Part shown: one piece after another, positions 1 to 64,000 of the stretch
Numbering within the stretch: position 1 is the stretch's first letter
Layout: each line of letters starts with the position of its first letter
The notes under the pieces: generated by a model
Database searches by the model: none
What the model saw: only the letters and a program-made list of their open reading frames with translations
What the model was told of the DNA's origin: nothing
NCBI RefSeq assembly: GCF_024721115.1
Contig: NZ_JAMDHK010000002.1
Coordinates: 310,001 to 374,000, forward strand
Source: Salipiger pentaromativorans
Lineage (GTDB): Bacteria > Pseudomonadota > Alphaproteobacteria > Rhodobacterales > Rhodobacteraceae
Reading direction: 5' to 3'
DNA length: 64,000 nt
Translations under genes and position numbers: made by a program

Positions 1-1
1 G

Positions 2-601
2 CTGTCCGGGGCATGCCACCCGCTGGGCCGCGCGCTGGCGCGGCGGCTGGCCGGGTTCGGCGCGCTGGTGGTGGCGATCGACCGCAGGGCCGAGCCGCTT
101 TACGCGCTGGCGAAAGACGCGCCGCAGCGGATCGAGCCGCTGGCGCTGGATCTGTCGAGCGCCGCCGCGCGCGGCATTCTGGCCGAAGCCTGGGAGCGCG
201 AACCGGTGCATGCGCTCTACGATCTCTCGGCGCTGGCGGGAGAGGCGCCGCTGTCGGTTGCGCTGGAGCGGTCGGCGGGGATTCTGGAGGCGCTGACGCC
301 GGGGCTGCGCGCCGGGCGCGGACGCGCCGTTCTGGCGCTGCCCGGGGCCGGCAAACCGGCGCTGGCGGCGGCTCTGGCAGCGCTGCTGAAGGATCGGGAC
401 GCGGCGCTGGCCCCGGCGCGGCTGCACGGTCTGCGCCTGCCCGCCGGAACCGAAGGCTGGACAGAGGCCCGCTGCATGTCATCTGGTGACCTCATGCTGG
501 CCCTCACCCATCCGGTGACGCGCGGCCTCGCCGGAGGGCGCGTGCTGACGGAGCGGGCGGAGACCGGGACGACTGGAAAGGAACGTGATGGCGATGGCTG
601 A
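2..601 (+). CDS. SDR-like (Rossmann-fold) protein, 5' truncated
   Basis: The reading frame is open from the window edge, so the true start lies upstream. The first visible residues (LSGACHPLGRALARRL, then GALVVAIDR) have the shape of the glycine-rich turn and second beta strand of a short-chain dehydrogenase/reductase nucleotide-binding fold. About 199 residues are visible. The characteristic YxxxK catalytic pair is not evident in the visible part, so it may be a divergent or non-catalytic member. Its stop overlaps the start of the antiporter gene, suggesting co-transcription. The family call is inference from the N-terminal pattern only. Confidence 0.5.
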   Translation: MSGACHPLGRALARRLAGFGALVVAIDRRAEPLYALAKDAPQRIEPLALDLSSAAARGILAEAWEREPVHALYDLSALAGEAPLSVALERSAGILEALTPGLRAGRGRAVLALPGAGKPALAAALAALLKDRDAALAPARLHGLRLPAGTEGWTEARCMSSGDLMLALTHPVTRGLAGGRVLTERAETGTTGKERDGDG

Positions 602-2444
602 GACCGCCGGGCTCGACCCGGTGCTGGGATTTGCGCTGGTGGGCGTGCTGGGGGTGGGCTCGCAATGGCTGGCCTGGCGGCTGCACATGCCCGCCATCGT
701 GCTGATGCTGGTGGCGGGCCTGGCGGTGGGGCCCGGGCTGGGCCTGCTCGACCCGTCGCGCGAATTCGGCGCCATGATGCAGCCGATGCTGGCCATCGCC
801 GTGGCGATCATCCTCTTCGAGGGTGGGCTGACGCTGAACGTCCACTCGCTGAGCGATGCCGCCACCGGGGTCCGGCGTCTGGTGTTCCTGGGCGCGCCGC
901 TGGGCTGGGCGGCGTCGAGCGCGGCGCTGCACTGGGGCGCGGGGCTGTCGTGGGAGGCCTCGGCGGTCTTCGGCGGTATCATGATTGTCACCGGCCCCAC
1001 GGTGATTGCCCCCTTGCTGCGGCAGGCGCGGCTGAAACGCCGCCCGGCAGCGCTGCTGCAATGGGAGGCGATCGTCAACGATCCGGTGGGGGCGCTGGCG
1101 GCGGTGCTGGCTTTCGAGGTGGTCGTGGTGCTGCACACCGCCTCCTCGCTGGGCGCGGCAGCGGGCGAGATGCTGCTGGGGATCGCCGTGGCCGTGGCGC
1201 TGGGGATCGCCGCCGGCTGGGGGTTGTCGCGCGCCTTCCGCAACGGGCTGGTGCCGGAATACATGAAGGTGCCGGTGCTGTTCGTGCTGCTGCTGGCGGT
1301 GTTCGCGCTGTCCGACGGGCTCTTGCACGAAAGCGGGCTTCTGGCGGTCACCGTCATGGGGCTCTGGATCGCCAATGCCGATCTGCCGAGCTATGTCGAA
1401 CTGCGCCGCTTCAAGGAACATGCGACGATCCTGCTGGTCTCGGGCGTGTTCATCCTGCTTGCCGCCAATATGGACCGCGCCACGCTGGCCTCGCTCGACT
1501 GGCGGGCGCTGGTCTTTGTGCTGGCGGTGGTGTTCCTCGCCCGGCCCCTGCCGGTGCTGGCGGCGCTGGCCTTTTCCAACGTGCCGTGGCGCGAGCGCCT
1601 GCTGGTGGCCTTCACCGGCCCGCGCGGCGTGGTGCTGGTGGCGGTGGCCGGCCTGTTCGGCGAGCGGCTGGCGCAGCTCGGCATCCCCGATGGCGACCGG
1701 GTGGCGCCGCTGGCCTTTGCGCTGGTGGCGGCGACGGTGGTGCTGCACGGTTTCACGCTCACCCCGCTGGCACGGCTGCTGGGGCAGACCGCCACGGCGA
1801 CGCCGGGGGTGATGATCGTCGGCGGTTCCCGCTGGGCGGCGGCGCTGGGGCTGGCGCTGAAAAAGCTCGATCTGCCGGTGATCGTGGCCGATCCGAACCA
1901 CGCGCATCTGCGCCACGCCCGCGAGGCGGGGCTCGAAACCTTCTGGGGCGACGTGCTGTCAGAGGCCGCCGAGCACAATCTCGACTTCGTCACCTATGAC
2001 AAGGTGATCGCGGCGACGGACAATGACGCCTACAACACGCTGGTGGCGACCGACCTCGCTCCGGAATTCGGACGCGAGCATGTGTTTCAGCTCAAGCGCG
2101 TGCGCCAGACCTCGGCCCGCCACGCGCTGCCGGCGACCCTGGGCGGGCGCAAGCTGGGCGCGGACGAGACCTATTTCGAGGCCAATGCGCGGCTGGCGGA
2201 GGGCTGGGAATTTCGCGTCACGAAGCTGAGCGCCGAGTTCACGCTGGCGCATTGGCGCGACAAGAACCCCGAGGCGGTGCCGGTGGCGGATCTGGGGCCG
2301 GGCGGGACGCTGCGGCTGCTGGAGCCGGAGGCCAAGCCCAAGGAGGCCGAGGGCACGCGGCTGCTGTTTCTGGCGCCGAAGCGCGAGGAACGGAAGGAAG
2401 ACCGGCGGGACGGGAACGGCAACGATACGATGAAGAGCGGCTGA
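588..2444 (+). CDS. CPA1-family cation/proton antiporter with C-terminal TrkA-N domain
   Basis: A 618-residue inner-membrane antiporter, likely exchanging Na+ or K+ for protons. About the first 400 residues hold roughly 12 hydrophobic segments typical of the sodium/hydrogen exchanger fold (conserved blocks [33 protein letters not shown]). After residue 405 a cytosolic TrkA-N-like Rossmann domain follows ([14 protein letters not shown]), which in this family binds nucleotide and gates transport. ATG at 588 is preferred over GTG at 585 because AAGGA lies 5 nt upstream of the ATG. It overlaps the upstream gene by 14 nt. The transported ion cannot be read from the sequence. Confidence 0.88.
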
Positions 2445-2601
2445 CGGGCGCCGCCGGGGCGGGATCCGGGATCGGTCTTGGCCGACAGTGCCGCCTCGGA
2501 GACAGGCCCGACCCCGTGTTGCGCCGGCCCGTGCCCGTCCCCCATTTGACCCTGCGCGCCGAAGTGGTAGAGGAAGCGCCGACCGTATGGAGACCAGACC
2601 C

Positions 2602-4344
2602 ATGAACCTCTTCACCGACATCCGCGCGCTTGTGCTACAGGCGATCGAGGCGCTGCAGGCCGAGGGCGCGCTGCCCGACGGGCTCAACACCGCCCCCGTG
2701 ACGGTGGAGCCGCCCCGAGACCCGCTGCATGGCGACATGGCGACCAACGCCGCCATGGTGCTGGCCAAACCCGCCAGGCAGAAACCCCGCGACATCGCCG
2801 AGGCGCTGGCCGCCAGGATCGCCGCAGATCCGCGCGTGACCTCGGCCGAGGTGGCGGGCCCCGGCTTTCTCAACCTGCGTCTGGCGCCCGCGCTCTGGCA
2901 GAAACTGCCGCTGACCGTGCTCGCCGAGGGCACCGATTTCGGCCGCTCGCCGATGGGGCAGGGGCAGAAGGTCAATGTCGAATACGTCTCGGCCAACCCC
3001 ACCGGCCCGCTGCATGTGGGCCATACGCGCGGCGCCGTTTTCGGTGACGCGCTGGCGAGCCTGCTGGATTTCGCGGGCTATGACGTGACGCGGGAATATT
3101 ACATCAACGACGGCGGCGCGCAGGTCGATGTGCTCGCGCGCTCGGTCTATCTGCGCTATCTCGAAGCGCAGGGGCACGAGGTGGAATTCGCCGACGGCAC
3201 CTATCCGGGCGATTATCTCATCCCCGTGGGCGAGAAGCTGAAAGAGCAAGTCGGCGACAAGTTCGTCGGCAAGGGCGAGCAATTCTGGCTCGAAGAGATC
3301 CGTGCCTTCGCCACCGAGGAGATGATGACGCTGATCCGCGAGGATCTGGCGCAGCTCGGCGTGAAGATGGACCGGTTCTTCTCCGAGAAATCGCTCTACG
3401 GCACCGGCAGGATCGAGGCGGCGATCGAGAGCCTCCACGCCAAGGGCCTCATCTATCGCGGCGTTCTGGAGCCGCCCAAGGGCAAGACCCCCGAAGATTG
3501 GGAGCCGCGCGAGCAGACGCTGTTCAAATCCACCGAGCATGGCGACGATGTGGACCGGCCGATCAAGAAATCCGATGGGAGCTGGACCTATTTCGCCCCC
3601 GACATCGCCTATCATTACGACAAGGTCAGCCGGGGCTACGATCAACTCATCGACGTGTTCGGCGCCGACCACGGCGGGTATGTGAAACGGATGAAGGCGG
3701 CGGTCTCGGCGCTCTCCGAAGGCAAGGTGCCGCTCGACATCAAGCTGATCCAGCTTGTGAAGCTCTTCAAGAACGGCGAACCCTTCAAGATGTCCAAGCG
3801 CGCGGGCACCTTTGTCACCCTGCGCGATGTGGTGGACGAGGTGGGGCCGGACGTGACCCGCTTCGTCATGCTGATGCGCAAGAACGACGCACCGCTCGAT
3901 TTCGATTTCGCCAAGGCGGTCGAGCAGTCCAAGGAAAACCCGGTTTTCTACGTGCAATACGCCCATGCCCGCGTCTGCTCGGTGATCCGCAAGGCGACCG
4001 AGGCGGGGATCGACGTCTCCGATGCCGCACTGTCGCAGGCGGACCTCTCGGTGCTCGATCACGAGGCCGAGCTGGGGCTGATGAAAAAGCTCGGCGAATG
4101 GCCGCGTCTGGTCGAGATCGCCGCCAAGGGGCACGAGCCGCATAAGGTGGCGATCTGGCTCAACGAGCTGGCCTCGGACCTGCATGCGCTCTGGAACAAG
4201 GGCCATGACGAGCCGTCGCTGCGCTTTCTGCAGGACGATGCGGCCACCAGCCAGAGCAAAATCGCGCTGGCGCGGGCCGTCGCGGTTGTCATTTCCGCCG
4301 GCCTTGGTATCTTGGGCGTGACCCCGGCGGAAGAAATGCGCTGA
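2602..4344 (+). CDS. argS: arginine--tRNA ligase
   Basis: Class I aminoacyl-tRNA synthetase that charges tRNA-Arg in the cytoplasm; 580 residues, normal for the family. Visible are the N-terminal additional domain, the HIGH-type signature HVGH (138-141) inside [10 protein letters not shown], the KMSKR loop (396-400), and the C-terminal DALR anticodon-binding region. An in-frame ATG 15 nt upstream (2587) is an alternative start; 2602 is chosen because MNLFTDI matches the usual N terminus of the lineage. It heads the argS / SPOR / nagZ / scpA / scpB run typical of Rhodobacterales. Confidence 0.97.
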
Positions 4345-4428
4345 GCCACGACGCCGCGCCGCCCCGGGGAAGACGGGCAGAGCAAGACACCGGGCGACGG
4401 GAAAACCGTCGCGGGCAGCGAGGCAGAT

Positions 4429-5442
4429 ATGGCGGATTTCACCTATGACGGGCCTGCGGAAACGCGGGCTCCGGCCGGGAACAAGGTTGCAAACATGGCC
4501 AACTGGGCCGGCGCGGCGGTGTCGCTGGCGCTGGTCGTTGGTGTGGGCGTCTGGGGCTACAAGCTGCTTGTGCGCGATGTGACCGGCATTCCGGTGGTGC
4601 AGGCGATGGAAGGGCCGATGCGGGTGGCGCCCGAGGATCCGGGCGGCACGCTGGCCGATCACCAGGGGCTGGCGGTGAACGATGTGGCGGGCACCGGCAC
4701 CGCCGCGCCGGTGCCCGATACGCTGCTGCTTGCGCCCCAGGCCGCCGGGCTTTCCGACGAGGATGTGCCGCAGGGCGATCTGGCCGCCGTGGCGCGGCCC
4801 GCCGGGCGGCGCGCGCCCGCAGCGGCGCCCGGCGGCGCAACGCTGGCCGAACCGCAGCCCGAGGTGGCGCCCGCCCCCGGGCCGGAGATCGACTCGATTC
4901 AGGCGCTGGCCGACCAGATCGCCGCCGGCGCCGCGCCTCTGTCGGAACTGGCGCCGGGCGAGGATTCCGAGGTCATGACCGCGCTTGGCGCGGCGGATGC
5001 GGCCGATGAGGGCGCGCAAGAGACCGAAGAGGTCGCTGCCGCCCCGGCGCCGGCGGGCGCCCTCGTGCGCTCGCTGCGCCCGCAATTGCGGCCCGCGGCG
5101 CTGCCGACCCGGCCCGCGCCCGAGGCCACGCTGGCCGCCGCGCTGGAGGCCCATGCCGGCCCGCGCGAGATCGACCCGGCCTCGCTGCCCGCGGGCACCC
5201 GGCTGGCGCAGCTCGGGGCCTATGACAGCCCCGAGACCGCGCGCAAGGAATGGGATCGTTTCGCCGCCCGGTTCGGCGAGTTCATGGACGGCAAGGCGCG
5301 GGTGATCGAACGCGCCACCTCGGGCGGGCGGGTGTTCTACCGGCTCCGCGCCGAAGGCTTCGAGGACATCTCCGACGCGCGCCGGTTCTGCGCCGCCTTC
5401 GTCGCGGAAAACGCCGATTGCATCCCGGTGACCACACGGTGA
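4429..5442 (+). CDS. SPOR-domain membrane-anchored protein
   Basis: 337 residues. A short cytoplasmic N terminus is followed by one transmembrane helix (about 23-45), a long Ala/Pro/Glu-rich periplasmic linker (about 60-250), and a C-terminal SPOR domain (about 255-335; it opens with LAQLGAYDSPETARKEWDRF and ends with FCAAFVAENADCIPV). SPOR domains bind denuded glycan strands at the division septum, so a septal peptidoglycan role is likely. It sits between argS and nagZ; its TGA overlaps the nagZ GTG by 4 nt, implying translational coupling to peptidoglycan recycling. Confidence 0.88.
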   Translation: MADFTYDGPAETRAPAGNKVANMANWAGAAVSLALVVGVGVWGYKLLVRDVTGIPVVQAMEGPMRVAPEDPGGTLADHQGLAVNDVAGTGTAAPVPDTLLLAPQAAGLSDEDVPQGDLAAVARPAGRRAPAAAPGGATLAEPQPEVAPAPGPEIDSIQALADQIAAGAAPLSELAPGEDSEVMTALGAADAADEGAQETEEVAAAPAPAGALVRSLRPQLRPAALPTRPAPEATLAAALEAHAGPREIDPASLPAGTRLAQLGAYDSPETARKEWDRFAARFGEFMDGKARVIERATSGGRVFYRLRAEGFEDISDARRFCAAFVAENADCIPVTTR

Positions 5443-6443
5443 GCGGGCGGTTCGGAGCGGCGATCCTTGCGCCCGAAGGGCTGCGCCTGACCGGCGCCGA
5501 ACGCCGCTTCTTTGCTGATGCCAATCCGTTCGGCTTCATCCTCTTCGCGCGCAATCTCGAAACGCCCGAACAGATCCGCGCCCTCACCGCCGCGCTGCGC
5601 GACAGCGTGGGCCGCGAGGCGCCGATCTTCATCGACCAGGAGGGCGGGCGCGTCCAGCGCCTGCGCCCGCCGCTGGCCACGGACTGGCTGCCGCCGCTCG
5701 ACGATGTGGCGCTGTTCGGTGAACAGGCGCCCCAGGCGATGCGGCTGCGCGCGCTGATCACCGCCGCCGAGCTGCGCGGCTACGGCATCGACGGCAATTG
5801 CGCCCCGATGCTCGATGTGGCGCGCCCCGAAACCCATGCTTTCCTGCGCAACCGCTGTTATGGCGACAGCGCCGAGCGGGTGGCCGAGATCGGCATCGCC
5901 GTGGCGCAGGGGCTCATGCAGGGCGGCGTGCTGCCGGTGATCAAGCACCTGCCGGGCCACGGGCTTGCCCGGCTCGATAGCCATCGCGACCTGCCGCGCA
6001 TCTCGGCGCCGCGCGACGAGCTGGACAAGGTGGATTTCGAAGCCTTCCGCCCGTTCCACAGCCTGCCGCTGGGCATGACCGCGCATCTCGTCTTCGAGGG
6101 GCTTTGCGACCGTCCCGCCACCATCGACCCGGGCATGATCCGGCTGATCCGCGAGGAGATCGGCTTTTCCGGCTTCCTGATGACCGACGACATCTCGATG
6201 GAGGCGCTATCGGGCAGCGTTGCCGAGCGCGGCGCGGCGGCGCTGGCGGCAGGCTGCGACTGCGTGCTGCACTGCAACGGCGAGATGTCCGAGATGGTTG
6301 CGCTCATGCGCGCGGCAGGAGAGATGAGCGACGCGGCACAGGCCCGCGCCGAGGCGGCTCTGGCCGCCCGCGGACCCGCGCCGCAGGTTGACATCGCAGC
6401 GCTCAAGGCGGAACGTGAGGCGCTTCTGCCCGGGCGCCGCTGA
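5439..6443 (+). CDS. nagZ: beta-N-acetylhexosaminidase (peptidoglycan recycling)
   Basis: Glycoside hydrolase family 3 enzyme removing GlcNAc from muropeptides in the cytoplasm. 334 residues from a GTG start that overlaps the SPOR gene stop (GTGA). Family marks: FIDQEGGRVQR, the KHLPGHG block (K169, H170) with the downstream SHRDLP catalytic-loop His, and MTDDISMEA containing the nucleophilic Asp (about D250/D251). The 334-residue single-domain length fits NagZ rather than larger GH3 glucosidases. scpA begins immediately after the stop codon. Confidence 0.95.
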   Translation: MSGRFGAAILAPEGLRLTGAERRFFADANPFGFILFARNLETPEQIRALTAALRDSVGREAPIFIDQEGGRVQRLRPPLATDWLPPLDDVALFGEQAPQAMRLRALITAAELRGYGIDGNCAPMLDVARPETHAFLRNRCYGDSAERVAEIGIAVAQGLMQGGVLPVIKHLPGHGLARLDSHRDLPRISAPRDELDKVDFEAFRPFHSLPLGMTAHLVFEGLCDRPATIDPGMIRLIREEIGFSGFLMTDDISMEALSGSVAERGAAALAAGCDCVLHCNGEMSEMVALMRAAGEMSDAAQARAEAALAARGPAPQVDIAALKAEREALLPGRR

Positions 6444-7241
6444 ATGACCGACGAGTTCGAGAGCAATATCGAGACGCTCAGCGTCGCCGAGCGCCTCGCC
6501 GCCGAGGCGCTCATCGTCGATGTGGACGGGTTCGAGGGCCCGCTCGACCTGTTGCTGACGCTGTCGCGCACGCAGAAGGTGGATCTGCGCAAGATCTCGG
6601 TGCTGCAACTGGCGCGGCAATATCTCGCCTTTGTCGAGCAGGCCAAGGCGCTGCGCATCGAGCTGGCCGCCGATTACCTGGTGATGGCCGCCTGGCTCGC
6701 CTATCTGAAATCCCGTCTGCTGCTGCCGCCCGATCCCACCGAAGAGGGCCCTTCGGGCGAGGAGCTGGCGGCGCATCTGGCCTTTCAGCTCGAACGGCTC
6801 CAGGCGATGCGCGACGCGGCGGCGCGGCTCATGGCACGCGACCGGCTGGGGCGCGATTTCTTCGCCCGCGGCCTGCCCGAAGGCGTGGAGCGGGTGCGAA
6901 AGGTGCAATACACCGCCACGCTTCTGGATCTCATGCAGGGCTATGCCCGCATCCGTACCCGCGACGAATTCCGCCCCTTCGTGATGGACCGGGACAGCGT
7001 CTACACGATGGAACAGGCGCTGGAGCGCATGCGCGGGCTCATCGGCTTTGCCGGGCAATGGACGGATATTTCCTCCTGGCTGCCCGATGGCTGGGACGGC
7101 GATCCGGTGAAATGGCGCTCGGCCACGGCGGCGACCTTTGCCGCCTCGCTGGAGCTGGTGAAGGAAGGCCATGCCGAGATCCGCCAGTCCGAGACCTTCG
7201 CCCCGATCCAGCTCCGCAAACGGGAGAAACGGCATGAGTGA
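6444..7241 (+). CDS. scpA: segregation and condensation protein A
   Basis: Kleisin subunit of the Smc-ScpAB condensin that compacts and segregates the chromosome. 265 residues; the N-terminal signature VDGFEGPLDLLLTLSRTQKVDL (split here as about residues 28-49), YLVMAAWLAYLKSRLLLP in the middle and a winged-helix C terminus are all visible. The ATG directly abuts the nagZ stop, and its 3' end overlaps scpB by 8 nt, so the two subunits are translationally coupled. Confidence 0.95.
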   Translation: MTDEFESNIETLSVAERLAAEALIVDVDGFEGPLDLLLTLSRTQKVDLRKISVLQLARQYLAFVEQAKALRIELAADYLVMAAWLAYLKSRLLLPPDPTEEGPSGEELAAHLAFQLERLQAMRDAAARLMARDRLGRDFFARGLPEGVERVRKVQYTATLLDLMQGYARIRTRDEFRPFVMDRDSVYTMEQALERMRGLIGFAGQWTDISSWLPDGWDGDPVKWRSATAATFAASLELVKEGHAEIRQSETFAPIQLRKREKRHE

Positions 7242-7917
7242 CGCCGAAGAGACCGGCGCCGGGACCGAGACGGCGCCGCGTGAATCGCTGTTCGAGGCGC
7301 CGCCCATCGGCGAGCAGGAGCGCATGGTCGAAGCGATCCTCTTCGCCTCCGCCGAGCCGGTGACGGTGCGCGAGCTCGAGGCGCGCATGCCGCATGGCTG
7401 CGATCCGGCCGAGGCGCTGGTCTATCTGCGCAAGCGTTACGAGGGGCGCGGGGTGCGGGTGGTGAAGGTGGGCGATGCCTGGGCGATCCGCACGGCGCCG
7501 GATCTGGGCTTTCTCATGCAGAAGGAAACCGTGGAGACGCGGAAGCTCAGCCGCGCCGCCATCGAAACCCTGGCGATCATCGCCTATCACCAGCCGGTGA
7601 CGCGCGCCGAGATCGAGGAGATCCGTGGCGTGAGCGTGTCGCGCGGCACCGTCGATCAGCTTCTCGAGATGGAATGGATCCGGTTCGGACGGCGCAAGAT
7701 GACCCCGGGGCGCCCGGTGACCTTTGTGGTGACGCAGGATTTCCTCGACCATTTCGGGCTGGAAAATGCCCGTGATCTTCCCGGGCTCAAGGAGCTGCGC
7801 GCGGCGGGGCTGCTCGACAACCGCCCGCCGCCGGGCATGGTGCCGCTGGCGGGCGATCCGGAGGAGGAGGGTGGCGAGGACGAGGCGCCCGGCCAAAGCG
7901 AACTCTTCGAGGATTGA
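7234..7917 (+). CDS. scpB: segregation and condensation protein B
   Basis: Partner of ScpA; tandem winged-helix protein that binds the kleisin. 227 residues. Recognised by MVEAILFASAEPV near the N terminus, the LSRAAIETLAIIAYHQPVTR block (residue about 107 onward) and the IRGVS segment. A Glu/Asp-rich tail of about 25 residues follows. In many Rhodobacterales scpB is followed by tatABC; here a small basic protein and a GGDEF-like gene follow instead. Confidence 0.95.
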   Translation: MSDAEETGAGTETAPRESLFEAPPIGEQERMVEAILFASAEPVTVRELEARMPHGCDPAEALVYLRKRYEGRGVRVVKVGDAWAIRTAPDLGFLMQKETVETRKLSRAAIETLAIIAYHQPVTRAEIEEIRGVSVSRGTVDQLLEMEWIRFGRRKMTPGRPVTFVVTQDFLDHFGLENARDLPGLKELRAAGLLDNRPPPGMVPLAGDPEEEGGEDEAPGQSELFED

Positions 7918-7989
7918 CCGCGCGGGCGCCGCGAAATCTCCGCATTTTGTACTATACTCTCATGCCATGGGCCGAAGGAGCGTAACCGG

Positions 7990-8211
7990 ATGAATGCGAA
8001 CCAGATTGTGACGATGGTGCTGCGCATGGTGATGCGCCGGCTGGTCAATCGCAGTGTGAATGCCGGGCTGAACAAGGCCCTCGGCCCGACCCATCGCGCC
8101 ACGCGCGAGGAGATGAGCCAGGCGGAGCGGTCGCAGGACCAGAGCGCGCGCCAGGCCGGGCGCCGCGCCCGGCAGGCGGCGCGTATGGTGCGCCGCATGA
8201 CCCGCTTCTGA
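7990..8211 (+). CDS. small basic protein of unknown function
   Basis: 73 residues, strongly basic, with an amphipathic N-terminal helix (MNANQIVTMVLRMVMRRLVN) and an Arg/Ala/Gln-rich helical C terminus. No domain recognised. A GAAGGAGCG ribosome-binding site lies 7-12 nt before the ATG. An AT-rich stretch with a possible extended -10 (TACTATACT near 7951-7959) suggests its own promoter. The composition would suit a nucleic-acid or membrane-surface-binding peptide, but that is inference. Confidence 0.7.
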   Translation: MNANQIVTMVLRMVMRRLVNRSVNAGLNKALGPTHRATREEMSQAERSQDQSARQAGRRARQAARMVRRMTRF

Positions 8212-8262
8212 CGCCGGGCTTCTTAACGAAGAATCAATGCTCCGCTTCTAGGCTTCTCTGAC

Positions 8263-8288
8263 ATCGCACGCCGTTTCCGGCGTGCGAT
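8263..8288 (+). promoter_or_regulatory. 11-bp stem hairpin in the 5' leader of the GGDEF-like gene
   Basis: Perfect inverted repeat ATCGCACGCCG / CGGCGTGCGAT around a TTTC loop, ending about 10 nt before the GAGGAGTGGAGA ribosome-binding region of the next gene. There is no U-run after it, so it is a poor intrinsic terminator; it could terminate the previous transcript weakly or influence translation of the downstream gene. Confidence 0.5.
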
Positions 8289-8311
8289 CGGGGGTGGTGA
8301 GGAGTGGAGAC

Positions 8312-9652
8312 ATGCAAGCACAGCGTCAATGGCCCAGCGTCTTTTCCCGGAGCTTTACAGCTCCGGTGGACCGGCACGGCACGCCGCGATTGCGCGGGCT
8401 CGTCTGGGTCCGCTGGGCCTGTCTGAGCCTCGTGGCGCTGCTCTGCATCGTCGCGATCGAAGGGCATGTCTACGCGATCCCGAATTTCTACGCGCCCGCC
8501 GGCGGCAGCGTGTTTTCGATCCCGACCATCGTCGCGACGGCGCTCGCCTTCTCGGCCATGCTGCTGCAACGCCCCTTGGGGCGACCCAGCCGAACCGAAA
8601 CGGGGCTCTGGGCCCTGGTGATCGCGGTGTGTCTGGGCGCGCGCTATGCCCATGGCGCGGGGCTGTCGCTCGGCACGGGCGAGATGGGGGTGAACACGGC
8701 CGTTTCCTTCGTGCTGCTGGCGCTGGGGCATCTGAGCTTCGGGCGGTTGCAGACGACCTCCTTCGCACTGTCGCTGCTGGCGCTGCTGCCGCCCTTCGTT
8801 GCGCTGTTCGGCTATCTGAACTGGCATGCGGGGTTCTTCGGCGCGATGTCGCTCTCGACCAGCGTGATGCTGCTTGCGCTCGGCACGGCGGGCATGGCGC
8901 GCTTCGCGCGGCGCCCGCTGATGCGCGCGCTGGTCAGCCCCTCGCCGGTTGGCCGGGCCACGCGCTTCATGCTGCTGCTCTGGATCGGCTGGCTGCTGGG
9001 CGAGGCGCTGATCATGAAACTGGTGCCCGGGTCCTTGCGCTCGGTCACGCTGATGGCGTTGCTGATGATCTCGGCGATTTCCTGTCTCGGGGCCATTCTC
9101 TATCTCGGGATGAATGCCGAGGTGCGGCGCCTGCACCGGCGCGGCGACGACCGCTGCCTTGCCCGGGCGATGCGGCGCGATGCGCTGACCGGGCTGCACA
9201 CGCCCGAGATGGCCGGACTCTACATGCGCGGTTTCGGACCGAAAAACGCGGTCGGGCTCATCATGCTGGGGCTCGACCATGCGGAAAAACTGAACGACCG
9301 TCACGGCGCGGGAACCACCGACCGGATCCTGCGGGTGCTCAGTGCGCGGGTTGCGGCGGCGCTTGGCCCCGACGAGGTGCTGGTGCGCTGGGGCGAGGGT
9401 GCGTTGTTGGCGCTGACCAACGGGCTGGGGCAAGAAGCGCTCGAGGCGCGGGCCGAGGCGTTGCGGGCGCTGGGAACCGGGCTGACGGGCGAGGGGGCCG
9501 AGAGCCTGCCCGCCTTTACCCTGTCCGCCGGAGCGGTGCGGGCACGGCGCGGCGATGTCACGCTGGAACCGGCGGCGCAACGCGCCGAGGCAGCCTTGCG
9601 CGAGGCCGAGCGCGCGGGCTGCAACCGCGTGGTGCTGACCGTGGCGGCGTGA
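8312..9652 (+). CDS. multi-pass membrane protein with degenerate GGDEF domain
   Basis: 446 residues. The N-terminal half carries about seven or eight hydrophobic helices (roughly residues 30-275). The C-terminal 165 residues have the GGDEF (diguanylate cyclase) fold pattern: DALTGLHTPEMAGL, GLIMLGLDHAEKLNDRHGAGTTDRIL, then RWGEGALLAL at about 359. The catalytic GG(D/E)EF signature is replaced by GEGAL, so c-di-GMP synthesis is unlikely; a sensor or receptor role is more plausible. ATG 8312 has GAGGAG upstream. Final helix residues resemble normal GGDEF ends (LREAERAGCNRV). Confidence 0.82.
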   Translation: MQAQRQWPSVFSRSFTAPVDRHGTPRLRGLVWVRWACLSLVALLCIVAIEGHVYAIPNFYAPAGGSVFSIPTIVATALAFSAMLLQRPLGRPSRTETGLWALVIAVCLGARYAHGAGLSLGTGEMGVNTAVSFVLLALGHLSFGRLQTTSFALSLLALLPPFVALFGYLNWHAGFFGAMSLSTSVMLLALGTAGMARFARRPLMRALVSPSPVGRATRFMLLLWIGWLLGEALIMKLVPGSLRSVTLMALLMISAISCLGAILYLGMNAEVRRLHRRGDDRCLARAMRRDALTGLHTPEMAGLYMRGFGPKNAVGLIMLGLDHAEKLNDRHGAGTTDRILRVLSARVAAALGPDEVLVRWGEGALLALTNGLGQEALEARAEALRALGTGLTGEGAESLPAFTLSAGAVRARRGDVTLEPAAQRAEAALREAERAGCNRVVLTVAA

Positions 9653-9736
9653 CCGCGCCCGCTGTGGTTCAGGCTGCGAGCGGCATCGTGCGGCTGGTGG
9701 CGAGGCGCCGCGGCGCTGCTCCGGCGATCGGGACGG

Positions 9737-10813
9737 TCAGCTCCGGAAGTGTTTCGACAGTTTCAGCCCCTGTCCCTGGTAGTTCGAGGCGATGCCGGCC
9801 CCGTAAAGCTGCGCGGGCAGCGCCTCCATACGCTCATAGACCAGCCGGCCGACCACCTGCCCGTGCTCGAGCACAAAGGGCGCCTCGTGGCAGCGCACCT
9901 CGAGCACCCCGCGCGAGCCGGTGCCGCCGGCGCCCGCATGGCCGAAGCCCGGGTCGAAGAAACCGGCGTAATGCACCCGGAACTCGCCGACCATGGCGAT
10001 ATAGGGCGCCATCTCGGCCGCATAGGCGGGTGGAATATGCACCGCCTCGCGGCTGACCAGAATATAGAAGGCGTCGGGATCGAGGATGAGCTGGCCCCGG
10101 TCGCTGTGCAGCGGGTCCCAGAACTCGGCGGGATCGTAATGGCCGATCTTGTCGAGGTCGATCACGCCGGTATGGGGCTTGGCGCGCCAGCCCACCAGCG
10201 TGCCGGTCTGCGGCCTCAGATCGACCGAAAAGCCCAGCCCCTGGCCGATCACCGCCGGCCCGCCGGTCACCAGCGTTTCGGCGGCGTGCAGCGCCGACAG
10301 CTCGGCATCGCTCAGCACCGATTGTCCGTGGCGAAACCGGATCTGGTTCAGCCGCATCCCGGTGCGGGCCAGAACCGAAAAGCTGCGCGGGCAGATCTCG
10401 GCGTAAAGCGGGCCGGCATAACCGTCGCTCACCCGGTCGAATTCGGTGCCGCCGTCGGTGATGGTACGGGTCAGAAGATCCAGCCGCCCGGTCGAGCTCT
10501 TGGCATTGGCGACGGCGGTCAGACCCTCGGGCAGCGCCAGCCGCTCCATCAGCGGCACCACATAGACGCAGCCCTTTTCCAGCACCGCGCCCCGGGTCAG
10601 ATCGACCCGGTGCATTTCGAACTCCGCCAGCCGGTCGGCAACGCTGCGCCCGGCGCCCGCGAGAAAGGAAGCGCGCACGCGGATCGCCTCGGTCCCCAGC
10701 CTCAGGTCGAGGCTGGCGGGCTGGATCTGCCCCGGCGCCGGCGGCGCGGCGGGCAGGATCGCTCCGGAGGCGATCAGCGCCTCGATCTGCTGGCTGGCGA
10801 GCACCCCTGTCAT
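9737..10813 (-). CDS. dcd: 2'-deoxycytidine 5'-triphosphate deaminase, two-domain type
   Basis: 358 residues, about twice the 190 residues of a classical Dcd. Two tandem dUTPase/Dcd-like folds are visible: the first with NAKSSTGRLDLLTR and YAGPLYAEI (aligned to the SSLARLG and catalytic-Glu strands of Dcd), the second with GEFRVHYAGFFDPGFG and GVLEVRCHEAPFVLEHGQ. Predicted reaction: dCTP to dUTP plus ammonia in pyrimidine nucleotide supply. GGAGACAGGC precedes the ATG at 10813. An in-frame extension upstream lacks a ribosome-binding site and is rejected. Confidence 0.88.
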   Translation of the reverse strand: MTGVLASQQIEALIASGAILPAAPPAPGQIQPASLDLRLGTEAIRVRASFLAGAGRSVADRLAEFEMHRVDLTRGAVLEKGCVYVVPLMERLALPEGLTAVANAKSSTGRLDLLTRTITDGGTEFDRVSDGYAGPLYAEICPRSFSVLARTGMRLNQIRFRHGQSVLSDAELSALHAAETLVTGGPAVIGQGLGFSVDLRPQTGTLVGWRAKPHTGVIDLDKIGHYDPAEFWDPLHSDRGQLILDPDAFYILVSREAVHIPPAYAAEMAPYIAMVGEFRVHYAGFFDPGFGHAGAGGTGSRGVLEVRCHEAPFVLEHGQVVGRLVYERMEALPAQLYGAGIASNYQGQGLKLSKHFRS

Positions 10814-10931
10814 GCCTGTCTCCTTCGCTTCGGATGTCCTTAACAAGCGGCGCAGCGGAAGGGGAGGCAAAAAACGCACATCCATCGCCCCGCAGGGCGG
10901 TGTCCCGAAGGACCGGTGGATGAGGGAAATT

Positions 10932-11008
10932 TGGTCGGGCTAGCAGGACTCGAACCTGCGACCTTCCGTCCCCCAGACGGACGCGCTACCAGGCTGCGCC
11001 ATAGCCCG
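10932..11008 (-). tRNA. tRNA-Pro, anticodon GGG
   Basis: 77 nt including an encoded CCA end. On the minus strand the acceptor arm pairs CGGGCTA with TAGCCCG, the anticodon stem TCCGT/ACGGA encloses the loop CTGGGGG with anticodon GGG (reads CCC/CCU), and the T arm contains GGTTCGAGTCC. It starts with C at position 1, as usual for tRNA-Pro. It lies between the MerR gene and dcd in the same orientation. Confidence 0.97.
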
Positions 11009-11085
11009 ACTTGTGGAGCTGTGTCATAGCGGTTTTCGCGGCAGGGGCAACCCCCATTTGCACGAAAATCGGGCGCGCCCGGCGA

Positions 11086-12270
11086 TCAGAGGCGGCGGCC
11101 CTTGCCATGCGTGTCGATCCATTGCCGCAGCGCGGCCAGATGCGGCGCCAGCGCCTGTGTCTGTGCCGGCGTGAGCCGTTCGATCCGCGCCAGATAGGCC
11201 AGCGCACCGGGGCGCGGCGGCGGCAGATCGTCAAGCGACGGCACGGGAGGGATCGGCGCGGGGACAGGCGCGGCCGCTGCTTCGGAACCCTCTGCGTCGA
11301 GAGGCTCGGGCGGCAGGTCCGGCCTCGGGTCAGGCTCCGGAGCGGGATCGGCGGGATCGGAAAGGGAGTCCGATTCGGGGGCGATCATAGCCTCGGGCTC
11401 GGGACCGGGCGCCGTTTCGGCGCCGCTTTCGGGCATGGCCGCGCGCTCGTCCAGCGAGAAGCTGAGGAAATCGGGCAGGGGCGCCTCTGCGGTCTCCGAC
11501 GCCTCTTCCGGGGCGGCCTCGGTGCCGAAGAGATCGGGCTGGTGATCCGTCTCGGCAGGCGTCTCCTCTGGTGCCTCCGGGGCGGTCGCGGCCTCTTCGA
11601 GAGCGGTTATCTCCATTTCGGCAGGCTCCGGGGCCTGCCAGATGTCGGAGGTCTCCTCGGCATCGGGCGCGGGGGCCTCCGCCAGATCGAGGGCGATTTC
11701 CGGAGCGTCGGCGTCGGGCGCCAGCGTTTCGGCGGTTTCCGGTTCCAGGGTTTCCGGCAGGTCCGGCGACGCCTCGGCGATCGGCTCCGGCTCTGTCGGC
11801 GCTTCTCCGGCGAGCGGCTGCTCAGCGGGCTCGGTGCCGATGGGCGGGTTTGCCTCGATGGTTTCGGCGACCGGTTCGGGCGCCGGCTCGGGGCTTGGCT
11901 CGACCGGAGCGAAGGGCAGGATGGTGCCGCTTTCGGGCTCGGCCTCGGTATAGGGCGCGTCTTCGATGGGCTCGGGCATGTCGGCATCCGCGTCCAGCGG
12001 CAGCGGCGCGAGCCCGGCGACGTGTTTCACCCCCTGTTCGCGCAGCACCTTCTGCACGCCCTTGATGGTCAGCCCGTCATCGTGCAGCAGCTTCTTGATC
12101 CCGGCCAGAAGGCCGATGTCGCCGGGGCGGTAATACCGCCGCCCGCCGGCGCGCTTGACCGGCTTCACCTGAGTGAACTTGCTTTCCCAGAACCGCAGCA
12201 CATGGGCGGGGGTGTCCAGCAGCTCCGCCACTTCGCTGATGGTGCGGAAGGCGTCGCGGGACTTGCTCAT
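11086..12270 (-). CDS. MerR-family regulator with long acidic tail
   Basis: 394 residues. Residues 8-80 form a MerR winged helix ([20 protein letters not shown] then [18 protein letters not shown]). Residues about 105-345 are a low-complexity Glu/Ala/Pro/Asp-rich stretch; a short ordered segment rich in Leu/Arg ([20 protein letters not shown]) closes the protein. No metal-binding cysteines of the classical MerR sensors are seen. It follows ihfA with 6 nt between ORFs, as in many Rhodobacterales, so it is probably in the plsX/fabH/ihfA transcript. Its target genes are unknown. Confidence 0.85.
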
Positions 12271-12276
12271 GGCGGA

Positions 12277-12579
12277 TTATCCTTTGTTGCCGGCGGCGAC
12301 ACGCTCTTTCATCAGATGCGAGGGCCGGAAGGTCAGCACGCGGCGCGGCTGGATCGGCACCTCTTCGCCGGTCTTGGGGTTGCGCCCCACACGCGCCGCC
12401 TTGTCGCGCACCGAGAAGGTGCCGAAGGACGAAATCTTGACCTGTTCGCCACGCACCAGCGCGTCGGACATATGCTGAAGCACCGCTTCGACCAGCTCGG
12501 CGCTTTCGTTGCGCGACAGCCCGACCTCGCGGAACACCGCTTCGCTCAGATCCATGCGTGTGAGAGTCTTCTCGCTCAT
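12277..12579 (-). CDS. ihfA: integration host factor subunit alpha
   Basis: 100 residues, normal for IHF-alpha; a nucleoid protein that bends DNA as a heterodimer with IHF-beta. Recognised from [40 protein letters not shown] (beta arm; residues about 46-67) and [15 protein letters not shown]. Start at 12579 is chosen because GGGAGG precedes it; the frame is open for 26 further codons without that support. Lies between fabH and the MerR gene. Confidence 0.96.
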
Positions 12580-12686
12580 ACCCGTCCCTCCCGGTTTGCA
12601 GGCAGCATAGGCGCGGGGGAATTTCCGAGTCAATATCAAGCACTTGCGACGGCGCATTCAGAGCGTGAAAACGCCGCGAAAAGGCG

Positions 12687-13658
12687 CTACCAGCGCACCA
12701 CCACCGCGCCCCAGGCCAGACCGCCGCCAATGGCCTCGGTCACGACCAGATCGCCGGGCTTGATCTGGCCCTCGGCCTTGCCCACCGACAGCGCCATCGG
12801 GATCGAGGCGGCGGAAGTGTTGCCGTGGTCCTGCACCGTGACGATCACCTGGCTCATCGGCAGGCCCAGCTTTTTCGCGGTGCCCGCGATGATGCGGATA
12901 TTGGCCTGATGCGGCACGATCCAGTCGATCTCGGAGGAATCGACGCCGGCCTTCTCCATCGCCGCCTCGGCGGTGGCGGCGAGCTTGGCGACCGCGTGGC
13001 GGAACACCTCCTTGCCCTCCATGCGCAGGTAGCCGATGGAATTGGTGCTGACGCCGCCGTCCACATAGAGCAGCTCGCGGTAACGCCCGTCGGAATGCAG
13101 ATCGACCGAGAGCACGCCGCGGTCGTCCTTGGTGCCGTTGCCTTCGCCGGCCTCGAGGATCAGCGCGCCGGCGCCGTCGCCGAACAGCACGCAGGTGCCG
13201 CGGTCGGTCCAGTCCATGATGCGCGAGAAGGTCTCGGCGCCGATCACCATGATGCGTTTCGCCGCGCCCGAGACGATGAGCGCGTTGGCATTGGCCAGCG
13301 CATAGACGAAGCCGGCGCAGACCGCCTGCACGTCGAAGGCAAAGCCGTGTTCCATCCCGAGCCGCGCCTGCACCATGGTGGCGGCGGAGGGGAAGGTGAG
13401 ATCCGGGGTCGAGGTGGCGACGATCAGCGCGTCGATGTCGGCCACGGTCAGCCCGGCATCGGCCAGGGCCGCCTGCGCGGCGCGGGTGGCCAGATCCGAG
13501 GTGGTTTCCCCCTCGGCGGCGAAATGCCGGCGTTCGATGCCGGATCGGGAGCGGATCCACTCGTCAGAGGTGTCCAGCGTCTTTTCGAACTCTGCATTGG
13601 GGACGATGCGCTCGGGCAGATAATGCCCGACCCCTGCCACCTGCGCCCGTATGGTCAT
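12687..13658 (-). CDS. fabH: beta-ketoacyl-ACP synthase III
   Basis: Initiates type II fatty-acid synthesis by condensing acetyl-CoA with malonyl-ACP. 323 residues with the catalytic triad in place: Cys114 in QAVCAGF, His in PHQANIRI (about 249) and Asn in GNTSAASIP (about 279). Its ATG overlaps the plsX stop by 4 nt, linking phospholipid and fatty-acid starts in the classic rpmF-plsX-fabH arrangement. Confidence 0.97.
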   Translation of the reverse strand: MTIRAQVAGVGHYLPERIVPNAEFEKTLDTSDEWIRSRSGIERRHFAAEGETTSDLATRAAQAALADAGLTVADIDALIVATSTPDLTFPSAATMVQARLGMEHGFAFDVQAVCAGFVYALANANALIVSGAAKRIMVIGAETFSRIMDWTDRGTCVLFGDGAGALILEAGEGNGTKDDRGVLSVDLHSDGRYRELLYVDGGVSTNSIGYLRMEGKEVFRHAVAKLAATAEAAMEKAGVDSSEIDWIVPHQANIRIIAGTAKKLGLPMSQVIVTVQDHGNTSAASIPMALSVGKAEGQIKPGDLVVTEAIGGGLAWGAVVVRW

Positions 13659-14773
13659 GGATCCGTTCCGTCTTTCTTCTGCTCGGCGTCGCTTGCCGCG
13701 ACAGTGTCTTCCGCGGCGCTTGCCGCCGAGGCGATGCGGGCGGCGAGCCGGTCGCCGAACCCTGATTGCGCCAGATCGTAGGCGAGTTCCACGGCGGCGG
13801 CCACACCGGTGGCATCGGCGGCGCCATGGGATTTCACCACGGTGCCGTTGAGGCCGAGGAAGACCCCGCCGTTCTTGCGCCGCGGGTCGATGCGCGCCTG
13901 AAGCCGCTTGAGCGAGGTCAGTGCCAGCAGCGCGGCGATGCGCGACAGCGGCGAATAGGCGAAGGCTTCGCGCAGGAACTGGCCGATCAGCGAGGCGGTG
14001 CCCTCGCCGGTCTTCAGCGCGATATTGCCGGTGAAGCCGTCGGTGACGATCACGTCGCAGCGGTCGCCGGGAATGTCGCCGCCCTCGGCAAAGCCGACGA
14101 ATTCGTAATTGGCGGTCTCGGCATGGGCGGCGATCAGCTCATGCGCCTGCTTCAGCTCGGCGCGGCCCTTGTGCTCTTCCGTGCCCACGTTCAGCAAGCC
14201 GATGCGCGGGCGGTCGAGCGAGAGCCCGTTGCGGGCGTAGGAGGCGCCCATGAGCGCGTATTTCAGCAGATCCTGCGCGTCGGCGCGGATATCAGCACCG
14301 ACGTCGAGCATGACGTTGAACCCCTGCGGGTTCTTCGACGGCCAGAGCACCGCGATGGCGGGGCGGTTGACGCCCGGCAGCTTGCGCAGCCGCACCATCG
14401 ACAGCAGCATCAGCGCGCCGGTATTGCCGCAGGAGACTGCCACGGTGGCCTCGCCGTTGCGCACCGAATCGAGCGTGGACCACATCGAGGTGTCCTGCCC
14501 GTTGCGCATGACATGGCTGGGCTTGTCCTCCATCGAGACAACGCCCTGCGCGTCGCGAATCTCGCAACGGTCCGAAAGGCGGCGTTTCTTCTGGACCAGC
14601 GGTTCGAGCTGCGCGGCGGGGCCGTGCAGCAGGAAACGCGCGCCACGGTTGCGGCGCGCAAAAATATCGAGGCCGGCAACGATGGTTGCCGGGCCGCGAT
14701 CGCCGCCCATGGCGTCGATGGAAAGGACCAGAGGCCCGTTTGCCGACCGGTTATCCTGTGCGGAGGAACTCAT
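13655..14773 (-). CDS. plsX: phosphate acyltransferase PlsX
   Basis: Makes acyl-phosphate from acyl-ACP for the PlsY step of phosphatidic-acid synthesis. 372 residues. Family blocks: LSIDAMGGDRGP near the N terminus, SCGNTGALM, GADIRADAQDLLKYALMG and VTDGFTGNIALKTGEGTA. The C-terminal 25 residues are a short extra Ala/Asp-rich tail. Overlaps fabH; rpmF lies just upstream. Confidence 0.97.
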   Translation of the reverse strand: MSSSAQDNRSANGPLVLSIDAMGGDRGPATIVAGLDIFARRNRGARFLLHGPAAQLEPLVQKKRRLSDRCEIRDAQGVVSMEDKPSHVMRNGQDTSMWSTLDSVRNGEATVAVSCGNTGALMLLSMVRLRKLPGVNRPAIAVLWPSKNPQGFNVMLDVGADIRADAQDLLKYALMGASYARNGLSLDRPRIGLLNVGTEEHKGRAELKQAHELIAAHAETANYEFVGFAEGGDIPGDRCDVIVTDGFTGNIALKTGEGTASLIGQFLREAFAYSPLSRIAALLALTSLKRLQARIDPRRKNGGVFLGLNGTVVKSHGAADATGVAAAVELAYDLAQSGFGDRLAARIASAASAAEDTVAASDAEQKKDGTDP

Positions 14774-14797
14774 GCGGCGCCCGGGCCTTCAGGACAT

Positions 14798-15004
14798 TCA
14801 GGCTGCGTCTTCGTCCAGCTCGATCTCGTCGGCCATGGCGACGACTTCGCGCTCAGCGTAATGGCCGCAGGAGGGGCAGACGTGGTGCGGGCGCTTGAGC
14901 TCGCCGCAGTTGTCGCATTCGTTGGGGTTGCCGGCAACGAGAGCGTCATGCGCCCGGCGGTTGTTGCGGCGCGATTTGGATACTTTGTTCTGTTGGACGG
15001 CCAT
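14798..15004 (-). CDS. rpmF: 50S ribosomal protein L32
   Basis: 68 residues starting [20 protein letters not shown], the L32 hallmark. Zinc-ribbon cysteines are kept (CDNCG and CPSCG). An acidic extension ([11 protein letters not shown]) ends the protein, as common in alphaproteobacteria. Lies 24 nt upstream of plsX. Confidence 0.98.
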
Positions 15005-15173
15005 GTCTCAACCTCGATCTTTCGCGTAAGGGGGCATCTGTTTGCCCGGTTCCGTTCGGGCGTGCCCGGCCTCATAGTCGCAAGGCGGTGGCCGTGGCAA
15101 CCCGGAATCCCGATGAAGGCGCGAAAATAGGTATTTATTGCAAAACCGCAAGCGCTATTTCGCCGCGCGGACG

Positions 15174-15752
15174 CTAGCCCGCGCCGTTTTCGCCGCCGTC
15201 CCCGCCATCGCCCAGCTTGTCGCGCAGCCCGGCCAGCGCCGCAAACGGGTTGGGGCGTGCCTCTTCGGCCTCGGGCGAGGCCTCCTCGGCCATGTCCGCA
15301 GCCGCCGCGGCACCCGCCTCGCTATGGGGATAAAGCGGCAGCGCCAGAGACAGCGCCTCGGAGAGCACCGCACCGAGGTCGATCACCTCGGGCAGCGGTT
15401 CCGCGTCCTCCTCGGGCGTCTCGGTTTCCGAGCCTTCCGCCGGCGCGGCGATTCCCTCGGCAGGGCGCCAGAGCCGCTCCACCGGTTCGTCGATGCGCGT
15501 GGTCACCGGCGCCAGCGTCACCACGCAGGGCTGGGTCACCGTGGCGCCCAGCATGCCCTCGAGCCGCCAGGACCCGCGCCCCTCGGGGCGAATCTCTCCC
15601 GACAGCCGCAGCTTGCGCAGCGACAGCAGCCCCAGCGCGTCCGCCAGCGCCGCGCGCGCCGTCTCGTCGGGGCGCAGATCGAACGCTGTCGGCGTGTTGT
15701 TGCGCAGCGCCGCCACGCGCAGTCTTTCCGTCGCAGAGTCGGATCTGCTCAT
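15174..15752 (-). CDS. YceD-family DUF177 protein
   Basis: 192 residues. The central part (LSGEIRPEGRGSWRLEG, then VTQPCVVTLAPVTTRIDEPV) matches the DUF177/YceD family, normally encoded upstream of rpmF and thought to act in 23S rRNA or membrane-lipid related processes. A Glu-rich loop follows, typical for the family. The start at 15752 (MSRSDSATER) is preferred to the frame extension because AAAGGCGGG lies just upstream. 169 nt separate it from rpmF. Confidence 0.88.
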   Translation of the reverse strand: MSRSDSATERLRVAALRNNTPTAFDLRPDETARAALADALGLLSLRKLRLSGEIRPEGRGSWRLEGMLGATVTQPCVVTLAPVTTRIDEPVERLWRPAEGIAAPAEGSETETPEEDAEPLPEVIDLGAVLSEALSLALPLYPHSEAGAAAAADMAEEASPEAEEARPNPFAALAGLRDKLGDGGDGGENGAG

Positions 15753-15848
15753 CGGCCCGCCTTTCCTTTGCTTGAACGGCTTGGCTTGGTTATGTAATCC
15801 GGGATAGAAACCCGCAAGGGCCAAGACAAAGGGGCAGGGGCGCAGTCA

Positions 15849-16301
15849 ATGGCAATACCCGGACGACACGCGATTGCGGCACTGGTGGCCGTGCTTGGGC
15901 TGACCGCCTGCACGGCGCAATATCGCACGCATGGCTATGCCCCCACCGAGGACGAGCTGCAGCAGATCGTGCCCGGGGTCGATACCCGCGGCACCGTCGA
16001 GGATGTGGTCGGCGTGCCGACCACCTCGGGGGTGCTGAACGAGGGCGGGTTCTACTACATCGAAACCGAGATGCGGCAATTCGCCTGGAAGGCGCCCGAG
16101 GTGGTGGACCGCGAGGTTTTGGCGATTACCTTCGACGATGCCGGCGTGGTGGATAATATCGTGCGCTACGGGCTCGAAGACGGTCAGGTGGTGCCGCTGT
16201 CGCGCCGCATCACCCGGACCAGCGATGGCGAGATGAGCTTTATCCGCAAGCTCTTCGGCAATATCGGCAGCCTGTCGCTTACCGATTTCATGGAACAGTA
16301 G
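15849..16301 (+). CDS. bamE: BamE-like outer-membrane assembly lipoprotein
   Basis: 150 residues. A signal peptide ends in a lipobox (LTAC, Cys21), so the mature protein is a lipoprotein. The SmpA/OmlA domain is visible: GYAPTEDELQQIVPGVDTR, EDVVGVPTTSG, FYYIETEMRQFAWKAPEVVDREV, ITFDDAGVVDNI. BamE stabilises the BAM machinery that inserts outer-membrane beta-barrel proteins. Divergent from the DUF177 gene; the shared 96-nt spacer must hold both promoters. Confidence 0.9.
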   Translation: MAIPGRHAIAALVAVLGLTACTAQYRTHGYAPTEDELQQIVPGVDTRGTVEDVVGVPTTSGVLNEGGFYYIETEMRQFAWKAPEVVDREVLAITFDDAGVVDNIVRYGLEDGQVVPLSRRITRTSDGEMSFIRKLFGNIGSLSLTDFMEQ

Positions 16302-16311
16302 GACCGCGACC

Positions 16312-17079
16312 ATGGACCCCCGGCACAGCATCGACGCCGCGGGGGAGGGGCCGGATGTCTTGCTGCAACGCGGGCGCCACCGCGTGCGTCTGGCGCGCGA
16401 CGGCGCCGATCTGGCGGCGGCGCAGGCGCTGCGCGGGCTGGCATTTTTCGGCCCTGGCGGCCCCAGCGACGTGGATTCCTTCGACCCGCTTTGCCGCCAT
16501 GTGCTGGTCGAGGACACGCGCGAGGGGCTGACGATGGCCTGCTTCCGCTATCTCTGGCTCGACAGCGGTGCGCAGATCGGTGGCAGCTATTCCGGACAAT
16601 ATTACGATCTCTCGCGCCTTGCGGCCTTCGACAGCCCGATGCTGGAACTGGGGCGGTTCTGCATCCGTCCGGGCCGCAGCGATCCGGACATCCTGCGGCT
16701 GGCCTGGGGTGCGATCACCGGTCTGGTGGATTCGGGCGGCGCGGGGCTGCTGTTCGGCTGCGCGAGCTTTCACGGCACCGACCCGGCGCGCTATGACGCG
16801 GCCTTTGCCCATCTGCGCGCCCGCCACGCCGCGCCCGAGCGCTGGCGGGTGGGCGAAAAGGCGCCGGAGCGGGTGCGCTTTCCGGCCGAGGGGGCGGATG
16901 CGCGGGCGGCGATGAAACTGATTCCCCCGCTGCTGCGCACCTATCTGGGCATGGGCGGCTGGGTCAGCGACCACGCGGTGGTGGACCGCGAGATGGGCAC
17001 GCTGCATGTCTTCACCGGCGTCGAGGTGGCGGCGATTCCCCCGGCGCGCGCGCGGGCGCTGCGGGCGATCGCGGTCTGA
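16312..17079 (+). CDS. olsB: L-ornithine N-acyltransferase (ornithine lipid synthesis)
   Basis: 255 residues of the GNAT-like OlsB family, which transfers a 3-hydroxyacyl group from ACP to ornithine to give lyso-ornithine lipid. Supporting blocks: AQALRGLAFFG, DVDSFDPLCRHVLVED, MLELGRFCIRPG, ILRLAWGAIT and LLFGCASFHGTDP. It starts 10 nt after bamE. The usual partner olsA, which adds the second acyl chain, is not adjacent in this window, so it would have to lie elsewhere. Confidence 0.87.
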   Translation: MDPRHSIDAAGEGPDVLLQRGRHRVRLARDGADLAAAQALRGLAFFGPGGPSDVDSFDPLCRHVLVEDTREGLTMACFRYLWLDSGAQIGGSYSGQYYDLSRLAAFDSPMLELGRFCIRPGRSDPDILRLAWGAITGLVDSGGAGLLFGCASFHGTDPARYDAAFAHLRARHAAPERWRVGEKAPERVRFPAEGADARAAMKLIPPLLRTYLGMGGWVSDHAVVDREMGTLHVFTGVEVAAIPPARARALRAIAV

Positions 17080-17088
17080 GATTTGGGC

Positions 17089-18021
17089 TCAGGAGGCTTC
17101 GCGCGGGGCGCGAAGCGCCTCGAGCCGGCGGCGGAAGCGCGGTGCGTCGAGCCGGGTGGTGACGTTCTGGCAAAGCGCCTCTGCCAGCGCCATCCGGTTG
17201 TCGGCTTCGAGCCGGGCCAGAAGTTTGCGCAGATAGGGCGCGTAATCGCGCCGGGCCCGCAGCATCCGCGCAAAGCTCAGCGTATCGAGCCGGTCCTCGG
17301 CGGCGGCGGCGAGAATCGGGATCAGAAGATCGAGGTCGAGCAGATCGCCCTGCAGCGCGCTGCCCATGAAGGGCAGGCGGAAGCGCGTCACGTTGCGGCG
17401 CTCGAACAGCGCCGAATGCATGGCGTCGAACCGCTCGTGCGGGTCGTAGAGCACATAGCCCTGCTGCGCCGCGTCCAGCATGTCGGGCGCATAGCCGTAG
17501 CGCGAGGTAAAGGTCAGGCGGCGCATCTCGGTAAAGCGGTCGTCCCATTCGGTGACGCGCGGATCGAGCGTGGCCTGCGGTTGCAGCATCACCACGCGGG
17601 CGCCGGGGGAGGCGACGGAATAGGCGCCGGCGGCATAGCCGCAGGGGCCGGCGCCGTAGAACAGCACGGTTTCGAACTCGTCGAAGAACCCGTCATCCTG
17701 CAATTGATCGAAGAACCCATAGACCTGGGCGTCGCGGAACCAGGTGTCGCGGGCCGAAATCACGCTCAGCGAAGACCAGCCCTTTTGCGCGGCAAGCTCC
17801 CAGCCCAGCGGTGTCGCGGTGTCCGAAAGCGCTTCGATCCCGGGCAGGGATTCGAAGCTCACCAACAGGGTGTCGCCGCGCTCGATGAACACCGCGTGAT
17901 GGCGCTTGCCCAGAGGTTCGGTGAATCCCTCGGTCTCGCCGATCTTCGAGATTGCGTTGATCCACTGACCCCGCGGGAGTCCGGTGAGATCGACCGTCGA
18001 AAGGTCTGTCTGATCCTGCAT
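17089..18021 (-). CDS. lineage-conserved protein of unknown function
   Basis: 310 residues, no signal peptide, no clear membrane segment. A central stretch (FETVLFYGAGPCGYAAGAYS) resembles the strand-turn-helix of an alpha/beta-hydrolase elbow but lacks the canonical GxSxG serine. Similar roseobacter proteins are, to my knowledge, sometimes labelled phosphoadenosine phosphosulfate reductase, yet no PAPS-reductase ATP-PPi loop or ECGLH motif is present, so that name is not supported. Convergent with olsB (9 nt apart), 120 nt downstream of the glycosyltransferase cassette. Confidence 0.75.
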   Translation of the reverse strand: MQDQTDLSTVDLTGLPRGQWINAISKIGETEGFTEPLGKRHHAVFIERGDTLLVSFESLPGIEALSDTATPLGWELAAQKGWSSLSVISARDTWFRDAQVYGFFDQLQDDGFFDEFETVLFYGAGPCGYAAGAYSVASPGARVVMLQPQATLDPRVTEWDDRFTEMRRLTFTSRYGYAPDMLDAAQQGYVLYDPHERFDAMHSALFERRNVTRFRLPFMGSALQGDLLDLDLLIPILAAAAEDRLDTLSFARMLRARRDYAPYLRKLLARLEADNRMALAEALCQNVTTRLDAPRFRRRLEALRAPREAS

Positions 18022-18141
18022 TGACGCCTGCCATCCTGAAACACCGTGCTTTGCACACGTTTGATTGCCAGAAACAATGCCTGGGGTTTAGGGCGGAATT
18101 GTGCAGAAAGCGGGGAAACTTTCGCGACCCGGCGCCGGGGC

Positions 18142-19212
18142 TCAGTCTTCCCGTGCCCCGGCGGCCTGGGCCTGGGCGTTGCGGGCGCGGTTGGCGTGAC
18201 CGTGCAGCAGCCGCGCCGCCTGCGGCGAGAGCGGCTGGCTGGGGGGCGTCATCATCAGGCGCCCGAGCAGCGCGCGGAAGGGCTCTTGCAGCATCAGCGC
18301 CTCGAACCGGGCCTGGCGCCAGGCCACCGCCGCATCATGCAGCGCCGCAAGCTGGGGGTCGGCGGCCAGCGCGGCCCGCTGCTCGGCCACCCGGGGCGCG
18401 AGCGCCAGAACCGAGCGGTCCTCGACGCTGTTGAAATTGCGCTCGACCCAATAGTCGAGCCCGAGCATATGATCGGAATGCACTGCCCGGCCGCGGTCGG
18501 CCTTGAGCACATAGCTTTCCATCGCGCCCAGCGGGTAATGGTTGAGCTGCGCCAGCGCATAGTTCGACCGACCGTAGTTCGAAAAGATCCGGCGGGTGCG
18601 GAACTGCCCATCCAGTTCCCGGCCCTCGCCATCGAACCAGCGCGCGGTGTCCACCCGGTCGGGATCCGGGTTGCGCGGGCGGTGAACGCCCAGCTTCCGG
18701 TAGAGGCCGCTGTTGCGGTAGAGCGTCTTGAACATGGCCGCGCGCCAGGGCCAGGACATCTGCACCGGCGCGGCGCGGAGAAACTGCTCGGTCACCGGGC
18801 GGTCCTGATAGCGCAGCACGCCGGCATTGCCGAAGAGACGCCAGGTCAGCGTGATCGCGTCGGCATCGGGCAACGCGGCGAGCAGCGCGGGCAGGGTGCG
18901 GTCGCCCACATGCACATTGACGAACTCGTCCACGTCGAGCGGCAGCAGCCAGTCGGCCGCTGCGACCGCCCCGCATTTGTCGGCCAGCTTCAGCCCGGTG
19001 AACTGGATGCCACCCTGATCGTAGGGGCCGTCGTTGCGGATATGGGTGACATGGCCCAGCTCGGCGAGACGGTCGAGCAGCGCATCGGTGCCGTCGTCGC
19101 AATCGTTCGACAGCGCCACCACATGGGTGATGCCGCAGACCAGATGATGCGCCAGCCAGTCGAGCAGGAAGGCGCCCTCGTTCCGGACGCAAAGAACCGC
19201 GACGATGGTCAA
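18142..19212 (-). CDS. DVDEF-type family 2 glycosyltransferase (last cassette gene)
   Basis: 356 residues. The GT-A fold of the Glyco_tranf_2_4 group is visible: an N-terminal VAVLCVRNEGAFLLDWLAHH, the turn SNDCDDGTDALLDRL, and the metal-binding LPLDVDEFVNVHVGD at about residue 90. Downstream blocks TWRLFGNAG and LNHYPLGAMESYVLK are shared with the other two glycosyltransferases of the cassette. Acceptor and donor are unknown; a surface-glycan role is inferred. It begins 4 nt after the FkbM gene stop. Confidence 0.85.
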   Translation of the reverse strand: MTIVAVLCVRNEGAFLLDWLAHHLVCGITHVVALSNDCDDGTDALLDRLAELGHVTHIRNDGPYDQGGIQFTGLKLADKCGAVAAADWLLPLDVDEFVNVHVGDRTLPALLAALPDADAITLTWRLFGNAGVLRYQDRPVTEQFLRAAPVQMSWPWRAAMFKTLYRNSGLYRKLGVHRPRNPDPDRVDTARWFDGEGRELDGQFRTRRIFSNYGRSNYALAQLNHYPLGAMESYVLKADRGRAVHSDHMLGLDYWVERNFNSVEDRSVLALAPRVAEQRAALAADPQLAALHDAAVAWRQARFEALMLQEPFRALLGRLMMTPPSQPLSPQAARLLHGHANRARNAQAQAAGARED

Positions 19213-19216
19213 CCGT

Positions 19217-19912
19217 TTACCAGCCTTTCCTGAAGGTGACGACCTTGGCCTCGGAGGCTTTGGGGAAATAGGTCAGCCCGGCGCGCTGCATGGCGTCGAA
19301 CACCGCCTGAACGCCGCTCTGGCCGATCCATTGCGGGTGCAGCTCGATCACCGCGCAGCGCAGCGACGACCAGTCGCCCGCGGGGATCACCTCGGCCTCG
19401 GCGCCCTCGATGTCGCAGACCAGCACGGTCGGCGCCACCTCGGCCAGCACCGTGTCGAGCCGGTGGCGGTCGATCTTCACCGTCTCGACCACCGAGGCGG
19501 GATCGGCCTCGCGATCCATCGAGGAGCCGAGGAAATTCGCCCGCACATGGAAATCGACCGGATCGCCGCCCTCGGCGGTCAGCAGCGCGTTGCGGACCTC
19601 GACATTGCCGACCTCATTGGCCGCGTGCACGCGCTTGATATAGGGGATCAGCGCCGGGTTCGCCTCGTAGCTTACCACGCGCTTGACCTTCTTCTTGACC
19701 GACAGCAGCGTCGACATATAGCCGATGCCGCCGCCCAGCTCGAGCACCGTGTCGCCGGCCTGCACCACGCGCGAGACCGCGTCGCATTCCTTGCGCTCAT
19801 AGGTGCCCTCGCGCAGCGCGCCGCGCACGCGCCCGGTGGTGAGCTGCGGGTGTTTGGGGATCAGCAGCCCGCGCGACTTGATATAGGGGCTCTTCGGCGC
19901 GCTTCCGTCCAT
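19217..19912 (-). CDS. FkbM-family methyltransferase
   Basis: 231 residues. SAM-binding motif I is VLELGGGIGYMSTLL; the FkbM signature continues with VVSYEANPALIPYIKR and VLVCDIEGAEAEVIP. Such enzymes O-methylate sugars or other hydroxyls. The ATG at 19912 lies 4 nt after the stop of the upstream fusion gene, and is preferred to the 11-codon longer reading frame that would overlap it. In this cassette it probably methylates the same glycan the transferases build. Confidence 0.85.
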   Translation of the reverse strand: MDGSAPKSPYIKSRGLLIPKHPQLTTGRVRGALREGTYERKECDAVSRVVQAGDTVLELGGGIGYMSTLLSVKKKVKRVVSYEANPALIPYIKRVHAANEVGNVEVRNALLTAEGGDPVDFHVRANFLGSSMDREADPASVVETVKIDRHRLDTVLAEVAPTVLVCDIEGAEAEVIPAGDWSSLRCAVIELHPQWIGQSGVQAVFDAMQRAGLTYFPKASEAKVVTFRKGW

Positions 19913-19916
19913 GGGA

Positions 19917-22304
19917 TCAGCTTTCCAGATCGAGGGCGAGGGCATAGGCCACCCGCTCGGTTTCCGTCAGGCGCAGGGCAAGCGCCTGCTGGTAGAGGTC
20001 TTCGAACTCGGGTGTGGCGTGCAGCTCCTCCGCCTTGGCGCGGTGCCAGGCAAGGCCGTGGTCGTGCCAGGCTTTCAGTTCCGGATCGGCCAGCAGCCGG
20101 TCGTATTCGGCGCGGACGCGGGGGATGTTGCGCTTGATGGTGATGTCCCGGACATCCGACCAATCCATCCGGATCCAGTAGTTGAGCCCGATCGAACGGT
20201 CCACATGCAGCGCGCGCCCGCGCTGGCGCTTGATCAGAAAGCTCTCGGCGCTGCGCAGGGCGTAGTGGTTGAGCTGCAAGAGGTCGTAGCCGATGGTCTT
20301 CTTCGAGCTGCGCCAGCCGTTCCTGAGCACCTCGCTTGTCATCTCGACGCCCGAGCCGTTGACCCATTTCACCCTGTCCTCGAACCCCTCCGAAAGCTTG
20401 TTGGGTCGGTGGCAAGAAATCTTCCGGTAGGCGCCGATGTTCCGGAACATCGTCTTGAAGCCCCAGACCGTGTGCGGCTTGGGGCAGTATTTCGGGGCAC
20501 AGGTGTCGAACTGGTCGATGACGAACCGGTCCGCAAGCGCCGCAACCCCGTTATGACCGAAGAGCCGCCAGGTCATCGCGACATTGGTCGCGTCCGGCAC
20601 CCGGGCGAGGAAATCGTCCAGCGTGCCGTTGCCGCAGCGCACGTTTATGAACTCGTCCACGTCGATATGGATGATCCAGTCGGCGTTCTCGATGACCGGC
20701 TCCTTCAGCGCGTTGTCGAGCGCGTGCTGCTGCGGGGAATTGCCCGTCCAATCGTCGTTACTGCGGTGCGATAATACCCCAATCTCATCGAGGCGGTTGA
20801 GAAGTTGGGTTGTCCCGTCCTCGCAACCATTTGTATAAATGAGGAAATTATCAATACCGATGGCGCGGTGGTAGGCCACCCATTCCAGGATATAGGGCGC
20901 CTCGTTCTTCATGCAGCCGACGATGACATTGCCGCTGCTGCCGTCTGGCAGGCGGCGCGGCTCCATGGGGGTATAGGCCGCCGCCAGCGCCTCTTCGTTG
21001 ACGCTGCCCAGCCTGTTATGCGGCGCGAAAGCCGACCTCCGGAGCTTTTCGAAGTTCTTTTTTGCAAGCTCTGGCATATACTTGCGCGCCGAAGGTGATA
21101 AATCGGTTTCGGTGGGCGCGGGGGCTTCGAGCCGAATGTCGGGTGCCGGCGTAGAGCTGGCGGCGGGCAGAGAGGCGAGATCGGCGGCCTTGGCCGCCAT
21201 CTCTTCCTTGGTGGCCTGGGCGATGCGCCAGCGGAAGGCCATCAGATATTGCGTCGCGCGGAACCCCTGTCCGGGATCGGCGTCTTGCCAGCCGGGGGCC
21301 GGGGCGTCGGGGGCGAGCCGCGCCGGGTCGAGCCCGGGATGGGTTTCGGCCAGCGCGGCGAGATCGGCCGCGAAGCGTTCGGAGACCGCGCTCAGGCTGC
21401 CGGGGTCGATGGGCGCGCCCTGAATCTTGATCTCGCCGAGAAACTTGCGCCAGAGCGGGCGCGGCACGATGGCCTTGCGCTGCGCCAGAAGCCGCAGGAT
21501 CACGTCATTCATCTGCCGGCAGCGCGCCAACCAGGCCGCAGAGGGCGCCTGTGGCGGGGTTTCGGCGTCGGCCTTGCCGATGTTTTCGCGGATCCCGAAG
21601 GCGGCCCGCAGCACGTCGGTGGCCTCTTCGCTGTAGAGACGGGGCAGGTCGAGACTGCGGAACACCACAGCCCCCGCGCCGAAAGCCGCCTCCCATTCCG
21701 TCTGTAACCGCCTGAAATCCAGCCAGAAGGGTGCGCCCTGGATCTCGCCGAACTGCCCCAGCAGAGGGTCGGGCGCAGGCCGGGTGGCCAGTGCGGCCTG
21801 CCACCAGTCCGGCTGCGCGAGGATTCCCAGCTCTTGCGCCAGCGAGGCGCGGCGCCCCTCCATGAGCTGCGCGGCATAGCGGCGAAGCAGCATCCGTGCG
21901 GGATCGTCGAGATGGGCGACGATGGCGATGTCTTCAGACAGAGGTGAAAGAAGAGACTTCAGTCGCTTGAATTCGCTGAAAGAAGACAAAGAAGAGCCAA
22001 GCTGATGCGCCGACAGGATCAGCGTATCGGGCTGCGCCTGCGCCACTTCCTGCGTCAATTGCCGCAGCAACTCGTCGCGCAGCGCGGCCTGCTTTGCCGG
22101 AGCGATGAAGCCACGGTTGAAGCGCAGGGAATCCACCGCCGCCGGATCGGAGACCGCCATGAAAAGCCGGGTGTGGTTCTTTGCGCCGGGCGCGCGCGGA
22201 TACAGCACGCCCTTGCCGCGCAACTGCTCGCGCTTGGCATTCAGCACCCGTTGCAGCCGGTCCGAGGACGGCCCGTCGGGCCCGATATGCACATGGATCT
22301 TCAT
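19917..22304 (-). CDS. fusion of degenerate sulfotransferase-like domain and DVDEF glycosyltransferase
   Basis: 795 residues. Residues 1-about 260 follow the pattern of sulfotransferase-like proteins (HIGP near the start, GVLYPRAPGAKNHTRLF, LILSAHQLGSSL) but the PAPS-binding P-loop expected after HIGP is replaced by DGPSSDRLQ, so the domain is probably catalytically dead. A linker of about 170 residues precedes a Glyco_tranf_2_4 domain (NVIVGCMKNEAPYILEW onward) with HIDVDEFINV, TWRLFGHNG and LNHYALRSAESFL. Two patches of low GC (about 20755-20870 and 21940-22000) stand out from the surrounding sequence. Its ATG overlaps the stop of the sulfotransferase gene. Confidence 0.8.
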   Translation of the reverse strand: MKIHVHIGPDGPSSDRLQRVLNAKREQLRGKGVLYPRAPGAKNHTRLFMAVSDPAAVDSLRFNRGFIAPAKQAALRDELLRQLTQEVAQAQPDTLILSAHQLGSSLSSFSEFKRLKSLLSPLSEDIAIVAHLDDPARMLLRRYAAQLMEGRRASLAQELGILAQPDWWQAALATRPAPDPLLGQFGEIQGAPFWLDFRRLQTEWEAAFGAGAVVFRSLDLPRLYSEEATDVLRAAFGIRENIGKADAETPPQAPSAAWLARCRQMNDVILRLLAQRKAIVPRPLWRKFLGEIKIQGAPIDPGSLSAVSERFAADLAALAETHPGLDPARLAPDAPAPGWQDADPGQGFRATQYLMAFRWRIAQATKEEMAAKAADLASLPAASSTPAPDIRLEAPAPTETDLSPSARKYMPELAKKNFEKLRRSAFAPHNRLGSVNEEALAAAYTPMEPRRLPDGSSGNVIVGCMKNEAPYILEWVAYHRAIGIDNFLIYTNGCEDGTTQLLNRLDEIGVLSHRSNDDWTGNSPQQHALDNALKEPVIENADWIIHIDVDEFINVRCGNGTLDDFLARVPDATNVAMTWRLFGHNGVAALADRFVIDQFDTCAPKYCPKPHTVWGFKTMFRNIGAYRKISCHRPNKLSEGFEDRVKWVNGSGVEMTSEVLRNGWRSSKKTIGYDLLQLNHYALRSAESFLIKRQRGRALHVDRSIGLNYWIRMDWSDVRDITIKRNIPRVRAEYDRLLADPELKAWHDHGLAWHRAKAEELHATPEFEDLYQQALALRLTETERVAYALALDLES

Positions 22305-22936
22305 GCCAGACCTTTCGCGGGCATTGCCTTGTTCTCGTTGGCCTTGCCCCACCAGGGGATCTCGATCCCCAGATGCGCCGAGAGGCGCCGCGGCGCCTCG
22401 GGATCGGCGGTGTCGTATTCCAGAAACCGGGGGTCGCCCTCGAAGATCCGCCGGAGAAAGGCGTAATGCGCGGCGATCCATTGCATGCGTTCCAGCCGCG
22501 TCTCGCCATAGCCGCGGGGAAGGCCGGGGATATTGCCGCGCGGCAGCCGGTCGGTGCCCAGATCGGACCAGCGCAGCATGGAATGGGCGGTGGCCTCGGG
22601 GTCGCGCCAGGAGGCGACGAACCGCAGTTCGGGATGCCGTTGGCGCAGCGCCTCGATGAGACCGAAATCCGTCTGCGGCCAGAGGCAGAGCGTCTTGTTC
22701 AGCACCGAGAGTTCGGTCAGCGCGTCGAAGGCGCCGAGCCGCTCCAGCGGATCGCCCGTCGCGAAATAGCCGTCGTAGAGATGACGCGCGACAAAGCTCC
22801 CGGCAATCGTCTTGTCGGGACAGGAGCGCCGCCGCAGCCGGTAATCGGCCACCCGCAGCCCGGCATGTTCCAGTGCCACGCCCAGCGTCGTGGTGCCGGT
22901 CTTGGGCAGTCCGAGATTGATGACGCGCAGGCTCAT
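22301..22936 (-). CDS. sulfotransferase family protein
   Basis: 211 residues. An intact 5'-phosphosulfate-binding loop, NLGLPKTGTTTL (residues 7-18), and a 3'-phosphate-binding region, FVASWRDPEATAHSML, mark a PAPS-dependent sulfotransferase of the Sulfotransfer_4 type. Its start (22936) overlaps the preceding glycosyltransferase stop and its own stop overlaps the next ATG, both as ATGA. Probable role: sulfation of the glycan made by the cassette; this is inference from context. Confidence 0.83.
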   Translation of the reverse strand: MSLRVINLGLPKTGTTTLGVALEHAGLRVADYRLRRRSCPDKTIAGSFVARHLYDGYFATGDPLERLGAFDALTELSVLNKTLCLWPQTDFGLIEALRQRHPELRFVASWRDPEATAHSMLRWSDLGTDRLPRGNIPGLPRGYGETRLERMQWIAAHYAFLRRIFEGDPRFLEYDTADPEAPRRLSAHLGIEIPWWGKANENKAMPAKGLA

Positions 22937-23958
22937 GACGCCAGCCCCAGCTCCTGCCGCAGTTCCAGCTCTCCGGGCGGGTAGGGCGGCAGCGCGGCGA
23001 GATGCGCGCGCATCTCGGCATAGGCGGGCTGTTCGAGCAGCGCCGCCAGCTTGTCGCGATGCCGCCGCACCGAGTCCGCGTGCAGCGCGCCGATCTCGCC
23101 CCGCTTCATCTTGGCCAGCGCGGCGGTCAGGGCCGGCAGGTGCCGCTGGATCGAGCGGTCCTCCCAGGCCGGGTCGTTGCGTTCGCGCCAATAGGTGTCG
23201 TCGAAGACGCGCCCCTCGCGGTTCACGTCGCCACGGTCGTTCTTGACCAGATAGCTGTCGAGCGAGCGCAGCGCATAATGGTTCAGCGTGGCGAAGCGGC
23301 GGGCGCCGGCGGCGGGAAACTTGCGGATCCGGCGCGGATTGGCGGCGACCAGAAACTTGTGCGGCACCGGGCGGCCCGACCCGTCTGTCCAGGCGGGGCG
23401 CCTGTCCTTGTCGAGCGTGTCGCGAAAGAACGGCCGGTGCGCACCGAAATAGTGCAGCGGGAAATCCCCGCGCACGAGCGTTTTGACCTCGATGGCGGTT
23501 TCCGCGCACCACAGATCGGGATTGTGCGACCGGGGAAACTGCGCGATCACCGGTCGGTCCTCATAGCGCTCGATCCCGCCATTGGCGAAGAACTGGAAGC
23601 TCACCGAAATCGCCTGCGGGGTGCCGCAGGCCGCGATCAGCGCTGGGATCGTGTGATCGCCCACATGGACGTTGAGGAACTCGTCCACATCGGCCACCCA
23701 GACCCAGTCGGCCCCGGTCACCACGGGCTGTTTCGCCGCGTGTTTCAGCGCCTCCATCTGGTAATTGCGCCCCTTGGCGGGGTTCGGCAGATGCACCACG
23801 CCGTAATCGCCCAGCGCGTCGAGCAGCCGGTCGGTGCCATCGCTGCAATCGTTGGAATAGATCAGGAAATCGGTCACGCCCAGCAGGCGGTTGAAGGCGA
23901 TCCATTCCAGCAGGAAGGGCCCCTCGTTCTTCACGCATGTAACGGCGGTTATGCGCAT
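22933..23958 (-). CDS. DVDEF-type family 2 glycosyltransferase (first cassette gene)
   Basis: 341 residues from an ATG at 23958 (MRITAVTCVKNEGPFLLEW). The reading frame continues 31 codons upstream, but that extension reads like non-coding sequence. GT-A marks: SNDCSDGTDRLLDAL and WVADVDEFLNVHVGD (about residue 90). Later LNHYALRSLDSYLVK matches the paralogues. It opens the five-gene cassette; the 240-nt spacer to the divergent MoxR gene must contain the cassette promoter. Confidence 0.86.
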   Translation of the reverse strand: MRITAVTCVKNEGPFLLEWIAFNRLLGVTDFLIYSNDCSDGTDRLLDALGDYGVVHLPNPAKGRNYQMEALKHAAKQPVVTGADWVWVADVDEFLNVHVGDHTIPALIAACGTPQAISVSFQFFANGGIERYEDRPVIAQFPRSHNPDLWCAETAIEVKTLVRGDFPLHYFGAHRPFFRDTLDKDRRPAWTDGSGRPVPHKFLVAANPRRIRKFPAAGARRFATLNHYALRSLDSYLVKNDRGDVNREGRVFDDTYWRERNDPAWEDRSIQRHLPALTAALAKMKRGEIGALHADSVRRHRDKLAALLEQPAYAEMRAHLAALPPYPPGELELRQELGLAS

Positions 23959-24198
23959 GTCTGCGCCCCCGCGATCTGCTTCGTCATGGGCCTGCCCGGT
24001 CCGCCTGTTGCGCCCGGAGGTTGCTCCTCCGTGGTCGTTCCATATCCTCAAATCATCGCATCTCGGTTACGGCCCGTCAATCTTTGCCTCGGCGTCGGGA
24101 CTGTCTGGCGCAGGCGCGATCCGATGATAGGTTGCGACTTACAGGCTATTGACCGGCGCGGCGCGGGCGGGCAAGCCGGAGGGCAAGAGGAGAGGCCC

Positions 24199-25107
<909 letters not shown>

Positions 25108-25167
25108 TCTGGTTGCAGAATAGCCGCGATGGGGCCATGTGACCCCGAAGAGTTGCGGAAAGGCGGC

Positions 25168-25890
25168 ATGGCCATGGCAAAGCCCCCATCGGGAAAAAAC
25201 ACCTCCGGGCGCGGGCAGCGCGACCTGAAGGTCAAGGTCAAGACGGCGCGCGGGCGCAAGCTCAGCTCGACGCGCTGGCTGCAACGGCAGCTCAACGACC
25301 CTTATGTGAAGCGCGCCAGGGACGAGGGGTTCCGCGGCCGCGCGGCCTTCAAGATTCTGGAGCTGGACGAGAAGTTCCATTTCCTGAAGCCCGGCGCGCG
25401 GGTGGTCGATCTCGGCTGTGCGCCGGGCGGCTGGTGCCAGGTGGCGGTGCCCCGGGTGAATGCGCTGGGGGAGAAGAAGAACAAGCCGCAGGGCTATGTT
25501 CTGGGCGTCGATCTGCAAGAGGTGCTGCCGGTGCCGGGCGCCGAGATTCACCAGCTCGATTTCATGGAGGACGGCGCCGACGACAAGGTCAAGGCGTGGC
25601 TCGGCGGCAAGGCCGATGTGGTGATGTCGGATATGGCGGCGGCCTCGTCCGGGCACAAGCAGACCGATCACCTGCGCATCATCGCGCTTTGCGAGGCGGC
25701 GGCGGAGCTGGCTTTCGACGTGCTGGAAGAGGGCGGCACCTTTGTTGCCAAGGTGCTGGCGGGCGGCGCCGAGCAGGGGCTTCAGGCGCTGCTCAAGAAA
25801 CGCTTCGATAAGGTGGCGAATGTAAAGCCGCCGGCAAGTCGTTCGGATTCTTCGGAAAAATTCGTGGTCGCGACAGGGTTTCGCGGCTAA
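25168..25890 (+). CDS. rlmE: 23S rRNA (uridine-2552-2'-O)-methyltransferase
   Basis: 240 residues (RrmJ/FtsJ family), methylating U2552 in the A loop of the large subunit. SAM motif [11 protein letters not shown] at 79-89, and the K-D-K-E tetrad candidates Lys62 ([12 protein letters not shown]), Asp in VVMSDMAA, Lys in FVAKVLAGG and Glu in [12 protein letters not shown] basic N-terminal extension of about 30 residues is typical in alphaproteobacteria. ATG 25168 follows GGAAAGGCGG; ATG 25174 is the alternative. Confidence 0.95.
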
Positions 25891-25894
25891 CCTG

Positions 25895-26128
25895 TCAGAG
25901 CGCGGGCGGATGGCGGAACGAAGCCGCAGCCTGCGCCTGAAAGGCCCGTGCGAAATGCGGCGATACGACCCGTTCCTCGACAAAATCGTTGGCGTCTTGC
26001 CGGTCGTGCTGGCGGATCAGATCGAACAGCCGCGCGCGCGGGGCCGCCGCGCCGGGCCGCTCCGCGGCGGAAGGCGAAGGGGCCACACGCCGAAGGGCGG
26101 TGACGGTGACGGGCAATTGCCTGCGCAT
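25895..26128 (-). CDS. small conserved-looking protein, unknown function
   Basis: 77 residues, starting MRRQLPVTVTALRRV. A very strong ribosome-binding site (GGAGGAGGAT) precedes the ATG at 26128, which is why this frame is favoured over the overlapping minus-strand alternative. The C-terminal half (LFDLIRQHDRQDANDFVEER) looks like an ordered helix. No family recognised. Its stop lies 4 nt from the convergent rlmE stop, a compact arrangement that argues for a real gene. Confidence 0.55.
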   Translation of the reverse strand: MRRQLPVTVTALRRVAPSPSAAERPGAAAPRARLFDLIRQHDRQDANDFVEERVVSPHFARAFQAQAAASFRHPPAL

Positions 26129-26292
26129 GGGTGATCCTCCTCCGGGCACGATGGCCCAACAGCCTTGCTATCGGGTAAATGCGGCGTGCTTAGAGCCGGA
26201 ATAGAGCGAAAATGGGGAAATCGCGCCTCTTGCGCCGCCCGTCCGGCTGCCGCAGTCTGATGCCGGACGAGCAGCGGGGCGGACGGACGGCG

Positions 26293-26928
26293 ATGAGCGT
26301 GATCCTGTGTTATGGCGACAGCAACACCCATGGCACCATGCCGATGCGGGTGGCGGGGCTGTCCGAACGGCATCCGCGCGCGCAGCGCTGGCCCGAGGTC
26401 ATGGCGCGCGCCCTGGGGCCCGATCATCAGGTGATCTCCGAGGGGCTGCCTGGGCGCACCACCGTGCACGACGATCCTGTAGAGGGTGGAGTGAGAAGCG
26501 GTATCAAGGTGTTGCCGGCCATTCTTCACAGTCACAAGCCGATTGATCTGGCGATCCTGATGCTGGGCACCAACGATCTCAAACCACGCTTCTCCGTCAC
26601 CGCCTACGAGATCGCGCGCTCGGTCGAGCGGCTGCTGCTGGCGATCCGGGCCGAGGGCGTGACGCGCGGCGAGATGATCGTCTGCCCGCCGCCGCTGCGC
26701 GAAACCGGCACGCTGCGCGATGTCTTTGCCGGCGCCGAGGCGCGCCAGGCCGGGTTCGAGACGCATCTGCGGGCGGTGGCGGCGCGCCATGGCTGCGATT
26801 TTGTCGCGGCGGGGGCGCATGTCGCGGTTTCTGCGGGGGACGGGGTGCATTGGGAGGCCGCCGGGCACGAGGCGTTCGGCGCGATCATGGCAGAGGCCGC
26901 GCGCACTGCGCTGGACAGGTTGCGGTGA
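26293..26928 (+). CDS. SGNH/GDSL hydrolase (arylesterase-like)
   Basis: 211 residues. Block I YGDSNTHGTMP holds the nucleophilic Ser; the oxyanion Gly and Asn are in GLPGRTT and LGTNDLK; the catalytic Asp/His pair lies in DGVHWEAAGH near the C terminus. No signal peptide is visible, so it probably acts in the cytoplasm on small esters. The stop overlaps the GTG start of the downstream lipoprotein gene. Confidence 0.87.
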   Translation: MSVILCYGDSNTHGTMPMRVAGLSERHPRAQRWPEVMARALGPDHQVISEGLPGRTTVHDDPVEGGVRSGIKVLPAILHSHKPIDLAILMLGTNDLKPRFSVTAYEIARSVERLLLAIRAEGVTRGEMIVCPPPLRETGTLRDVFAGAEARQAGFETHLRAVAARHGCDFVAAGAHVAVSAGDGVHWEAAGHEAFGAIMAEAARTALDRLR

Positions 26929-27374
26929 GGCGGCGGCTGGCGCTTGTGCTACTGCTCGGGGCCTGCGCCAAGGTGCCGGCGCTGCCCGAGGTGACGATTC
27001 CCCTGCGCAACCCCACCGCGCCCGTCGCCAGCCAGGCCGATGCCAGTGCCGCGCGGCTGCGGGGCGACTGGGTGGTGGTGCAGGGCGCCGGGCTCGCACC
27101 CGGAACGCGGCTGCGGTTTTCCGACAGCGCCATGGCGCTGGACGGTGTCGTGCTGCCGATGACGGGGCACGGGGCCGGGCGCTTCGAGGTGGCGGGCCAG
27201 CCGCTCTGGGTACATTGGCTCGATGCCGATGACCGGACGGCAGCTCTGGGCGATCCCGGTGGCGCGCGGGTCTGGATCATGGATCGGCGCGGCTCCCCCG
27301 GAGAGCGGCTGCGCGCCGCGCGGGAGATTCTCGCATGGTACGGCTATGATCTGCGCCGGATGGCGGGCGACTGA
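26925..27374 (+). CDS. lipocalin-like lipoprotein
   Basis: 149 residues from a GTG that overlaps the upstream stop. The N terminus is a lipoprotein signal, RRRLALVLLLGAC, with the lipobox Cys at residue 14. The mature part (LRGDWVVVQGAGLAPGTRLRF onward; residues about 44-64) has the GxW start and alternating beta pattern of lipocalin-type barrels and ends EILAWYGYDLRRM. Cargo unknown. The longer frame read upstream from an ATG overlaps the hydrolase gene and is rejected. Confidence 0.72.
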   Translation: MRRRLALVLLLGACAKVPALPEVTIPLRNPTAPVASQADASAARLRGDWVVVQGAGLAPGTRLRFSDSAMALDGVVLPMTGHGAGRFEVAGQPLWVHWLDADDRTAALGDPGGARVWIMDRRGSPGERLRAAREILAWYGYDLRRMAGD

Positions 27375-27527
27375 CCCCGGCCTGTCGCCGTCTTGCGATG
27401 AATTATGCGGCAGCCCGGGCATTCCCTTGCGTCAGCACGCGAAAAACGCTCGCAACCGACTGCGCCTTCACGCAAAACTTGTCCCCAGGGCGCGGGGAGA
27501 GGTGCCCGGGAACATGAAAAAGACCGA

Positions 27528-29246
27528 ATGACGCGAGACTTTTCACGGCTTTTCAAACCGCGCTCGATCGCTTTGATCGGGGCCGCGGCCTGGTGCTCGG
27601 GTGTGATCGCGAATTTGCGCGCGATGGGCTTTGTCTGGGACATCTGGCCGGTGGTGCCCGGCGAAAGCGCCGTGGACGGGGTGCGCGCCTTCGAATCCAT
27701 CGAGCGCCTGCCGGCGCCGCCGGATGTGGGGTTTGTCTGTCTCGACGGCGCGGAGGCGGTCACGGCGGTTGCGGCGCTGGCGCGCAGGGGCGCCGGGGCG
27801 GCGCTGTGCCAGGGCATGGCCGATCCGGCCGCGCTGGCCGAAGCGGCGGGGCGGATGCTGCTCTTGGGCCCCGGCTGCCACGGCTTCGTGAGCGCTATGG
27901 AGCGCGCCGCGATCTGGGAGGGCCCGTTGGGGCTGCGCCCGGTGAAACGCGGCGTGGCGCTGCTGGCGCGCAGTGCCAGTCTCGCGCAAAGCCTGTCGAT
28001 GCAGCGCCGGGGGCTGCCGATCGCCTGTGTGGCGGTGGCCGCGCCGGGGCCGGCGCAGACCGGCATGGCGCGTCTGGGTGCGGCGCTGCTTCAGGACGAC
28101 CGGATCACTGCGCTGGGGCTTCAGGCCGAGGATCTGGGCGATCCGGAGGCGTTTCTGGCGCTGGCGCAGGTGGCGGAACGGCTGGGCAAACCGGTGATCG
28201 TGCTGCGCGCCGGCGAAGAGCCGGGGGCGGCGGCGCTGATCGCGCGCGCTGGTATGGCGCGGGTCCGCAGCCCCGAGGCGCTGCTCGAGGCGCTGAAGAT
28301 CCTGCATGTGATGGGCGCGCTGCCGGCGAATGCGCTGGCGGCGCTGTCCTGCTCGACCGGCACGGCGCAGCTTGTGCGCGATCTGGCCGCCGCGCAGGGG
28401 CTGCGCTTTCCGCCGTTTTCCGAAGCCCAGCGCCGCGCGCTTGCCGACGATCTGGGTCCGGGCGTGGCGCTGGAGAATCCGCTCGATTGCAGCGCCGCCG
28501 TGGGCCGCCCGGCGCCGCGCATGGCGCGGATCTTTGCCGAGGTGATGTCGGGCGGCGCGGTGCTGACGCTTGCGGTGCTCGACTGCCCGCGCGAGGACCG
28601 CTGCGATGACGAGACCTGGCAGCGCGTGGCCGAGGCCGCTGCGGCGGCGCGGGCGCGGGTGGGCATGCCGCTGGCCATGATCTCGACCCTGCCCGAGGGC
28701 CTGCCCGAAGCGCGGGCCGAGGCGCTCATGGGGCAGAGGCTGATTCCGCTGGCCGGGCTTTCGGCGGCGCTCGAGGCGCTGGCCGCCTGCGTCGCGCTTG
28801 GCGGGCCGCTGCGGCGTCCGGCGCCGCTCTTCATGCCGGCGCAGGGCGCCGGGGCCGGCCTGCCGGCGCCCGATCCGGCGCAGGCGGCTGCCACGCTTGC
28901 GGCGCAGGGGCTCGAGCTTTTGCCGCCGGGGACGGAGCCGGAGGGCCCGGCGCTGGCGCTGCACCTCTCCGCCGACGCGGCCTATGGCTATGTGCTGACC
29001 TTCCGCATGGGGGCGACGCAGGTCTCGGGCCTGCTGCCGCTGCGCCGCGAGGAGGCCCGGACGCTGCTGTCCGGGCTGCCGCTCTCGGAGGAGGATGTGG
29101 CGGCGGTTGTTCCCGCGCTGCTCTCGGTGCAGGATTACGTCATCGCCCAGAAAGGGACGGTGGCCGAGCTGGAGCTCGGGTTCCGCCCGGGCTCGCGCGG
29201 CCGGGCACTGGCCAGCGGGTTGCGCATTCGCGCGGCGGGCGGCTGA
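27528..29246 (+). CDS. NDP-forming acyl-CoA synthetase-like protein, lacking ATP-grasp
   Basis: 572 residues. Starts with a CoA-binding Rossmann domain (LFKPRSIALIGAAAW) followed by two succinyl-CoA-ligase-like flavodoxin domains (LLGPGCHGFVS; later LENPLDCSAAVGRPAP). Full-length acetate--CoA ligases are about 700 residues with an SHTG phospho-histidine motif and a C-terminal ATP-grasp domain. Here the SHTG stretch is absent and only about 100 residues follow the second domain, so ligase activity is doubtful. It precedes a glycerate kinase by 24 nt, so the two are probably co-expressed. Confidence 0.75.
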   Translation: MTRDFSRLFKPRSIALIGAAAWCSGVIANLRAMGFVWDIWPVVPGESAVDGVRAFESIERLPAPPDVGFVCLDGAEAVTAVAALARRGAGAALCQGMADPAALAEAAGRMLLLGPGCHGFVSAMERAAIWEGPLGLRPVKRGVALLARSASLAQSLSMQRRGLPIACVAVAAPGPAQTGMARLGAALLQDDRITALGLQAEDLGDPEAFLALAQVAERLGKPVIVLRAGEEPGAAALIARAGMARVRSPEALLEALKILHVMGALPANALAALSCSTGTAQLVRDLAAAQGLRFPPFSEAQRRALADDLGPGVALENPLDCSAAVGRPAPRMARIFAEVMSGGAVLTLAVLDCPREDRCDDETWQRVAEAAAAARARVGMPLAMISTLPEGLPEARAEALMGQRLIPLAGLSAALEALAACVALGGPLRRPAPLFMPAQGAGAGLPAPDPAQAAATLAAQGLELLPPGTEPEGPALALHLSADAAYGYVLTFRMGATQVSGLLPLRREEARTLLSGLPLSEEDVAAVVPALLSVQDYVIAQKGTVAELELGFRPGSRGRALASGLRIRAAGG

Positions 29247-29270
29247 GGACGCAGACAAAGGACAGGCGGA

Positions 29271-30542
29271 ATGCAGGATGAACGGGCCTTTCTGACCGGG
29301 CTTTTTGAGGCCGCGGTCGCAGCTGCCGACCCCGAGCTGGCGTTGCGCTCGGCCCTGCCGGCGCGGCCCCGGGGGCGCACGGTGGTGATCGGGCTCGGCA
29401 AGGGGGCGGCGCAGCTTGCGGCCGCGTTCGAACGGCTCTGGGACGGCCCGGTCGAGGGGGTGGTGGTGACGCGCTACGGCTACGCAACGCCCTGCCGCTC
29501 GCTGCGGGTGATGGAGGCCGCGCATCCGGTGCCCGACGCGGCGGGTCTGGAGGCCAGTGCGGCGCTGTTCGACGCGGTGTCGGGGCTGACCGAGGAGGAT
29601 CTGGTGGTGGCGCTGGTCTGCGGCGGCGGTTCGGCCCTGCTGCCGGCCCCGCCCGAGGGGCTGACGCTGGAGGACGAGCAGGCGCTGAACACCGCGCTGC
29701 TGGCCTCGGGGGCGCCGATCGGGGTGATGAATGCGATCCGCAAACACGCCAGCCGGATCAAGGGCGGGCGGCTCGCGGCGGCCTGTGCGCCGGCCAAGGT
29801 CGTGAGCCTGATCGTCTCGGACGTGCCGGGGGACGATCCGGCGCAGGTCGCTTCGGGGCCCACGGTGCCGGATTCGGTCGATGCGGCGGCGGCGCTGGGG
29901 ATGATCGACGCCTGGAACATCGCGCTGCCCGAGCGGGTGTTGGCGCATATACGCAGCGCCGCCTCTGCCGCGCCGGCGCCGGAGGACCCCCGTTTCGCGG
30001 GCAACGAGGTGCATGTGGTGGCCTCGGCGCGGCTGTCCTTGGAGGCGGCGGCGCGCGCGGCCGAGGCGGCGGGCGTGCCTGCGGCGATCCTATCGGACGC
30101 CATCGAGGGCGAGGCACGCGATGTCGGTCTGGTGCATGCGGCCATCGCCCGCGAGGTGGTGGCGCGGGGGCGGCCCTTTGCGGCGCCGGTGGTGCTGCTC
30201 TCGGGCGGCGAGACCACGGTGACGCTGCGCGGCGCGGGCGGGCGCGGCGGGCGCAACACCGAGTTCCTGCTGGCCTTCGTGCATGCGATCGACGGGGTGG
30301 CGGGGATTTCGGCTCTGGCGGCGGATACGGACGGGATCGACGGCACCGAAGACAATGCCGGAGCCTTTGCCGATGGCGCCATGGCGGCGCGGCTGCGGTC
30401 GGGGGGGGAGGATGCGATGACGGCGCTCTCCCGCAATGACGCCTGGAGCGCCTTCGACCGGCTGGAGGCGCTGTTCGTGCCAGGGCCGACGGGGACGAAT
30501 GTCAACGATTTCCGGGCGATCCTGATCACGCCGGAAAGGTGA
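29271..30542 (+). CDS. glycerate 2-kinase, MOFRL/type II
   Basis: 423 residues of the DUF4147-MOFRL family. Blocks: VVIGLGKGAAQLAAAFE, VRTR-like VVVTRYGYATPCR, VCGGGSALLPAP, NAIRKHASRIKGGRLA, SDVPGDDPAQVASGPTVPD (residues about 184-202) and the MOFRL domain LLSGGETTVTLRG with GRGGRNTEFLLA. It phosphorylates D-glycerate to 2-phosphoglycerate, feeding serine-cycle, glyoxylate or tartrate/hydroxypyruvate routes into glycolysis. Sometimes misnamed hydroxypyruvate reductase (TtuD). Confidence 0.92.
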   Translation: MQDERAFLTGLFEAAVAAADPELALRSALPARPRGRTVVIGLGKGAAQLAAAFERLWDGPVEGVVVTRYGYATPCRSLRVMEAAHPVPDAAGLEASAALFDAVSGLTEEDLVVALVCGGGSALLPAPPEGLTLEDEQALNTALLASGAPIGVMNAIRKHASRIKGGRLAAACAPAKVVSLIVSDVPGDDPAQVASGPTVPDSVDAAAALGMIDAWNIALPERVLAHIRSAASAAPAPEDPRFAGNEVHVVASARLSLEAAARAAEAAGVPAAILSDAIEGEARDVGLVHAAIAREVVARGRPFAAPVVLLSGGETTVTLRGAGGRGGRNTEFLLAFVHAIDGVAGISALAADTDGIDGTEDNAGAFADGAMAARLRSGGEDAMTALSRNDAWSAFDRLEALFVPGPTGTNVNDFRAILITPER

Positions 30543-30554
30543 GACCCCGGGAAG

Positions 30555-30577
30555 CGGCGGGTCTTCCGGACCCGCCG
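30555..30577 (+). terminator. terminator-like hairpin after glycerate kinase
   Basis: Nine-base stem CGGCGGGTC / GACCCGCCG with a 5-nt loop, starting 12 nt after the glycerate kinase stop. No clear U-run follows, so termination may be weak. Confidence 0.45.
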
Positions 30578-30611
30578 AACCAGGGCCGATTTCGAGAACC
30601 CTTCGGGGAAA

Positions 30612-30630
30612 GGTGGGCAAATTGCCCACC
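30612..30630. repeat. 19-nt palindrome, dispersed repeat copy 1
   Basis: Inverted repeat GGTGGGCAA / TTGCCCACC around one base, in the spacer between the convergent glycerate kinase and MobA-like genes. Read on the minus strand, 23 nt (30612-30634) are identical to the plus-strand copy at 51322-51344. It may serve as a two-way terminator here. Confidence 0.8.
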
Positions 30631-30635
30631 CTACC

Positions 30636-31241
30636 TCAGACCGCCGCCTGCGCCGCCTCCCAGTCGCGCCAGGCTTCGGGGGTGTCGAGATCGGTCAGGG
30701 CGCGGCGTCCCGGCAGCGGCGCATGGCGCACCCGATGCGCATTGGCGGCCAGGATCGCCTTTGCCCCCATATCGCCGCTGAGCGTCAGCAGCGCCGAGAA
30801 GCAATCGGCGGGGAACAGCACCGGATGGCCCGGCGTGCCGTCCTCGGCGGTGGCCTGCTGGATCGTCGGGCGCGGGACCGACCGGAACGCGGCGATGACG
30901 CTGGCGATGTCCTCGGAGGTGATCTCGGGCATGTCCGCGGGCAGGATCATCACCCCGTCGAGTCCCGGCGGCAGAAAGCCCACCCCGCGCCGCAGCGACG
31001 AGGACATGCCCAGGTCGGCATCGGGCACCTCGACGACCTGCACCGGCAGGCCGCGCAGCGCCTGCGCGCGCGGGTGCTGGTGGCCCGGCAGGGCGACGGT
31101 GACGTGATCCGCGGCGGCAAGCGCGCATTCGGCCTGGCGACGCAACAACGGTAAGCCTCCGACATCCATCAGAAGCTTATCGGTCCCGCGCATCCGGCGA
31201 CTGGCACCGGCAGCGGGAATCAGAACAGCGATTCCTCCCAT
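30636..31241 (-). CDS. MobA-like nucleotidyltransferase (molybdopterin cytidylyltransferase type)
   Basis: 201 residues. N-terminal nucleotide-binding loop VLIPAAGASRRMRGTDKLLM, then LGMSSSLRRGVGFLP, the metal-binding VMILPADMPEIT, and TPGHPVLFPADCFSALLTL (residues about 139-157) correspond to the MocA/MobA-like NTP transferase fold. It likely transfers CMP (or GMP) to the molybdenum cofactor for xanthine-oxidase or DMSO-reductase type enzymes; no molybdoenzyme gene is adjacent. Divergent from the cysteine-rich peptide gene. Confidence 0.83.
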   Translation of the reverse strand: MGGIAVLIPAAGASRRMRGTDKLLMDVGGLPLLRRQAECALAAADHVTVALPGHQHPRAQALRGLPVQVVEVPDADLGMSSSLRRGVGFLPPGLDGVMILPADMPEITSEDIASVIAAFRSVPRPTIQQATAEDGTPGHPVLFPADCFSALLTLSGDMGAKAILAANAHRVRHAPLPGRRALTDLDTPEAWRDWEAAQAAV

Positions 31242-31369
31242 GGCGGCCCTTATATCCGAGTTTCGGCAACCTGCGCGTGTTTTTTCATGACGCTAGGGCA
31301 AAGACGCTTGTTGCTTTGTTAACGTTTGTTCAATTTTGCCACGGTGGCGCGGAAGCGGGAGGGGGACGG

Positions 31370-31603
31370 ATGCGAACACTGACGCTGAATTTGCTTGCGG
31401 CACTGATCCTGGTGCCGCTGCCCATGCAGGCCGGAGCCGGCCCGGCCCTTGGGCTGCGGGAGCGGGTCATGGCGCTTCAGACAGGGCAGGTGGAGCCTGC
31501 CGCCTGCTGCAAGCTCTGTAGGAAGGGCAAGGCCTGCGGGGACAGTTGCATCAGCCGCGACAAGGTCTGTCACAAGGCGCCGGGCTGCGCCTGCGACGGT
31601 TGA
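31370..31603 (+). CDS. secreted cysteine-rich micro-protein
   Basis: 77 residues. A signal peptide (about 1-22, ending in QAGAGP) is followed by a mature chain of about 55 residues with a cysteine cluster: CCKLCRKGKACGDSCISRDK, then KVCHKAPGCACDG. Eight cysteines in 30 residues suggest disulfide bonds or metal binding in the periplasm. GGGAGGGGGACG precedes the ATG at 31370. Similar short Cys patterns are scattered in proteobacteria without a known role (memory, not searched). Confidence 0.75.
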   Translation: MRTLTLNLLAALILVPLPMQAGAGPALGLRERVMALQTGQVEPAACCKLCRKGKACGDSCISRDKVCHKAPGCACDG

Positions 31604-31607
31604 CCAC

Positions 31608-32939
31608 TCACTCCGCGACGAGGCCCAGCGGCCGGACCCGCAGCCGGGTGATGCGGTTGTTCTCGCGCTCCATCACCTCGAAGCGGAAGCCGTGGAAGCT
31701 GAATCGCTGCCCGGGGGTCGGGATCATCTGCGCCTCGTGAATCACCAGCCCGGCGATGGTGTTGGCCTCGTCGTCGGGCAGCGACCAGTCGGTGGCGCGG
31801 TTGAGATCGCGGATCGTCATGGCACCGTCGAGCCAGTACCAGCCATCCTCCCCGGCCTTGACCTGATGCTCGGCGTCGGGGTCGTGCTCGTCGGTGATCT
31901 CGCCGACGATCTCCTCGAGGATGTCCTCGAGCGTGATCAGCCCTTCGAGCGAGCCGTATTCGTCCACCACCAGCGCAAAATGCGTGTGCTTGCGCAGGAA
32001 GTTGCGCATCTGGTCGGCCAGCGTGGTGGTGTCGGGCACGAAATAGGGCTTCATCATCACATCGGCGATGCGGAACTCGTCCAGCGCCTCGAAGCCCCGG
32101 TCGCCCGCCTTGGCCATGGTCTCGTACATGGCGCGCATGAGATCCTTGGCATGGGCCATGCCGATGATGTTCTCGGGTTCGCCCTTGAACACCGGCAAGC
32201 GGGTGTAATTGCTGTTCAGGCATTGTTGCAGGATGGCGCGGGGCTCGCTTTCGGCGTCGATCATCTCGATTCCCGAGCGGTGCAGCATGATCTCCTCGAC
32301 GGTGCGCTCGCCGAGATCGAGCGCGCCGAGGATCCGGTCGCGGTCTTCCTTCTCGACCACGCCTTCGGAATGGCCGAGCTGCAGCGCGCCGGCGATCTCC
32401 TCGCGCACCGCGAGGATCTGGCTGTCGGGATCGGTCTGCACTCCGAAGAGGCGCAGCATCAGGCGCACGAAGGCGCGGATCGCGGCGACGACGGGGGCGA
32501 AGACGCGGATCACCATCGAGATCGGCGTGGCCACGCGCGAGGCCGCCTGTTCCGGGTTGGTGATGGCATAGGTCTTGGGCAGCACCTCGGCGAAGATCAG
32601 CACCAGCAGCGTCATGATCAGCGTTGCCAGCGCCACGCCGCTATCGCCGAAAAGCGTGGTGAAAAGCGCGGTGGCCAGCGAGGTGGCGAGGATGTTGACG
32701 AGGTTGTTGCCCAGCAGCACGGAGCCGATGAGCCGCTCGTTGTCCTCGGTGATCTTCAGCGCGGTCTCGGCGCCTTTCGAGCCGCGGTCCTGCGCGGCGC
32801 GCAGCTTGCCGCGCGAGGCGGCGGTCAGCGCGGTTTCCGAACCCGAGAAGAAGGCCGAGAGCAGGATCAGCACCAGGATCGCCCCGGCGGTGATCCAGAG
32901 CGTGGCATCGGTGGTGGCGGCAGTTGCGGTGGCGTCCAT
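31608..32939 (-). CDS. CorC/HlyC-type transporter (DUF21, CBS pair, CorC_HlyC)
   Basis: 443 residues. An N-terminal DUF21 region with about three or four membrane helices (WITAGAILVLILLSAFFSGS at 14-33, then NLVNILATSLATALF), a CBS pair in the middle (RTVEEIMLHRSGIEMIDAES; IADVMMKPYFVPDTTTLADQ) and the C-terminal transporter-associated domain (WYWLDGAMTIRDLNRATDW). Members are implicated in Mg2+/Co2+ efflux or envelope stress; older names call them hemolysins without evidence of toxin activity. It lies downstream of xerD. Confidence 0.92.
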   Translation of the reverse strand: MDATATAATTDATLWITAGAILVLILLSAFFSGSETALTAASRGKLRAAQDRGSKGAETALKITEDNERLIGSVLLGNNLVNILATSLATALFTTLFGDSGVALATLIMTLLVLIFAEVLPKTYAITNPEQAASRVATPISMVIRVFAPVVAAIRAFVRLMLRLFGVQTDPDSQILAVREEIAGALQLGHSEGVVEKEDRDRILGALDLGERTVEEIMLHRSGIEMIDAESEPRAILQQCLNSNYTRLPVFKGEPENIIGMAHAKDLMRAMYETMAKAGDRGFEALDEFRIADVMMKPYFVPDTTTLADQMRNFLRKHTHFALVVDEYGSLEGLITLEDILEEIVGEITDEHDPDAEHQVKAGEDGWYWLDGAMTIRDLNRATDWSLPDDEANTIAGLVIHEAQMIPTPGQRFSFHGFRFEVMERENNRITRLRVRPLGLVAE

Positions 32940-33036
32940 TGTCTCGTGTTTTTCCGTGTGTCCGGGTGGTTATGGGGTGCGTGCCGGTCGGGATCAAGGG
33001 CGGCGGCGCCTGCGGGCGCCGCGCCGGGGCCGGGGG

Positions 33037-33082
33037 GCAAAAGTTTTCGAAAACTTTTGCAAATTTCTTCGAAGAAATTTGC
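33037..33082. repeat. two overlapping perfect 24-nt palindromes
   Basis: Positions 33037-33060 are a perfect palindrome centred on TTTTCGAAAA; positions 33059-33082 are a second one centred on CTTCGAAG. They share the GC at 33059-33060. Together they form a 46-nt double cruciform, AT-rich in an otherwise GC-rich spacer, 9 nt downstream of the xerD stop. It could act as a terminator for xerD or be a dispersed repeat. Confidence 0.85.
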
Positions 33083-33090
33083 CGCGCCGA

Positions 33091-34017
33091 TCAGTCGCGG
33101 GCGAGCGGGTGGTGATCGAGCACCAGCTCCTTGAGCCGTTCCTCGAGAACATGGGTGTAGATCTCGGTGGTGGCCACATCCGCATGGCCCAGGAAGGTCT
33201 GGATCGCCCGCAGATCGGCGCCGTTCTGAAGCAGATGGGTGGCGAAGGCATGGCGCAGCGTGTGCGGCGTGACCTTGGCCGGCGACACCCCGGCGCCGAC
33301 CGCGATCTCCTTGATCAGCAGGTAGAAGGCGTGGCGGGTCAGATGACCGGCCTTGCCGCGCGACGGGAAGAGATGCAGCGACGCGGGTTTGCCTTTGCTG
33401 CGGTTCAGCTCGTCCTGCGCGTCGCGGCGCAGCAGCCAGGCGGCCAGCGCGGCGCGGGCCGGCGGCGAGAGTGGCACCATGCGTTCCTTGCCGCCCTTGC
33501 CCCGGATCAGCAGCATGCGCGGGTCGCCGCGCGCCGCCGACACCGGCAGCGTCACCAGCTCGGTCACCCGCATGCCGGTGGCGTAGAGAAGCTGCATCAG
33601 GCAGGTGTTGCGCAGCCGGTCGTCGGCGGTCCGGCCATGGGTTTCCGCCGCCGCGAGCAGCCGGTCGACCTCGTCCACCGAGAGCGTCTTGGGCAGGCGC
33701 TTGGGCTTGCCCGGCCCCGAGATCTGCACGGCGGGGTTGTCGCTCCGCAGCCCTTCCTCGAAGGCGAAGCGGTAAAGCTGCTTGATCGAGGAGAGCCGCC
33801 GCGCGCGGGTCGAGACCGCCAGCCCCTGCGCCTCGCAATCCACCAGATAGGCCTCGACATCCGCGCGCGCGGCATCGTCGAGCCCCAGCCCGCGTGCCGT
33901 CAGCCAGCCCGAGAAATCCGTCAGATCGCGGGCATAGGCGGCGGTGGTGTTGTCGGCGGCGCCGCGTTCGGCGGCCTGTGCCTCGAGAAACCCGCCGATC
34001 CAATGCGCGGCGCTCAT
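33091..34017 (-). CDS. xerD: site-specific tyrosine recombinase XerD
   Basis: 308 residues. N-terminal SAM-like DNA-binding core (residues about 1-100) and catalytic domain with all active-site residues: R150 (ATGMRVTEL), Lys in the RGKGGKERM hairpin, H252 and R255 (HTLRHAF), H278 (LGHAD) and Y287 (TEIYTHV). With XerC it resolves chromosome dimers at dif. It is translationally coupled to the upstream gene (ATGA overlap at 34014-34017). No mobile-element context, so a housekeeping XerD rather than an integrase. Confidence 0.93.
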   Translation of the reverse strand: MSAAHWIGGFLEAQAAERGAADNTTAAYARDLTDFSGWLTARGLGLDDAARADVEAYLVDCEAQGLAVSTRARRLSSIKQLYRFAFEEGLRSDNPAVQISGPGKPKRLPKTLSVDEVDRLLAAAETHGRTADDRLRNTCLMQLLYATGMRVTELVTLPVSAARGDPRMLLIRGKGGKERMVPLSPPARAALAAWLLRRDAQDELNRSKGKPASLHLFPSRGKAGHLTRHAFYLLIKEIAVGAGVSPAKVTPHTLRHAFATHLLQNGADLRAIQTFLGHADVATTEIYTHVLEERLKELVLDHHPLARD

Positions 34018-35600
34018 CGCAACGCCCCTTCGTCTCCGAGGATCATCAGCTGGATCGCGGCGCGGCGCGCGGTGTCTTCCAGCCCGACGGCGCGCAGTGT
34101 GACCAGGGCATCGGTCAGGTCGCCGTGATTGCCCTCGGCACCGGCGGTGAACAGCGCCGTGGCGCGCAGGATGACCTCGCCCAGCCGGCGCTGGCGCAGC
34201 ATCTCGGCCAACGTGGCGGGCGGCGTGGCGCCCGCCCAGGCGCGGGCGATGGCGGCCTGTTGCGCCGCGTCCGGAAGCGGGTCGGGGGCCCGGCCCTGCG
34301 CGACGGCGGCGACCGTGGCCATCAGCCCGCGTTGCGGCGCCATCGCCCGGGCGGTGGTTTCGTATTCCTGCGACAGCAGCGCGGCGCGCTGCGCCAGCGC
34401 TCCGGCCCGGCCCTCGAGCGGCAGCGCCGCGAGCCGGGCGCCGAAGAGCCGCGCCATCGGCACGAGCAGCCCGGCGCTGCGCATCTGCGGCCAGGCCTTG
34501 AGCAGCGCCGGCCCGGCAAGATCGGCGCGGCCGCTCTCGAGCGCCGCCTCGAGGCTCTGGATCGCCGCGACGCGGTCCCAGACCCCGCCCGATGCGGCGG
34601 GTTTGCGGTCGGAATAAAGCCCCAGAAGCCGGTTCTCGGACAGCGCACCGCGCTGCGCCAGCCGCTCGGCGGCCAGCAGCTGCGCGCGCCAGCCGCTGGT
34701 GCCGCTGAGATCGGCGGCGGCGAAGGCGCGGGGCAGGGGCGGGGTGGGCAGCGCCTCGCCCATGGCTTCGAACAGCCGGAACTGTAGCGGTGTCGGTCGC
34801 GGCGGCGGCGGCACCGGCGCCGCGCCATCGGCCAGACCGGGGTCGAGAAACCGGGTGAGCAGCTCGGAGTCGCGCTCGCCGAGCTGGCCCAGCGCGCGTG
34901 CGGTGCCGAGCACGGTGGCGGCGTGGTCCCAGTCGCCGATCCGCGCATCGCAATAGATCCGCGTCGCCAGATCGTCGGACAGCGCCGGCTGGCGCTGCAG
35001 CGCCCGGCAGGGCGGTTCCTCGGCGCCCGACAGCAGCGCCAGATCGAACCAGCGGGTGAAGAGCGCCGGGCTTGCGGTGCCGCCGGCGCGGTCGACCAGC
35101 GCCAGACCGGGATCCACCGCGCCCTCGGCCAGCAGCCGGTCGAGCCGCGCCAGCAGCAGCGGCGCGCCGCTGCCCGAGCCGCGCGGGGCGTCGGCCTCGG
35201 CCAGAAGCAGGGTGAACAGCAGCGCCGAAAGCGCCGGCACCGCCGGATCGACGGCGCGGATCAGCGGCACGAGGACCTGCGCCTCGCTGGCCTGCCAGAG
35301 ACTGCGCGGCAGCCCTGTCGCGGACATGGGCAGCAGGCCCACCGCCTCGGGCGAGGGCGCGCCCAGCGGCTGTATCTCGACCTCGGGGCTGGTGCCGGAG
35401 CTGGCCACGGGCGGCTCGTCGAGCGGTCGCGGAAGCACGGGAAGCGCGCCGCCACCGGGCCGGGGCAGGGGTTGCAGAACCGCCGGTGCATTGGTCTCGC
35501 CACCGCCGTTCAGCCAGTCGATCGCCGAAATCGGATCCTGCGCCGCCAGCGGTGACGCGGCGGCGCTCAGCAGAACGACAAGGGCGGCCTTACTGCGCAT
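34014..35600 (-). CDS. secreted Ala/Leu-rich repeat-like protein, unknown function
   Basis: 528 residues. A signal peptide (MRSKAALVVLLSAAASPLAA) is cleaved near QDPISA; a Pro-rich linker (about 45-90) is followed by about 430 residues of regularly spaced Ala/Leu/Arg helices resembling a solenoid. No catalytic motif seen. It sits between a 49-residue membrane protein gene, overlapped by 11 nt, and xerD, overlapped by 4 nt. Likely periplasmic; the function is unknown. The longer frame to 35675 would cover the small upstream gene and is rejected. Confidence 0.75.
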   Translation of the reverse strand: MRSKAALVVLLSAAASPLAAQDPISAIDWLNGGGETNAPAVLQPLPRPGGGALPVLPRPLDEPPVASSGTSPEVEIQPLGAPSPEAVGLLPMSATGLPRSLWQASEAQVLVPLIRAVDPAVPALSALLFTLLLAEADAPRGSGSGAPLLLARLDRLLAEGAVDPGLALVDRAGGTASPALFTRWFDLALLSGAEEPPCRALQRQPALSDDLATRIYCDARIGDWDHAATVLGTARALGQLGERDSELLTRFLDPGLADGAAPVPPPPRPTPLQFRLFEAMGEALPTPPLPRAFAAADLSGTSGWRAQLLAAERLAQRGALSENRLLGLYSDRKPAASGGVWDRVAAIQSLEAALESGRADLAGPALLKAWPQMRSAGLLVPMARLFGARLAALPLEGRAGALAQRAALLSQEYETTARAMAPQRGLMATVAAVAQGRAPDPLPDAAQQAAIARAWAGATPPATLAEMLRQRRLGEVILRATALFTAGAEGNHGDLTDALVTLRAVGLEDTARRAAIQLMILGDEGALR

Positions 35601-35739
35601 CGAGCTCCACGGGCTGGCGAATCTCTGTCTGCGGCGGTGAAAAATCGGCGCCGAAGAACGGCCCCAGATATGCATAGCCCACCAACGCGATCCCGCCCAG
35701 GATCAGAAGGATGAACAGCCATTTGATGATACGTCCCAT
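35590..35739 (-). CDS. 49-residue single-pass membrane protein
   Basis: The peptide begins MGRIIKWLFILLILGGIALV, one transmembrane helix (about 6-28), followed by a short periplasmic tail ending in RQPVELDAQ. The stop overlaps the start of the secreted solenoid gene by 11 nt, which supports translation. An AGGA lies about 10 nt upstream of the ATG. It is transcribed away from aroK, sharing the 96-nt spacer. Function unknown; its position suggests it belongs with the secreted protein. Confidence 0.68.
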   Translation of the reverse strand: MGRIIKWLFILLILGGIALVGYAYLGPFFGADFSPPQTEIRQPVELDAQ

Positions 35740-35835
35740 ACGGTCGCTTGTCCTGCCTCGTGCCTTTTTCAGAACTTATACCTAGCCTTTTTGGCAAACT
35801 CACGTCATTCACGGCGTCAGGGGGCAGAATTGGCG

Positions 35836-36405
35836 ATGGATGGCCGAGATACAAGCGTGCAGGCACTGAAGCTCAAGAAGACCGTGGTGATGGTGGGGAT
35901 GATGGGAGCGGGAAAAACCGCCGTGGGACGGGCGCTCGCCGCCGCCCTCCGGGTCCCGTTCCGCGATTCGGATGCCGAGATCGAGCGGGCCGCCAATATG
36001 AGCATCGCCGAGATCTTCGCCCGCGACGGCGAGCCGTTCTTCCGGCAGAAGGAAACCCAGGTGATCGGGCGGCTGCTCGATGGCGCGCCGGCGGTGCTGT
36101 CCACCGGCGGCGGCGCTTATATGCGCGAGGAGAACCGCGCGATGATCACCGCGCGCGGCGTGGCGGTCTGGCTCGATGCCGAGCTGCCGGTGCTGTGGAA
36201 CCGGGTGAAACACAAGGATACGCGGCCGCTGCTGCGCACCGCCGATCCCTATGCCACCCTGCGCGAGATCTATCAGCAGCGCGTGCCGGTCTATGCGCTT
36301 TCGGATCTCATGGTGAAATCGGAGCAGGGCAAATCCATCGACGCGATGGCGGCGCGGGTGATCGAGGCGCTGAAGACGCGGCCCGACGTATTGGCAGAGG
36401 ACTGA
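35836..36405 (+). CDS. aroK: shikimate kinase
   Basis: 189 residues; phosphorylates shikimate at the 3-hydroxyl in aromatic amino-acid synthesis. P-loop GMMGAGKT (21-28), shikimate-binding DSDAEIE, STGGGAYM, and the lid region KDTRPLLR are intact. ATG 35836 is the probable start; an in-frame extension of 15 codons begins at 35791. aroB follows after 5 nt. Confidence 0.96.
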   Translation: MDGRDTSVQALKLKKTVVMVGMMGAGKTAVGRALAAALRVPFRDSDAEIERAANMSIAEIFARDGEPFFRQKETQVIGRLLDGAPAVLSTGGGAYMREENRAMITARGVAVWLDAELPVLWNRVKHKDTRPLLRTADPYATLREIYQQRVPVYALSDLMVKSEQGKSIDAMAARVIEALKTRPDVLAED

Positions 36406-36410
36406 GAGAC

Positions 36411-37523
36411 ATGGTCGAGACGGTGCATGTGGCGCTGGGAGAGCGCGCTTATGACGTGCGCATCGGGGCGGGGCTTCTGGACCGCGCCGGGGCCGAGATC
36501 GCGCCGCTGCTGCGCCGCAAGCGCGTGGCGGTGGTCAGCGACGCCACCGTGGCCGAGGCGCATCTTGAGGCCTTCCAGGCGGCGCTGGCCGCCGAGGGGA
36601 TCGCTTCGGAAGCGCTGCTGCTGCCGCCGGGCGAGGCCACGAAATGCTGGCGCGAGCTGGAGCGCGTGGTCGAGTGGCTGCTGGCGCAGAAGGTCGAGCG
36701 CCGCGACGTGGTGGTGGCGCTTGGCGGCGGGGTGATCGGCGATCTGGTGGGCTTTGCCGCCGCGATCCTGCGGCGCGGCGTGCGCTTCGTGCAGGTGCCG
36801 ACCTCGCTGCTGGCGCAGGTCGACAGCTCGGTCGGCGGCAAGACCGGGATCAACTCGCCCGCGGGCAAAAACCTCGTCGGCGCCTTTCATCAGCCGTCGC
36901 TGGTGCTGGCCGACATCGCGGTGCTCGACACGTTGACAGAGCGCGATTTCCTGGCCGGCTATGGCGAGGTGGTGAAATACGGATTGCTGGGCGATGCGGC
37001 ATTCTTCGACTGGCTCGAGGCCAATACACCGGCCGTGGCCGGGCGCGACCGCGCTGCGCTGGCCTATGCGGTGAAACGGTCGGTCGAGATGAAGGCCGAG
37101 ATCGTGGTGCGCGACGAGACCGAGCAGGGCGACCGCGCGCTGCTGAACCTCGGTCACACCTTCTGTCACGCGCTCGAGGCCGCAACCGGCTATTCCGACC
37201 GGCTGCTGCATGGCGAGGGCGTGGCCATCGGCTGCGCGCTGGCCTTCGAGCTGTCGTCGCGGCTGGGGCTCTGTTCTCAGGAAGACCCGTCGCGCCTGCG
37301 CGCCCATCTGCGCGCCATGGGGATGAAGGCCGATCTGGCCGACATCCCCGGCGATCTGCCGGGCGCCGAGGCGCTGCTGGAGCTCATGGGGCAGGACAAG
37401 AAGGTCGTCGATGGCGCGATCCGCTTCATCCTCGCCCGGGGCATCGGCGCGGCCTTCGTGACCTCCGAGGTGCCGCGAGAGGCGGTGCTGGGCGTGCTGC
37501 GCGACGGACTGGCCGGGCGCTGA
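36411..37523 (+). CDS. aroB: 3-dehydroquinate synthase
   Basis: 370 residues; converts DAHP to 3-dehydroquinate with NAD and a divalent metal. Blocks: LPPGEATKCWRELERVVEWL (NAD side), ALGGGVIGDLVGFAAAILRRG, VPTSLLAQVDSSVGGKTGIN and the metal ligands around GEVVKYG, LNLGHTFCHALE and LLHGEGVAIG. Standard aroK-aroB operon; together with aroQ at 47 kb three shikimate-pathway enzymes lie in this window. Confidence 0.97.
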   Translation: MVETVHVALGERAYDVRIGAGLLDRAGAEIAPLLRRKRVAVVSDATVAEAHLEAFQAALAAEGIASEALLLPPGEATKCWRELERVVEWLLAQKVERRDVVVALGGGVIGDLVGFAAAILRRGVRFVQVPTSLLAQVDSSVGGKTGINSPAGKNLVGAFHQPSLVLADIAVLDTLTERDFLAGYGEVVKYGLLGDAAFFDWLEANTPAVAGRDRAALAYAVKRSVEMKAEIVVRDETEQGDRALLNLGHTFCHALEAATGYSDRLLHGEGVAIGCALAFELSSRLGLCSQEDPSRLRAHLRAMGMKADLADIPGDLPGAEALLELMGQDKKVVDGAIRFILARGIGAAFVTSEVPREAVLGVLRDGLAGR

Positions 37524-37602
37524 GCGGCGCCGGCGCTCCGATCTGATATTCCGCTTCTGGAAGGTGATTCTCTCTGCGCGGGCCTTTGGCGCCGCGGGGC
37601 GG

Positions 37603-37711
37603 GAAATTGCGGCGCTGTGTGCGCCTGGGAACCAATGCTGTGCGCCATAGCGCGGGAAAGGCCATATCTCCTTGATATGCCGTAGAGAGTCCCCGGCTGC
37701 GCCGCAATTTC
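37603..37711 (+). ncRNA. candidate structured RNA downstream of aroB
   Basis: A 13-nt perfect terminal inverted repeat (37603-37615 with 37699-37711) closes a 109-nt element. Inside, about 37650-37671 forms a second hairpin with stem ATATC/GATAT whose loop, TCCTT, is complementary to a Shine-Dalgarno core. No convincing ORF crosses it. It may be an aroB 3' UTR structure, a small RNA, or a decayed short inverted-repeat element; strand is a guess based on the anti-SD loop. Confidence 0.35.
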
Positions 37712-37761
37712 TCCGCTTTCATTCACCAAAAAGGGCCGATCAACACGAAAGGTGACAGTGA

Positions 37762-38238
37762 ATGTTAGGTTTGATTTCGGGTGCGTTCGGGGGATCGTCG
37801 GCAACGTCCGGTAGCGGCACAACGCAGTCCAATGGCAACAGCCAGACTGCAACAGAGACGCAAACCCAGAACGAAGAGTCCCAGAGCACGGCTGCTCCGG
37901 AAGAGGCGGGCGAACCGTCGGGATCGCAATCCGCCACGGCGCCGGCGGCTGCCACCGCTCCGGCGCGGGCAACGCAGACCCCTGCGGTCGCGCCGGTGTC
38001 CTGGGCGTCGCGCTCCGAGCTTGTGGAAAGCCCGCGCGCGGGAGGCGGGGATGCGCGTGCGCAGGCGATTGCCGCGCAGGATGCGTTTCTCAAATCGCTG
38101 ATCATGGCGCAGCTCGAAAGCAGCACGGAAGAGGACATCCAGGCGCTGCGCACGCGCCTCGGTGTCGAAAGCTATGCGGCGTCGCGCACGGTCGCGGACG
38201 ATACGCAGGAGATGCCCCGCGCCAGCATGCACGCCTGA
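37762..38238 (+). CDS. low-complexity Ser/Thr/Gln/Ala-rich protein, unknown
   Basis: 158 residues. Residues 10-80 are rich in Ser, Thr, Gln, Glu and Ala (disordered); residues about 95-140 (DARAQAIAAQDAFLKSLIMA, then QLESSTEEDIQALRTRLGVE) look helical and ordered. Starts MLGLISGAFGG; no typical signal peptide. AAAGG precedes the ATG by about 11 nt. Base composition is less GC-extreme than neighbours in the first 150 nt. No family recognised. Confidence 0.6.
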   Translation: MLGLISGAFGGSSATSGSGTTQSNGNSQTATETQTQNEESQSTAAPEEAGEPSGSQSATAPAAATAPARATQTPAVAPVSWASRSELVESPRAGGGDARAQAIAAQDAFLKSLIMAQLESSTEEDIQALRTRLGVESYAASRTVADDTQEMPRASMHA

Positions 38239-38271
38239 CCCCGGGCGACGCTGGCACCGCAGGATCACGGG

Positions 38272-38298
38272 CACCCGCAGGAGCGACTCCTGCGGGTG
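38272..38298 (+). terminator. 12-bp stem hairpin after the low-complexity gene
   Basis: Perfect stem CACCCGCAGGAG / CTCCTGCGGGTG with a CGA loop, 33 nt after the stop at 38238, followed by GTTTGG. Likely an intrinsic terminator despite a short T-stretch. Confidence 0.55.
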
Positions 38299-38562
38299 GT
38301 TTGGCGTGCGTGGTGCGGGCGTTCTCCCGAGCGCGCGCAAAAATGCCACGCCGCGCCGCTTTTGCCCCGGCGCGGTTGCGCGGCGGCGGGCGGGCCCCTA
38401 CATCGGAAGAAACCGGGCCGTTGGGGCCCGAACGATGGAGCTTTGATGCTGGAGATTGCGGGCAACCGCTAGTTCCGCCACGGCGGAGCGCCAGAGCCGA
38501 GACACCGTCCGCGCGTTGGCCGGAGGGTGCGATGCTTTGCGATTCATCTCCGAGACATCTCC
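38299..38562. other. spacer before the yjhX-like gene
   Basis: The gap 38239-38562 holds the hairpin listed above and otherwise GC-rich sequence with no convincing gene. An 8-codon ORF (MLEIAGNR, 38445-38471) lies 90 nt upstream of the yjhX-like start, but nothing shows that it is translated. No promoter could be assigned. Confidence 0.4.
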
Positions 38563-38820
38563 ATGAACATCTCGAAACACGAACAGCGCGTGCTGCACGC
38601 GCTGGCACAGGGCGGCGCGATTCAGTTCGAACGCGCCGAGAACGGCAAGGTCTTTGACGTAACCTGCTTCACCCGCGACGGTCATGTGCTGACCGATTGC
38701 ACGCTGCCGGTCTTCGACCGTCTGCGCAAACGCCGGCTGATCCGGTCGCAGGGCGGACGGCCCTACCGCATCACGCGGGCCGGGCTGGAAAGCGTGCGCG
38801 CCCAGCTCGACAACCGATGA
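38563..38820 (+). CDS. YjhX-like protein (UPF0386)
   Basis: 85 residues: [20 protein letters not shown], then [20 protein letters not shown] and a winged-helix-like end [16 protein letters not shown]. This matches the UPF0386/YjhX family; E. coli YjhX is reported as a putative toxin paired with the acetyltransferase YjhQ. No YjhQ-like gene is adjacent here, so a stand-alone DNA-binding role is as likely as a toxin one. Convergent with the esterase gene. Confidence 0.8.
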
Positions 38821-38838
38821 GCGGTGTGGGGGCTGCGC

Positions 38839-39891
38839 TTACAGCAGCCCCCAGAACCGGGCGATCTCGCGCACCGCGCAGATCTCGCCCTCGTTCATAT
38901 AGGCGCCCTCCGCGATCCCACAGGCGGGCGCGCTATCCTCATCGACCGGCACCGCATGGGGCAGGGTCGGCAGATCCCAGGTCTCGACCCGGACCACGCC
39001 CTGGGCGTCGAGATAGCGTTTGCGGGTGGCGCCCGCGATGGTGTCCTCGGCATCCGGAGCCTCTGGGTCGAGGCCCTGTACCGCCGTCCATTGATCGGCC
39101 AGCTCTTCCAGATTGCCGGGATCGACGGTTTCGTCCGCGTCGCCCTGCCAGATCGACACGCGCGGCCAGAGCGCCGGGTCGGCCTCCAGCGCCGCCAGCA
39201 GATCGCTGTCGAGCTTCTCCGTCACATAGCCCGCCCAGTCGCGCGGGGCGCGGTCCACGGTCGGGAACCAGGATTTCACGCCGCAGGCATAGCTGGCATC
39301 CGCGCCATCGAGATAAGGATTCATCCGCGACCAGCGCAGGCTGTACCACCAGCCGTCCCAGGAGGAACGCTGGCGGTTGCAGTCATAGGGCAACCCGGCA
39401 ACGATGGCGCCGCCTGCAAAAAGGTCGGGATAGTTGGCCAGCAATGCCGCCGACATGGCGCCGCCGGCGGAAAGGCCCATGACAAAGACCTGCTCCGGGT
39501 CGGCGGCGCCGCTGTCGAGCAGGGAGGCGATCATGCTGTGGATCGAGGCGCTTTCGCCATCACCCGGACGGTTGTCGCGCTCGTCATACCAGCGAAAGCA
39601 CTTGTGCGGCTGGTTGTCGTCATTCTGTTCGGGAAAAAGCAGCAGCAGCCCCTGCGCATCGGCCAGCGCGGTAAGGCCGGTTTCGTCGTCGAAACTGTCG
39701 GCGCTCATGGTGCAGCCATGCAGCGCGACGACAAGGGGCAGGGCGCCGTCATGGCCCTCGGGGCGGTAGAGCAGCATGGTCAGATCGCCGGGATTGTCGC
39801 CGAATGTCGCCACGCGTTCCAGTGCTGGGGCGGCGGTGGGCAGCAGGAGGCTTAATAGCAGGGCGAGACGGGGCAGGATCGGGAGGGGCAT
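38839..39891 (-). CDS. secreted PHB-depolymerase-family esterase
   Basis: 350 residues. A signal peptide (LPRLALLLSLLLPTAAPALE) leads to an alpha/beta-hydrolase of the polyhydroxybutyrate depolymerase / feruloyl esterase (LpqC) type: oxyanion region VVALHGCTMSADSFD, nucleophile elbow GLSAGGAM, acid in WQGDADETVDPGN and C-terminal His (LPHAVPVD). Predicted to hydrolyse extracellular or periplasmic polyesters or acyl esters; the substrate is not deducible. Confidence 0.87.
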   Translation of the reverse strand: MPLPILPRLALLLSLLLPTAAPALERVATFGDNPGDLTMLLYRPEGHDGALPLVVALHGCTMSADSFDDETGLTALADAQGLLLLFPEQNDDNQPHKCFRWYDERDNRPGDGESASIHSMIASLLDSGAADPEQVFVMGLSAGGAMSAALLANYPDLFAGGAIVAGLPYDCNRQRSSWDGWWYSLRWSRMNPYLDGADASYACGVKSWFPTVDRAPRDWAGYVTEKLDSDLLAALEADPALWPRVSIWQGDADETVDPGNLEELADQWTAVQGLDPEAPDAEDTIAGATRKRYLDAQGVVRVETWDLPTLPHAVPVDEDSAPACGIAEGAYMNEGEICAVREIARFWGLL

Positions 39892-40473
39892 GGCGCGCCT
39901 TATGTGAAATGACTTGGGACTATGGGAGAACTATGGGGTGATGCTCTCATAGGTTGCGCGAGTTGGGTAGGGTTGGTTGTTCTGGGTCAGACGCGTTCGG
40001 AAGGACTGCGGAAGAAACGGGCAGGGCAAGGTACAACGCCTGCGTCAATCCCCGCCTCCCTGGCCCGGCGCCCGGGAAGCCTCGCCCCGGAGTTGATCCG
40101 GGGCCTCGTCGCTTGATCCGGCGGAGATTTCTGTCTTGGTTCAAACCCCGCGCTCGTGGCCCGGAAGCAAGGGTGTAGCCCGCCTCTCACACATCGCTAT
40201 GCCATGTGTTGCCGGCAGGCGTTTGCTTGCAAACGCCGAGAGGCGGGCCCAGCGTCATGTCGAAGGCATGCCTCCGGCATGACCCGTTCGGGCGGGCTGC
40301 CGCTTTGGTGACATTGGCGCATAGCTAAGAGGTGTTTCGGATCTGGCCGGGATAAATCAAGGGATTCTGAGGGGGCGATGGCAGCCCACGGGCAGCCGCC
40401 GGGCCCGGCTTGCGTTGCGCTTGTGGCAGTACCCACGATGTGTTCGCAACGCATTGTTCGACACAAACAAAAG
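39892..40473. other. 582-nt spacer rich in palindromes
   Basis: No convincing gene. It contains three hairpins: CCCCGGA-type palindrome 40085-40103, GGCGTTTGC/GCAAACGCC 40218-40237, and CATGCC/GGCATG 40267-40281. The first recurs at 51258-51276. Short ORFs here lack ribosome-binding sites and coding character. Looks like an accumulation of dispersed roseobacter-type repeats. Confidence 0.6.
40085..40103. repeat. 19-nt palindrome CCCCGGA..TCCGGGG, copy 1
   Basis: Arms CCCCGGA and TCCGGGG around GTTGA. The copy at 51258-51276 read on the opposite strand differs at one base (CTTGA). A degenerate third copy lies at 51301-51317. Confidence 0.75.
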
Positions 40474-40502
40474 CGCCGCGCCGGTTTGGGGCCGGCGCGG
40501 CG
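40474..40502 (-). terminator. intrinsic terminator of the octaheme cytochrome operon
   Basis: 11-bp stem CGCCGCGCCGG / CCGGCGCGGCG with a 7-nt loop. On the minus strand the hairpin is followed by CTTTTGTTTGT. It starts 32 nt after the cytochrome b stop. Confidence 0.85.
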
Positions 40503-40534
40503 AGGGCTGACGGCTCAGGAGGGAAGACAGCCCG

Positions 40535-41191
40535 TCAGGACTGGAGCCGCCAGGGTTCGTTTGTCTCGAGATAGGCTTCCTGTTCCGGCGTCAGGTCGAT
40601 GCAATCGTAGCCGGTGACCATCGGCGCCACATGCTGGCGGAAGCCGTGTCCCACGGTCAGCAGATAGACATGCACCACCACGAAGGAGGCGATGACCCAG
40701 GCCGCCAGCACATGCAGGTTGGCGATCACCGTCAGCCACAGCGTGGCGTTCGGCACCTCCTCCCAGAAATTATAGGTCAGATAGAGGATGCCGGTGATCC
40801 AGATCGCCGGGAAGACGAAGATCTTCAGCCCGAAATAGGTGATCGCCTGAAGCGGGTTGTGCTTGCGCCAGAGCAGCTTGTGATAGGGGTGTTTCTCGCC
40901 CTTGAAGATGCCCCAGGCGTAGAACCGCGCCACCTTGGTCATGCCGCGCATCTTGGGGATGAACTGCCGCCAGGTGCCGGTGGTGAACAGCCAGAAGGTG
41001 GCGAAGATCCAGACACACAGCAGCACCAGCGCCGCGATCGTGTGCAGCATCACCGCGGGCCCGAAGGGCAGGATGGCATGCACCCCGTTCAGCCCCATGC
41101 CGGTGAAGAGCAGCAGAAAGATCAGCGCCATCTGCGTCCAGTGCCAGAGCCGTTCGAAGCGGGGGTAGACCTTGACCATACGGCTGGACAT
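40535..41191 (-). CDS. cytochrome b561-type membrane subunit (octaheme cytochrome partner)
   Basis: 218 residues with four hydrophobic helices. His residues placed for heme b: FERLWHWTQMALIF in helix 1, VMLHTIAALVLL in helix 2, NLHVLAAWVIASFVVVHVYL in the last helix, plus YHKLLWRKHNP in a loop. It fits the cytochrome b of thiosulfate/formate-type or NapC-like quinol oxidases and should pass electrons from the quinol pool to the octaheme cytochrome. The ATG at 41191 overlaps the upstream stop by one base (TGATG); a TTG one codon earlier is an alternative. Confidence 0.88.
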   Translation of the reverse strand: MSSRMVKVYPRFERLWHWTQMALIFLLLFTGMGLNGVHAILPFGPAVMLHTIAALVLLCVWIFATFWLFTTGTWRQFIPKMRGMTKVARFYAWGIFKGEKHPYHKLLWRKHNPLQAITYFGLKIFVFPAIWITGILYLTYNFWEEVPNATLWLTVIANLHVLAAWVIASFVVVHVYLLTVGHGFRQHVAPMVTGYDCIDLTPEQEAYLETNEPWRLQS

Positions 41192-42813
41192 CAATGCTCT
41201 CCTTTCCGGCTGAAGACCCGCAGCAGCCCGTGGCCCAGAACCCCCAGCAGCGCGAGCGCAAAGAGGATCTTGCCCAGCAGCCCCACCATGGCGCTGCCGC
41301 CGGTGCCGGGCATGAAGACGCCGGCGATATTGGCCAGACGCCCGTCCTCGGCATGGCAGGACCGGCAGTCGAGCGCTTCGGAGGCGGGGGCGACCATATG
41401 GGTGGTGGGCCAGTACATATAGGTGTCGATGAACCCGTATTCGCCGGAGTAGTCCTTCCCGGCGGCCTTCATGCCAGCGGCAATGGCCTTGCCCCAGTCG
41501 AGATTGGTCCAGAGCGCGGTGTCGGTATCCGGCCCCCAGACATGGGAATAGACCAGCGTATCGTTGACCGAGTCGTAAGCCTGACGACCTTCCATCTTCT
41601 TGAAGGGCCAGATCCGCGACTTGCCGTCATGGGCGTCGCCCGTGATCTCGTTGATGCCCACAGGCTGCGTCGGGTCGATCTTGCCGCCCTGCGCGGCGGA
41701 GGCATAGCTCACCTGACCGTCGAACCATTCGTAGATCGGCTGCGCCTCTTCCTCCCAGCGGAAGTTGCCCTTGATGGACAGATAGGTGTGCAGATGCGTG
41801 CCGTCGGACTGGACGAACTCCTCTTCCGAATAGGCGTTGCCCTCGGCATCGCGCTTGCCGGCGGTCGACCAGTCCCACCAGGTCTTGGTGGCGACGCCGC
41901 CCTTGGCCATGGTGGGGATGTGGCAGGTCTGGCAAGCGACCACATCGGTGTGGTCGTTGAGCTTCATGCCCTTGATATTGACCGGATGCGGCTCGGTGCC
42001 GTGGCAGCTTTCGCAGGTGGCGACGTCCCGGCGCTCGCCCGGCTTGCCGGTGCCCTCGGGGTCGGTGGCATGTACGTCATAGCGCGAGCCCGCCCATTGG
42101 TGTTTCTCGGTGACGTGGCAATCGGTGCAGACCATATTGGCGCCGTCGGGCGACATATGCACATCCGTATGGACGTCCGGCATCACCAGCGCCGAGCTGA
42201 GATCGCCGTGTTTCACATTGTCGCCGCCGCCGCCGTAAAAGTGGCACTGGCCGCAATTCTCGCGCCCCGGCATGCCCACCGACATGGCGGCTTTCGACAG
42301 ATCCACCGCCCAGGCATCGGCGCCGGTGATGGTCTTGCCCTTGGCCTCCATCGGCGGGTGGCCCGCGCCGGTGGCGAGCTTGGTGTACTGGCCGGAGCGG
42401 TCGTGGCAGACGAGGCAATCCACCGCCGTGCTTTGCTGTGGCGGGGGCTGGTTCATGTCGTCCCAGCCATAGCCCGCGTGGCACGAGGTGCAGCGCGGCT
42501 CGTTGCCCACCACATTGCCGCAGAAGGCGTTGATGACGTTGCGCTTGCCCAGAAGCTGGCCGGTCTTGGGGTTCTCGAACTCCCAGTTGAAATGGATCGA
42601 GTGCATCACCTGGTCGTCGGCCTCGGTGTGGCACGAGAGGCAGGCCTCGGTGACCTCGGGGCCGGAGGTGAAGGTCTTTTGCAGGATCTCGAATTTCGAG
42701 TGATCCGCCGTGCTGTTCGATCCGGGGATCTCCGGCGCGGTGGATTGCTGCGCGGAGACAGAGCCCGCAACACAGGCCAGAATAAGGGGCAGGGCTGTCA
42801 AGACGCGCCGCAT
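41191..42813 (-). CDS. octaheme c-type cytochrome, tetrathionate reductase (Otr) family
   Basis: 540 residues: signal peptide (ALPLILACVAGSVSA), eight CxxCH heme sites in the order CLSCH, CTSCH, CLVCH, CGQCH, CTDCH, CESCH, CQTCH, CRSCH, and a C-terminal membrane helix (VGLLGKILFALALLGVLGHG). The count, spacing and length match the Otr family, whose Shewanella member reduces tetrathionate, nitrite and hydroxylamine in vitro. The physiological substrate here is open. A strong GGGAGGAG precedes the ATG, and a probable Fnr-type site lies 65 nt upstream. Confidence 0.92.
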   Translation of the reverse strand: MRRVLTALPLILACVAGSVSAQQSTAPEIPGSNSTADHSKFEILQKTFTSGPEVTEACLSCHTEADDQVMHSIHFNWEFENPKTGQLLGKRNVINAFCGNVVGNEPRCTSCHAGYGWDDMNQPPPQQSTAVDCLVCHDRSGQYTKLATGAGHPPMEAKGKTITGADAWAVDLSKAAMSVGMPGRENCGQCHFYGGGGDNVKHGDLSSALVMPDVHTDVHMSPDGANMVCTDCHVTEKHQWAGSRYDVHATDPEGTGKPGERRDVATCESCHGTEPHPVNIKGMKLNDHTDVVACQTCHIPTMAKGGVATKTWWDWSTAGKRDAEGNAYSEEEFVQSDGTHLHTYLSIKGNFRWEEEAQPIYEWFDGQVSYASAAQGGKIDPTQPVGINEITGDAHDGKSRIWPFKKMEGRQAYDSVNDTLVYSHVWGPDTDTALWTNLDWGKAIAAGMKAAGKDYSGEYGFIDTYMYWPTTHMVAPASEALDCRSCHAEDGRLANIAGVFMPGTGGSAMVGLLGKILFALALLGVLGHGLLRVFSRKGEH

Positions 42814-42877
42814 GGTCTCCTCCCGTCGCGCTGAATGGTATTCACGACATGGAATAAGACGGAGGGGAGGGCGGGCT

Positions 42878-42891
42878 TTGATCTATCTCAA
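42878..42891. promoter_or_regulatory. probable Fnr/Crp-family (FnrL-type) operator
   Basis: TTGATCTATCTCAA has one mismatch to the Fnr consensus TTGAT-N4-ATCAA. It lies 65 nt upstream of the octaheme cytochrome ATG, which would place it near -41.5 of a promoter starting about 42843 (start site inferred). Anaerobic or NO-linked activation of the operon is therefore likely. Confidence 0.6.
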
Positions 42892-43040
42892 ACTAAGCAT
42901 ATCTACCCGGGTAAAACGAAAGAATATTTTCTGCACATCTTTCACGGGTGGCATTTGCGCCTTCAGACTCGTGGTACAGGGCGTTCTCCCGGTGAGCAGG
43001 CGTTGCCTGCCAGTTGCCTGTCCCGGCGCGTGACAGGCTG

Positions 43041-43736
43041 TCAGGAGGCTTGCCGGACCTCTTCGACCCTGGGCTTCTCTCCCGGCCGTTCGGGCGGATA
43101 GACCAGCCCCGCCGAGATCACCAGCTTGGCGGCTTCCTCGATGGACATATCCAGCTCGATCACGTCTTCCTGCGGAAAGAACAGCAGAAACCCGGAGGTG
43201 GGGTTCGGTGTCGTCGGCACGAAGACCGAGATCAGCTCGCCCATGGTTTCCGCGCGCCGCGCGACCTCGCCCCGGGCCTGGGTCGAGATAAAGCCCACGG
43301 CCCAGATGCCCTTGCGCGGGTATTGCACCAGACAGGCCTTTTCGAAGCTGCGTTCTGATTGCGCAAACACCGTCTCGGCGATCTGCTTGATGCCGGAATA
43401 GATCGACCGAACCACCGGCGTGCGTTCGACCAGGCTTTCGGCAAAGCGGATCAGCGACCGCCCGATGAGCCCCTTGGCAACCCAGCCCACCACGATGGTG
43501 AAGATCAGGAAAAAGATCACCCCGACGCCGCGGAGGTTGATGCCGATATATTCCTCGGGGTTGAACCGCGCGGGGATCAGCGGCAGCACAAAGCCATCGA
43601 CCCAGCCGAACAGCGTCCAGATCAGCCAGATGGTCAGCCCCACCGGGGTGATCACCACCAGCCCGGTCAGAAAGCTCGCGCGCAGCGAGGCCAGCAGACC
43701 GGGCCTGCGCGGTTTGTCGTCGAAGGGCGTGTTCAT
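43041..43736 (-). CDS. DUF502 membrane protein
   Basis: 231 residues. Two membrane segments (FLTGLVVITPVGLTIWLIWT at 22-41 and GVIFFLIFTIVVGWVAKGL) and the DUF502 core: VERTPVVRSIYSGIKQIAET, FEKACLVQYPRKGIWAVGF, VFVPTTPNPTSGFLLFFP, and MSIEEAAKLVISAGLV. Function unknown in general; widespread in proteobacteria. The 227-nt spacer before the octaheme cytochrome start holds the Fnr-type site. Confidence 0.9.
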   Translation of the reverse strand: MNTPFDDKPRRPGLLASLRASFLTGLVVITPVGLTIWLIWTLFGWVDGFVLPLIPARFNPEEYIGINLRGVGVIFFLIFTIVVGWVAKGLIGRSLIRFAESLVERTPVVRSIYSGIKQIAETVFAQSERSFEKACLVQYPRKGIWAVGFISTQARGEVARRAETMGELISVFVPTTPNPTSGFLLFFPQEDVIELDMSIEEAAKLVISAGLVYPPERPGEKPRVEEVRQAS

Positions 43737-43816
43737 CTGGATCCCGGAGCGCGTTGACTGCCATTGAACCTAGGTATTCGCACACATCTCTACAATGGCG
43801 CCGCCGCGCCGCAAGC

Positions 43817-44734
43817 TCAATCGCGGGGCAGGGCGCTCATTTCCTTGGCGATCTGCGCGCCAAGCCGCGCGTTGTTCAGCACCAGGGCGATATTGGCCTC
43901 CAGAGACCGGCCCTCGGTCAGCTCGAAGATGCGTTGCAGCAGATAGGGCGTGAGCTGTTTTCCGCGGATGCCGTGGGTTTCGGCATCCTCGGTGGCGCGG
44001 GCGATCACCGGCGCCAGAATCTCGCGGGCGATTTCAGCCTCCACGGGGATCGGGTTGGCGACAAGCTGGCCGCCGGGCAGCGCCAGCGCGGCGCGCATCC
44101 GCGCCGCCCGGGCGATCGCTTGCGGCGTATCCATGCGCAGCGGCGCGCGCAGCCCGGCCTCGCGCGACCAGAAGGCGGGAAGCTGATCCTGCCCGTAGGC
44201 GATGACCGGCACGCCCAGCGTTTCCAGCACCTCCAGCGTCTTCGGCAGGTCGAGGATCGCCTTGGCCCCGGCGCAGACCACGGTGACCGGCGTCTGCGCC
44301 AGTTCCTGAAGGTCGGCGGAGATGTCGAAGCTGCTTTCGGCACCGCGATGCACGCCGCCGATGCCGCCGGTGGCAAAGGTTTCGATCCCGGCGCGGGCGG
44401 CGGCGATCATCGTCGCGGCCACGGTGGTGGCGCCGGTGCCGCCCTGGGCCATGCAGACCGCCAGATCGGCACGGCTCAGCTTGGCGACGCCGCGCGCCTG
44501 GGCCAGCGCCTCGAGCTGGGCATCGTCGAGCCCGACGCAGAGCCGGCCGTCGAGCACCGCGATGGTCGCGGGCACGGCGCCTTCGGTGCGCACCGTGTCC
44601 TCGACCCGCCGGGCCATCTCGAGGTTTTGCGGCCAGGGCATCCCATGGGTGATGATGGTCGATTCCAGCGCCACCACGGGGGCGCCCCGGGCAAGCGCGT
44701 CTGCAACCGGGCCGGACAGGGTCAGAAGGCTCAT
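43817..44734 (-). CDS. psuG: pseudouridine-5'-phosphate glycosidase
   Basis: 305 residues; splits the C-C glycosidic bond of pseudouridine 5'-phosphate to uracil and ribose 5-phosphate. Family blocks: VALESTIITHGMPWPQNLEM, TIAVLDGRLCVGL, KLSRADLAVCMAQGGTGATT, FATGGIGGVHRGAE, VCAGAKAILDLPKTLEVLET and the C-terminal NNARLGAQIA. Start overlaps the psuK stop (ATGA), so kinase and glycosidase are translationally coupled. Confidence 0.95.
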   Translation of the reverse strand: MSLLTLSGPVADALARGAPVVALESTIITHGMPWPQNLEMARRVEDTVRTEGAVPATIAVLDGRLCVGLDDAQLEALAQARGVAKLSRADLAVCMAQGGTGATTVAATMIAAARAGIETFATGGIGGVHRGAESSFDISADLQELAQTPVTVVCAGAKAILDLPKTLEVLETLGVPVIAYGQDQLPAFWSREAGLRAPLRMDTPQAIARAARMRAALALPGGQLVANPIPVEAEIAREILAPVIARATEDAETHGIRGKQLTPYLLQRIFELTEGRSLEANIALVLNNARLGAQIAKEMSALPRD

Positions 44735-45624
44735 GAGGCGATGTCTCCGGAAACATAGGCGGCGGCGGCGTCCAGCGCGAGGGTCAGCGCCTGGGCACGA
44801 TCCGCGCCGCGCAGCTCGGCCACGATATGCGCGGCCATGAAAGTGTCGCCCGCGCCGGTGACGCGGGTCACCAGCACTTCGGGCGGGCGCTCGGCGACCA
44901 GCCCCTCGGGGCTGGCATCGCAGGCGGCATCGCCGCCATCGGTGACGACGGCGCGCGCGGCGCCGCGCTCGACCAGCCGTGCGGCGGCCTGCGGCGCGCT
45001 GTCGAACTGCGCCTGGCACAGCAGCCCGGCCTCTTCGAGATTGACATAGAGCACGCCGCGTTTCGCCCGCAGGAAAGGCAGCAGCCGCTCGGCCTTGCCG
45101 GGGCTCGCCGGGGCGATGCGCAGATCGGCAGCGGCAAAGGCCGGATCGCGCGCGATCTCGTCCAGAAGCGCCTCGGTCAGATTGCCGTCAAGCGCGATGG
45201 CGCCGGGGTAGGGACGGTCCGCCGCGCCCAGCGTGCCATCGGTCAGCGCCCGGAAGATCCGCGCCCCCGCGCGCTCCAGAGAATGCGCATCGGCGATGGC
45301 GGCGATGAGCCCGTTGGCGCCCTCGACGGCCATGTAGCGGTCGGTCGGCAGATCGTCCGAGCGGTAGACGAAGCGCGTGTCGCAGCCAAGCTGCGCGCAG
45401 GCGTCGATGAGCTCGTTGCCTTCGCGGTCGCGGCCCACGGCGCTGAGCAGCGCCGGGTTCAGGCCGAAGCGGGCCAGGGTCATGGCGATGTTCAGCGCCA
45501 CGCCGCCGGGCAGCCGGGTGATCCGTCCAGGCACGTCCGAGCCCTGACGCATGTGGCTGGCCGAACGTCCGATCACGTCCCAGAGCACGGAGCCGATGCA
45601 GAGAATATCCGGTGTGTCATCCAT
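44731..45624 (-). CDS. psuK: pseudouridine kinase (PfkB family)
   Basis: 297 residues. PfkB signatures: LPGGVALNIAMTLARFGLNP near the N terminus and VTGAGDTFMAAHIVAELRGA with the catalytic Asp near the C terminus. The pairing with psuG identifies the substrate as pseudouridine, giving pseudouridine 5'-phosphate. The longer upstream frame lacks support. Salvages modified nucleosides from RNA turnover; no transporter gene is adjacent. Confidence 0.9.
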   Translation of the reverse strand: MDDTPDILCIGSVLWDVIGRSASHMRQGSDVPGRITRLPGGVALNIAMTLARFGLNPALLSAVGRDREGNELIDACAQLGCDTRFVYRSDDLPTDRYMAVEGANGLIAAIADAHSLERAGARIFRALTDGTLGAADRPYPGAIALDGNLTEALLDEIARDPAFAAADLRIAPASPGKAERLLPFLRAKRGVLYVNLEEAGLLCQAQFDSAPQAAARLVERGAARAVVTDGGDAACDASPEGLVAERPPEVLVTRVTGAGDTFMAAHIVAELRGADRAQALTLALDAAAAYVSGDIAS

Positions 45625-46085
45625 GCTCGTTTTGTGGCCGAGCCGCGCGCATGGAGCAAGGGCCGAGACACATTCCGTTGCGCCGCGCAGACAATTCTCC
45701 CGAACGGCGCGGATTGGGCCGGAGCTCTGGATGATGCGTGGCGGTTTTCCGTTTGAAATCAGAAGCTCCCGGGCCGTGCGTGAGGGTACGGATGAGCTGG
45801 CGCAAGCCGACATTCGGGCCGCTGCGCGAGGCGGTGTTCGGGCGACGGCTGCGCCGCACAGCGGAACGCGCTGAAAACAGAGGAGTTTCGATGCCCGGGA
45901 GTGTGTGGCGCCAAACCGGCACAAACGCTCTGGATGGGCGTTCCGAGGCTGGATGCAGGGCGCGCGGTGTCCTCGGGTATGGAAGTCTTATAATCAGTAT
46001 TATGTAAATAAATGGGGCATACAAAGAAGCAAGAATACCCCATCAACCCTTTGACCTTCGGCAACTTTCCGGGCAGCGTTGCGGC
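45625..46085. other. 461-nt spacer, partly AT-rich, no clear gene
   Basis: Positions 45975-46060 drop sharply in GC and include the inverted repeat ATAAT-CAGT-ATTAT (about 45990-46003) and facing ATGGGG / CCCCAT arms (about 46012-46042), a plausible promoter or operator zone for the 108-residue protein and DedA genes. Overlapping short ORFs in 45731-46064 lack ribosome-binding sites or recognisable domains; a decayed gene remnant cannot be excluded. Confidence 0.4.
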
Positions 46086-46412
46086 ATGAGCCGCAGGATC
46101 CCCCGCAAACTGCTATTGACCGTTCTGGTGCTCGCGCTGCTGGGCGCGGCGTTTTTCGCGCTGAAATCCGTGCGCCGCGCGGTCTATTGGGCCGATCCGG
46201 CGCATGCGCGTCAGGCGCCCGAGGGCTGGATGACGCTCGGTTATGTCGAGCGCTCCTATCGCCTGCCGCCGCACAGCCTCGGGCCTTTGCTCGGCATCGC
46301 GTCCGGATCCGGCGCCGGCCGTCGCAGCCTGGCCGATCTGGCCGAGGCGCGCGGTCAGAGCCTCGACGATTTCCTCGCCGATCTCACCGCGGCGCTGGAC
46401 AGCGCCAGATGA
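46086..46412 (+). CDS. membrane-anchored protein of unknown function
   Basis: 108 residues. One N-terminal membrane helix (LLLTVLVLALLGAAFFAL, about 9-26), then a periplasmic part of about 80 residues containing GWMTLGYVERSYRLPPHSL and a C-terminal helix (LDDFLADLTAALDSAR). The pattern WMTxGYVxRSYxxP is conserved-looking but not assignable from memory. Its TGA overlaps the DedA gene ATG (ATGA). Confidence 0.7.
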   Translation: MSRRIPRKLLLTVLVLALLGAAFFALKSVRRAVYWADPAHARQAPEGWMTLGYVERSYRLPPHSLGPLLGIASGSGAGRRSLADLAEARGQSLDDFLADLTAALDSAR

Positions 46413-46990
46413 GCGAGACGCTGCTTGCCGCGTTGCCGTCGCTCGGCCTGCCGGTGCTTGCGCTGGTGATCTCGCTCGGCGCGCTCGGCGTGCCGATGAT
46501 GCCCGCGTCGCTGATGCTGCTGGTCTCGGGCACGCTGGTCGCCGCCGGCGATCTGCCGCTGCTGCCCACCGCCGCCACGGCGCTCACCGCCGCGCTGCTG
46601 TCGGACAATCTGGGCTATGCGCTTGGCCGTGGCGCGCGTGGCCGCGTGCTCGACCGCCGCGGCGCGGTGCTGGATCAGGCGCATCGGCTGCTGCGCCGGC
46701 GCGGCGATGTGGCGGTGTTTCTGAGCCGTTGGCTGTTTGCGCCGCTCGGGCCGCCGATGAACCTGCTGGCCGGCGCCGCCGAGATGCGCTGGCGGCGGTT
46801 TCTGCTCTGGGATCTGGCGGGCGAAATCGTCTGGGTCTCGGGCTATATGGCGCTTGGCGCCAGCTTCGCGCCCTTCGTGCCGCAGATCGCCGACATGGCC
46901 GGCAATCTCACCGCGCTGCTGGCCTGTCTCGCGGTGGCCTGGCTGGCGCTGATGTTGCTGCGCCGCGCGCCAAAGCGGCGCAGCCGGTGA
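46409..46990 (+). CDS. DedA/SNARE-associated (VTT) family membrane protein
   Basis: 193 residues with about five hydrophobic segments. VTT-type features: LVSGTLVAAGDLPLLPTAA, ALLSDNLGYALGRGARGRVL, FLSRWLFAPLGPPMNLLAGA and LWDLAGEIVWVSGYMALG. DedA proteins act in membrane lipid (undecaprenyl phosphate or phospholipid) flipping. Coupled to the upstream membrane-anchored gene. Confidence 0.85.
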   Translation: MSETLLAALPSLGLPVLALVISLGALGVPMMPASLMLLVSGTLVAAGDLPLLPTAATALTAALLSDNLGYALGRGARGRVLDRRGAVLDQAHRLLRRRGDVAVFLSRWLFAPLGPPMNLLAGAAEMRWRRFLLWDLAGEIVWVSGYMALGASFAPFVPQIADMAGNLTALLACLAVAWLALMLLRRAPKRRSR

Positions 46991-47063
46991 AAAGCCGCGC
47001 TGCATTCTGGACAAGCGGCGCGTTCAGGCGGTAACTGTTGCCATTCTTCTGGAGGTCTTTGGT

Positions 47064-47507
47064 ATGCCCGGGTTCCTGATCCTCAATGGACCGAACCTCA
47101 ATCTGCTGGGAACGCGACAGCCCGAGGTGTATGGCTGCACGACGCTGGCCGACATCGAGGCGATGTGCCGGGACCACGGCGCCCGCACCGGCGTGCGCGT
47201 GGAATTCGCGCAAAGCAACCATGAAGGCGCGCTTGTGGATGCGATCCATGACACGCGCGGCCGGCTCGACGGGCTGATCCTGAACGCCGGCGCCTATACG
47301 CACACCTCCATCGCGCTCATGGATGCCATCAGCTCGGCCGAGATCCCCACGGTCGAGCTGCATCTCTCCAATGTCCACGCCCGCGAGGCGTTTCGCCATC
47401 AGAGCTATATCGCCAAGGTGGCGGTCGGCGTGATCTGCGGCTTTGGCGCGCGCGGCTACACGCTGGCCATGGACGCGCTGCAAAGCCATCTGGAGGCCCG
47501 GTCATGA
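47064..47507 (+). CDS. aroQ: 3-dehydroquinate dehydratase, type II
   Basis: 147 residues; dehydrates 3-dehydroquinate in the shikimate pathway. Marks: ILNGPNLNLLGTRQPEVYG with the catalytic Tyr (about 23), FAQSNHEGALVDAIHD, LNAGAYTHTSIALMDAI and VELHLSNVHAREAFRHQSYI. GGAGGT precedes the ATG. Its stop overlaps the luxR-type gene (ATGA). Confidence 0.97.
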   Translation: MPGFLILNGPNLNLLGTRQPEVYGCTTLADIEAMCRDHGARTGVRVEFAQSNHEGALVDAIHDTRGRLDGLILNAGAYTHTSIALMDAISSAEIPTVELHLSNVHAREAFRHQSYIAKVAVGVICGFGARGYTLAMDALQSHLEARS

Positions 47508-48274
47508 CGCTGACAATGCAGGACCGCTGTCGCTATCTCACCGAGATGACCAATGCCGCCAGCGTCGAGGAGCTCTGGGCGATGCATGTCGAGCGCATGG
47601 CTGGCTATGGGTTCGACCGGCTGCTCTATGGGTTCACGCGCTACCGCACGCCGAATTCTCTGGGCGATCCCAATGATTTCGTGCTGCTGACCAACCACAA
47701 ATCCGACTATACGGATGTGTTTGTCGGAGACGGTCTTTATCACCACGCACCGATGGTCCGCTGGGCGCTGGAAAACGAAGGCGCCTGCTCGTGGCGGGTG
47801 CTGGGCGAGATGATGGCCCAGGGCAATGTCACCGAGGCCGAGCGCCGGGTGATCGAGTTCAACCTCGGCAAAGGCGTGTCGGCGGGCTATTCGATCAGCT
47901 TCCGGTCGGTGTCGAGCCGGGCCAAGGGGGCGATCGCGCTCACCGCGCGACCGGGGCTGCCGCAGGACGAGGTCGATGCCATGTGGGCAGAGCACGGCAA
48001 CGACATCGTTCTGATGAACAACGTGCTGCATCTCAAGATCCTCACCCTGCCCTATGTGCCGCCGAACCAGTCGCTGACCAAGCGCCAGCGCGAGGCGCTG
48101 GAATGGGTCGGCGACGGCAAGACCATGCAGGACATCGCCGCGATCATGGGGCTGACCCAGGCCACCATCGAAAAACACCTGCGGCTGGCGCGTGAGGCGC
48201 TGAATGTCGAGACCACGGCGCAGGCTGTGGCCAAGGCGGCGTTCCAGAACCAGATGTTCGTGATCGACATCTGA
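47504..48274 (+). CDS. LuxR-type regulator with autoinducer-binding domain (solo)
   Basis: 256 residues. The N-terminal 170 residues have the acyl-homoserine-lactone-binding fold pattern (YGFDRLLYGFTRYR; DVFVGDGLYHHAPMVRWALE; KGVSAGYSISFRSVSSRAKG); the C terminus has a LuxR helix-turn-helix (LTKRQREALEWVGDGKTMQD, then IAAIMGLTQATIEKHLRLAR). The canonical Trp/Asp ligand residues are only partly recognisable. No luxI-type synthase lies in the window, so it behaves as a solo regulator here. Translation is coupled to aroQ, an unusual partner. Confidence 0.88.
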   Translation: MTLTMQDRCRYLTEMTNAASVEELWAMHVERMAGYGFDRLLYGFTRYRTPNSLGDPNDFVLLTNHKSDYTDVFVGDGLYHHAPMVRWALENEGACSWRVLGEMMAQGNVTEAERRVIEFNLGKGVSAGYSISFRSVSSRAKGAIALTARPGLPQDEVDAMWAEHGNDIVLMNNVLHLKILTLPYVPPNQSLTKRQREALEWVGDGKTMQDIAAIMGLTQATIEKHLRLAREALNVETTAQAVAKAAFQNQMFVIDI

Positions 48275-48329
48275 GCGCTCTGAGAAATTCCGGTTTTGAG
48301 ATGTGAACCGTGCGGTCGAGTCGTTTGTA

Positions 48330-48375
48330 CTGCTACGTTTTTCGGCACAGAACTGCTACGTTTTTCGGCACAGAA
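48330..48375. repeat. 23-nt perfect tandem duplication
   Basis: Two identical units, 48330-48352 and 48353-48375, each beginning CTGCTACG and ending CACAGAA. The unit is not seen elsewhere in the window. Located 55 nt after the luxR-type stop. Confidence 0.9.
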
Positions 48376-48442
48376 CGGCGCGCGATTTCAAATTGCTTCC
48401 GCTTCGATTTGGGAATGCTGAAACTATGACCGCCCGGCACCG

Positions 48443-48458
48443 GTTTTTCATGAAAAAC
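48443..48458. repeat. 16-nt perfect palindrome
   Basis: GTTTTTCATGAAAAAC, a perfect dyad in the spacer downstream of the luxR-type gene. It could be a regulator-binding site or a hairpin; no T-run follows. Confidence 0.6.
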
Positions 48459-48705
48459 AAACGGGTCCGGAATACCCCACTTTCATGACGCGGCGTTAAT
48501 TGTCACTGTGACGGCGTTCCGTGAGTGGTGGCTTTAGCCATGGAACATGAGGGCGCATCCCCTGCGATTTCGGGGGCTCTGGGTTCTCCCGGTGCAAGCC
48601 GGAGTCGGGCCGGGACCAGGCAATTTTCGCGTGGACCGGCTCGGCATCCCCCTGCCCCGGACCTCTGGCATCATCCCCAATATCGCCGGGGGCCGGAAAG
48701 GGAAA

Positions 48706-48732
48706 CGGAGCCGCCCCATGAGGGCGGCTCCG
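48706..48732 (-). terminator. intrinsic terminator of rpsB-tsf
   Basis: 11-bp stem CGGAGCCGCCC / GGGCGGCTCCG with a 5-nt loop, beginning 34 nt after the tsf stop; the minus strand continues TTTCCCTTTCC. Confidence 0.8.
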
Positions 48733-48766
48733 TCGCTGTTTCGGATCGGATGTGTCGCGCGGGCGA

Positions 48767-49642
48767 TCAGCCCTGGGCGGCCTTGGCCACCTCGGCGGCG
48801 AAATCCTCTTCCTTCTTCTCGATGCCTTCGCCGACCTGCATGCGGACAAAGCCCACGATGGTCGCGCCGGCCTCTTTCGCGGCCTGCTCGACGGTCACGT
48901 CGGGGTTGATCACGAACTGCTGGCCCAGCAGGGTCACTTCGGCGAGGAATTTCTTCATGCGGCCGACGATCATCTTCTCGATGACCGCGTCGGGCTTTCC
49001 GGATTCCTTGGCGATGTCGATCTGGATCTGACGCTCTTTCTCGACCACGGCCGGGTCGAGATCGGCTTCGGAGAGCGACGCCGGGTTGGCGGCGGCGATG
49101 TGCATCGCGACCTGCTTGCCGAACGCCTCGTCACCGCCGTTCAGCGCAACCAGCACGCCGATCTGGCCCAGACCGGGCGCGGCAGCGTTGTGCACATAGG
49201 TGGCGACGGTCTCGCCCTCGACCTTGGCCATCCGGCGCAGGGTCATGTTCTCGCCGATCTTGGCGATCTTGTCGGTGATGACCTCGGAGACCTTCTTGCC
49301 GCCCAGATCGGCATCGGCCAGCGCCTCGACGCTGTCCACACCGGTTGCGGTCTTGGCGATGCCGGCCACCATCTCCTGGAATTCGGCGTTCTTGGCGACG
49401 AAGTCGGTCTCGGCGTTCACCTCGACGGCGACGCCGGTGCCACCGGCCACTTCGACGGCCACGAGGCCCTCGGCGGCGGTGCGGCCCGATTTCTTCGCGG
49501 CCTTGGCCAGACCCTTGGTGCGCAGCCAGTCGATGGCGGCTTCCATGTCGCCGTCGGTCTCGGTCAGCGCCTTCTTGGCATCCATCATGCCTGCGCCGGT
49601 CATTTCGCGCAGTTCTTTCACCTGTGCAGCAGTGATCGCCAT
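48767..49642 (-). CDS. tsf: translation elongation factor Ts
   Basis: 291 residues, nucleotide-exchange factor for EF-Tu. N terminus [20 protein letters not shown] and [19 protein letters not shown] are diagnostic, as is [12 protein letters not shown]. Follows rpsB with a 138-nt spacer, the usual order. Confidence 0.98.
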
Positions 49643-49780
49643 GTGCTTGGCTCCCTCTCGAATGGTCGTATGCGGCCGGCCCTGCCCCGGGCCAGACCGC
49701 TCATGTCATGTCTGCGTGACGCTTTCGCGACAGCGGCGCGGATCGGGCACGCCCGGCCGGAGCCGGGAGACCCGTCCGGC

Positions 49781-50548
49781 TCAGCCCTGCTGGGCGTCGG
49801 CCAGAAGCTCTTCGGCGGGGGCGTCTTCCAGAGCGCCCAGATCGACGCCGGCAGCTTCCATCTGGCCGGTCATGCCGTCCAGCGCGGCGCGGCTGACGAG
49901 ATCGCAGTAGAGCGAGATGGCGCGGGCGGCGTCATCGTTGCCGGGGATGATGTAATCCACACCCTCGGGCGAGCAGTTGGTATCGACCACGGCCACGACC
50001 GGGATGCCCAGCTTCTTGGCTTCGGCGATGGCGAGCTGCTCTTTCTTCACGTCGATGATGAAGAGCATGTCGGGCAGGCCGCCCATTTCGCGGATGCCGC
50101 CCAGCGAGGCTTGCAGTTTGGTCTGCTCGCGCTCCATGCCCAGGCGCTCTTTCTTGGTGAGGCCCTCGGCACCGGATTCCATCTGCTCGTCGATTGCCTT
50201 GAGGCGGTTGATCGACTGCGAAACGGTCTGCCAGTTGGTCAGCGTGCCACCCAGCCAGCGGTGGTTCATGTAGTACTGCGCGCATTTCTCGGCGGCTTCG
50301 GCAACGGGGCCCGCGGCCTGACGCTTGGTGCCGACGAAGAGCACGCGGCCGCCCTTGGCAACCACGTCGCGGATCGCGTTCAGAGCCGCGTCGAGCATCG
50401 GCACGGTCTGGGTCAGGTCGAAGATGTGGATGCCGTTGCGGGCGCCGTAGATGAACTCGCCCATACGGGGGTTCCAGCGCTGCGTCTGGTGGCCGAAGTG
50501 AACGCCGGCCTCAAGCAGCTGGCGCATGGTGAACTCGGGAAGAGCCAT
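49781..50548 (-). CDS. rpsB: 30S ribosomal protein S2
   Basis: 255 residues. [56 protein letters not shown] and [24 protein letters not shown] (about 190-213) identify S2; the lineage form [10 protein letters not shown] is seen. Conventional rpsB-tsf pair; the leader before rpsB (50549-50640) could hold its autoregulatory site but no structure was assigned. Confidence 0.98.
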
Positions 50549-50775
50549 GTCCTATATCCTTTCCGGTTTCATATCCTCGGCGGGGGCTCATCCCGTGCTC
50601 GGGACAACCGGTGGACGCGATGGGGATGTCTCCCCCAAAGGCCCGACCCCGCCTGCGGGGTTCAGTGGCGCGGCATATAGGGGCAAAGCGCGCCGGGCGC
50701 AACCCCTCAGGCGCTTTCTCTGGACAGCGGGCGGGTTTGCGGCGCATTCTGCCGCGAAACCGCAAGGAGAGTGTT

Positions 50776-51252
50776 TTGTCCGACCTGACTTCCATCCGGG
50801 GCGTCGGTCCCGTTCTGGCGATGAAGATGCGCGAGATGGGGATCGAGAGCGTGGCCGATCTGGCCGGCGCGGTCCCCGAGAGCCTGACCGCCCTGCCCCG
50901 CGTCCAGATCCTGCGCGCGCGCATGCTGATCGCCGCAGCGGAAGAGATCCTGCGCGGGATAGAAGAGGCTTCGGGAACCGATGCCCCGGCGGTGGACGCG
51001 GCGCCGGAGGCGGCGGCGGACATGCCCGCGCCCGAGACCGAGGCTCCGGAGGAAGAGGCGCCGAAAGGGAAACAGGACAAGCCCAAGGGCAAGAAGGCCA
51101 AGAAGAAAACCAAGAGCGACAAGCCGAAGAAAAAGGGCAAGGACAAGAAGGCATCCGCCAAAGCCGCGAAAACGGCGGCAAAGTCGCAGAAAAAGACGGT
51201 GAAGGGCAAAAAGTCCAAGGGCGGTAAAAAGAAAAACCCCTCCAAGAGCTGA
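50776..51252 (+). CDS. helix-hairpin-helix protein with lysine-rich histone-like tail
   Basis: 158 residues from a TTG start preceded by AAGGAGAG at 50764-50771; an ATG at 50611 would extend the frame but covers sequence with no coding look and no ribosome-binding site. Residues about 2-60 contain one or more HhH motifs (LTSIRGVGPVLAMKMREMGI), similar to DUF4332/RuvA-type DNA-binding modules. An acidic hinge (about 65-105) leads to a tail of about 55 residues that is almost entirely Lys, Ala, Ser and Gly. The tail resembles eukaryotic histone H1 and bacterial HctB/AlgP-type tails, suggesting a nucleoid role. Confidence 0.75.
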   Translation: MSDLTSIRGVGPVLAMKMREMGIESVADLAGAVPESLTALPRVQILRARMLIAAAEEILRGIEEASGTDAPAVDAAPEAAADMPAPETEAPEEEAPKGKQDKPKGKKAKKKTKSDKPKKKGKDKKASAKAAKTAAKSQKKTVKGKKSKGGKKKNPSKS

Positions 51253-51257
51253 CCCCG

Positions 51258-51276
51258 CCCCGGATCAAGTCCGGGG
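51258..51276. repeat. 19-nt palindrome CCCCGGA..TCCGGGG, copy 2
   Basis: Arms CCCCGGA and TCCGGGG around TCAAG, directly after the HhH gene stop, where it could serve as a terminator. A degenerate copy (CCCGGGTCAGGTCCGGG) is at 51301-51317, and copy 1 is at 40085-40103. Confidence 0.75.
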
Positions 51277-51321
51277 TGTCCCGGCCACTCTGGCCGAGGC
51301 CCCGGGTCAGGTCCGGGTATC

Positions 51322-51344
51322 GTAGGGTGGGCAATTTGCCCACC
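51322..51344. repeat. dispersed palindrome copy 2 (matches 30612-30634 inverted)
   Basis: Contains the 19-nt palindrome GGTGGGCAA / TTGCCCACC and 4 extra shared bases on one side. Located in the convergent spacer between the HhH gene and phoB. Confidence 0.8.
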
Positions 51345-51393
51345 GCACCGGACGGCCAAACCGATCCTTCCCGGGCTCCGCCCGTGACCGCCT

Positions 51394-51416
51394 CAAACGC
51401 TCCACCGGAGCGTTTG
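51394..51416 (-). terminator. 10-bp stem hairpin downstream of phoB
   Basis: CAAACGCTCC / GGAGCGTTTG with an ACC loop, 30 nt after the phoB stop (minus strand). No T-run; it may terminate phoB or be part of the repeat-rich convergent spacer. Confidence 0.45.
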
Positions 51417-51445
51417 CCGGAGCCACAGGCGCCGGTGTTCGGCGG

Positions 51446-52135
51446 TCACCCCAGCGCGTAGCCCGCGCCGCGCACGGTGCGCAGCGGATCCTCGCCGCCA
51501 TGCACGCCAAGCGCCTTGCGCAGCCGCCCGATATGCACATCGACCGTCCGCGTATCCACATAGATGTCACGGCCCCAGACACGGTCGAGCAATTGCTCGC
51601 GCGACCAGACGCGGCCCGGCTTTTCCATGAAGGTCGACAGCAGCCGGAACTCGGTGGGCCCGAGCTTCAGCTCCTGCCCGTCGCGGGTGACGCGATGGGT
51701 TTCGGCGTCCAGAACGATGTCCTGATACTCCAGTCGCAGACCCGCCGCCGCCGGGCGCGCGCGGCGCAGCTGCGCCCGCACCCGCGCCATCAGCTCGCGC
51801 AGCGAATAGGGTTTCACGACGTAATCGTCGGCCCCGGTCTCGAGCCCGCGCACCCGGTCCACCTCTTCCGAGCGGGCCGAAAGCATGATGACCGGCACGC
51901 CGCGCGTGCCGGGGCGGGTCTTGATCTGGCGGCAAACCTCGATGCCCGAGAGATTGGGCAGCATCCAGTCGAGCACGATGACGTCGGGCGCTTCCTCGTC
52001 CATCATGACGAGCGCTTCCTCGCCATTGCCTGCGGCGGCGACGCGAAAGCCTTCTGCTTCGAGATTGTAGCGCAGCACTTCGCGCTGCGCCGCTTCGTCC
52101 TCGACGACCAGAACGGTGGGCTGATCGGCCGGCAT
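51446..52135 (-). CDS. phoB: phosphate regulon response regulator PhoB
   Basis: 229 residues. Receiver domain with acidic pair E12-D13, phospho-acceptor D56 (VLDWMLP) and conserved Thr/Ser and Lys (MLSARSEEVD, VVKPYS); the C-terminal winged helix contains LKLGPTEFRLLSTFMEKPGR (about 160-179) and VDVHIGRLRKAL. It binds Pho boxes such as the one upstream of pstS. Last gene of the phoR-pst cluster, 4 nt after phoU. Confidence 0.95.
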   Translation of the reverse strand: MPADQPTVLVVEDEAAQREVLRYNLEAEGFRVAAAGNGEEALVMMDEEAPDVIVLDWMLPNLSGIEVCRQIKTRPGTRGVPVIMLSARSEEVDRVRGLETGADDYVVKPYSLRELMARVRAQLRRARPAAAGLRLEYQDIVLDAETHRVTRDGQELKLGPTEFRLLSTFMEKPGRVWSREQLLDRVWGRDIYVDTRTVDVHIGRLRKALGVHGGEDPLRTVRGAGYALG

Positions 52136-52139
52136 GCAC

Positions 52140-52874
52140 TTACTCCAGTTCGATGTCCGCGCTCAGCGCCGGGTCCGACGAGGTGCGGTCTTCCTTGATC
52201 CGCGCTTCCTCGGGTTTCTTGCCCGAGGCCAGGAACACCACCTGCTCGGCGATCGAGGTCACATGATCGCCCATGCGCTCGATATTCTTGGCGATGAAAT
52301 GCAGATGCATGCAAGAGGTGATGTTGCGCGGGTCTTCCAGCATGAAGGTGAGGAATTCGCGGAACAGCGTGTTGTACATCTGGTCGACGTCGCGGTCGCG
52401 GTCGATCACGTCCAGCGCCAGCGCCTCGTCGCGCTTGATATAGGCGTCGAGCGCGTCCTTGAGCATCAGTTCCACGTCGCGCGCCATGCGGCGCAGCGCG
52501 CTGGTCGAGCCGTTGATCTGCGTCATCTGCGCCAGCACCGTGGTGCGCTTGGCGAGGTTCTTGGACAGATCGCCGATGCGCTCCAGATTGGCGGACATGC
52601 GCATCACCGAGAGCACCACGCGCAGGTCGGAGGCGGTGGGCGCGCGCAGCGCGATGAGGCGCGCGGCCTCTTCGTTCAGCACCTCGTCCATCTCGTCGAT
52701 GAGCTTGTCGCCCTTGCGGACCTGCTCGGCCAGCTCCTCGTCGCGGGTCTCCAGCGACTTGGCGGAATCGTGGATGGCCACTTCGACCAGCCCGCCCATC
52801 TTGAGAATCTGCGCCTGGATTCCTTCCAGATCGCGGTCGAAGGCGGAGGCGATATGTTGCTTCAGATCACTCAT
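52140..52874 (-). CDS. phoU: phosphate signalling protein PhoU
   Basis: 244 residues with two PhoU repeats; conserved ERIGDLSKNLAKR and ERMGDHVTSIAEQVVF (the E/DxxxD metal-site repeats) and FNYLTMF-like FREFLTFMLEDP. Links Pst transport status to PhoR. The ATG at 52874 is 5 nt after the pstB stop; the longer frame upstream overlaps pstB. Confidence 0.96.
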   Translation of the reverse strand: MSDLKQHIASAFDRDLEGIQAQILKMGGLVEVAIHDSAKSLETRDEELAEQVRKGDKLIDEMDEVLNEEAARLIALRAPTASDLRVVLSVMRMSANLERIGDLSKNLAKRTTVLAQMTQINGSTSALRRMARDVELMLKDALDAYIKRDEALALDVIDRDRDVDQMYNTLFREFLTFMLEDPRNITSCMHLHFIAKNIERMGDHVTSIAEQVVFLASGKKPEEARIKEDRTSSDPALSADIELE

Positions 52875-52879
52875 GAGAC

Positions 52880-53710
52880 TTATCCGATCCGTCCGGTGAT
52901 ATAGGACTCGGTGCGCGGGTCCACGGGGTTGGTGAAGATCTGGCTGGTCTCGCCGTATTCGACGAGATTGCCGAGATGGAAGAAGGCGGTCTTCTGGCTG
53001 ACCCGCGCGGCCTGCTGCATCGAGTGGGTCACGATGACCACCGAATACTGGCTGCGCAGCTCGTCGATCAGTTCCTCGACCTGGGCGGTGGCGATGGGGT
53101 CGAGCGCCGAGCAGGGCTCGTCCATCAGCAGTACCTCGGGTTCGGTGGCCACGGCGCGCGCGATGCACAGGCGCTGCTGCTGGCCGCCCGACAGGCCGGT
53201 GCCCGGCTTGTCGAGACGGTCCTTGACCTCGTCCCAGATCGCGCCGCGGCGCAGGGCCTTCTCGACGATCTCGTCGAGGTCGGCCTTGTTCTTGGCAAGC
53301 CCGTGGATCTTGGGGCCGTAGGCGACGTTGTCGTAGATCGACTTGGGGAACGGGTTCGGCTTCTGGAACACCATGCCCACCTTGGCGCGAAGCTGCACCG
53401 GATCGACGCGCTTGTCGTAGATGTCCTCGCCGTCGAGCTGGATCAACCCCTCGACGCGGCAGACGTCGATGGTGTCGTTCATCCGGTTCAGGCAGCGCAG
53501 AAAGGTGGATTTGCCGCAGCCCGACGGGCCGATGAAGGCGGTCACGGTCTTGTCGAGGATATCGACCGAGACGTCCTTGATGGCGTGGGTGTCGCCATAA
53601 TAGACCTGAACGTCCTTTGCGGCGATCTTGGTTGCGTTGGCTTCCACGTCGGTCTTCCTCAGAGGTGCGTCATACATGGGTTCTGTCCCCTTATCGAGCT
53701 TTGCGTCCAT
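52880..53710 (-). CDS. pstB: phosphate ABC transporter ATP-binding protein
   Basis: 276 residues. Walker [10 protein letters not shown] (61-69), PstB-type [19 protein letters not shown], signature [14 protein letters not shown], Walker [16 protein letters not shown] and H-loop [16 protein letters not shown]. Energises the Pst phosphate importer. Start at 53710 is 2 nt after pstA; the extra 11 residues before MYDAPL are of unknown value and MYDAPL (53677) is an alternative start. Confidence 0.96.
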
Positions 53711-53712
53711 CG

Positions 53713-55059
53713 TTACCACCGCCGTTCGAATTTGCGGCGCAGAATGATGGCGATCACATTCATGGCGAGCAGGAAGACCAGCAGGATGATGATCCCGCCC
53801 CAGGCCCGCTCGTAATAGGCGGGGTCGGCCCGCTTGGCCCATTCGTAGATCTGCGCGGGCATCGCCGAGTTCGGCGACATGAAGCCCGCGACGACCCCGT
53901 CGGGATAGTTGGTGGCGATATAGCCCACCATGCCGATCAGCAGCAGCGGCGCGGTTTCGCCAAGCGCCTGCGCCAGACCAATGATCGTGCCGGTCAGGAT
54001 GCCCGGCATGGCCAGCGGCAGGACGTGGTGGAACGTGGCCTGCATCTTGGAGGCGCCGACCCCCAGAGCCGCGTCGCGGATCGACGGCGGCACCGCCTTG
54101 AGCGAGGCGCGGGTCGAGATGATGATCGTCGGCAGGGTCATCAGCGTGAGCACGAGGCCGCCGACCAGCGGCGCCGATTGCGGCAGATGCGCGAACTGGA
54201 TGAACACCGCGAGGCCGAGGATACCGAAGACGATCGACGGCACGGCGGCAAGGTTCGAGATGTTCACCTCGATGAAATCGGTGAACCAGTTCTTGGCGGC
54301 GAATTCCTCGAGATAGATCGAGGCGGCCACACCGATGGGCAGCGCCAGCAGCAGCACCACCAGCATCATGAACAGCGAGCCCAGCATCGAGACGCCCAGC
54401 CCGGCCTGTTCGGCGCGGCTTTCCGAGGCGTCGGAGCCGAAGATGAAATCGGTGTTGAAGCCTTTGTGCACGATGCCGGCTTCGCGCAGCGCGTCGGTGA
54501 GATCGAGGTGGCCCGCGTCGATGTTCTTGTCTTCGGCGATGCTCTCGCGGCTCACGCGGTCCTTGAGATAACCGTCCACGCGGCTGGCGGCGAGGATCTT
54601 GAAATCCACCGTGTCGCCGATGCGGTCGGGATGGGCGATCACCCAGTCGCGCACCTGTGCGGCGGCGGAGGCCGAGATCAGCGCCTTCATGTCACCGGCT
54701 TTGGTGTAGTCGGTGGCGATGCCCTCGTTCTGCACCTGCTGCCAGAGCGCGGCCTGGATCAGCGGTGTGTAGCCGAAAGTCGAGACCTTCTTGATGTCAT
54801 CGACATTGCGGTTGCCCTGTTTGTCGAGCTTGGCGGGGTCGAGATAGACCGGCACTTCGATAAAGGTCTGCTGGAAGGCGCCGATGCCGTTCGAGACGAT
54901 CGCGGTCAGCAGCACGACCAGGAAGAAGATGCCGGCGCCGATGGCCGCGAGCCCGTAGATGCGGAACCGTGCCTCCGAGGCGTTGCGGCGTTTGGTGCGG
55001 GCGTCCGAAGCCACGAGGCTCGATCCGTTGCCGCCGCCCTGATAGGTCGCGTCGGTCAT
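53713..55059 (-). CDS. pstA: phosphate ABC transporter permease PstA
   Basis: 448 residues, longer than E. coli PstA (about 296) because of an N-terminal cytoplasmic/periplasmic region of about 200 residues containing one extra membrane segment ([20 protein letters not shown]). The permease core has [40 protein letters not shown] and [20 protein letters not shown]. The long form is common in Rhodobacterales. Overlaps pstC by 4 nt. Confidence 0.94.
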
Positions 55060-56510
55060 TCGTACTGCTCCCGGTATTTGCGCACGATGTAGAGCGCGAA
55101 GATATTGAGCCCCAGCGTCAGGACAAAGAGGGTCATGCCGAGGGCGAAGGCCACCAGCGCCTCGGGCGAGGCGAAGTCGGCGTCGCCCGTGAGCTGGCTG
55201 ACGATCTTGGCGGTCACGGTGGTCATCGCGTCGAAGGGATTGAGCGACAGGCGGGCCGCGGCCCCTGCCCCCAGCACCACGATCATCGTCTCGCCGATGG
55301 CGCGCGACGCCGCCAGCAGGATAGCGCCGACGATGCCCGGCAGGGCTGCGGGCAGGATCACCTGCTTGATGGTTTCGGACTGGGTGGCGCCCAGGCCGTA
55401 GGAGCCATCGCGCAGCGACTGCGGCACGGCGTTGATGATGTCATCCGACAGCGAGCTGACGAAGGGAATGAGCATGATGCCCATGACCAGCCCGGCGGTC
55501 ATCACGGCGGTGCCCGCCTGCATCCAGTTCAGCCCGTCGCGGCCGAAGACCGACAGCAGCAGCGGGCCGACGGTCAGCAGCGCGAAGAGACCGTAGACGA
55601 TGGTCGGGATGCCAGCCAGCACCTCGAGCAGCGGCTTGGCCACCGCGCGCATCTTGGAGCCCGCGTATTCCGACAGGTAGACGGCGGCAAAAAGGCCGAT
55701 CGGCACCGCCACGATCAGCGCGATGAGCGAGATGTAGAACGTGCCCCAGAGCAGCGGCCAGATGCCCAGCTCGGACCCGCCGCCAAAGGAGGGCGACCAG
55801 GTGAGCGAGCCGAAGAACTCGGTCGCCGGATAGATGCGGAAGAATTCGATGGTGTTGAAGATCAGCGACAGCACGATGCCGACGGTGGTCAGGATCGCCA
55901 GCGAGGCCGCCGACAGCAGGATGATGCGCACCCCGGTCTCGACGGTGTTGCGGGCGCGGAATTCGCCATGGGCCTGCTTCAGCCCCCAGGCCAGCCCGGC
56001 CAGCGCCAGCGCCAGCACGGCGATGGTCATCCAAAGATTGCCGGTGGCGTTCAGCGCGCGGTATTTCTGCGCCGCGCGCAGCACCTCGGCACTGACATTC
56101 GAGCCAAGCGCCACCCCGGCCTCGCCGAGACGGTTGCGGATGTCGGTGAACTCGGCGCGGATCGACCCGGCCTGTTCATGGGTCATGATGCCCTGCGACA
56201 CGGCGGTGTCGAGCCCGTCGGCCACGCGGCGCACATCCGACATCACCAGCCCCAAGGTCGAACCCTCGGGGATGGCCTGCTCGGTGATCATGCCGCTGAC
56301 CTGGCCGTTCACCACGAAGGGCTGCGCCAGAAGCCAGACGATCAGCGCGGCAAAGGCCGGCACCATCACCTTCATGGCGACGTTCCAGCCGTAATAATTG
56401 GGAAGGGAATGCGGGCGAGCTCCGCCGGCGGTGGTCACGCGCAGGCGCCCGGCGACAAAGCCGGCCGCGGCGAGCGCGAGAACGATAAGGATAAGCCAGA
56501 GAACCGGCAT
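55056..56510 (-). CDS. pstC: phosphate ABC transporter permease PstC
   Basis: 484 residues, also extended at the N terminus (about 180 residues with two extra helices: MPVLWLILIVLALAAAGFVA and MVPAFAALIVWLLAQPFVVN). The permease core shows IALIVAVPIGLFAAVYLSEY, KPLLEVLAGIPTIVYGLFAL and ASRAIGETMIVVLGAGAAAR. Forms the membrane channel with PstA. Confidence 0.94.
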   Translation of the reverse strand: MPVLWLILIVLALAAAGFVAGRLRVTTAGGARPHSLPNYYGWNVAMKVMVPAFAALIVWLLAQPFVVNGQVSGMITEQAIPEGSTLGLVMSDVRRVADGLDTAVSQGIMTHEQAGSIRAEFTDIRNRLGEAGVALGSNVSAEVLRAAQKYRALNATGNLWMTIAVLALALAGLAWGLKQAHGEFRARNTVETGVRIILLSAASLAILTTVGIVLSLIFNTIEFFRIYPATEFFGSLTWSPSFGGGSELGIWPLLWGTFYISLIALIVAVPIGLFAAVYLSEYAGSKMRAVAKPLLEVLAGIPTIVYGLFALLTVGPLLLSVFGRDGLNWMQAGTAVMTAGLVMGIMLIPFVSSLSDDIINAVPQSLRDGSYGLGATQSETIKQVILPAALPGIVGAILLAASRAIGETMIVVLGAGAAARLSLNPFDAMTTVTAKIVSQLTGDADFASPEALVAFALGMTLFVLTLGLNIFALYIVRKYREQYE

Positions 56511-56602
56511 GGCGCCCCCCAGGGTCGTTACGGAAGAAAATGGCCTAAAAGACAGATCGGGGCGGCGAGAACCGCCGCCCCGGGCAATCGGGTCTGTCCC
56601 GA

Positions 56603-57643
56603 TTACATGTTCGAACCCATCGGGGTCTCGTCAGCAACCATGCCCTGGGTTTCCGACAGCTCGGGGTCGGACACGAGGCCGTAGTTGGCGAGCGGGCCAT
56701 CGGGGCCGGCGATCTCGTCGGAGACGAAGAACTCGGCATATTCCTTCAGGCCGGGGATCACGCCGATATGGGCCTTCTTGATGTAGAAGAACAGCGGACG
56801 CGACACCGGGTATTCGCCCGACGCGATGGACGCGGTCGAGGGGGCGATGCCCGACATGGTGGCGACTTTCAGCTTGTCGGTGTTGTTCTCGTAGAAGGCC
56901 AGGCCGAAGACGCCAACGCCGTTCGGGTTGGAGTCGATGCGGGCCAGGGTCTCGGTGTAGTCGCCGTCGATATCGACCGACTTGCCGTCGGTGCGGACCG
57001 CGATGCAGGCGTCTTCCGCGTCGTCTTCGGACATGCCCGAAGCAACCATGGCTTCCATGGCGCCGGTGATTTCGCAGCCCACGGCCAGCACTTTTTCTTC
57101 GAACACTTCACGGGTGCCGTGCTTGGTGCCCGGGATGAAGGCGGCGATTTCAACGTCCGGCAGGTCGGCGTTGAACTCGGACCATTTGGTGTAGGGGTTG
57201 TCCACGATCTCGCCGTTCACAAGCACTTTCGGTGCCAGCGCGTTATAGAGATCGGCCGGTTCAAACGCGGTGAAGGCCGGGCCGTCTTTCTGCGAGGCGA
57301 AGACGATGCCGTCATAACCGATGCGGACTTCGATGATGTCGGTCACGCCGGCGTCGGCACAGGCTTTGATTTCTTTTTCGCGGATGGCGCGCGAGGCGTT
57401 CGCGATGTCGATGGTGTTTTCGCCAACGCCTTCGCAGAAGCGCTTCAGGCCAGCCGACGAGCCGCCGGATTCCACAACCGGGGTCGGGAAGTCGAAGTTT
57501 TCGCCAAAGGCTTCGGCGACGATCGACGCATACGGCAGAACGGTCGACGAACCGGCGACCTGAACGTTGTCGCGGGCGGCGGCAGCGGAGGCCGAGACGG
57601 CGGCGATGGCCAGAGCCGAGGCGGCGAGTTTCACGGATTGCAT
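56603..57643 (-). CDS. pstS: phosphate-binding protein PstS
   Basis: 346 residues with a signal peptide (VKLAASALAIAAVSASAAAA). Phosphate-binding motifs: VAGSSTVLPYASIVAEAFGE, VVESGGSSAGLKRFCEGVGE, IDIANASRAIREKE, and FIPGTKHGTREVFEEKVL. Periplasmic solute-binding subunit of the high-affinity importer. A Pho box precedes it, and the 433-nt gap to phoR indicates a promoter of its own. Confidence 0.96.
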   Translation of the reverse strand: MQSVKLAASALAIAAVSASAAAARDNVQVAGSSTVLPYASIVAEAFGENFDFPTPVVESGGSSAGLKRFCEGVGENTIDIANASRAIREKEIKACADAGVTDIIEVRIGYDGIVFASQKDGPAFTAFEPADLYNALAPKVLVNGEIVDNPYTKWSEFNADLPDVEIAAFIPGTKHGTREVFEEKVLAVGCEITGAMEAMVASGMSEDDAEDACIAVRTDGKSVDIDGDYTETLARIDSNPNGVGVFGLAFYENNTDKLKVATMSGIAPSTASIASGEYPVSRPLFFYIKKAHIGVIPGLKEYAEFFVSDEIAGPDGPLANYGLVSDPELSETQGMVADETPMGSNM

Positions 57644-58076
57644 GAGAATGCTCCTGTCACTGTTTCTGATCCCCTCCCCTCGGGGACCTCGCGGGCAGCC
57701 CTAGGCTGTGCCCGCGATGCTTTTGTGACGGTTGCGTAACAGTTTCATGACACCGCCCAGGGATGGGCAAACTCTGTCCCGGAATCGAGACAGGCACGGG
57801 AGCGCCGCCGGCCAGCGCAGCGCCCAAAAGTGGCACCCGCCATGGCTGCGCAGCCCTGTCTTTCAGGGTATTTCCAATATTTTCCGGTAGGTTATGTCGT
57901 TGTTCGGCAATGCTCGCGCGGTTCCGGACCGCTCTGCCGCCACGTCAGCGGCGGTTTGACCCGGGCGCGTGGGCCCTGTCCCCAATACGCGGGGCGCAGA
58001 TCGCGTTTTTCGGCGATTCTGCGGCGGGCGCGCCCGTGATTCCCGTCATCCGGCGCGGGCGGGCGCCCTGCCCCGG
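57644..58076. other. pstS promoter region
   Basis: 433-nt gap between the phoR stop and the pstS start. It contains the Pho box (separate entry) and no convincing ORF. A locally AT-richer part (about 57868-57915) might hold further promoter elements, but none could be assigned. Confidence 0.5.
57720..57753 (-). promoter_or_regulatory. Pho box (three 11-bp direct repeats)
   Basis: On the minus strand the sequence reads TGTCATGAAAC, TGTTACGCAAC, CGTCACAAAAG as consecutive 11-nt units, matching PhoB sites (TGTCA followed by an A/T-rich 4-6 nt). It ends about 77 nt before the pstS start codon. PhoB encoded at the end of the same cluster should bind here. Confidence 0.8.
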
Positions 58077-59117
<1,041 letters not shown>

Positions 59118-59538
59118 CGGCACCCTCCGATCCGGTGTCATATGGCGCCTTTATGCGCGACTCAGGCAATCTCATGGCAGGGCCTCCTGATGCTGCCGCA
59201 GGCTTCGCACAGGGGGAAGCTGGGAACAATACCGGGTAAAATCAGCGGATCGGAGCTGAATCGAGAACGACTCGGCAAAGTTTCGCCGAAAGTCACGCAA
59301 AAAGTTGCTAATTTTGTTAAGTATTTGTTTTTATTGAAAAACACTCTGATGCGTCAAAATTTCGCAACTTCTACCTCACTATTTATGGGGATAAACCTAA
59401 GGTTGAATTTGCGCTGCTCGCCTTAAAGGCGTAGTGCGCACGAAAATTTCACTTAGAGATGCATTGCGTTTAGGAAAAATTTGTCGCTTCATAGACGTGT
59501 CAGGTGGGGGCGCCTACAACCGCAGGAGCATCATTCCG
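59118..59538. other. AT-rich spacer upstream of the zinc-ribbon gene
   Basis: 421 nt with unusually low GC between about 59250 and 59500. A hairpin with outer arms TGCGC/GCGCA and inner arms CGCC/GGCG lies at 59410-59440. Probably carries promoters for phoR (leftward) and the zinc-ribbon gene (rightward). A GTG at 59434 could extend the latter gene by 35 codons. Confidence 0.5.
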
Positions 59539-60048
59539 ATGCAAAACGATCCTATCGACATACGTTGCCCGAAATGTGGGCACGTTGCTCATTTTCATGA
59601 GCCGTTCCGTTTTACCTGTGTGATCCGCTACGCGGAGGTGCCTGAGAATGCGCATCTCTGGGGGCGAGTAGTCGTTGAAGAATTGTACCCGGAACACTAT
59701 CACTGGCATCAGCCCGAGACGCCGAAACCGACCTTCCATCAAGGCAAGGAAACCGGCCCCGGCTATCGGCTCAATCACCGGGGCATGCGCGAATGCGCCT
59801 GCTGCGGGACGCTCGAAAAGGCCACGATCTCGTGGCCCGAGGATGCCTATTGGCAATGGAATATCGACGGGCACCAACTGGTCGCGCGCAACCGCGAACA
59901 TGCCGAGATGATCCTTGCCTATCTGCGCGAGCGCAAGCGGGTGCCGAACCGCAAGCCGGCACTGCGCAACATTCCGACCGTCATGCTGACCAAGCAGTTC
60001 GCGCCGGTGGTCCAGGACCACGTCGAACGCGCCTTGGAGCAGGCTTGA
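59539..60048 (+). CDS. zinc-ribbon-like protein, unknown function
   Basis: 169 residues. Two CxxC pairs (CPKCGH at about 9-14 and CACCG at about 82-86) make a probable split zinc site. Between them are many His/Trp/Tyr residues (LYPEHYHWHQP). The C-terminal third (HAEMILAYLRERKRVPNRKP, then LTKQFAPVVQDHVERALEQA) is helical and basic. No family recognised. Start at 59539 follows AGGAG by 10 nt; a GTG at 59434 would add 35 residues with less coding character. Confidence 0.68.
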   Translation: MQNDPIDIRCPKCGHVAHFHEPFRFTCVIRYAEVPENAHLWGRVVVEELYPEHYHWHQPETPKPTFHQGKETGPGYRLNHRGMRECACCGTLEKATISWPEDAYWQWNIDGHQLVARNREHAEMILAYLRERKRVPNRKPALRNIPTVMLTKQFAPVVQDHVERALEQA

Positions 60049-60073
60049 CCGGCGCTGACGGGTCTGCCGCGCT

Positions 60074-60591
<518 letters not shown>

Positions 60592-60595
<4 letters not shown>

Positions 60596-61233
60596 TCCTC
60601 TCCCTCCTCGAATTCCTCTTGCAGCCCGCGCACATGCTCGAGCAGCCCCGGCTGTTGCGTCCGCCGCAGCCGGGCCGCCGTCACGATGCTTTTCAGCCGC
60701 TCCTCGGTCTTGTCCAGATCCTCGTTGATCAGCACGAAATCATAGGAGCCCCAGTGCGAGATCTCGTCCCAGCTTTTCTGCATCCGCCTGGCGATCACGT
60801 CGGCCCCGTCCTGGCCGCGCGATTCCAGCCGCCGCTTGAGCTCGGCGATCGAGGGCGGCAGCAGGAAGATCGACAGCGTGTGCAGCGCCAGCTCGGAATT
60901 GGTCATCTGCTGCGCGCCCTGCCAGTCGACATCGAAAAGCACGTCCTTGCCGCCGATGATCGCATCGCGCACCGGCCCCTTGGGCGAGCCGTAGAAATTG
61001 CCGAAGACATGCGCGTGCTCCAGCATCTCGCCATTGTTCACTGCCTTCTTGAAGGCCGCCTCGGTCATGAAATGGTAATCCTCGCCATCCACCTCACCGG
61101 GACGCGGCGCGCGGGTGGTGGCCGAGACCGAAAAGATAATCGAGGAATCCCAGTTGCGCAGCCGTCGCGCCAGGGTCGATTTCCCCGCGCCCGAGGGCGA
61201 GGACAGGATGATCAGCAGGCCCCGGCGTGTCAT
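60592..61233 (-). CDS. gmk: guanylate kinase
   Basis: 213 residues; phosphorylates GMP to GDP. P-loop [10 protein letters not shown] (11-20), GMP-binding [20 protein letters not shown] (36-55), and [12 protein letters not shown]. Six nt downstream of the YicC-family gene, the usual yicC-gmk pairing in alphaproteobacteria. Confidence 0.97.
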
Positions 61234-61239
61234 GGTCGC

Positions 61240-62130
61240 TTACTCCACATTCTGTACCTGTTCGCGCATCTGGTCGATCACCGTCTTGAGCGCCAGACCG
61301 ACCTGCGTCAACGCCGAAGAGCCCGATTTCGAGCAAAGCGTATTCGCCTCGCGATTGAATTCCTGCATCAGAAAGTCGAGCTTGCGCCCGACCGCGCCCT
61401 TGTCGTCCAGCAGCGCGCGCGCCGCCGCCACATGCGCGCCGAGCCGGTCCAGCTCTTCGGTCACGTCGGATTTCACCGCGATCAGAGCCAGTTCCTGCGC
61501 GATGCGGCCCTCGTCCGCGCCGTCGCTGTTCTCCATCACCCGCGCCAGTGCCGCCCGCAGCTTCTCGGCCTGCTCCCCGCGCCGGGAAGCGACCGCCTCG
61601 GCGGCCTGCCCGACCAGCGTCTCGATCTCGTCGAGTTGCCCGGCCAGCACCTGCGCCAGCGCCGCGCCCTCGCGGCGCCGCATCTCGATGAAATCGCTCA
61701 GCGCGGTTTCGAAGGCGCCGAACAGCCTGCCGCGCAGCGCGGCGACGTCGCGTTCGGTCTGGCCCGTGGCCATCACCCCACGCAAGCCGACGATCTGCGC
61801 CGCACTCGACGGCGCGAGCACCAGCCCCCTGCCCCCGGCGGCGCCCTCGATGCGGGCCATGGCATCGAGCACCCGCGCCAGCGCCGTCTCGTCCAGTTCG
61901 GCGGCCTCTTCCTCGCCGCCGCCGGCGATGCGTAGCGAGATCTGCACATTGCCCCGCGCCAGCCGTGCCTGCGCCGCCTTGCGGACCAGAGGTTCCAGCC
62001 CCTCGATCCAGTCCGGCAGGCGCAGCCGCAGCTCCAGCCCCTTGCCATTCACGCCGCGCAGCTCCCAGGCCCAGCGGAGCCCGTCGGTCTCGCCGCTGCA
62101 CGATGCAAATCCGGTCATGGATTGCCGCAT
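61240..62130 (-). CDS. YicC/YloC-family endoribonuclease
   Basis: 296 residues. Starts MRQSMTGFASCSGE and contains WELRGVNGKGLELRLRLPDW (27-46), the YicC_N domain, with DUF1732 at the end (LDFLMQEFNREANTLCSKSG; LALKTVIDQMREQVQNVE). Family members degrade specific RNAs (E. coli YicC acts on the RyhB small RNA). Upstream of gmk. Confidence 0.93.
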   Translation of the reverse strand: MRQSMTGFASCSGETDGLRWAWELRGVNGKGLELRLRLPDWIEGLEPLVRKAAQARLARGNVQISLRIAGGGEEEAAELDETALARVLDAMARIEGAAGGRGLVLAPSSAAQIVGLRGVMATGQTERDVAALRGRLFGAFETALSDFIEMRRREGAALAQVLAGQLDEIETLVGQAAEAVASRRGEQAEKLRAALARVMENSDGADEGRIAQELALIAVKSDVTEELDRLGAHVAAARALLDDKGAVGRKLDFLMQEFNREANTLCSKSGSSALTQVGLALKTVIDQMREQVQNVE

Positions 62131-62374
62131 TTCCGCCTCCTTGCATTCAGACCCGGCGTTTTCCTCCGAAGCGCCCGGTTTTCAAGGGCCTACAGGCTGC
62201 ACGGCGGCATGGCAAGCATCGCGGGGGGCCGTGGCGCGTTAACCTTTCGGTCACAATTGAGGCGAAATTCTGCCGCATTTGAAGTAAGTTGAGACTCAAG
62301 ACGATGAGAATAGCTGGCAAGTTGGAACGGGGGCTCCGACCGCGCTGCGCAACAGCAAAGAAGGAGTGCGCAAG

Positions 62375-63067
62375 ATGTTCGGAACGGGCGGAAACGGACG
62401 GGATGTGGTGTCGATGACCGATCGTGAAAAGCAGAAACGCCTGGCCCCGCTGAGGCTGCTGGAAAGCTACTGGCGCGGGCTGGTGGGGCAATCGGGCGAG
62501 GTGCCGCTGCGCAGCCAGATCGACCCGCGCGGCATCGAAAGCGCGCTGGAATACGCCTTTCTGGCCGAGCGGATCGCGCCGACGCTGGCCAAGCTGCGGG
62601 TCTCGGGCACCCATCTCAACGATCTGATGGGGATGGAGACCGGCGGCATGCCGCTTTCGGCGCTTTTCGCCCCCGAGGCGCGCGCGCCTCTGGGGGTCGC
62701 GGTCAGCCGGGTCTTTGCCGAGGGGGCCGTGGTCCGCATGGACCTGCGCGGCGAGGACGGTTTCGGCAAGGGCGCGCTCGAAGGCCATCTGCTGCTATTG
62801 CCGCTGCGCTCGGACATGGGCGACATGACCCGGATGATCGGCGCGCTCTGCACCACCGGCCGCATCGGTCGGACGCCCCGCCGCTTTGCGATCACCGGCA
62901 GTGACATCCAGCCGGCGCTGCACGCCGCGCCGCGCGCCCCGGCGCCCCTGCCGCCACGCCAGCCGGAACTGGCCGAACCGCCAGCCGCCTTCGCGCCGAA
63001 ACCGGCGCAGCCGCAGGACAGCCGGCGCAAGCATCCGCATCTGCGGCTTGTGGTCTCGAACGACTGA
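62375..63067 (+). CDS. PAS-domain protein
   Basis: 230 residues. A PAS_5-type domain spans about 25-160 (LRLLESYWRGLVGQSGEVPL; LAERIAPTLAKLRVSGTHLN; LMGMETGGMPLSALFAPEAR; LEGHLLLLPLRSD). A Pro/Ala/Gln-rich tail of about 50 residues ends in RKHPHLRLVVSND. ATG 62375 has AAGGAG 10 nt upstream; a GTG 9 nt earlier is too close to it. Function unknown; alphaproteobacterial PAS_5 proteins are regulators or polar factors. Confidence 0.82.
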   Translation: MFGTGGNGRDVVSMTDREKQKRLAPLRLLESYWRGLVGQSGEVPLRSQIDPRGIESALEYAFLAERIAPTLAKLRVSGTHLNDLMGMETGGMPLSALFAPEARAPLGVAVSRVFAEGAVVRMDLRGEDGFGKGALEGHLLLLPLRSDMGDMTRMIGALCTTGRIGRTPRRFAITGSDIQPALHAAPRAPAPLPPRQPELAEPPAAFAPKPAQPQDSRRKHPHLRLVVSND

Positions 63068-63155
63068 GAGCGGGTGGGCTTCGAAAGGCTATCGGGAAAA
63101 CAAGGGGATATGCGGCGATCTTGATGTCCTTGCGCGCCGCACCCCAAATCGAGCA

Positions 63156-63190
63156 CCCCCGCACGGAGAATCCGGCGGGGGATTTTTTAT
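63156..63190 (+). terminator. intrinsic terminator of the PAS gene
   Basis: Compound hairpin: outer stem CCCCCGC / GCGGGGG (63156-63162 with 63175-63181), inner stem CGGA / TCCG around GAA, followed by ATTTTTTATAT. About 90 nt after the PAS gene stop, near the convergent galU stop. Confidence 0.85.
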
Positions 63191-63213
63191 ATATGGCAAA
63201 TGGTTGCGGTGAT

Positions 63214-64000
63214 TTATTCAGCCGCCATGGCAAGAGCGCTATGGTCTTGCAGCACCGGGTGGAACTCCTCGCGGCTGCCGGCATAGGCCAGCGTCGCGCG
63301 CAGCATTCCGGCTTTCGAGCCGCAGTCGAACCGCTGCCCGCTGAAGCGGAATCCGCAGAGTCCGACCCGCGCCACCCCCTTGGCGATGGCGTCGGTCAAC
63401 TGGATCTCGCCGCCCAGCCCGGGGGTCTGGTTGCGCAGATCGTCGAAGATCGAGCCATCCAGCACATAACGCCCCACAACCGCCTGCAAGGACGGCGCCT
63501 TGTCGGCGTCGGGTTTCTCGACCATGCCCGAGGCGTGGAGCAGCCGGCCTCCGGTTTCGCCCACGGGATCGAGCACGCCATAGGCCGACACCTCATCGCG
63601 CGCGACCTCCATGGTCGCCACCATATGGCCCGCGCCAGCCCCGGCATAGGCGTCGATCATCTCGCTCAGGCAGCCGGGCCCGCCCATGATCAGATCATCC
63701 GGCAGGATCACCGCCACCGGCCCCGGCAGCACATGATCGACCGCGCAAAGCACCGCATGGCCCAGCCCCAGCGGCTCGGGCTGCATGACGAAATGCGCCT
63801 CTTCCGCCTCGGGGTCGATGGCAGCATCTTCGAGCCGGTCGGCGATGCTGTGCTTGCCCTTCTCGCGCAGCTTGCGCGACAGATCCTCGTCGGCGTGAAC
63901 ATAGCGTTCGATGGCGCTTTTGGACGGGTGCGAGACAAAGACCATGCGCTCGATCCCGGCGGCGCGCGCCTCGTCGATGGCGAATTGCAGCAGCGGACGG
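63214..64000 (-). CDS. galU: UTP--glucose-1-phosphate uridylyltransferase, N terminus beyond the window
   Basis: About 262 residues visible. The frame is open to the window edge; the first visible codons (RPLLQFAIDEARAAGIERMV) continue upstream, so the protein starts beyond 64000. Diagnostic blocks: QPEPLGLGHAVLCA, VILPDDLIMGGPGC, MVEKPDADKAPS, VVGRYVLDGSIFD, GGEIQLTDAI and RFDCGSKAGML. Makes UDP-glucose for exopolysaccharide, glycolipid and trehalose pathways. Confidence 0.94.
   Translation of the reverse strand, partial: RPLLQFAIDEARAAGIERMVFVSHPSKSAIERYVHADEDLSRKLREKGKHSIADRLEDAAIDPEAEEAHFVMQPEPLGLGHAVLCAVDHVLPGPVAVILPDDLIMGGPGCLSEMIDAYAGAGAGHMVATMEVARDEVSAYGVLDPVGETGGRLLHASGMVEKPDADKAPSLQAVVGRYVLDGSIFDDLRNQTPGLGGEIQLTDAIAKGVARVGLCGFRFSGQRFDCGSKAGMLRATLAYAGSREEFHPVLQDHSALAMAAE

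Follow-up and report, generated by a model that had tools for sequence, protein, structure and literature searches.

Six neighbouring genes occupy positions 17089-23958 on the minus strand of the window, i.e., the whole stretch of 64,000 nucleotides of Salipiger pentaromativorans DNA that we analysed. They are transcribed in the order GTa-ST-FUS-FkbM-GTb-P0007 and are listed here together with the divergent gene that flanks them upstream:

GTa, 22933-23958, minus strand: first gene; putative GT92-like/Glyco_tranf_2_4 glycosyltransferase (341 aa)
ST, 22301-22936, minus strand: putative PAPS-type sulfotransferase (211 aa); optional member
FUS (fusion), 19917-22304, minus strand: predicted sulfotransferase-fold domain joined to a putative GT92-like glycosyltransferase (795 aa)
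FkbM, 19217-19912, minus strand: putative FkbM-family methyltransferase (231 aa); optional member
GTb, 18142-19212, minus strand: TTG start; putative GT92-like/Glyco_tranf_2_4 glycosyltransferase (356 aa)
P0007, 17089-18021, minus strand: predicted alpha/beta-hydrolase fold (310 aa); pseudoenzyme (Ser-to-Gly, His loss)
Upstream flank of the slot, 24199-25107, plus strand: AAA ATPase, which we take to be of MoxR type (PF07728, 41.7 bits, cut-off 22); not a cassette member

A preliminary description of this DNA presented the first five genes (18142-23958) as a coupled minus-strand unit. This coupling is confirmed, with ATGA overlaps at the GTa/ST and ST/FUS junctions and gaps of 4 nt at the FUS/FkbM and FkbM/GTb ones. 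P0007 begins 120 nt downstream of GTb, as the sixth gene of the unit. A promoter and terminator scan gave no excess over shuffles.

Putative enzymes and dead folds

GTa, GTb and the C-domain of FUS (residues ~452-795) are putative GT92-like glycosyltransferases and would use sugar nucleotides as donors. They exceed the cut-offs of PF13704 (27.5 bits; GTa 78.3, FUS C-domain 84.9, GTb 72.1) and of PF01697 (23 bits; 33.7, 37.5, and 24.2, respectively), and each displays the DxD metal site of the GT-A fold, which the structure model shows for FUS and which is predicted for GTa and GTb. The plain GT2 label that they had first been given was refined to GT92-like on the Pfam scores and, for FUS, the fold. 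All three possess a DVDEF motif. Among the other blocks attributed to the three paralogues, LNHY is indeed common to all, but TWRLFG is restricted to FUS and GTb, GTa carrying SFQFFAN instead. GTb is 38% identical to GTa. Among known systems, they come closest to the GT92 family (PF01697/PF13704), with the plant galactan synthase GalS1 (8d3t, 8d3z). Unlike GalS1, the cassette enzymes are bacterial, probably soluble, and present as three paralogues per operon, one of them fused to a sulfotransferase-fold domain.

The separate gene ST encodes, by its motifs, a putative PAPS-dependent sulfotransferase (PF17784, 30.2 bits, cut-off 22.8). Its PAPS loop, PKTGTT, is intact, as previously claimed: the columns read PK[ST]GT[TS] in 73/73 aligned sequences (window included), and Lys12 and Gly14 (5'-PSB loop) as well as Arg111 and Ser119 (3'-PB) are each found in all 73. 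Sequence comparison with solved structures was uninformative for ST, which gave three weak matches to VPS29 (E 0.38-0.41), and its profile a single one (E 0.085). The FkbM methyltransferase assignment also holds, with scores above the cut-offs of both TIGR01444 (48.3 bits against 37.7) and PF05050 (37.3 against 22.7); it was the only match above cut-off in the NCBIfam scan.

The protein first described as a "fusion GT2" is indeed a fusion with a glycosyltransferase, but its partner is a dead sulfotransferase fold. In the structure model, residues 1 to ~332 adopt this fold and lack the PAPS motifs. We aligned 177 FUS sequences from the two samples of loci described below (78 from set A, window included, and 99 from set B): the 5'-PSB Lys is present in 0/177, the 3'-PB Arg in 1/177, and the Ser in 7/177, with one gap per column. 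Lacking this Lys and this Arg, the N-domain should not use PAPS. It differs in this way from the PAPS-dependent carbohydrate sulfotransferases to which it can be likened, i.e., 3rnl, NDST1 (8ccy/1nst), and 3-OST (3bd9). We also considered an active PAPS loop in the FUS proteins of genomes devoid of ST, and rejected it since none of the 11 has one. Tandem-GT proteins of other genera were likewise rejected as FUS orthologues: in the ten examined, the N-part is without a sulfotransferase loop and resembles, by eye, a second GT-like domain, and we classed them as a sister family.

P0007 is, on its AF2 model (pLDDT 89.8) and structure matches, an alpha/beta-hydrolase fold devoid of nucleophile and histidine. 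The nucleophile position is occupied by Gly in 58/60 sequences, Glu in 1/60, and Asp in 1/60, and the His is missing in 12/12 orthologues aligned against relatives bearing Ser and His. The P0007 relatives of sister loci (see below) retain GASMGG and the His. Sequence searches of solved structures gave no matches for either P0007 or FUS. P0007 can be likened to the O-acetyltransferase of the Neisseria meningitidis A capsule (6yuq) but is without a nucleophile.

Conservation, genomic slot, and selection

Two samples of relatives were used. For set A, FkbM served as query and the best 80 of 161 relatives were kept, two of them (L041, L047) not being Rhodobacterales by name. For set B, FUS was searched in 394 genomes of the family Rhodobacteraceae and yielded at least 101 further loci, of which five, cut by contig ends, were dropped before the members were counted, leaving 96 uncut loci. 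The two sets share genomes, so their counts are not independent. All five genes of the preliminary description are found in order in 66/80 loci of set A, and order and strand are preserved in 95/96 uncut loci of set B. The genes are clearly not scattered or unlinked in relatives, an outcome named beforehand as one that would speak against the preliminary description; their linkage is far beyond chance. The core of three glycosyltransferases is nearly invariant among the 96 uncut loci (GTa 96, FUS 96, GTb 91). P0007 is present in 84, and the five-gene unit, although real, has to be extended to this sixth gene. The sulfation and methylation genes are optional, ST being found in 85 of these loci and FkbM in 59. 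Ruegeria pomeroyi has all members of the cassette.

The cassette is not universal in the family: it is present in at least 102/394 sampled genomes (own included; nearly all of different genera), a lower bound because the count covers the best matches of the search. A class-wide survey gave matches in 22/240 genomes (E 0.001), of which three belong to the family (own included) and the other 19 matched partially. Plasmid records matched FUS partially in 168 cases, and none of these covered more than 80% of it.

The usual slot of the cassette has moxR-coxE on one side and pyrC/pyrE/dnaB-type genes on the other. Both flanks are present in 73/101 loci of set B and 45/80 of set A, and a MoxR-type homologue in 81/101 and 59/80, respectively; the usual downstream flank is absent in 8/8 Salipiger/Citreicella loci. 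In several genera, a sister cassette, which mostly shares GTb and P0007, appears to occupy this slot. Among 43 sister loci, 15 have one flank or both (five have both) and 28 show neither, some of them being on short contigs.

The dead domains are maintained. The dN/dS of the FUS N-domain and P0007 ranges from 0.08 to 0.30 in five close pairs (GTa being omitted for pairs involving L026). The FUS N-domain is under purifying selection despite the loss of its PAPS loop; its evolution is faster than that of the FUS C-domain (dN/dS 0.09-0.15). It is present in 99/101 loci of set B, the remaining two being cut by contig ends; at 2/101 loci (L147, L256), the N- and C-parts lie in separate frames. Docking of ST by the dead FUS domain was considered and is not supported by co-divergence (ST-FUSN partial r 0.07, p 0.10; 52 loci). 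Without Salipiger and two outliers, i.e., in 44 loci, sign and significance persist for three pairs, and the co-divergence of the FUS N-domain with its own C-domain stays weak (0.09, p 0.10). Co-divergence may also arise from causes besides contact.

Possible product and role of the dead domains

The preliminary description proposed the assembly, sulfation, and methylation of a surface glycan. A conserved glycan-building set with ST and FkbM is indeed what we find, but the two modifications are optional, and the location of the glycan at the surface is inferred. We favour, with a probability of about 0.45, a soluble glycan-assembly locus resembling the outer-core loci of lipooligosaccharide, with optional tailoring and dead enzymes as a probable scaffold. 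The outer-core locus (OCL) of Acinetobacter baumannii is a small glycosyltransferase locus that occupies a fixed housekeeping position and exists in alternative versions. The cassette, too, is a small glycosyltransferase gene set at a recurrent housekeeping slot, for which the sister cassettes may be the alternatives, and the OCL also holds a PF13704 glycosyltransferase. The cassette differs from it in adding a sulfotransferase, FkbM, and two pseudoenzymes, in an order conserved over many genera, and in its acceptor, which is here a presumed one.

In such a locus, chromosomal and probably kept mostly vertically in Rhodobacterales, GTa, the FUS C-domain, and GTb would successively add sugars in the cytosol onto one acceptor, most likely the lipid A-core (lipooligosaccharide) or another inner-leaflet lipid, and a general flippase would then export the glycosylated lipid. 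ST would sulfate the product from PAPS in most cassette-bearing genomes, and FkbM would methylate it in many. The FUS N-domain and P0007 may hold the line together by binding to partners or to the glycan as it grows. No LPS core gene was found among the annotated flank genes.

Several other readings were weighed. That the cassette tailors a capsule or exopolysaccharide which another locus of the genome makes and exports is unlikely. Capsule and exopolysaccharide loci are usually variable and have their own glycosyltransferases, whereas this cassette is conserved at a housekeeping slot over many genera, with no exporter found beside it. The earlier statement that the window has no polymerase, flippase, or ABC exporter holds for the families searched: in the genome-wide Pfam search, Poly_export (PF02563; C7, C3), Bac_transf sugar-phosphate transferases (PF02397; C37, C3), a Polysacc_synt protein (PF01943; C39), and ten ABC2_membrane proteins (PF01061) were all found outside the cassette contig (C22), and the Wzy_C polymerase (PF04932) was not found in the whole genome. 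None of these five families, searched as components of a Wzx/Wzy or ABC capsule/O-antigen locus, is linked to the cassette; those encoded on other contigs could supply such a pathway. Sulfated bacterial exopolysaccharides are moreover known, e.g., synechan of Synechocystis, for which the whole gene set is reported to have been identified and an OPX export protein is discussed (PMC8205485). Both systems would be bacterial gene sets whose product is a sulfated glycan; in contrast to synechan, no exporter was found linked to the cassette. Equally improbable is the glycosylation of an exported protein in the cytosol. Serine-rich-repeat adhesins of Gram-positive bacteria are modified in this manner before secretion, and P0007 would then correspond to Asp2/Gap2 (6oyc_B). 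Both are alpha/beta-hydrolase folds within a glycan-assembly gene set, and Asp2 has a role independent of its catalytic triad. However, the likeness is one of fold only: Gap2 ranks just 21st by Foldseek E-value against P0007, with 8% identity, and this fold is very common. The Ser-Asp-His triad is uniformly conserved in Asp2, while P0007 has lost Ser and His, and no adhesin, secretion, or SecA2/SecY2 gene occurs among the annotated flanks (ten proteins of one Ruegeria locus and some window neighbours).

Less likely still is the synthesis of a sulfated glycolipid, for which, e.g., an ornithine lipid or diacylglycerol could provide the head group. In the window, P0007 converges with an OlsB-like N-acyltransferase gene (16312-17079; NF052554, 130.6 bits), which some Salipiger/Citreicella relatives also have close to the cassette. 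Nevertheless, the score of this gene is below the OlsB model's own cut-off (350), and three glycosyltransferases are many for a simple glycolipid. The ornithine-lipid link through OlsB is confined to 7/80 loci, i.e., six Salipiger/Citreicella and one distant match (34%). Finally, two enzyme folds without catalytic residues and the two loci with split FUS frames could evoke decaying relics in a chance remnant. This reading, already disfavoured, is very improbable in view of the low dN/dS values, the near-constant presence of the FUS N-domain, and a gene order maintained across genera.

Beyond the outer-core-like locus that we favour, the cassette could possibly, though this is a tentative and somewhat doubtful reading, represent an undescribed glycan-assembly line of Rhodobacterales, scaffolded by pseudoenzymes. 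The dead FUS domain would read or carry the GTa product, P0007 would hold the GTb/FkbM end, and ST and FkbM would be swappable modules at two fixed insertion points. Being swappable, they would allow related bacteria to sulfate and methylate a single conserved core glycan to varying degrees. The surface glycans of these marine bacteria seem to be little studied, and our searches of open-licence full text, directed at the cassette and at its components in this group, listed no paper that describes the cassette. The cassette provides a defined gene set for what may be a conserved glycan bearing sulfate and methyl groups. It also offers a clear case of pseudoenzymes retained among the proteins of a carbohydrate pathway, one of them being a sulfotransferase fold joined to a GT92-like transferase.

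Some P0007 relatives are labelled "phosphoadenosine phosphosulfate (PAPS) reductase" in RefSeq, including in 3/16 plasmid records. We rejected this name for P0007: 0/41 members match such a Pfam domain at E 0.1, the model fold differs, and the database label is probably wrong.

Gene layout and protein families

The five genes lie where the preliminary description had placed them, all on the minus strand of a 590,725-base contig (genome, 5.28 Mb), and their close coupling was likewise confirmed: ATGA overlaps join GTa to ST and ST to FUS, and 4 nt gaps separate FUS from FkbM and FkbM from GTb.

22933-23958 (-): GTa, GT92-like glycosyltransferase, first in transcription order
22301-22936 (-): ST, sulfotransferase, second
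19917-22304 (-): FUS, sulfotransferase-fold N-domain without PAPS motifs fused to a GT92-like C-domain, third
19217-19912 (-): FkbM, methyltransferase, fourth
18142-19212 (-): GTb, GT92-like glycosyltransferase, fifth, TTG start
17089-18021 (-): P0007, sixth gene
16312-17079: OlsB-like ornithine N-acyltransferase, convergent with P0007
12277-14773 and 15174-16301: HU/IHF-type, FabH-type, PlsX-type, YceD and BamE genes (Pfam), downstream of the region, an ordinary lipid-synthesis and envelope neighbourhood
27405-30542 (+): CoA-binding/succinyl-CoA-ligase-like protein, then a DUF4147/MOFRL (glycerate-kinase-type) gene

In Pfam, PF13704 takes in all three glycosyltransferases, as does GT92 (PF01697), above cut-off; ST falls into PF17784 and FkbM into PF05050, and the same search gave no credible match for P0007 or for FUS residues 1-400. 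FkbM also matches TIGR01444. GTa and GTb are 38% identical, and the DxD (DVDEF), HRP and LNHY blocks are common to the three enzymes. Of the blocks previously said to be shared by all three, LNHY is thus retained, and TWRLFG is present in FUS and GTb only, not in GTa. The genome holds ten PF13704 matches (nine above cut-off), hence this glycosyltransferase family serves other loci besides the cassette. None of the cassette proteins examined contains a strongly hydrophobic stretch. The enzyme activities assigned to the cassette are predictions.

In three of 16 plasmid records, RefSeq calls P0007 relatives "phosphoadenosine phosphosulfate reductase". We rejected this function for P0007, whose sequence and model give an alpha/beta hydrolase fold that lacks the catalytic Ser and His.

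Conservation and chromosomal slot

An FkbM scan of named genomes, of which the best 80 of 161 relatives were kept (titles nearly all Rhodobacterales, Salipiger species being the closest), showed GTa-ST-FUS-FkbM-GTb-P0007 in order in 53 of these 80 loci and the first five genes in 13 more; among the remaining 14, ST is missing in four and contig ends cut seven. To avoid starting from FkbM, a second survey, having genomes in common with the first, was started from FUS in 394 genomes drawn from 393 genera of the family, and 336 of these genomes gave some match. Outside the own genome, 101 loci were retrieved whose FUS match, among those listed, either spanned the whole protein or was strong across the C-domain. 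In 97 of these loci one open frame spans both FUS domains; in two it is split, and contig ends cut the other two. The genes proved to be linked in other Rhodobacterales, as 95 of the 96 uncut loci keep order and strand (exception, L151); among the matches listed, these 96 contain GTa (96), FUS (96), GTb (91), ST (85), P0007 (84) and FkbM (59). When FkbM is absent and GTb present, GTb comes 3-87 nt after FUS in 32/33 loci; seven loci of this set lack both ST and FkbM. A class-wide sample gave matches in 22 of 240 genomes, those listed beyond the family being only partial.

The cassette of Ruegeria pomeroyi lies between a CoxE-VWA gene and a group consisting of amidohydrolase and phosphoribosyltransferase genes (which we read as pyrC/pyrE), DnaB, oxygenase, alanine racemase and MlaE. 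MoxR or CoxE adjoins the cassette in 59/80 loci (best 80 of 161) and 81/101 (among the matches listed), and flanks of both sides are present in 45/80 and 73/101, respectively. In the window, MoxR lies upstream and the downstream flank is instead the OlsB-like gene, which 7 of the best 80 of 161 have close to the cassette (six Salipiger/Citreicella and one distant 34% match).

From genera having only a tandem-GT relative of FUS, we collected 43 sister loci: 15 have at least one usual flank (five have both) and 28 neither. Of these 15, GTb reaches at least 499 bits in 11 and a Gly-type P0007 occurs in 12, so the recurrent slot may hold alternative cassettes sharing GTb and P0007. Nine sister cassettes at this slot (L135, L138, L140, L141, L142, L283, L290, L291, L296) contain the tandem-GT protein, GTb, Gly-type P0007 and a divergent Ser-bearing hydrolase-fold gene.

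Predicted acceptor

Full-text searches of open-licence papers aimed at the cassette found no description of it. Poly_export, sugar-phosphate transferase, flippase-type and ABC2 membrane genes are on other contigs only, a genome search found no Wzy_C polymerase, and APS kinase is present. Compared with the features of lipooligosaccharide outer-core loci, one of which likewise has a PF13704 enzyme, the cassette resembles these more than capsule loci, by its soluble three-glycosyltransferase set, recurrent housekeeping slot, possible alternative versions and lack, among the families searched, of a linked polymerase or exporter. This likeness leads us to favour an inner-leaflet lipid as the predicted acceptor over both exopolysaccharide tailoring and protein glycosylation of the Asp2/Gap2 type. 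Work on Asp2 shows that a protein of the alpha/beta hydrolase fold is able to act in a glycosylation pathway beyond its own catalysis (PMC7948813; PMC5578698).

Co-divergence and tailoring genes

Co-divergence was measured over the 52 loci with all parts, as partial correlations holding the other parts constant; the values are leads, not proof of contact. The FUS N-domain follows GTa (r 0.60, p 0.001), with no such relation to the C-domain of FUS itself (0.03, p 0.33). FkbM follows GTb and P0007 (0.44 each, p 0.001), ST follows P0007 weakly (0.26), and the value for ST against the FUS N-domain (0.07, p 0.10) does not rise above chance.

Supported splits conflict with the glycosyltransferase tree in 7/23 cases for ST and 5/29 for FkbM, hence the tailoring genes may be exchangeable in situ. 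The ST tree (22301-22936 with loci L025-L104) departs from that of the glycosyltransferases: the Salipiger-type ST clusters with its counterparts from Thalassococcus profundi, Puniceibacterium and Primorskyibacter, which suggests replacement of ST in place.

Outside the family, L161 and L162 encode FUS N-domain homologues with an intact EKTG loop; these match no Pfam family at E 0.1 and may form a group of bacterial sulfotransferases not yet described.
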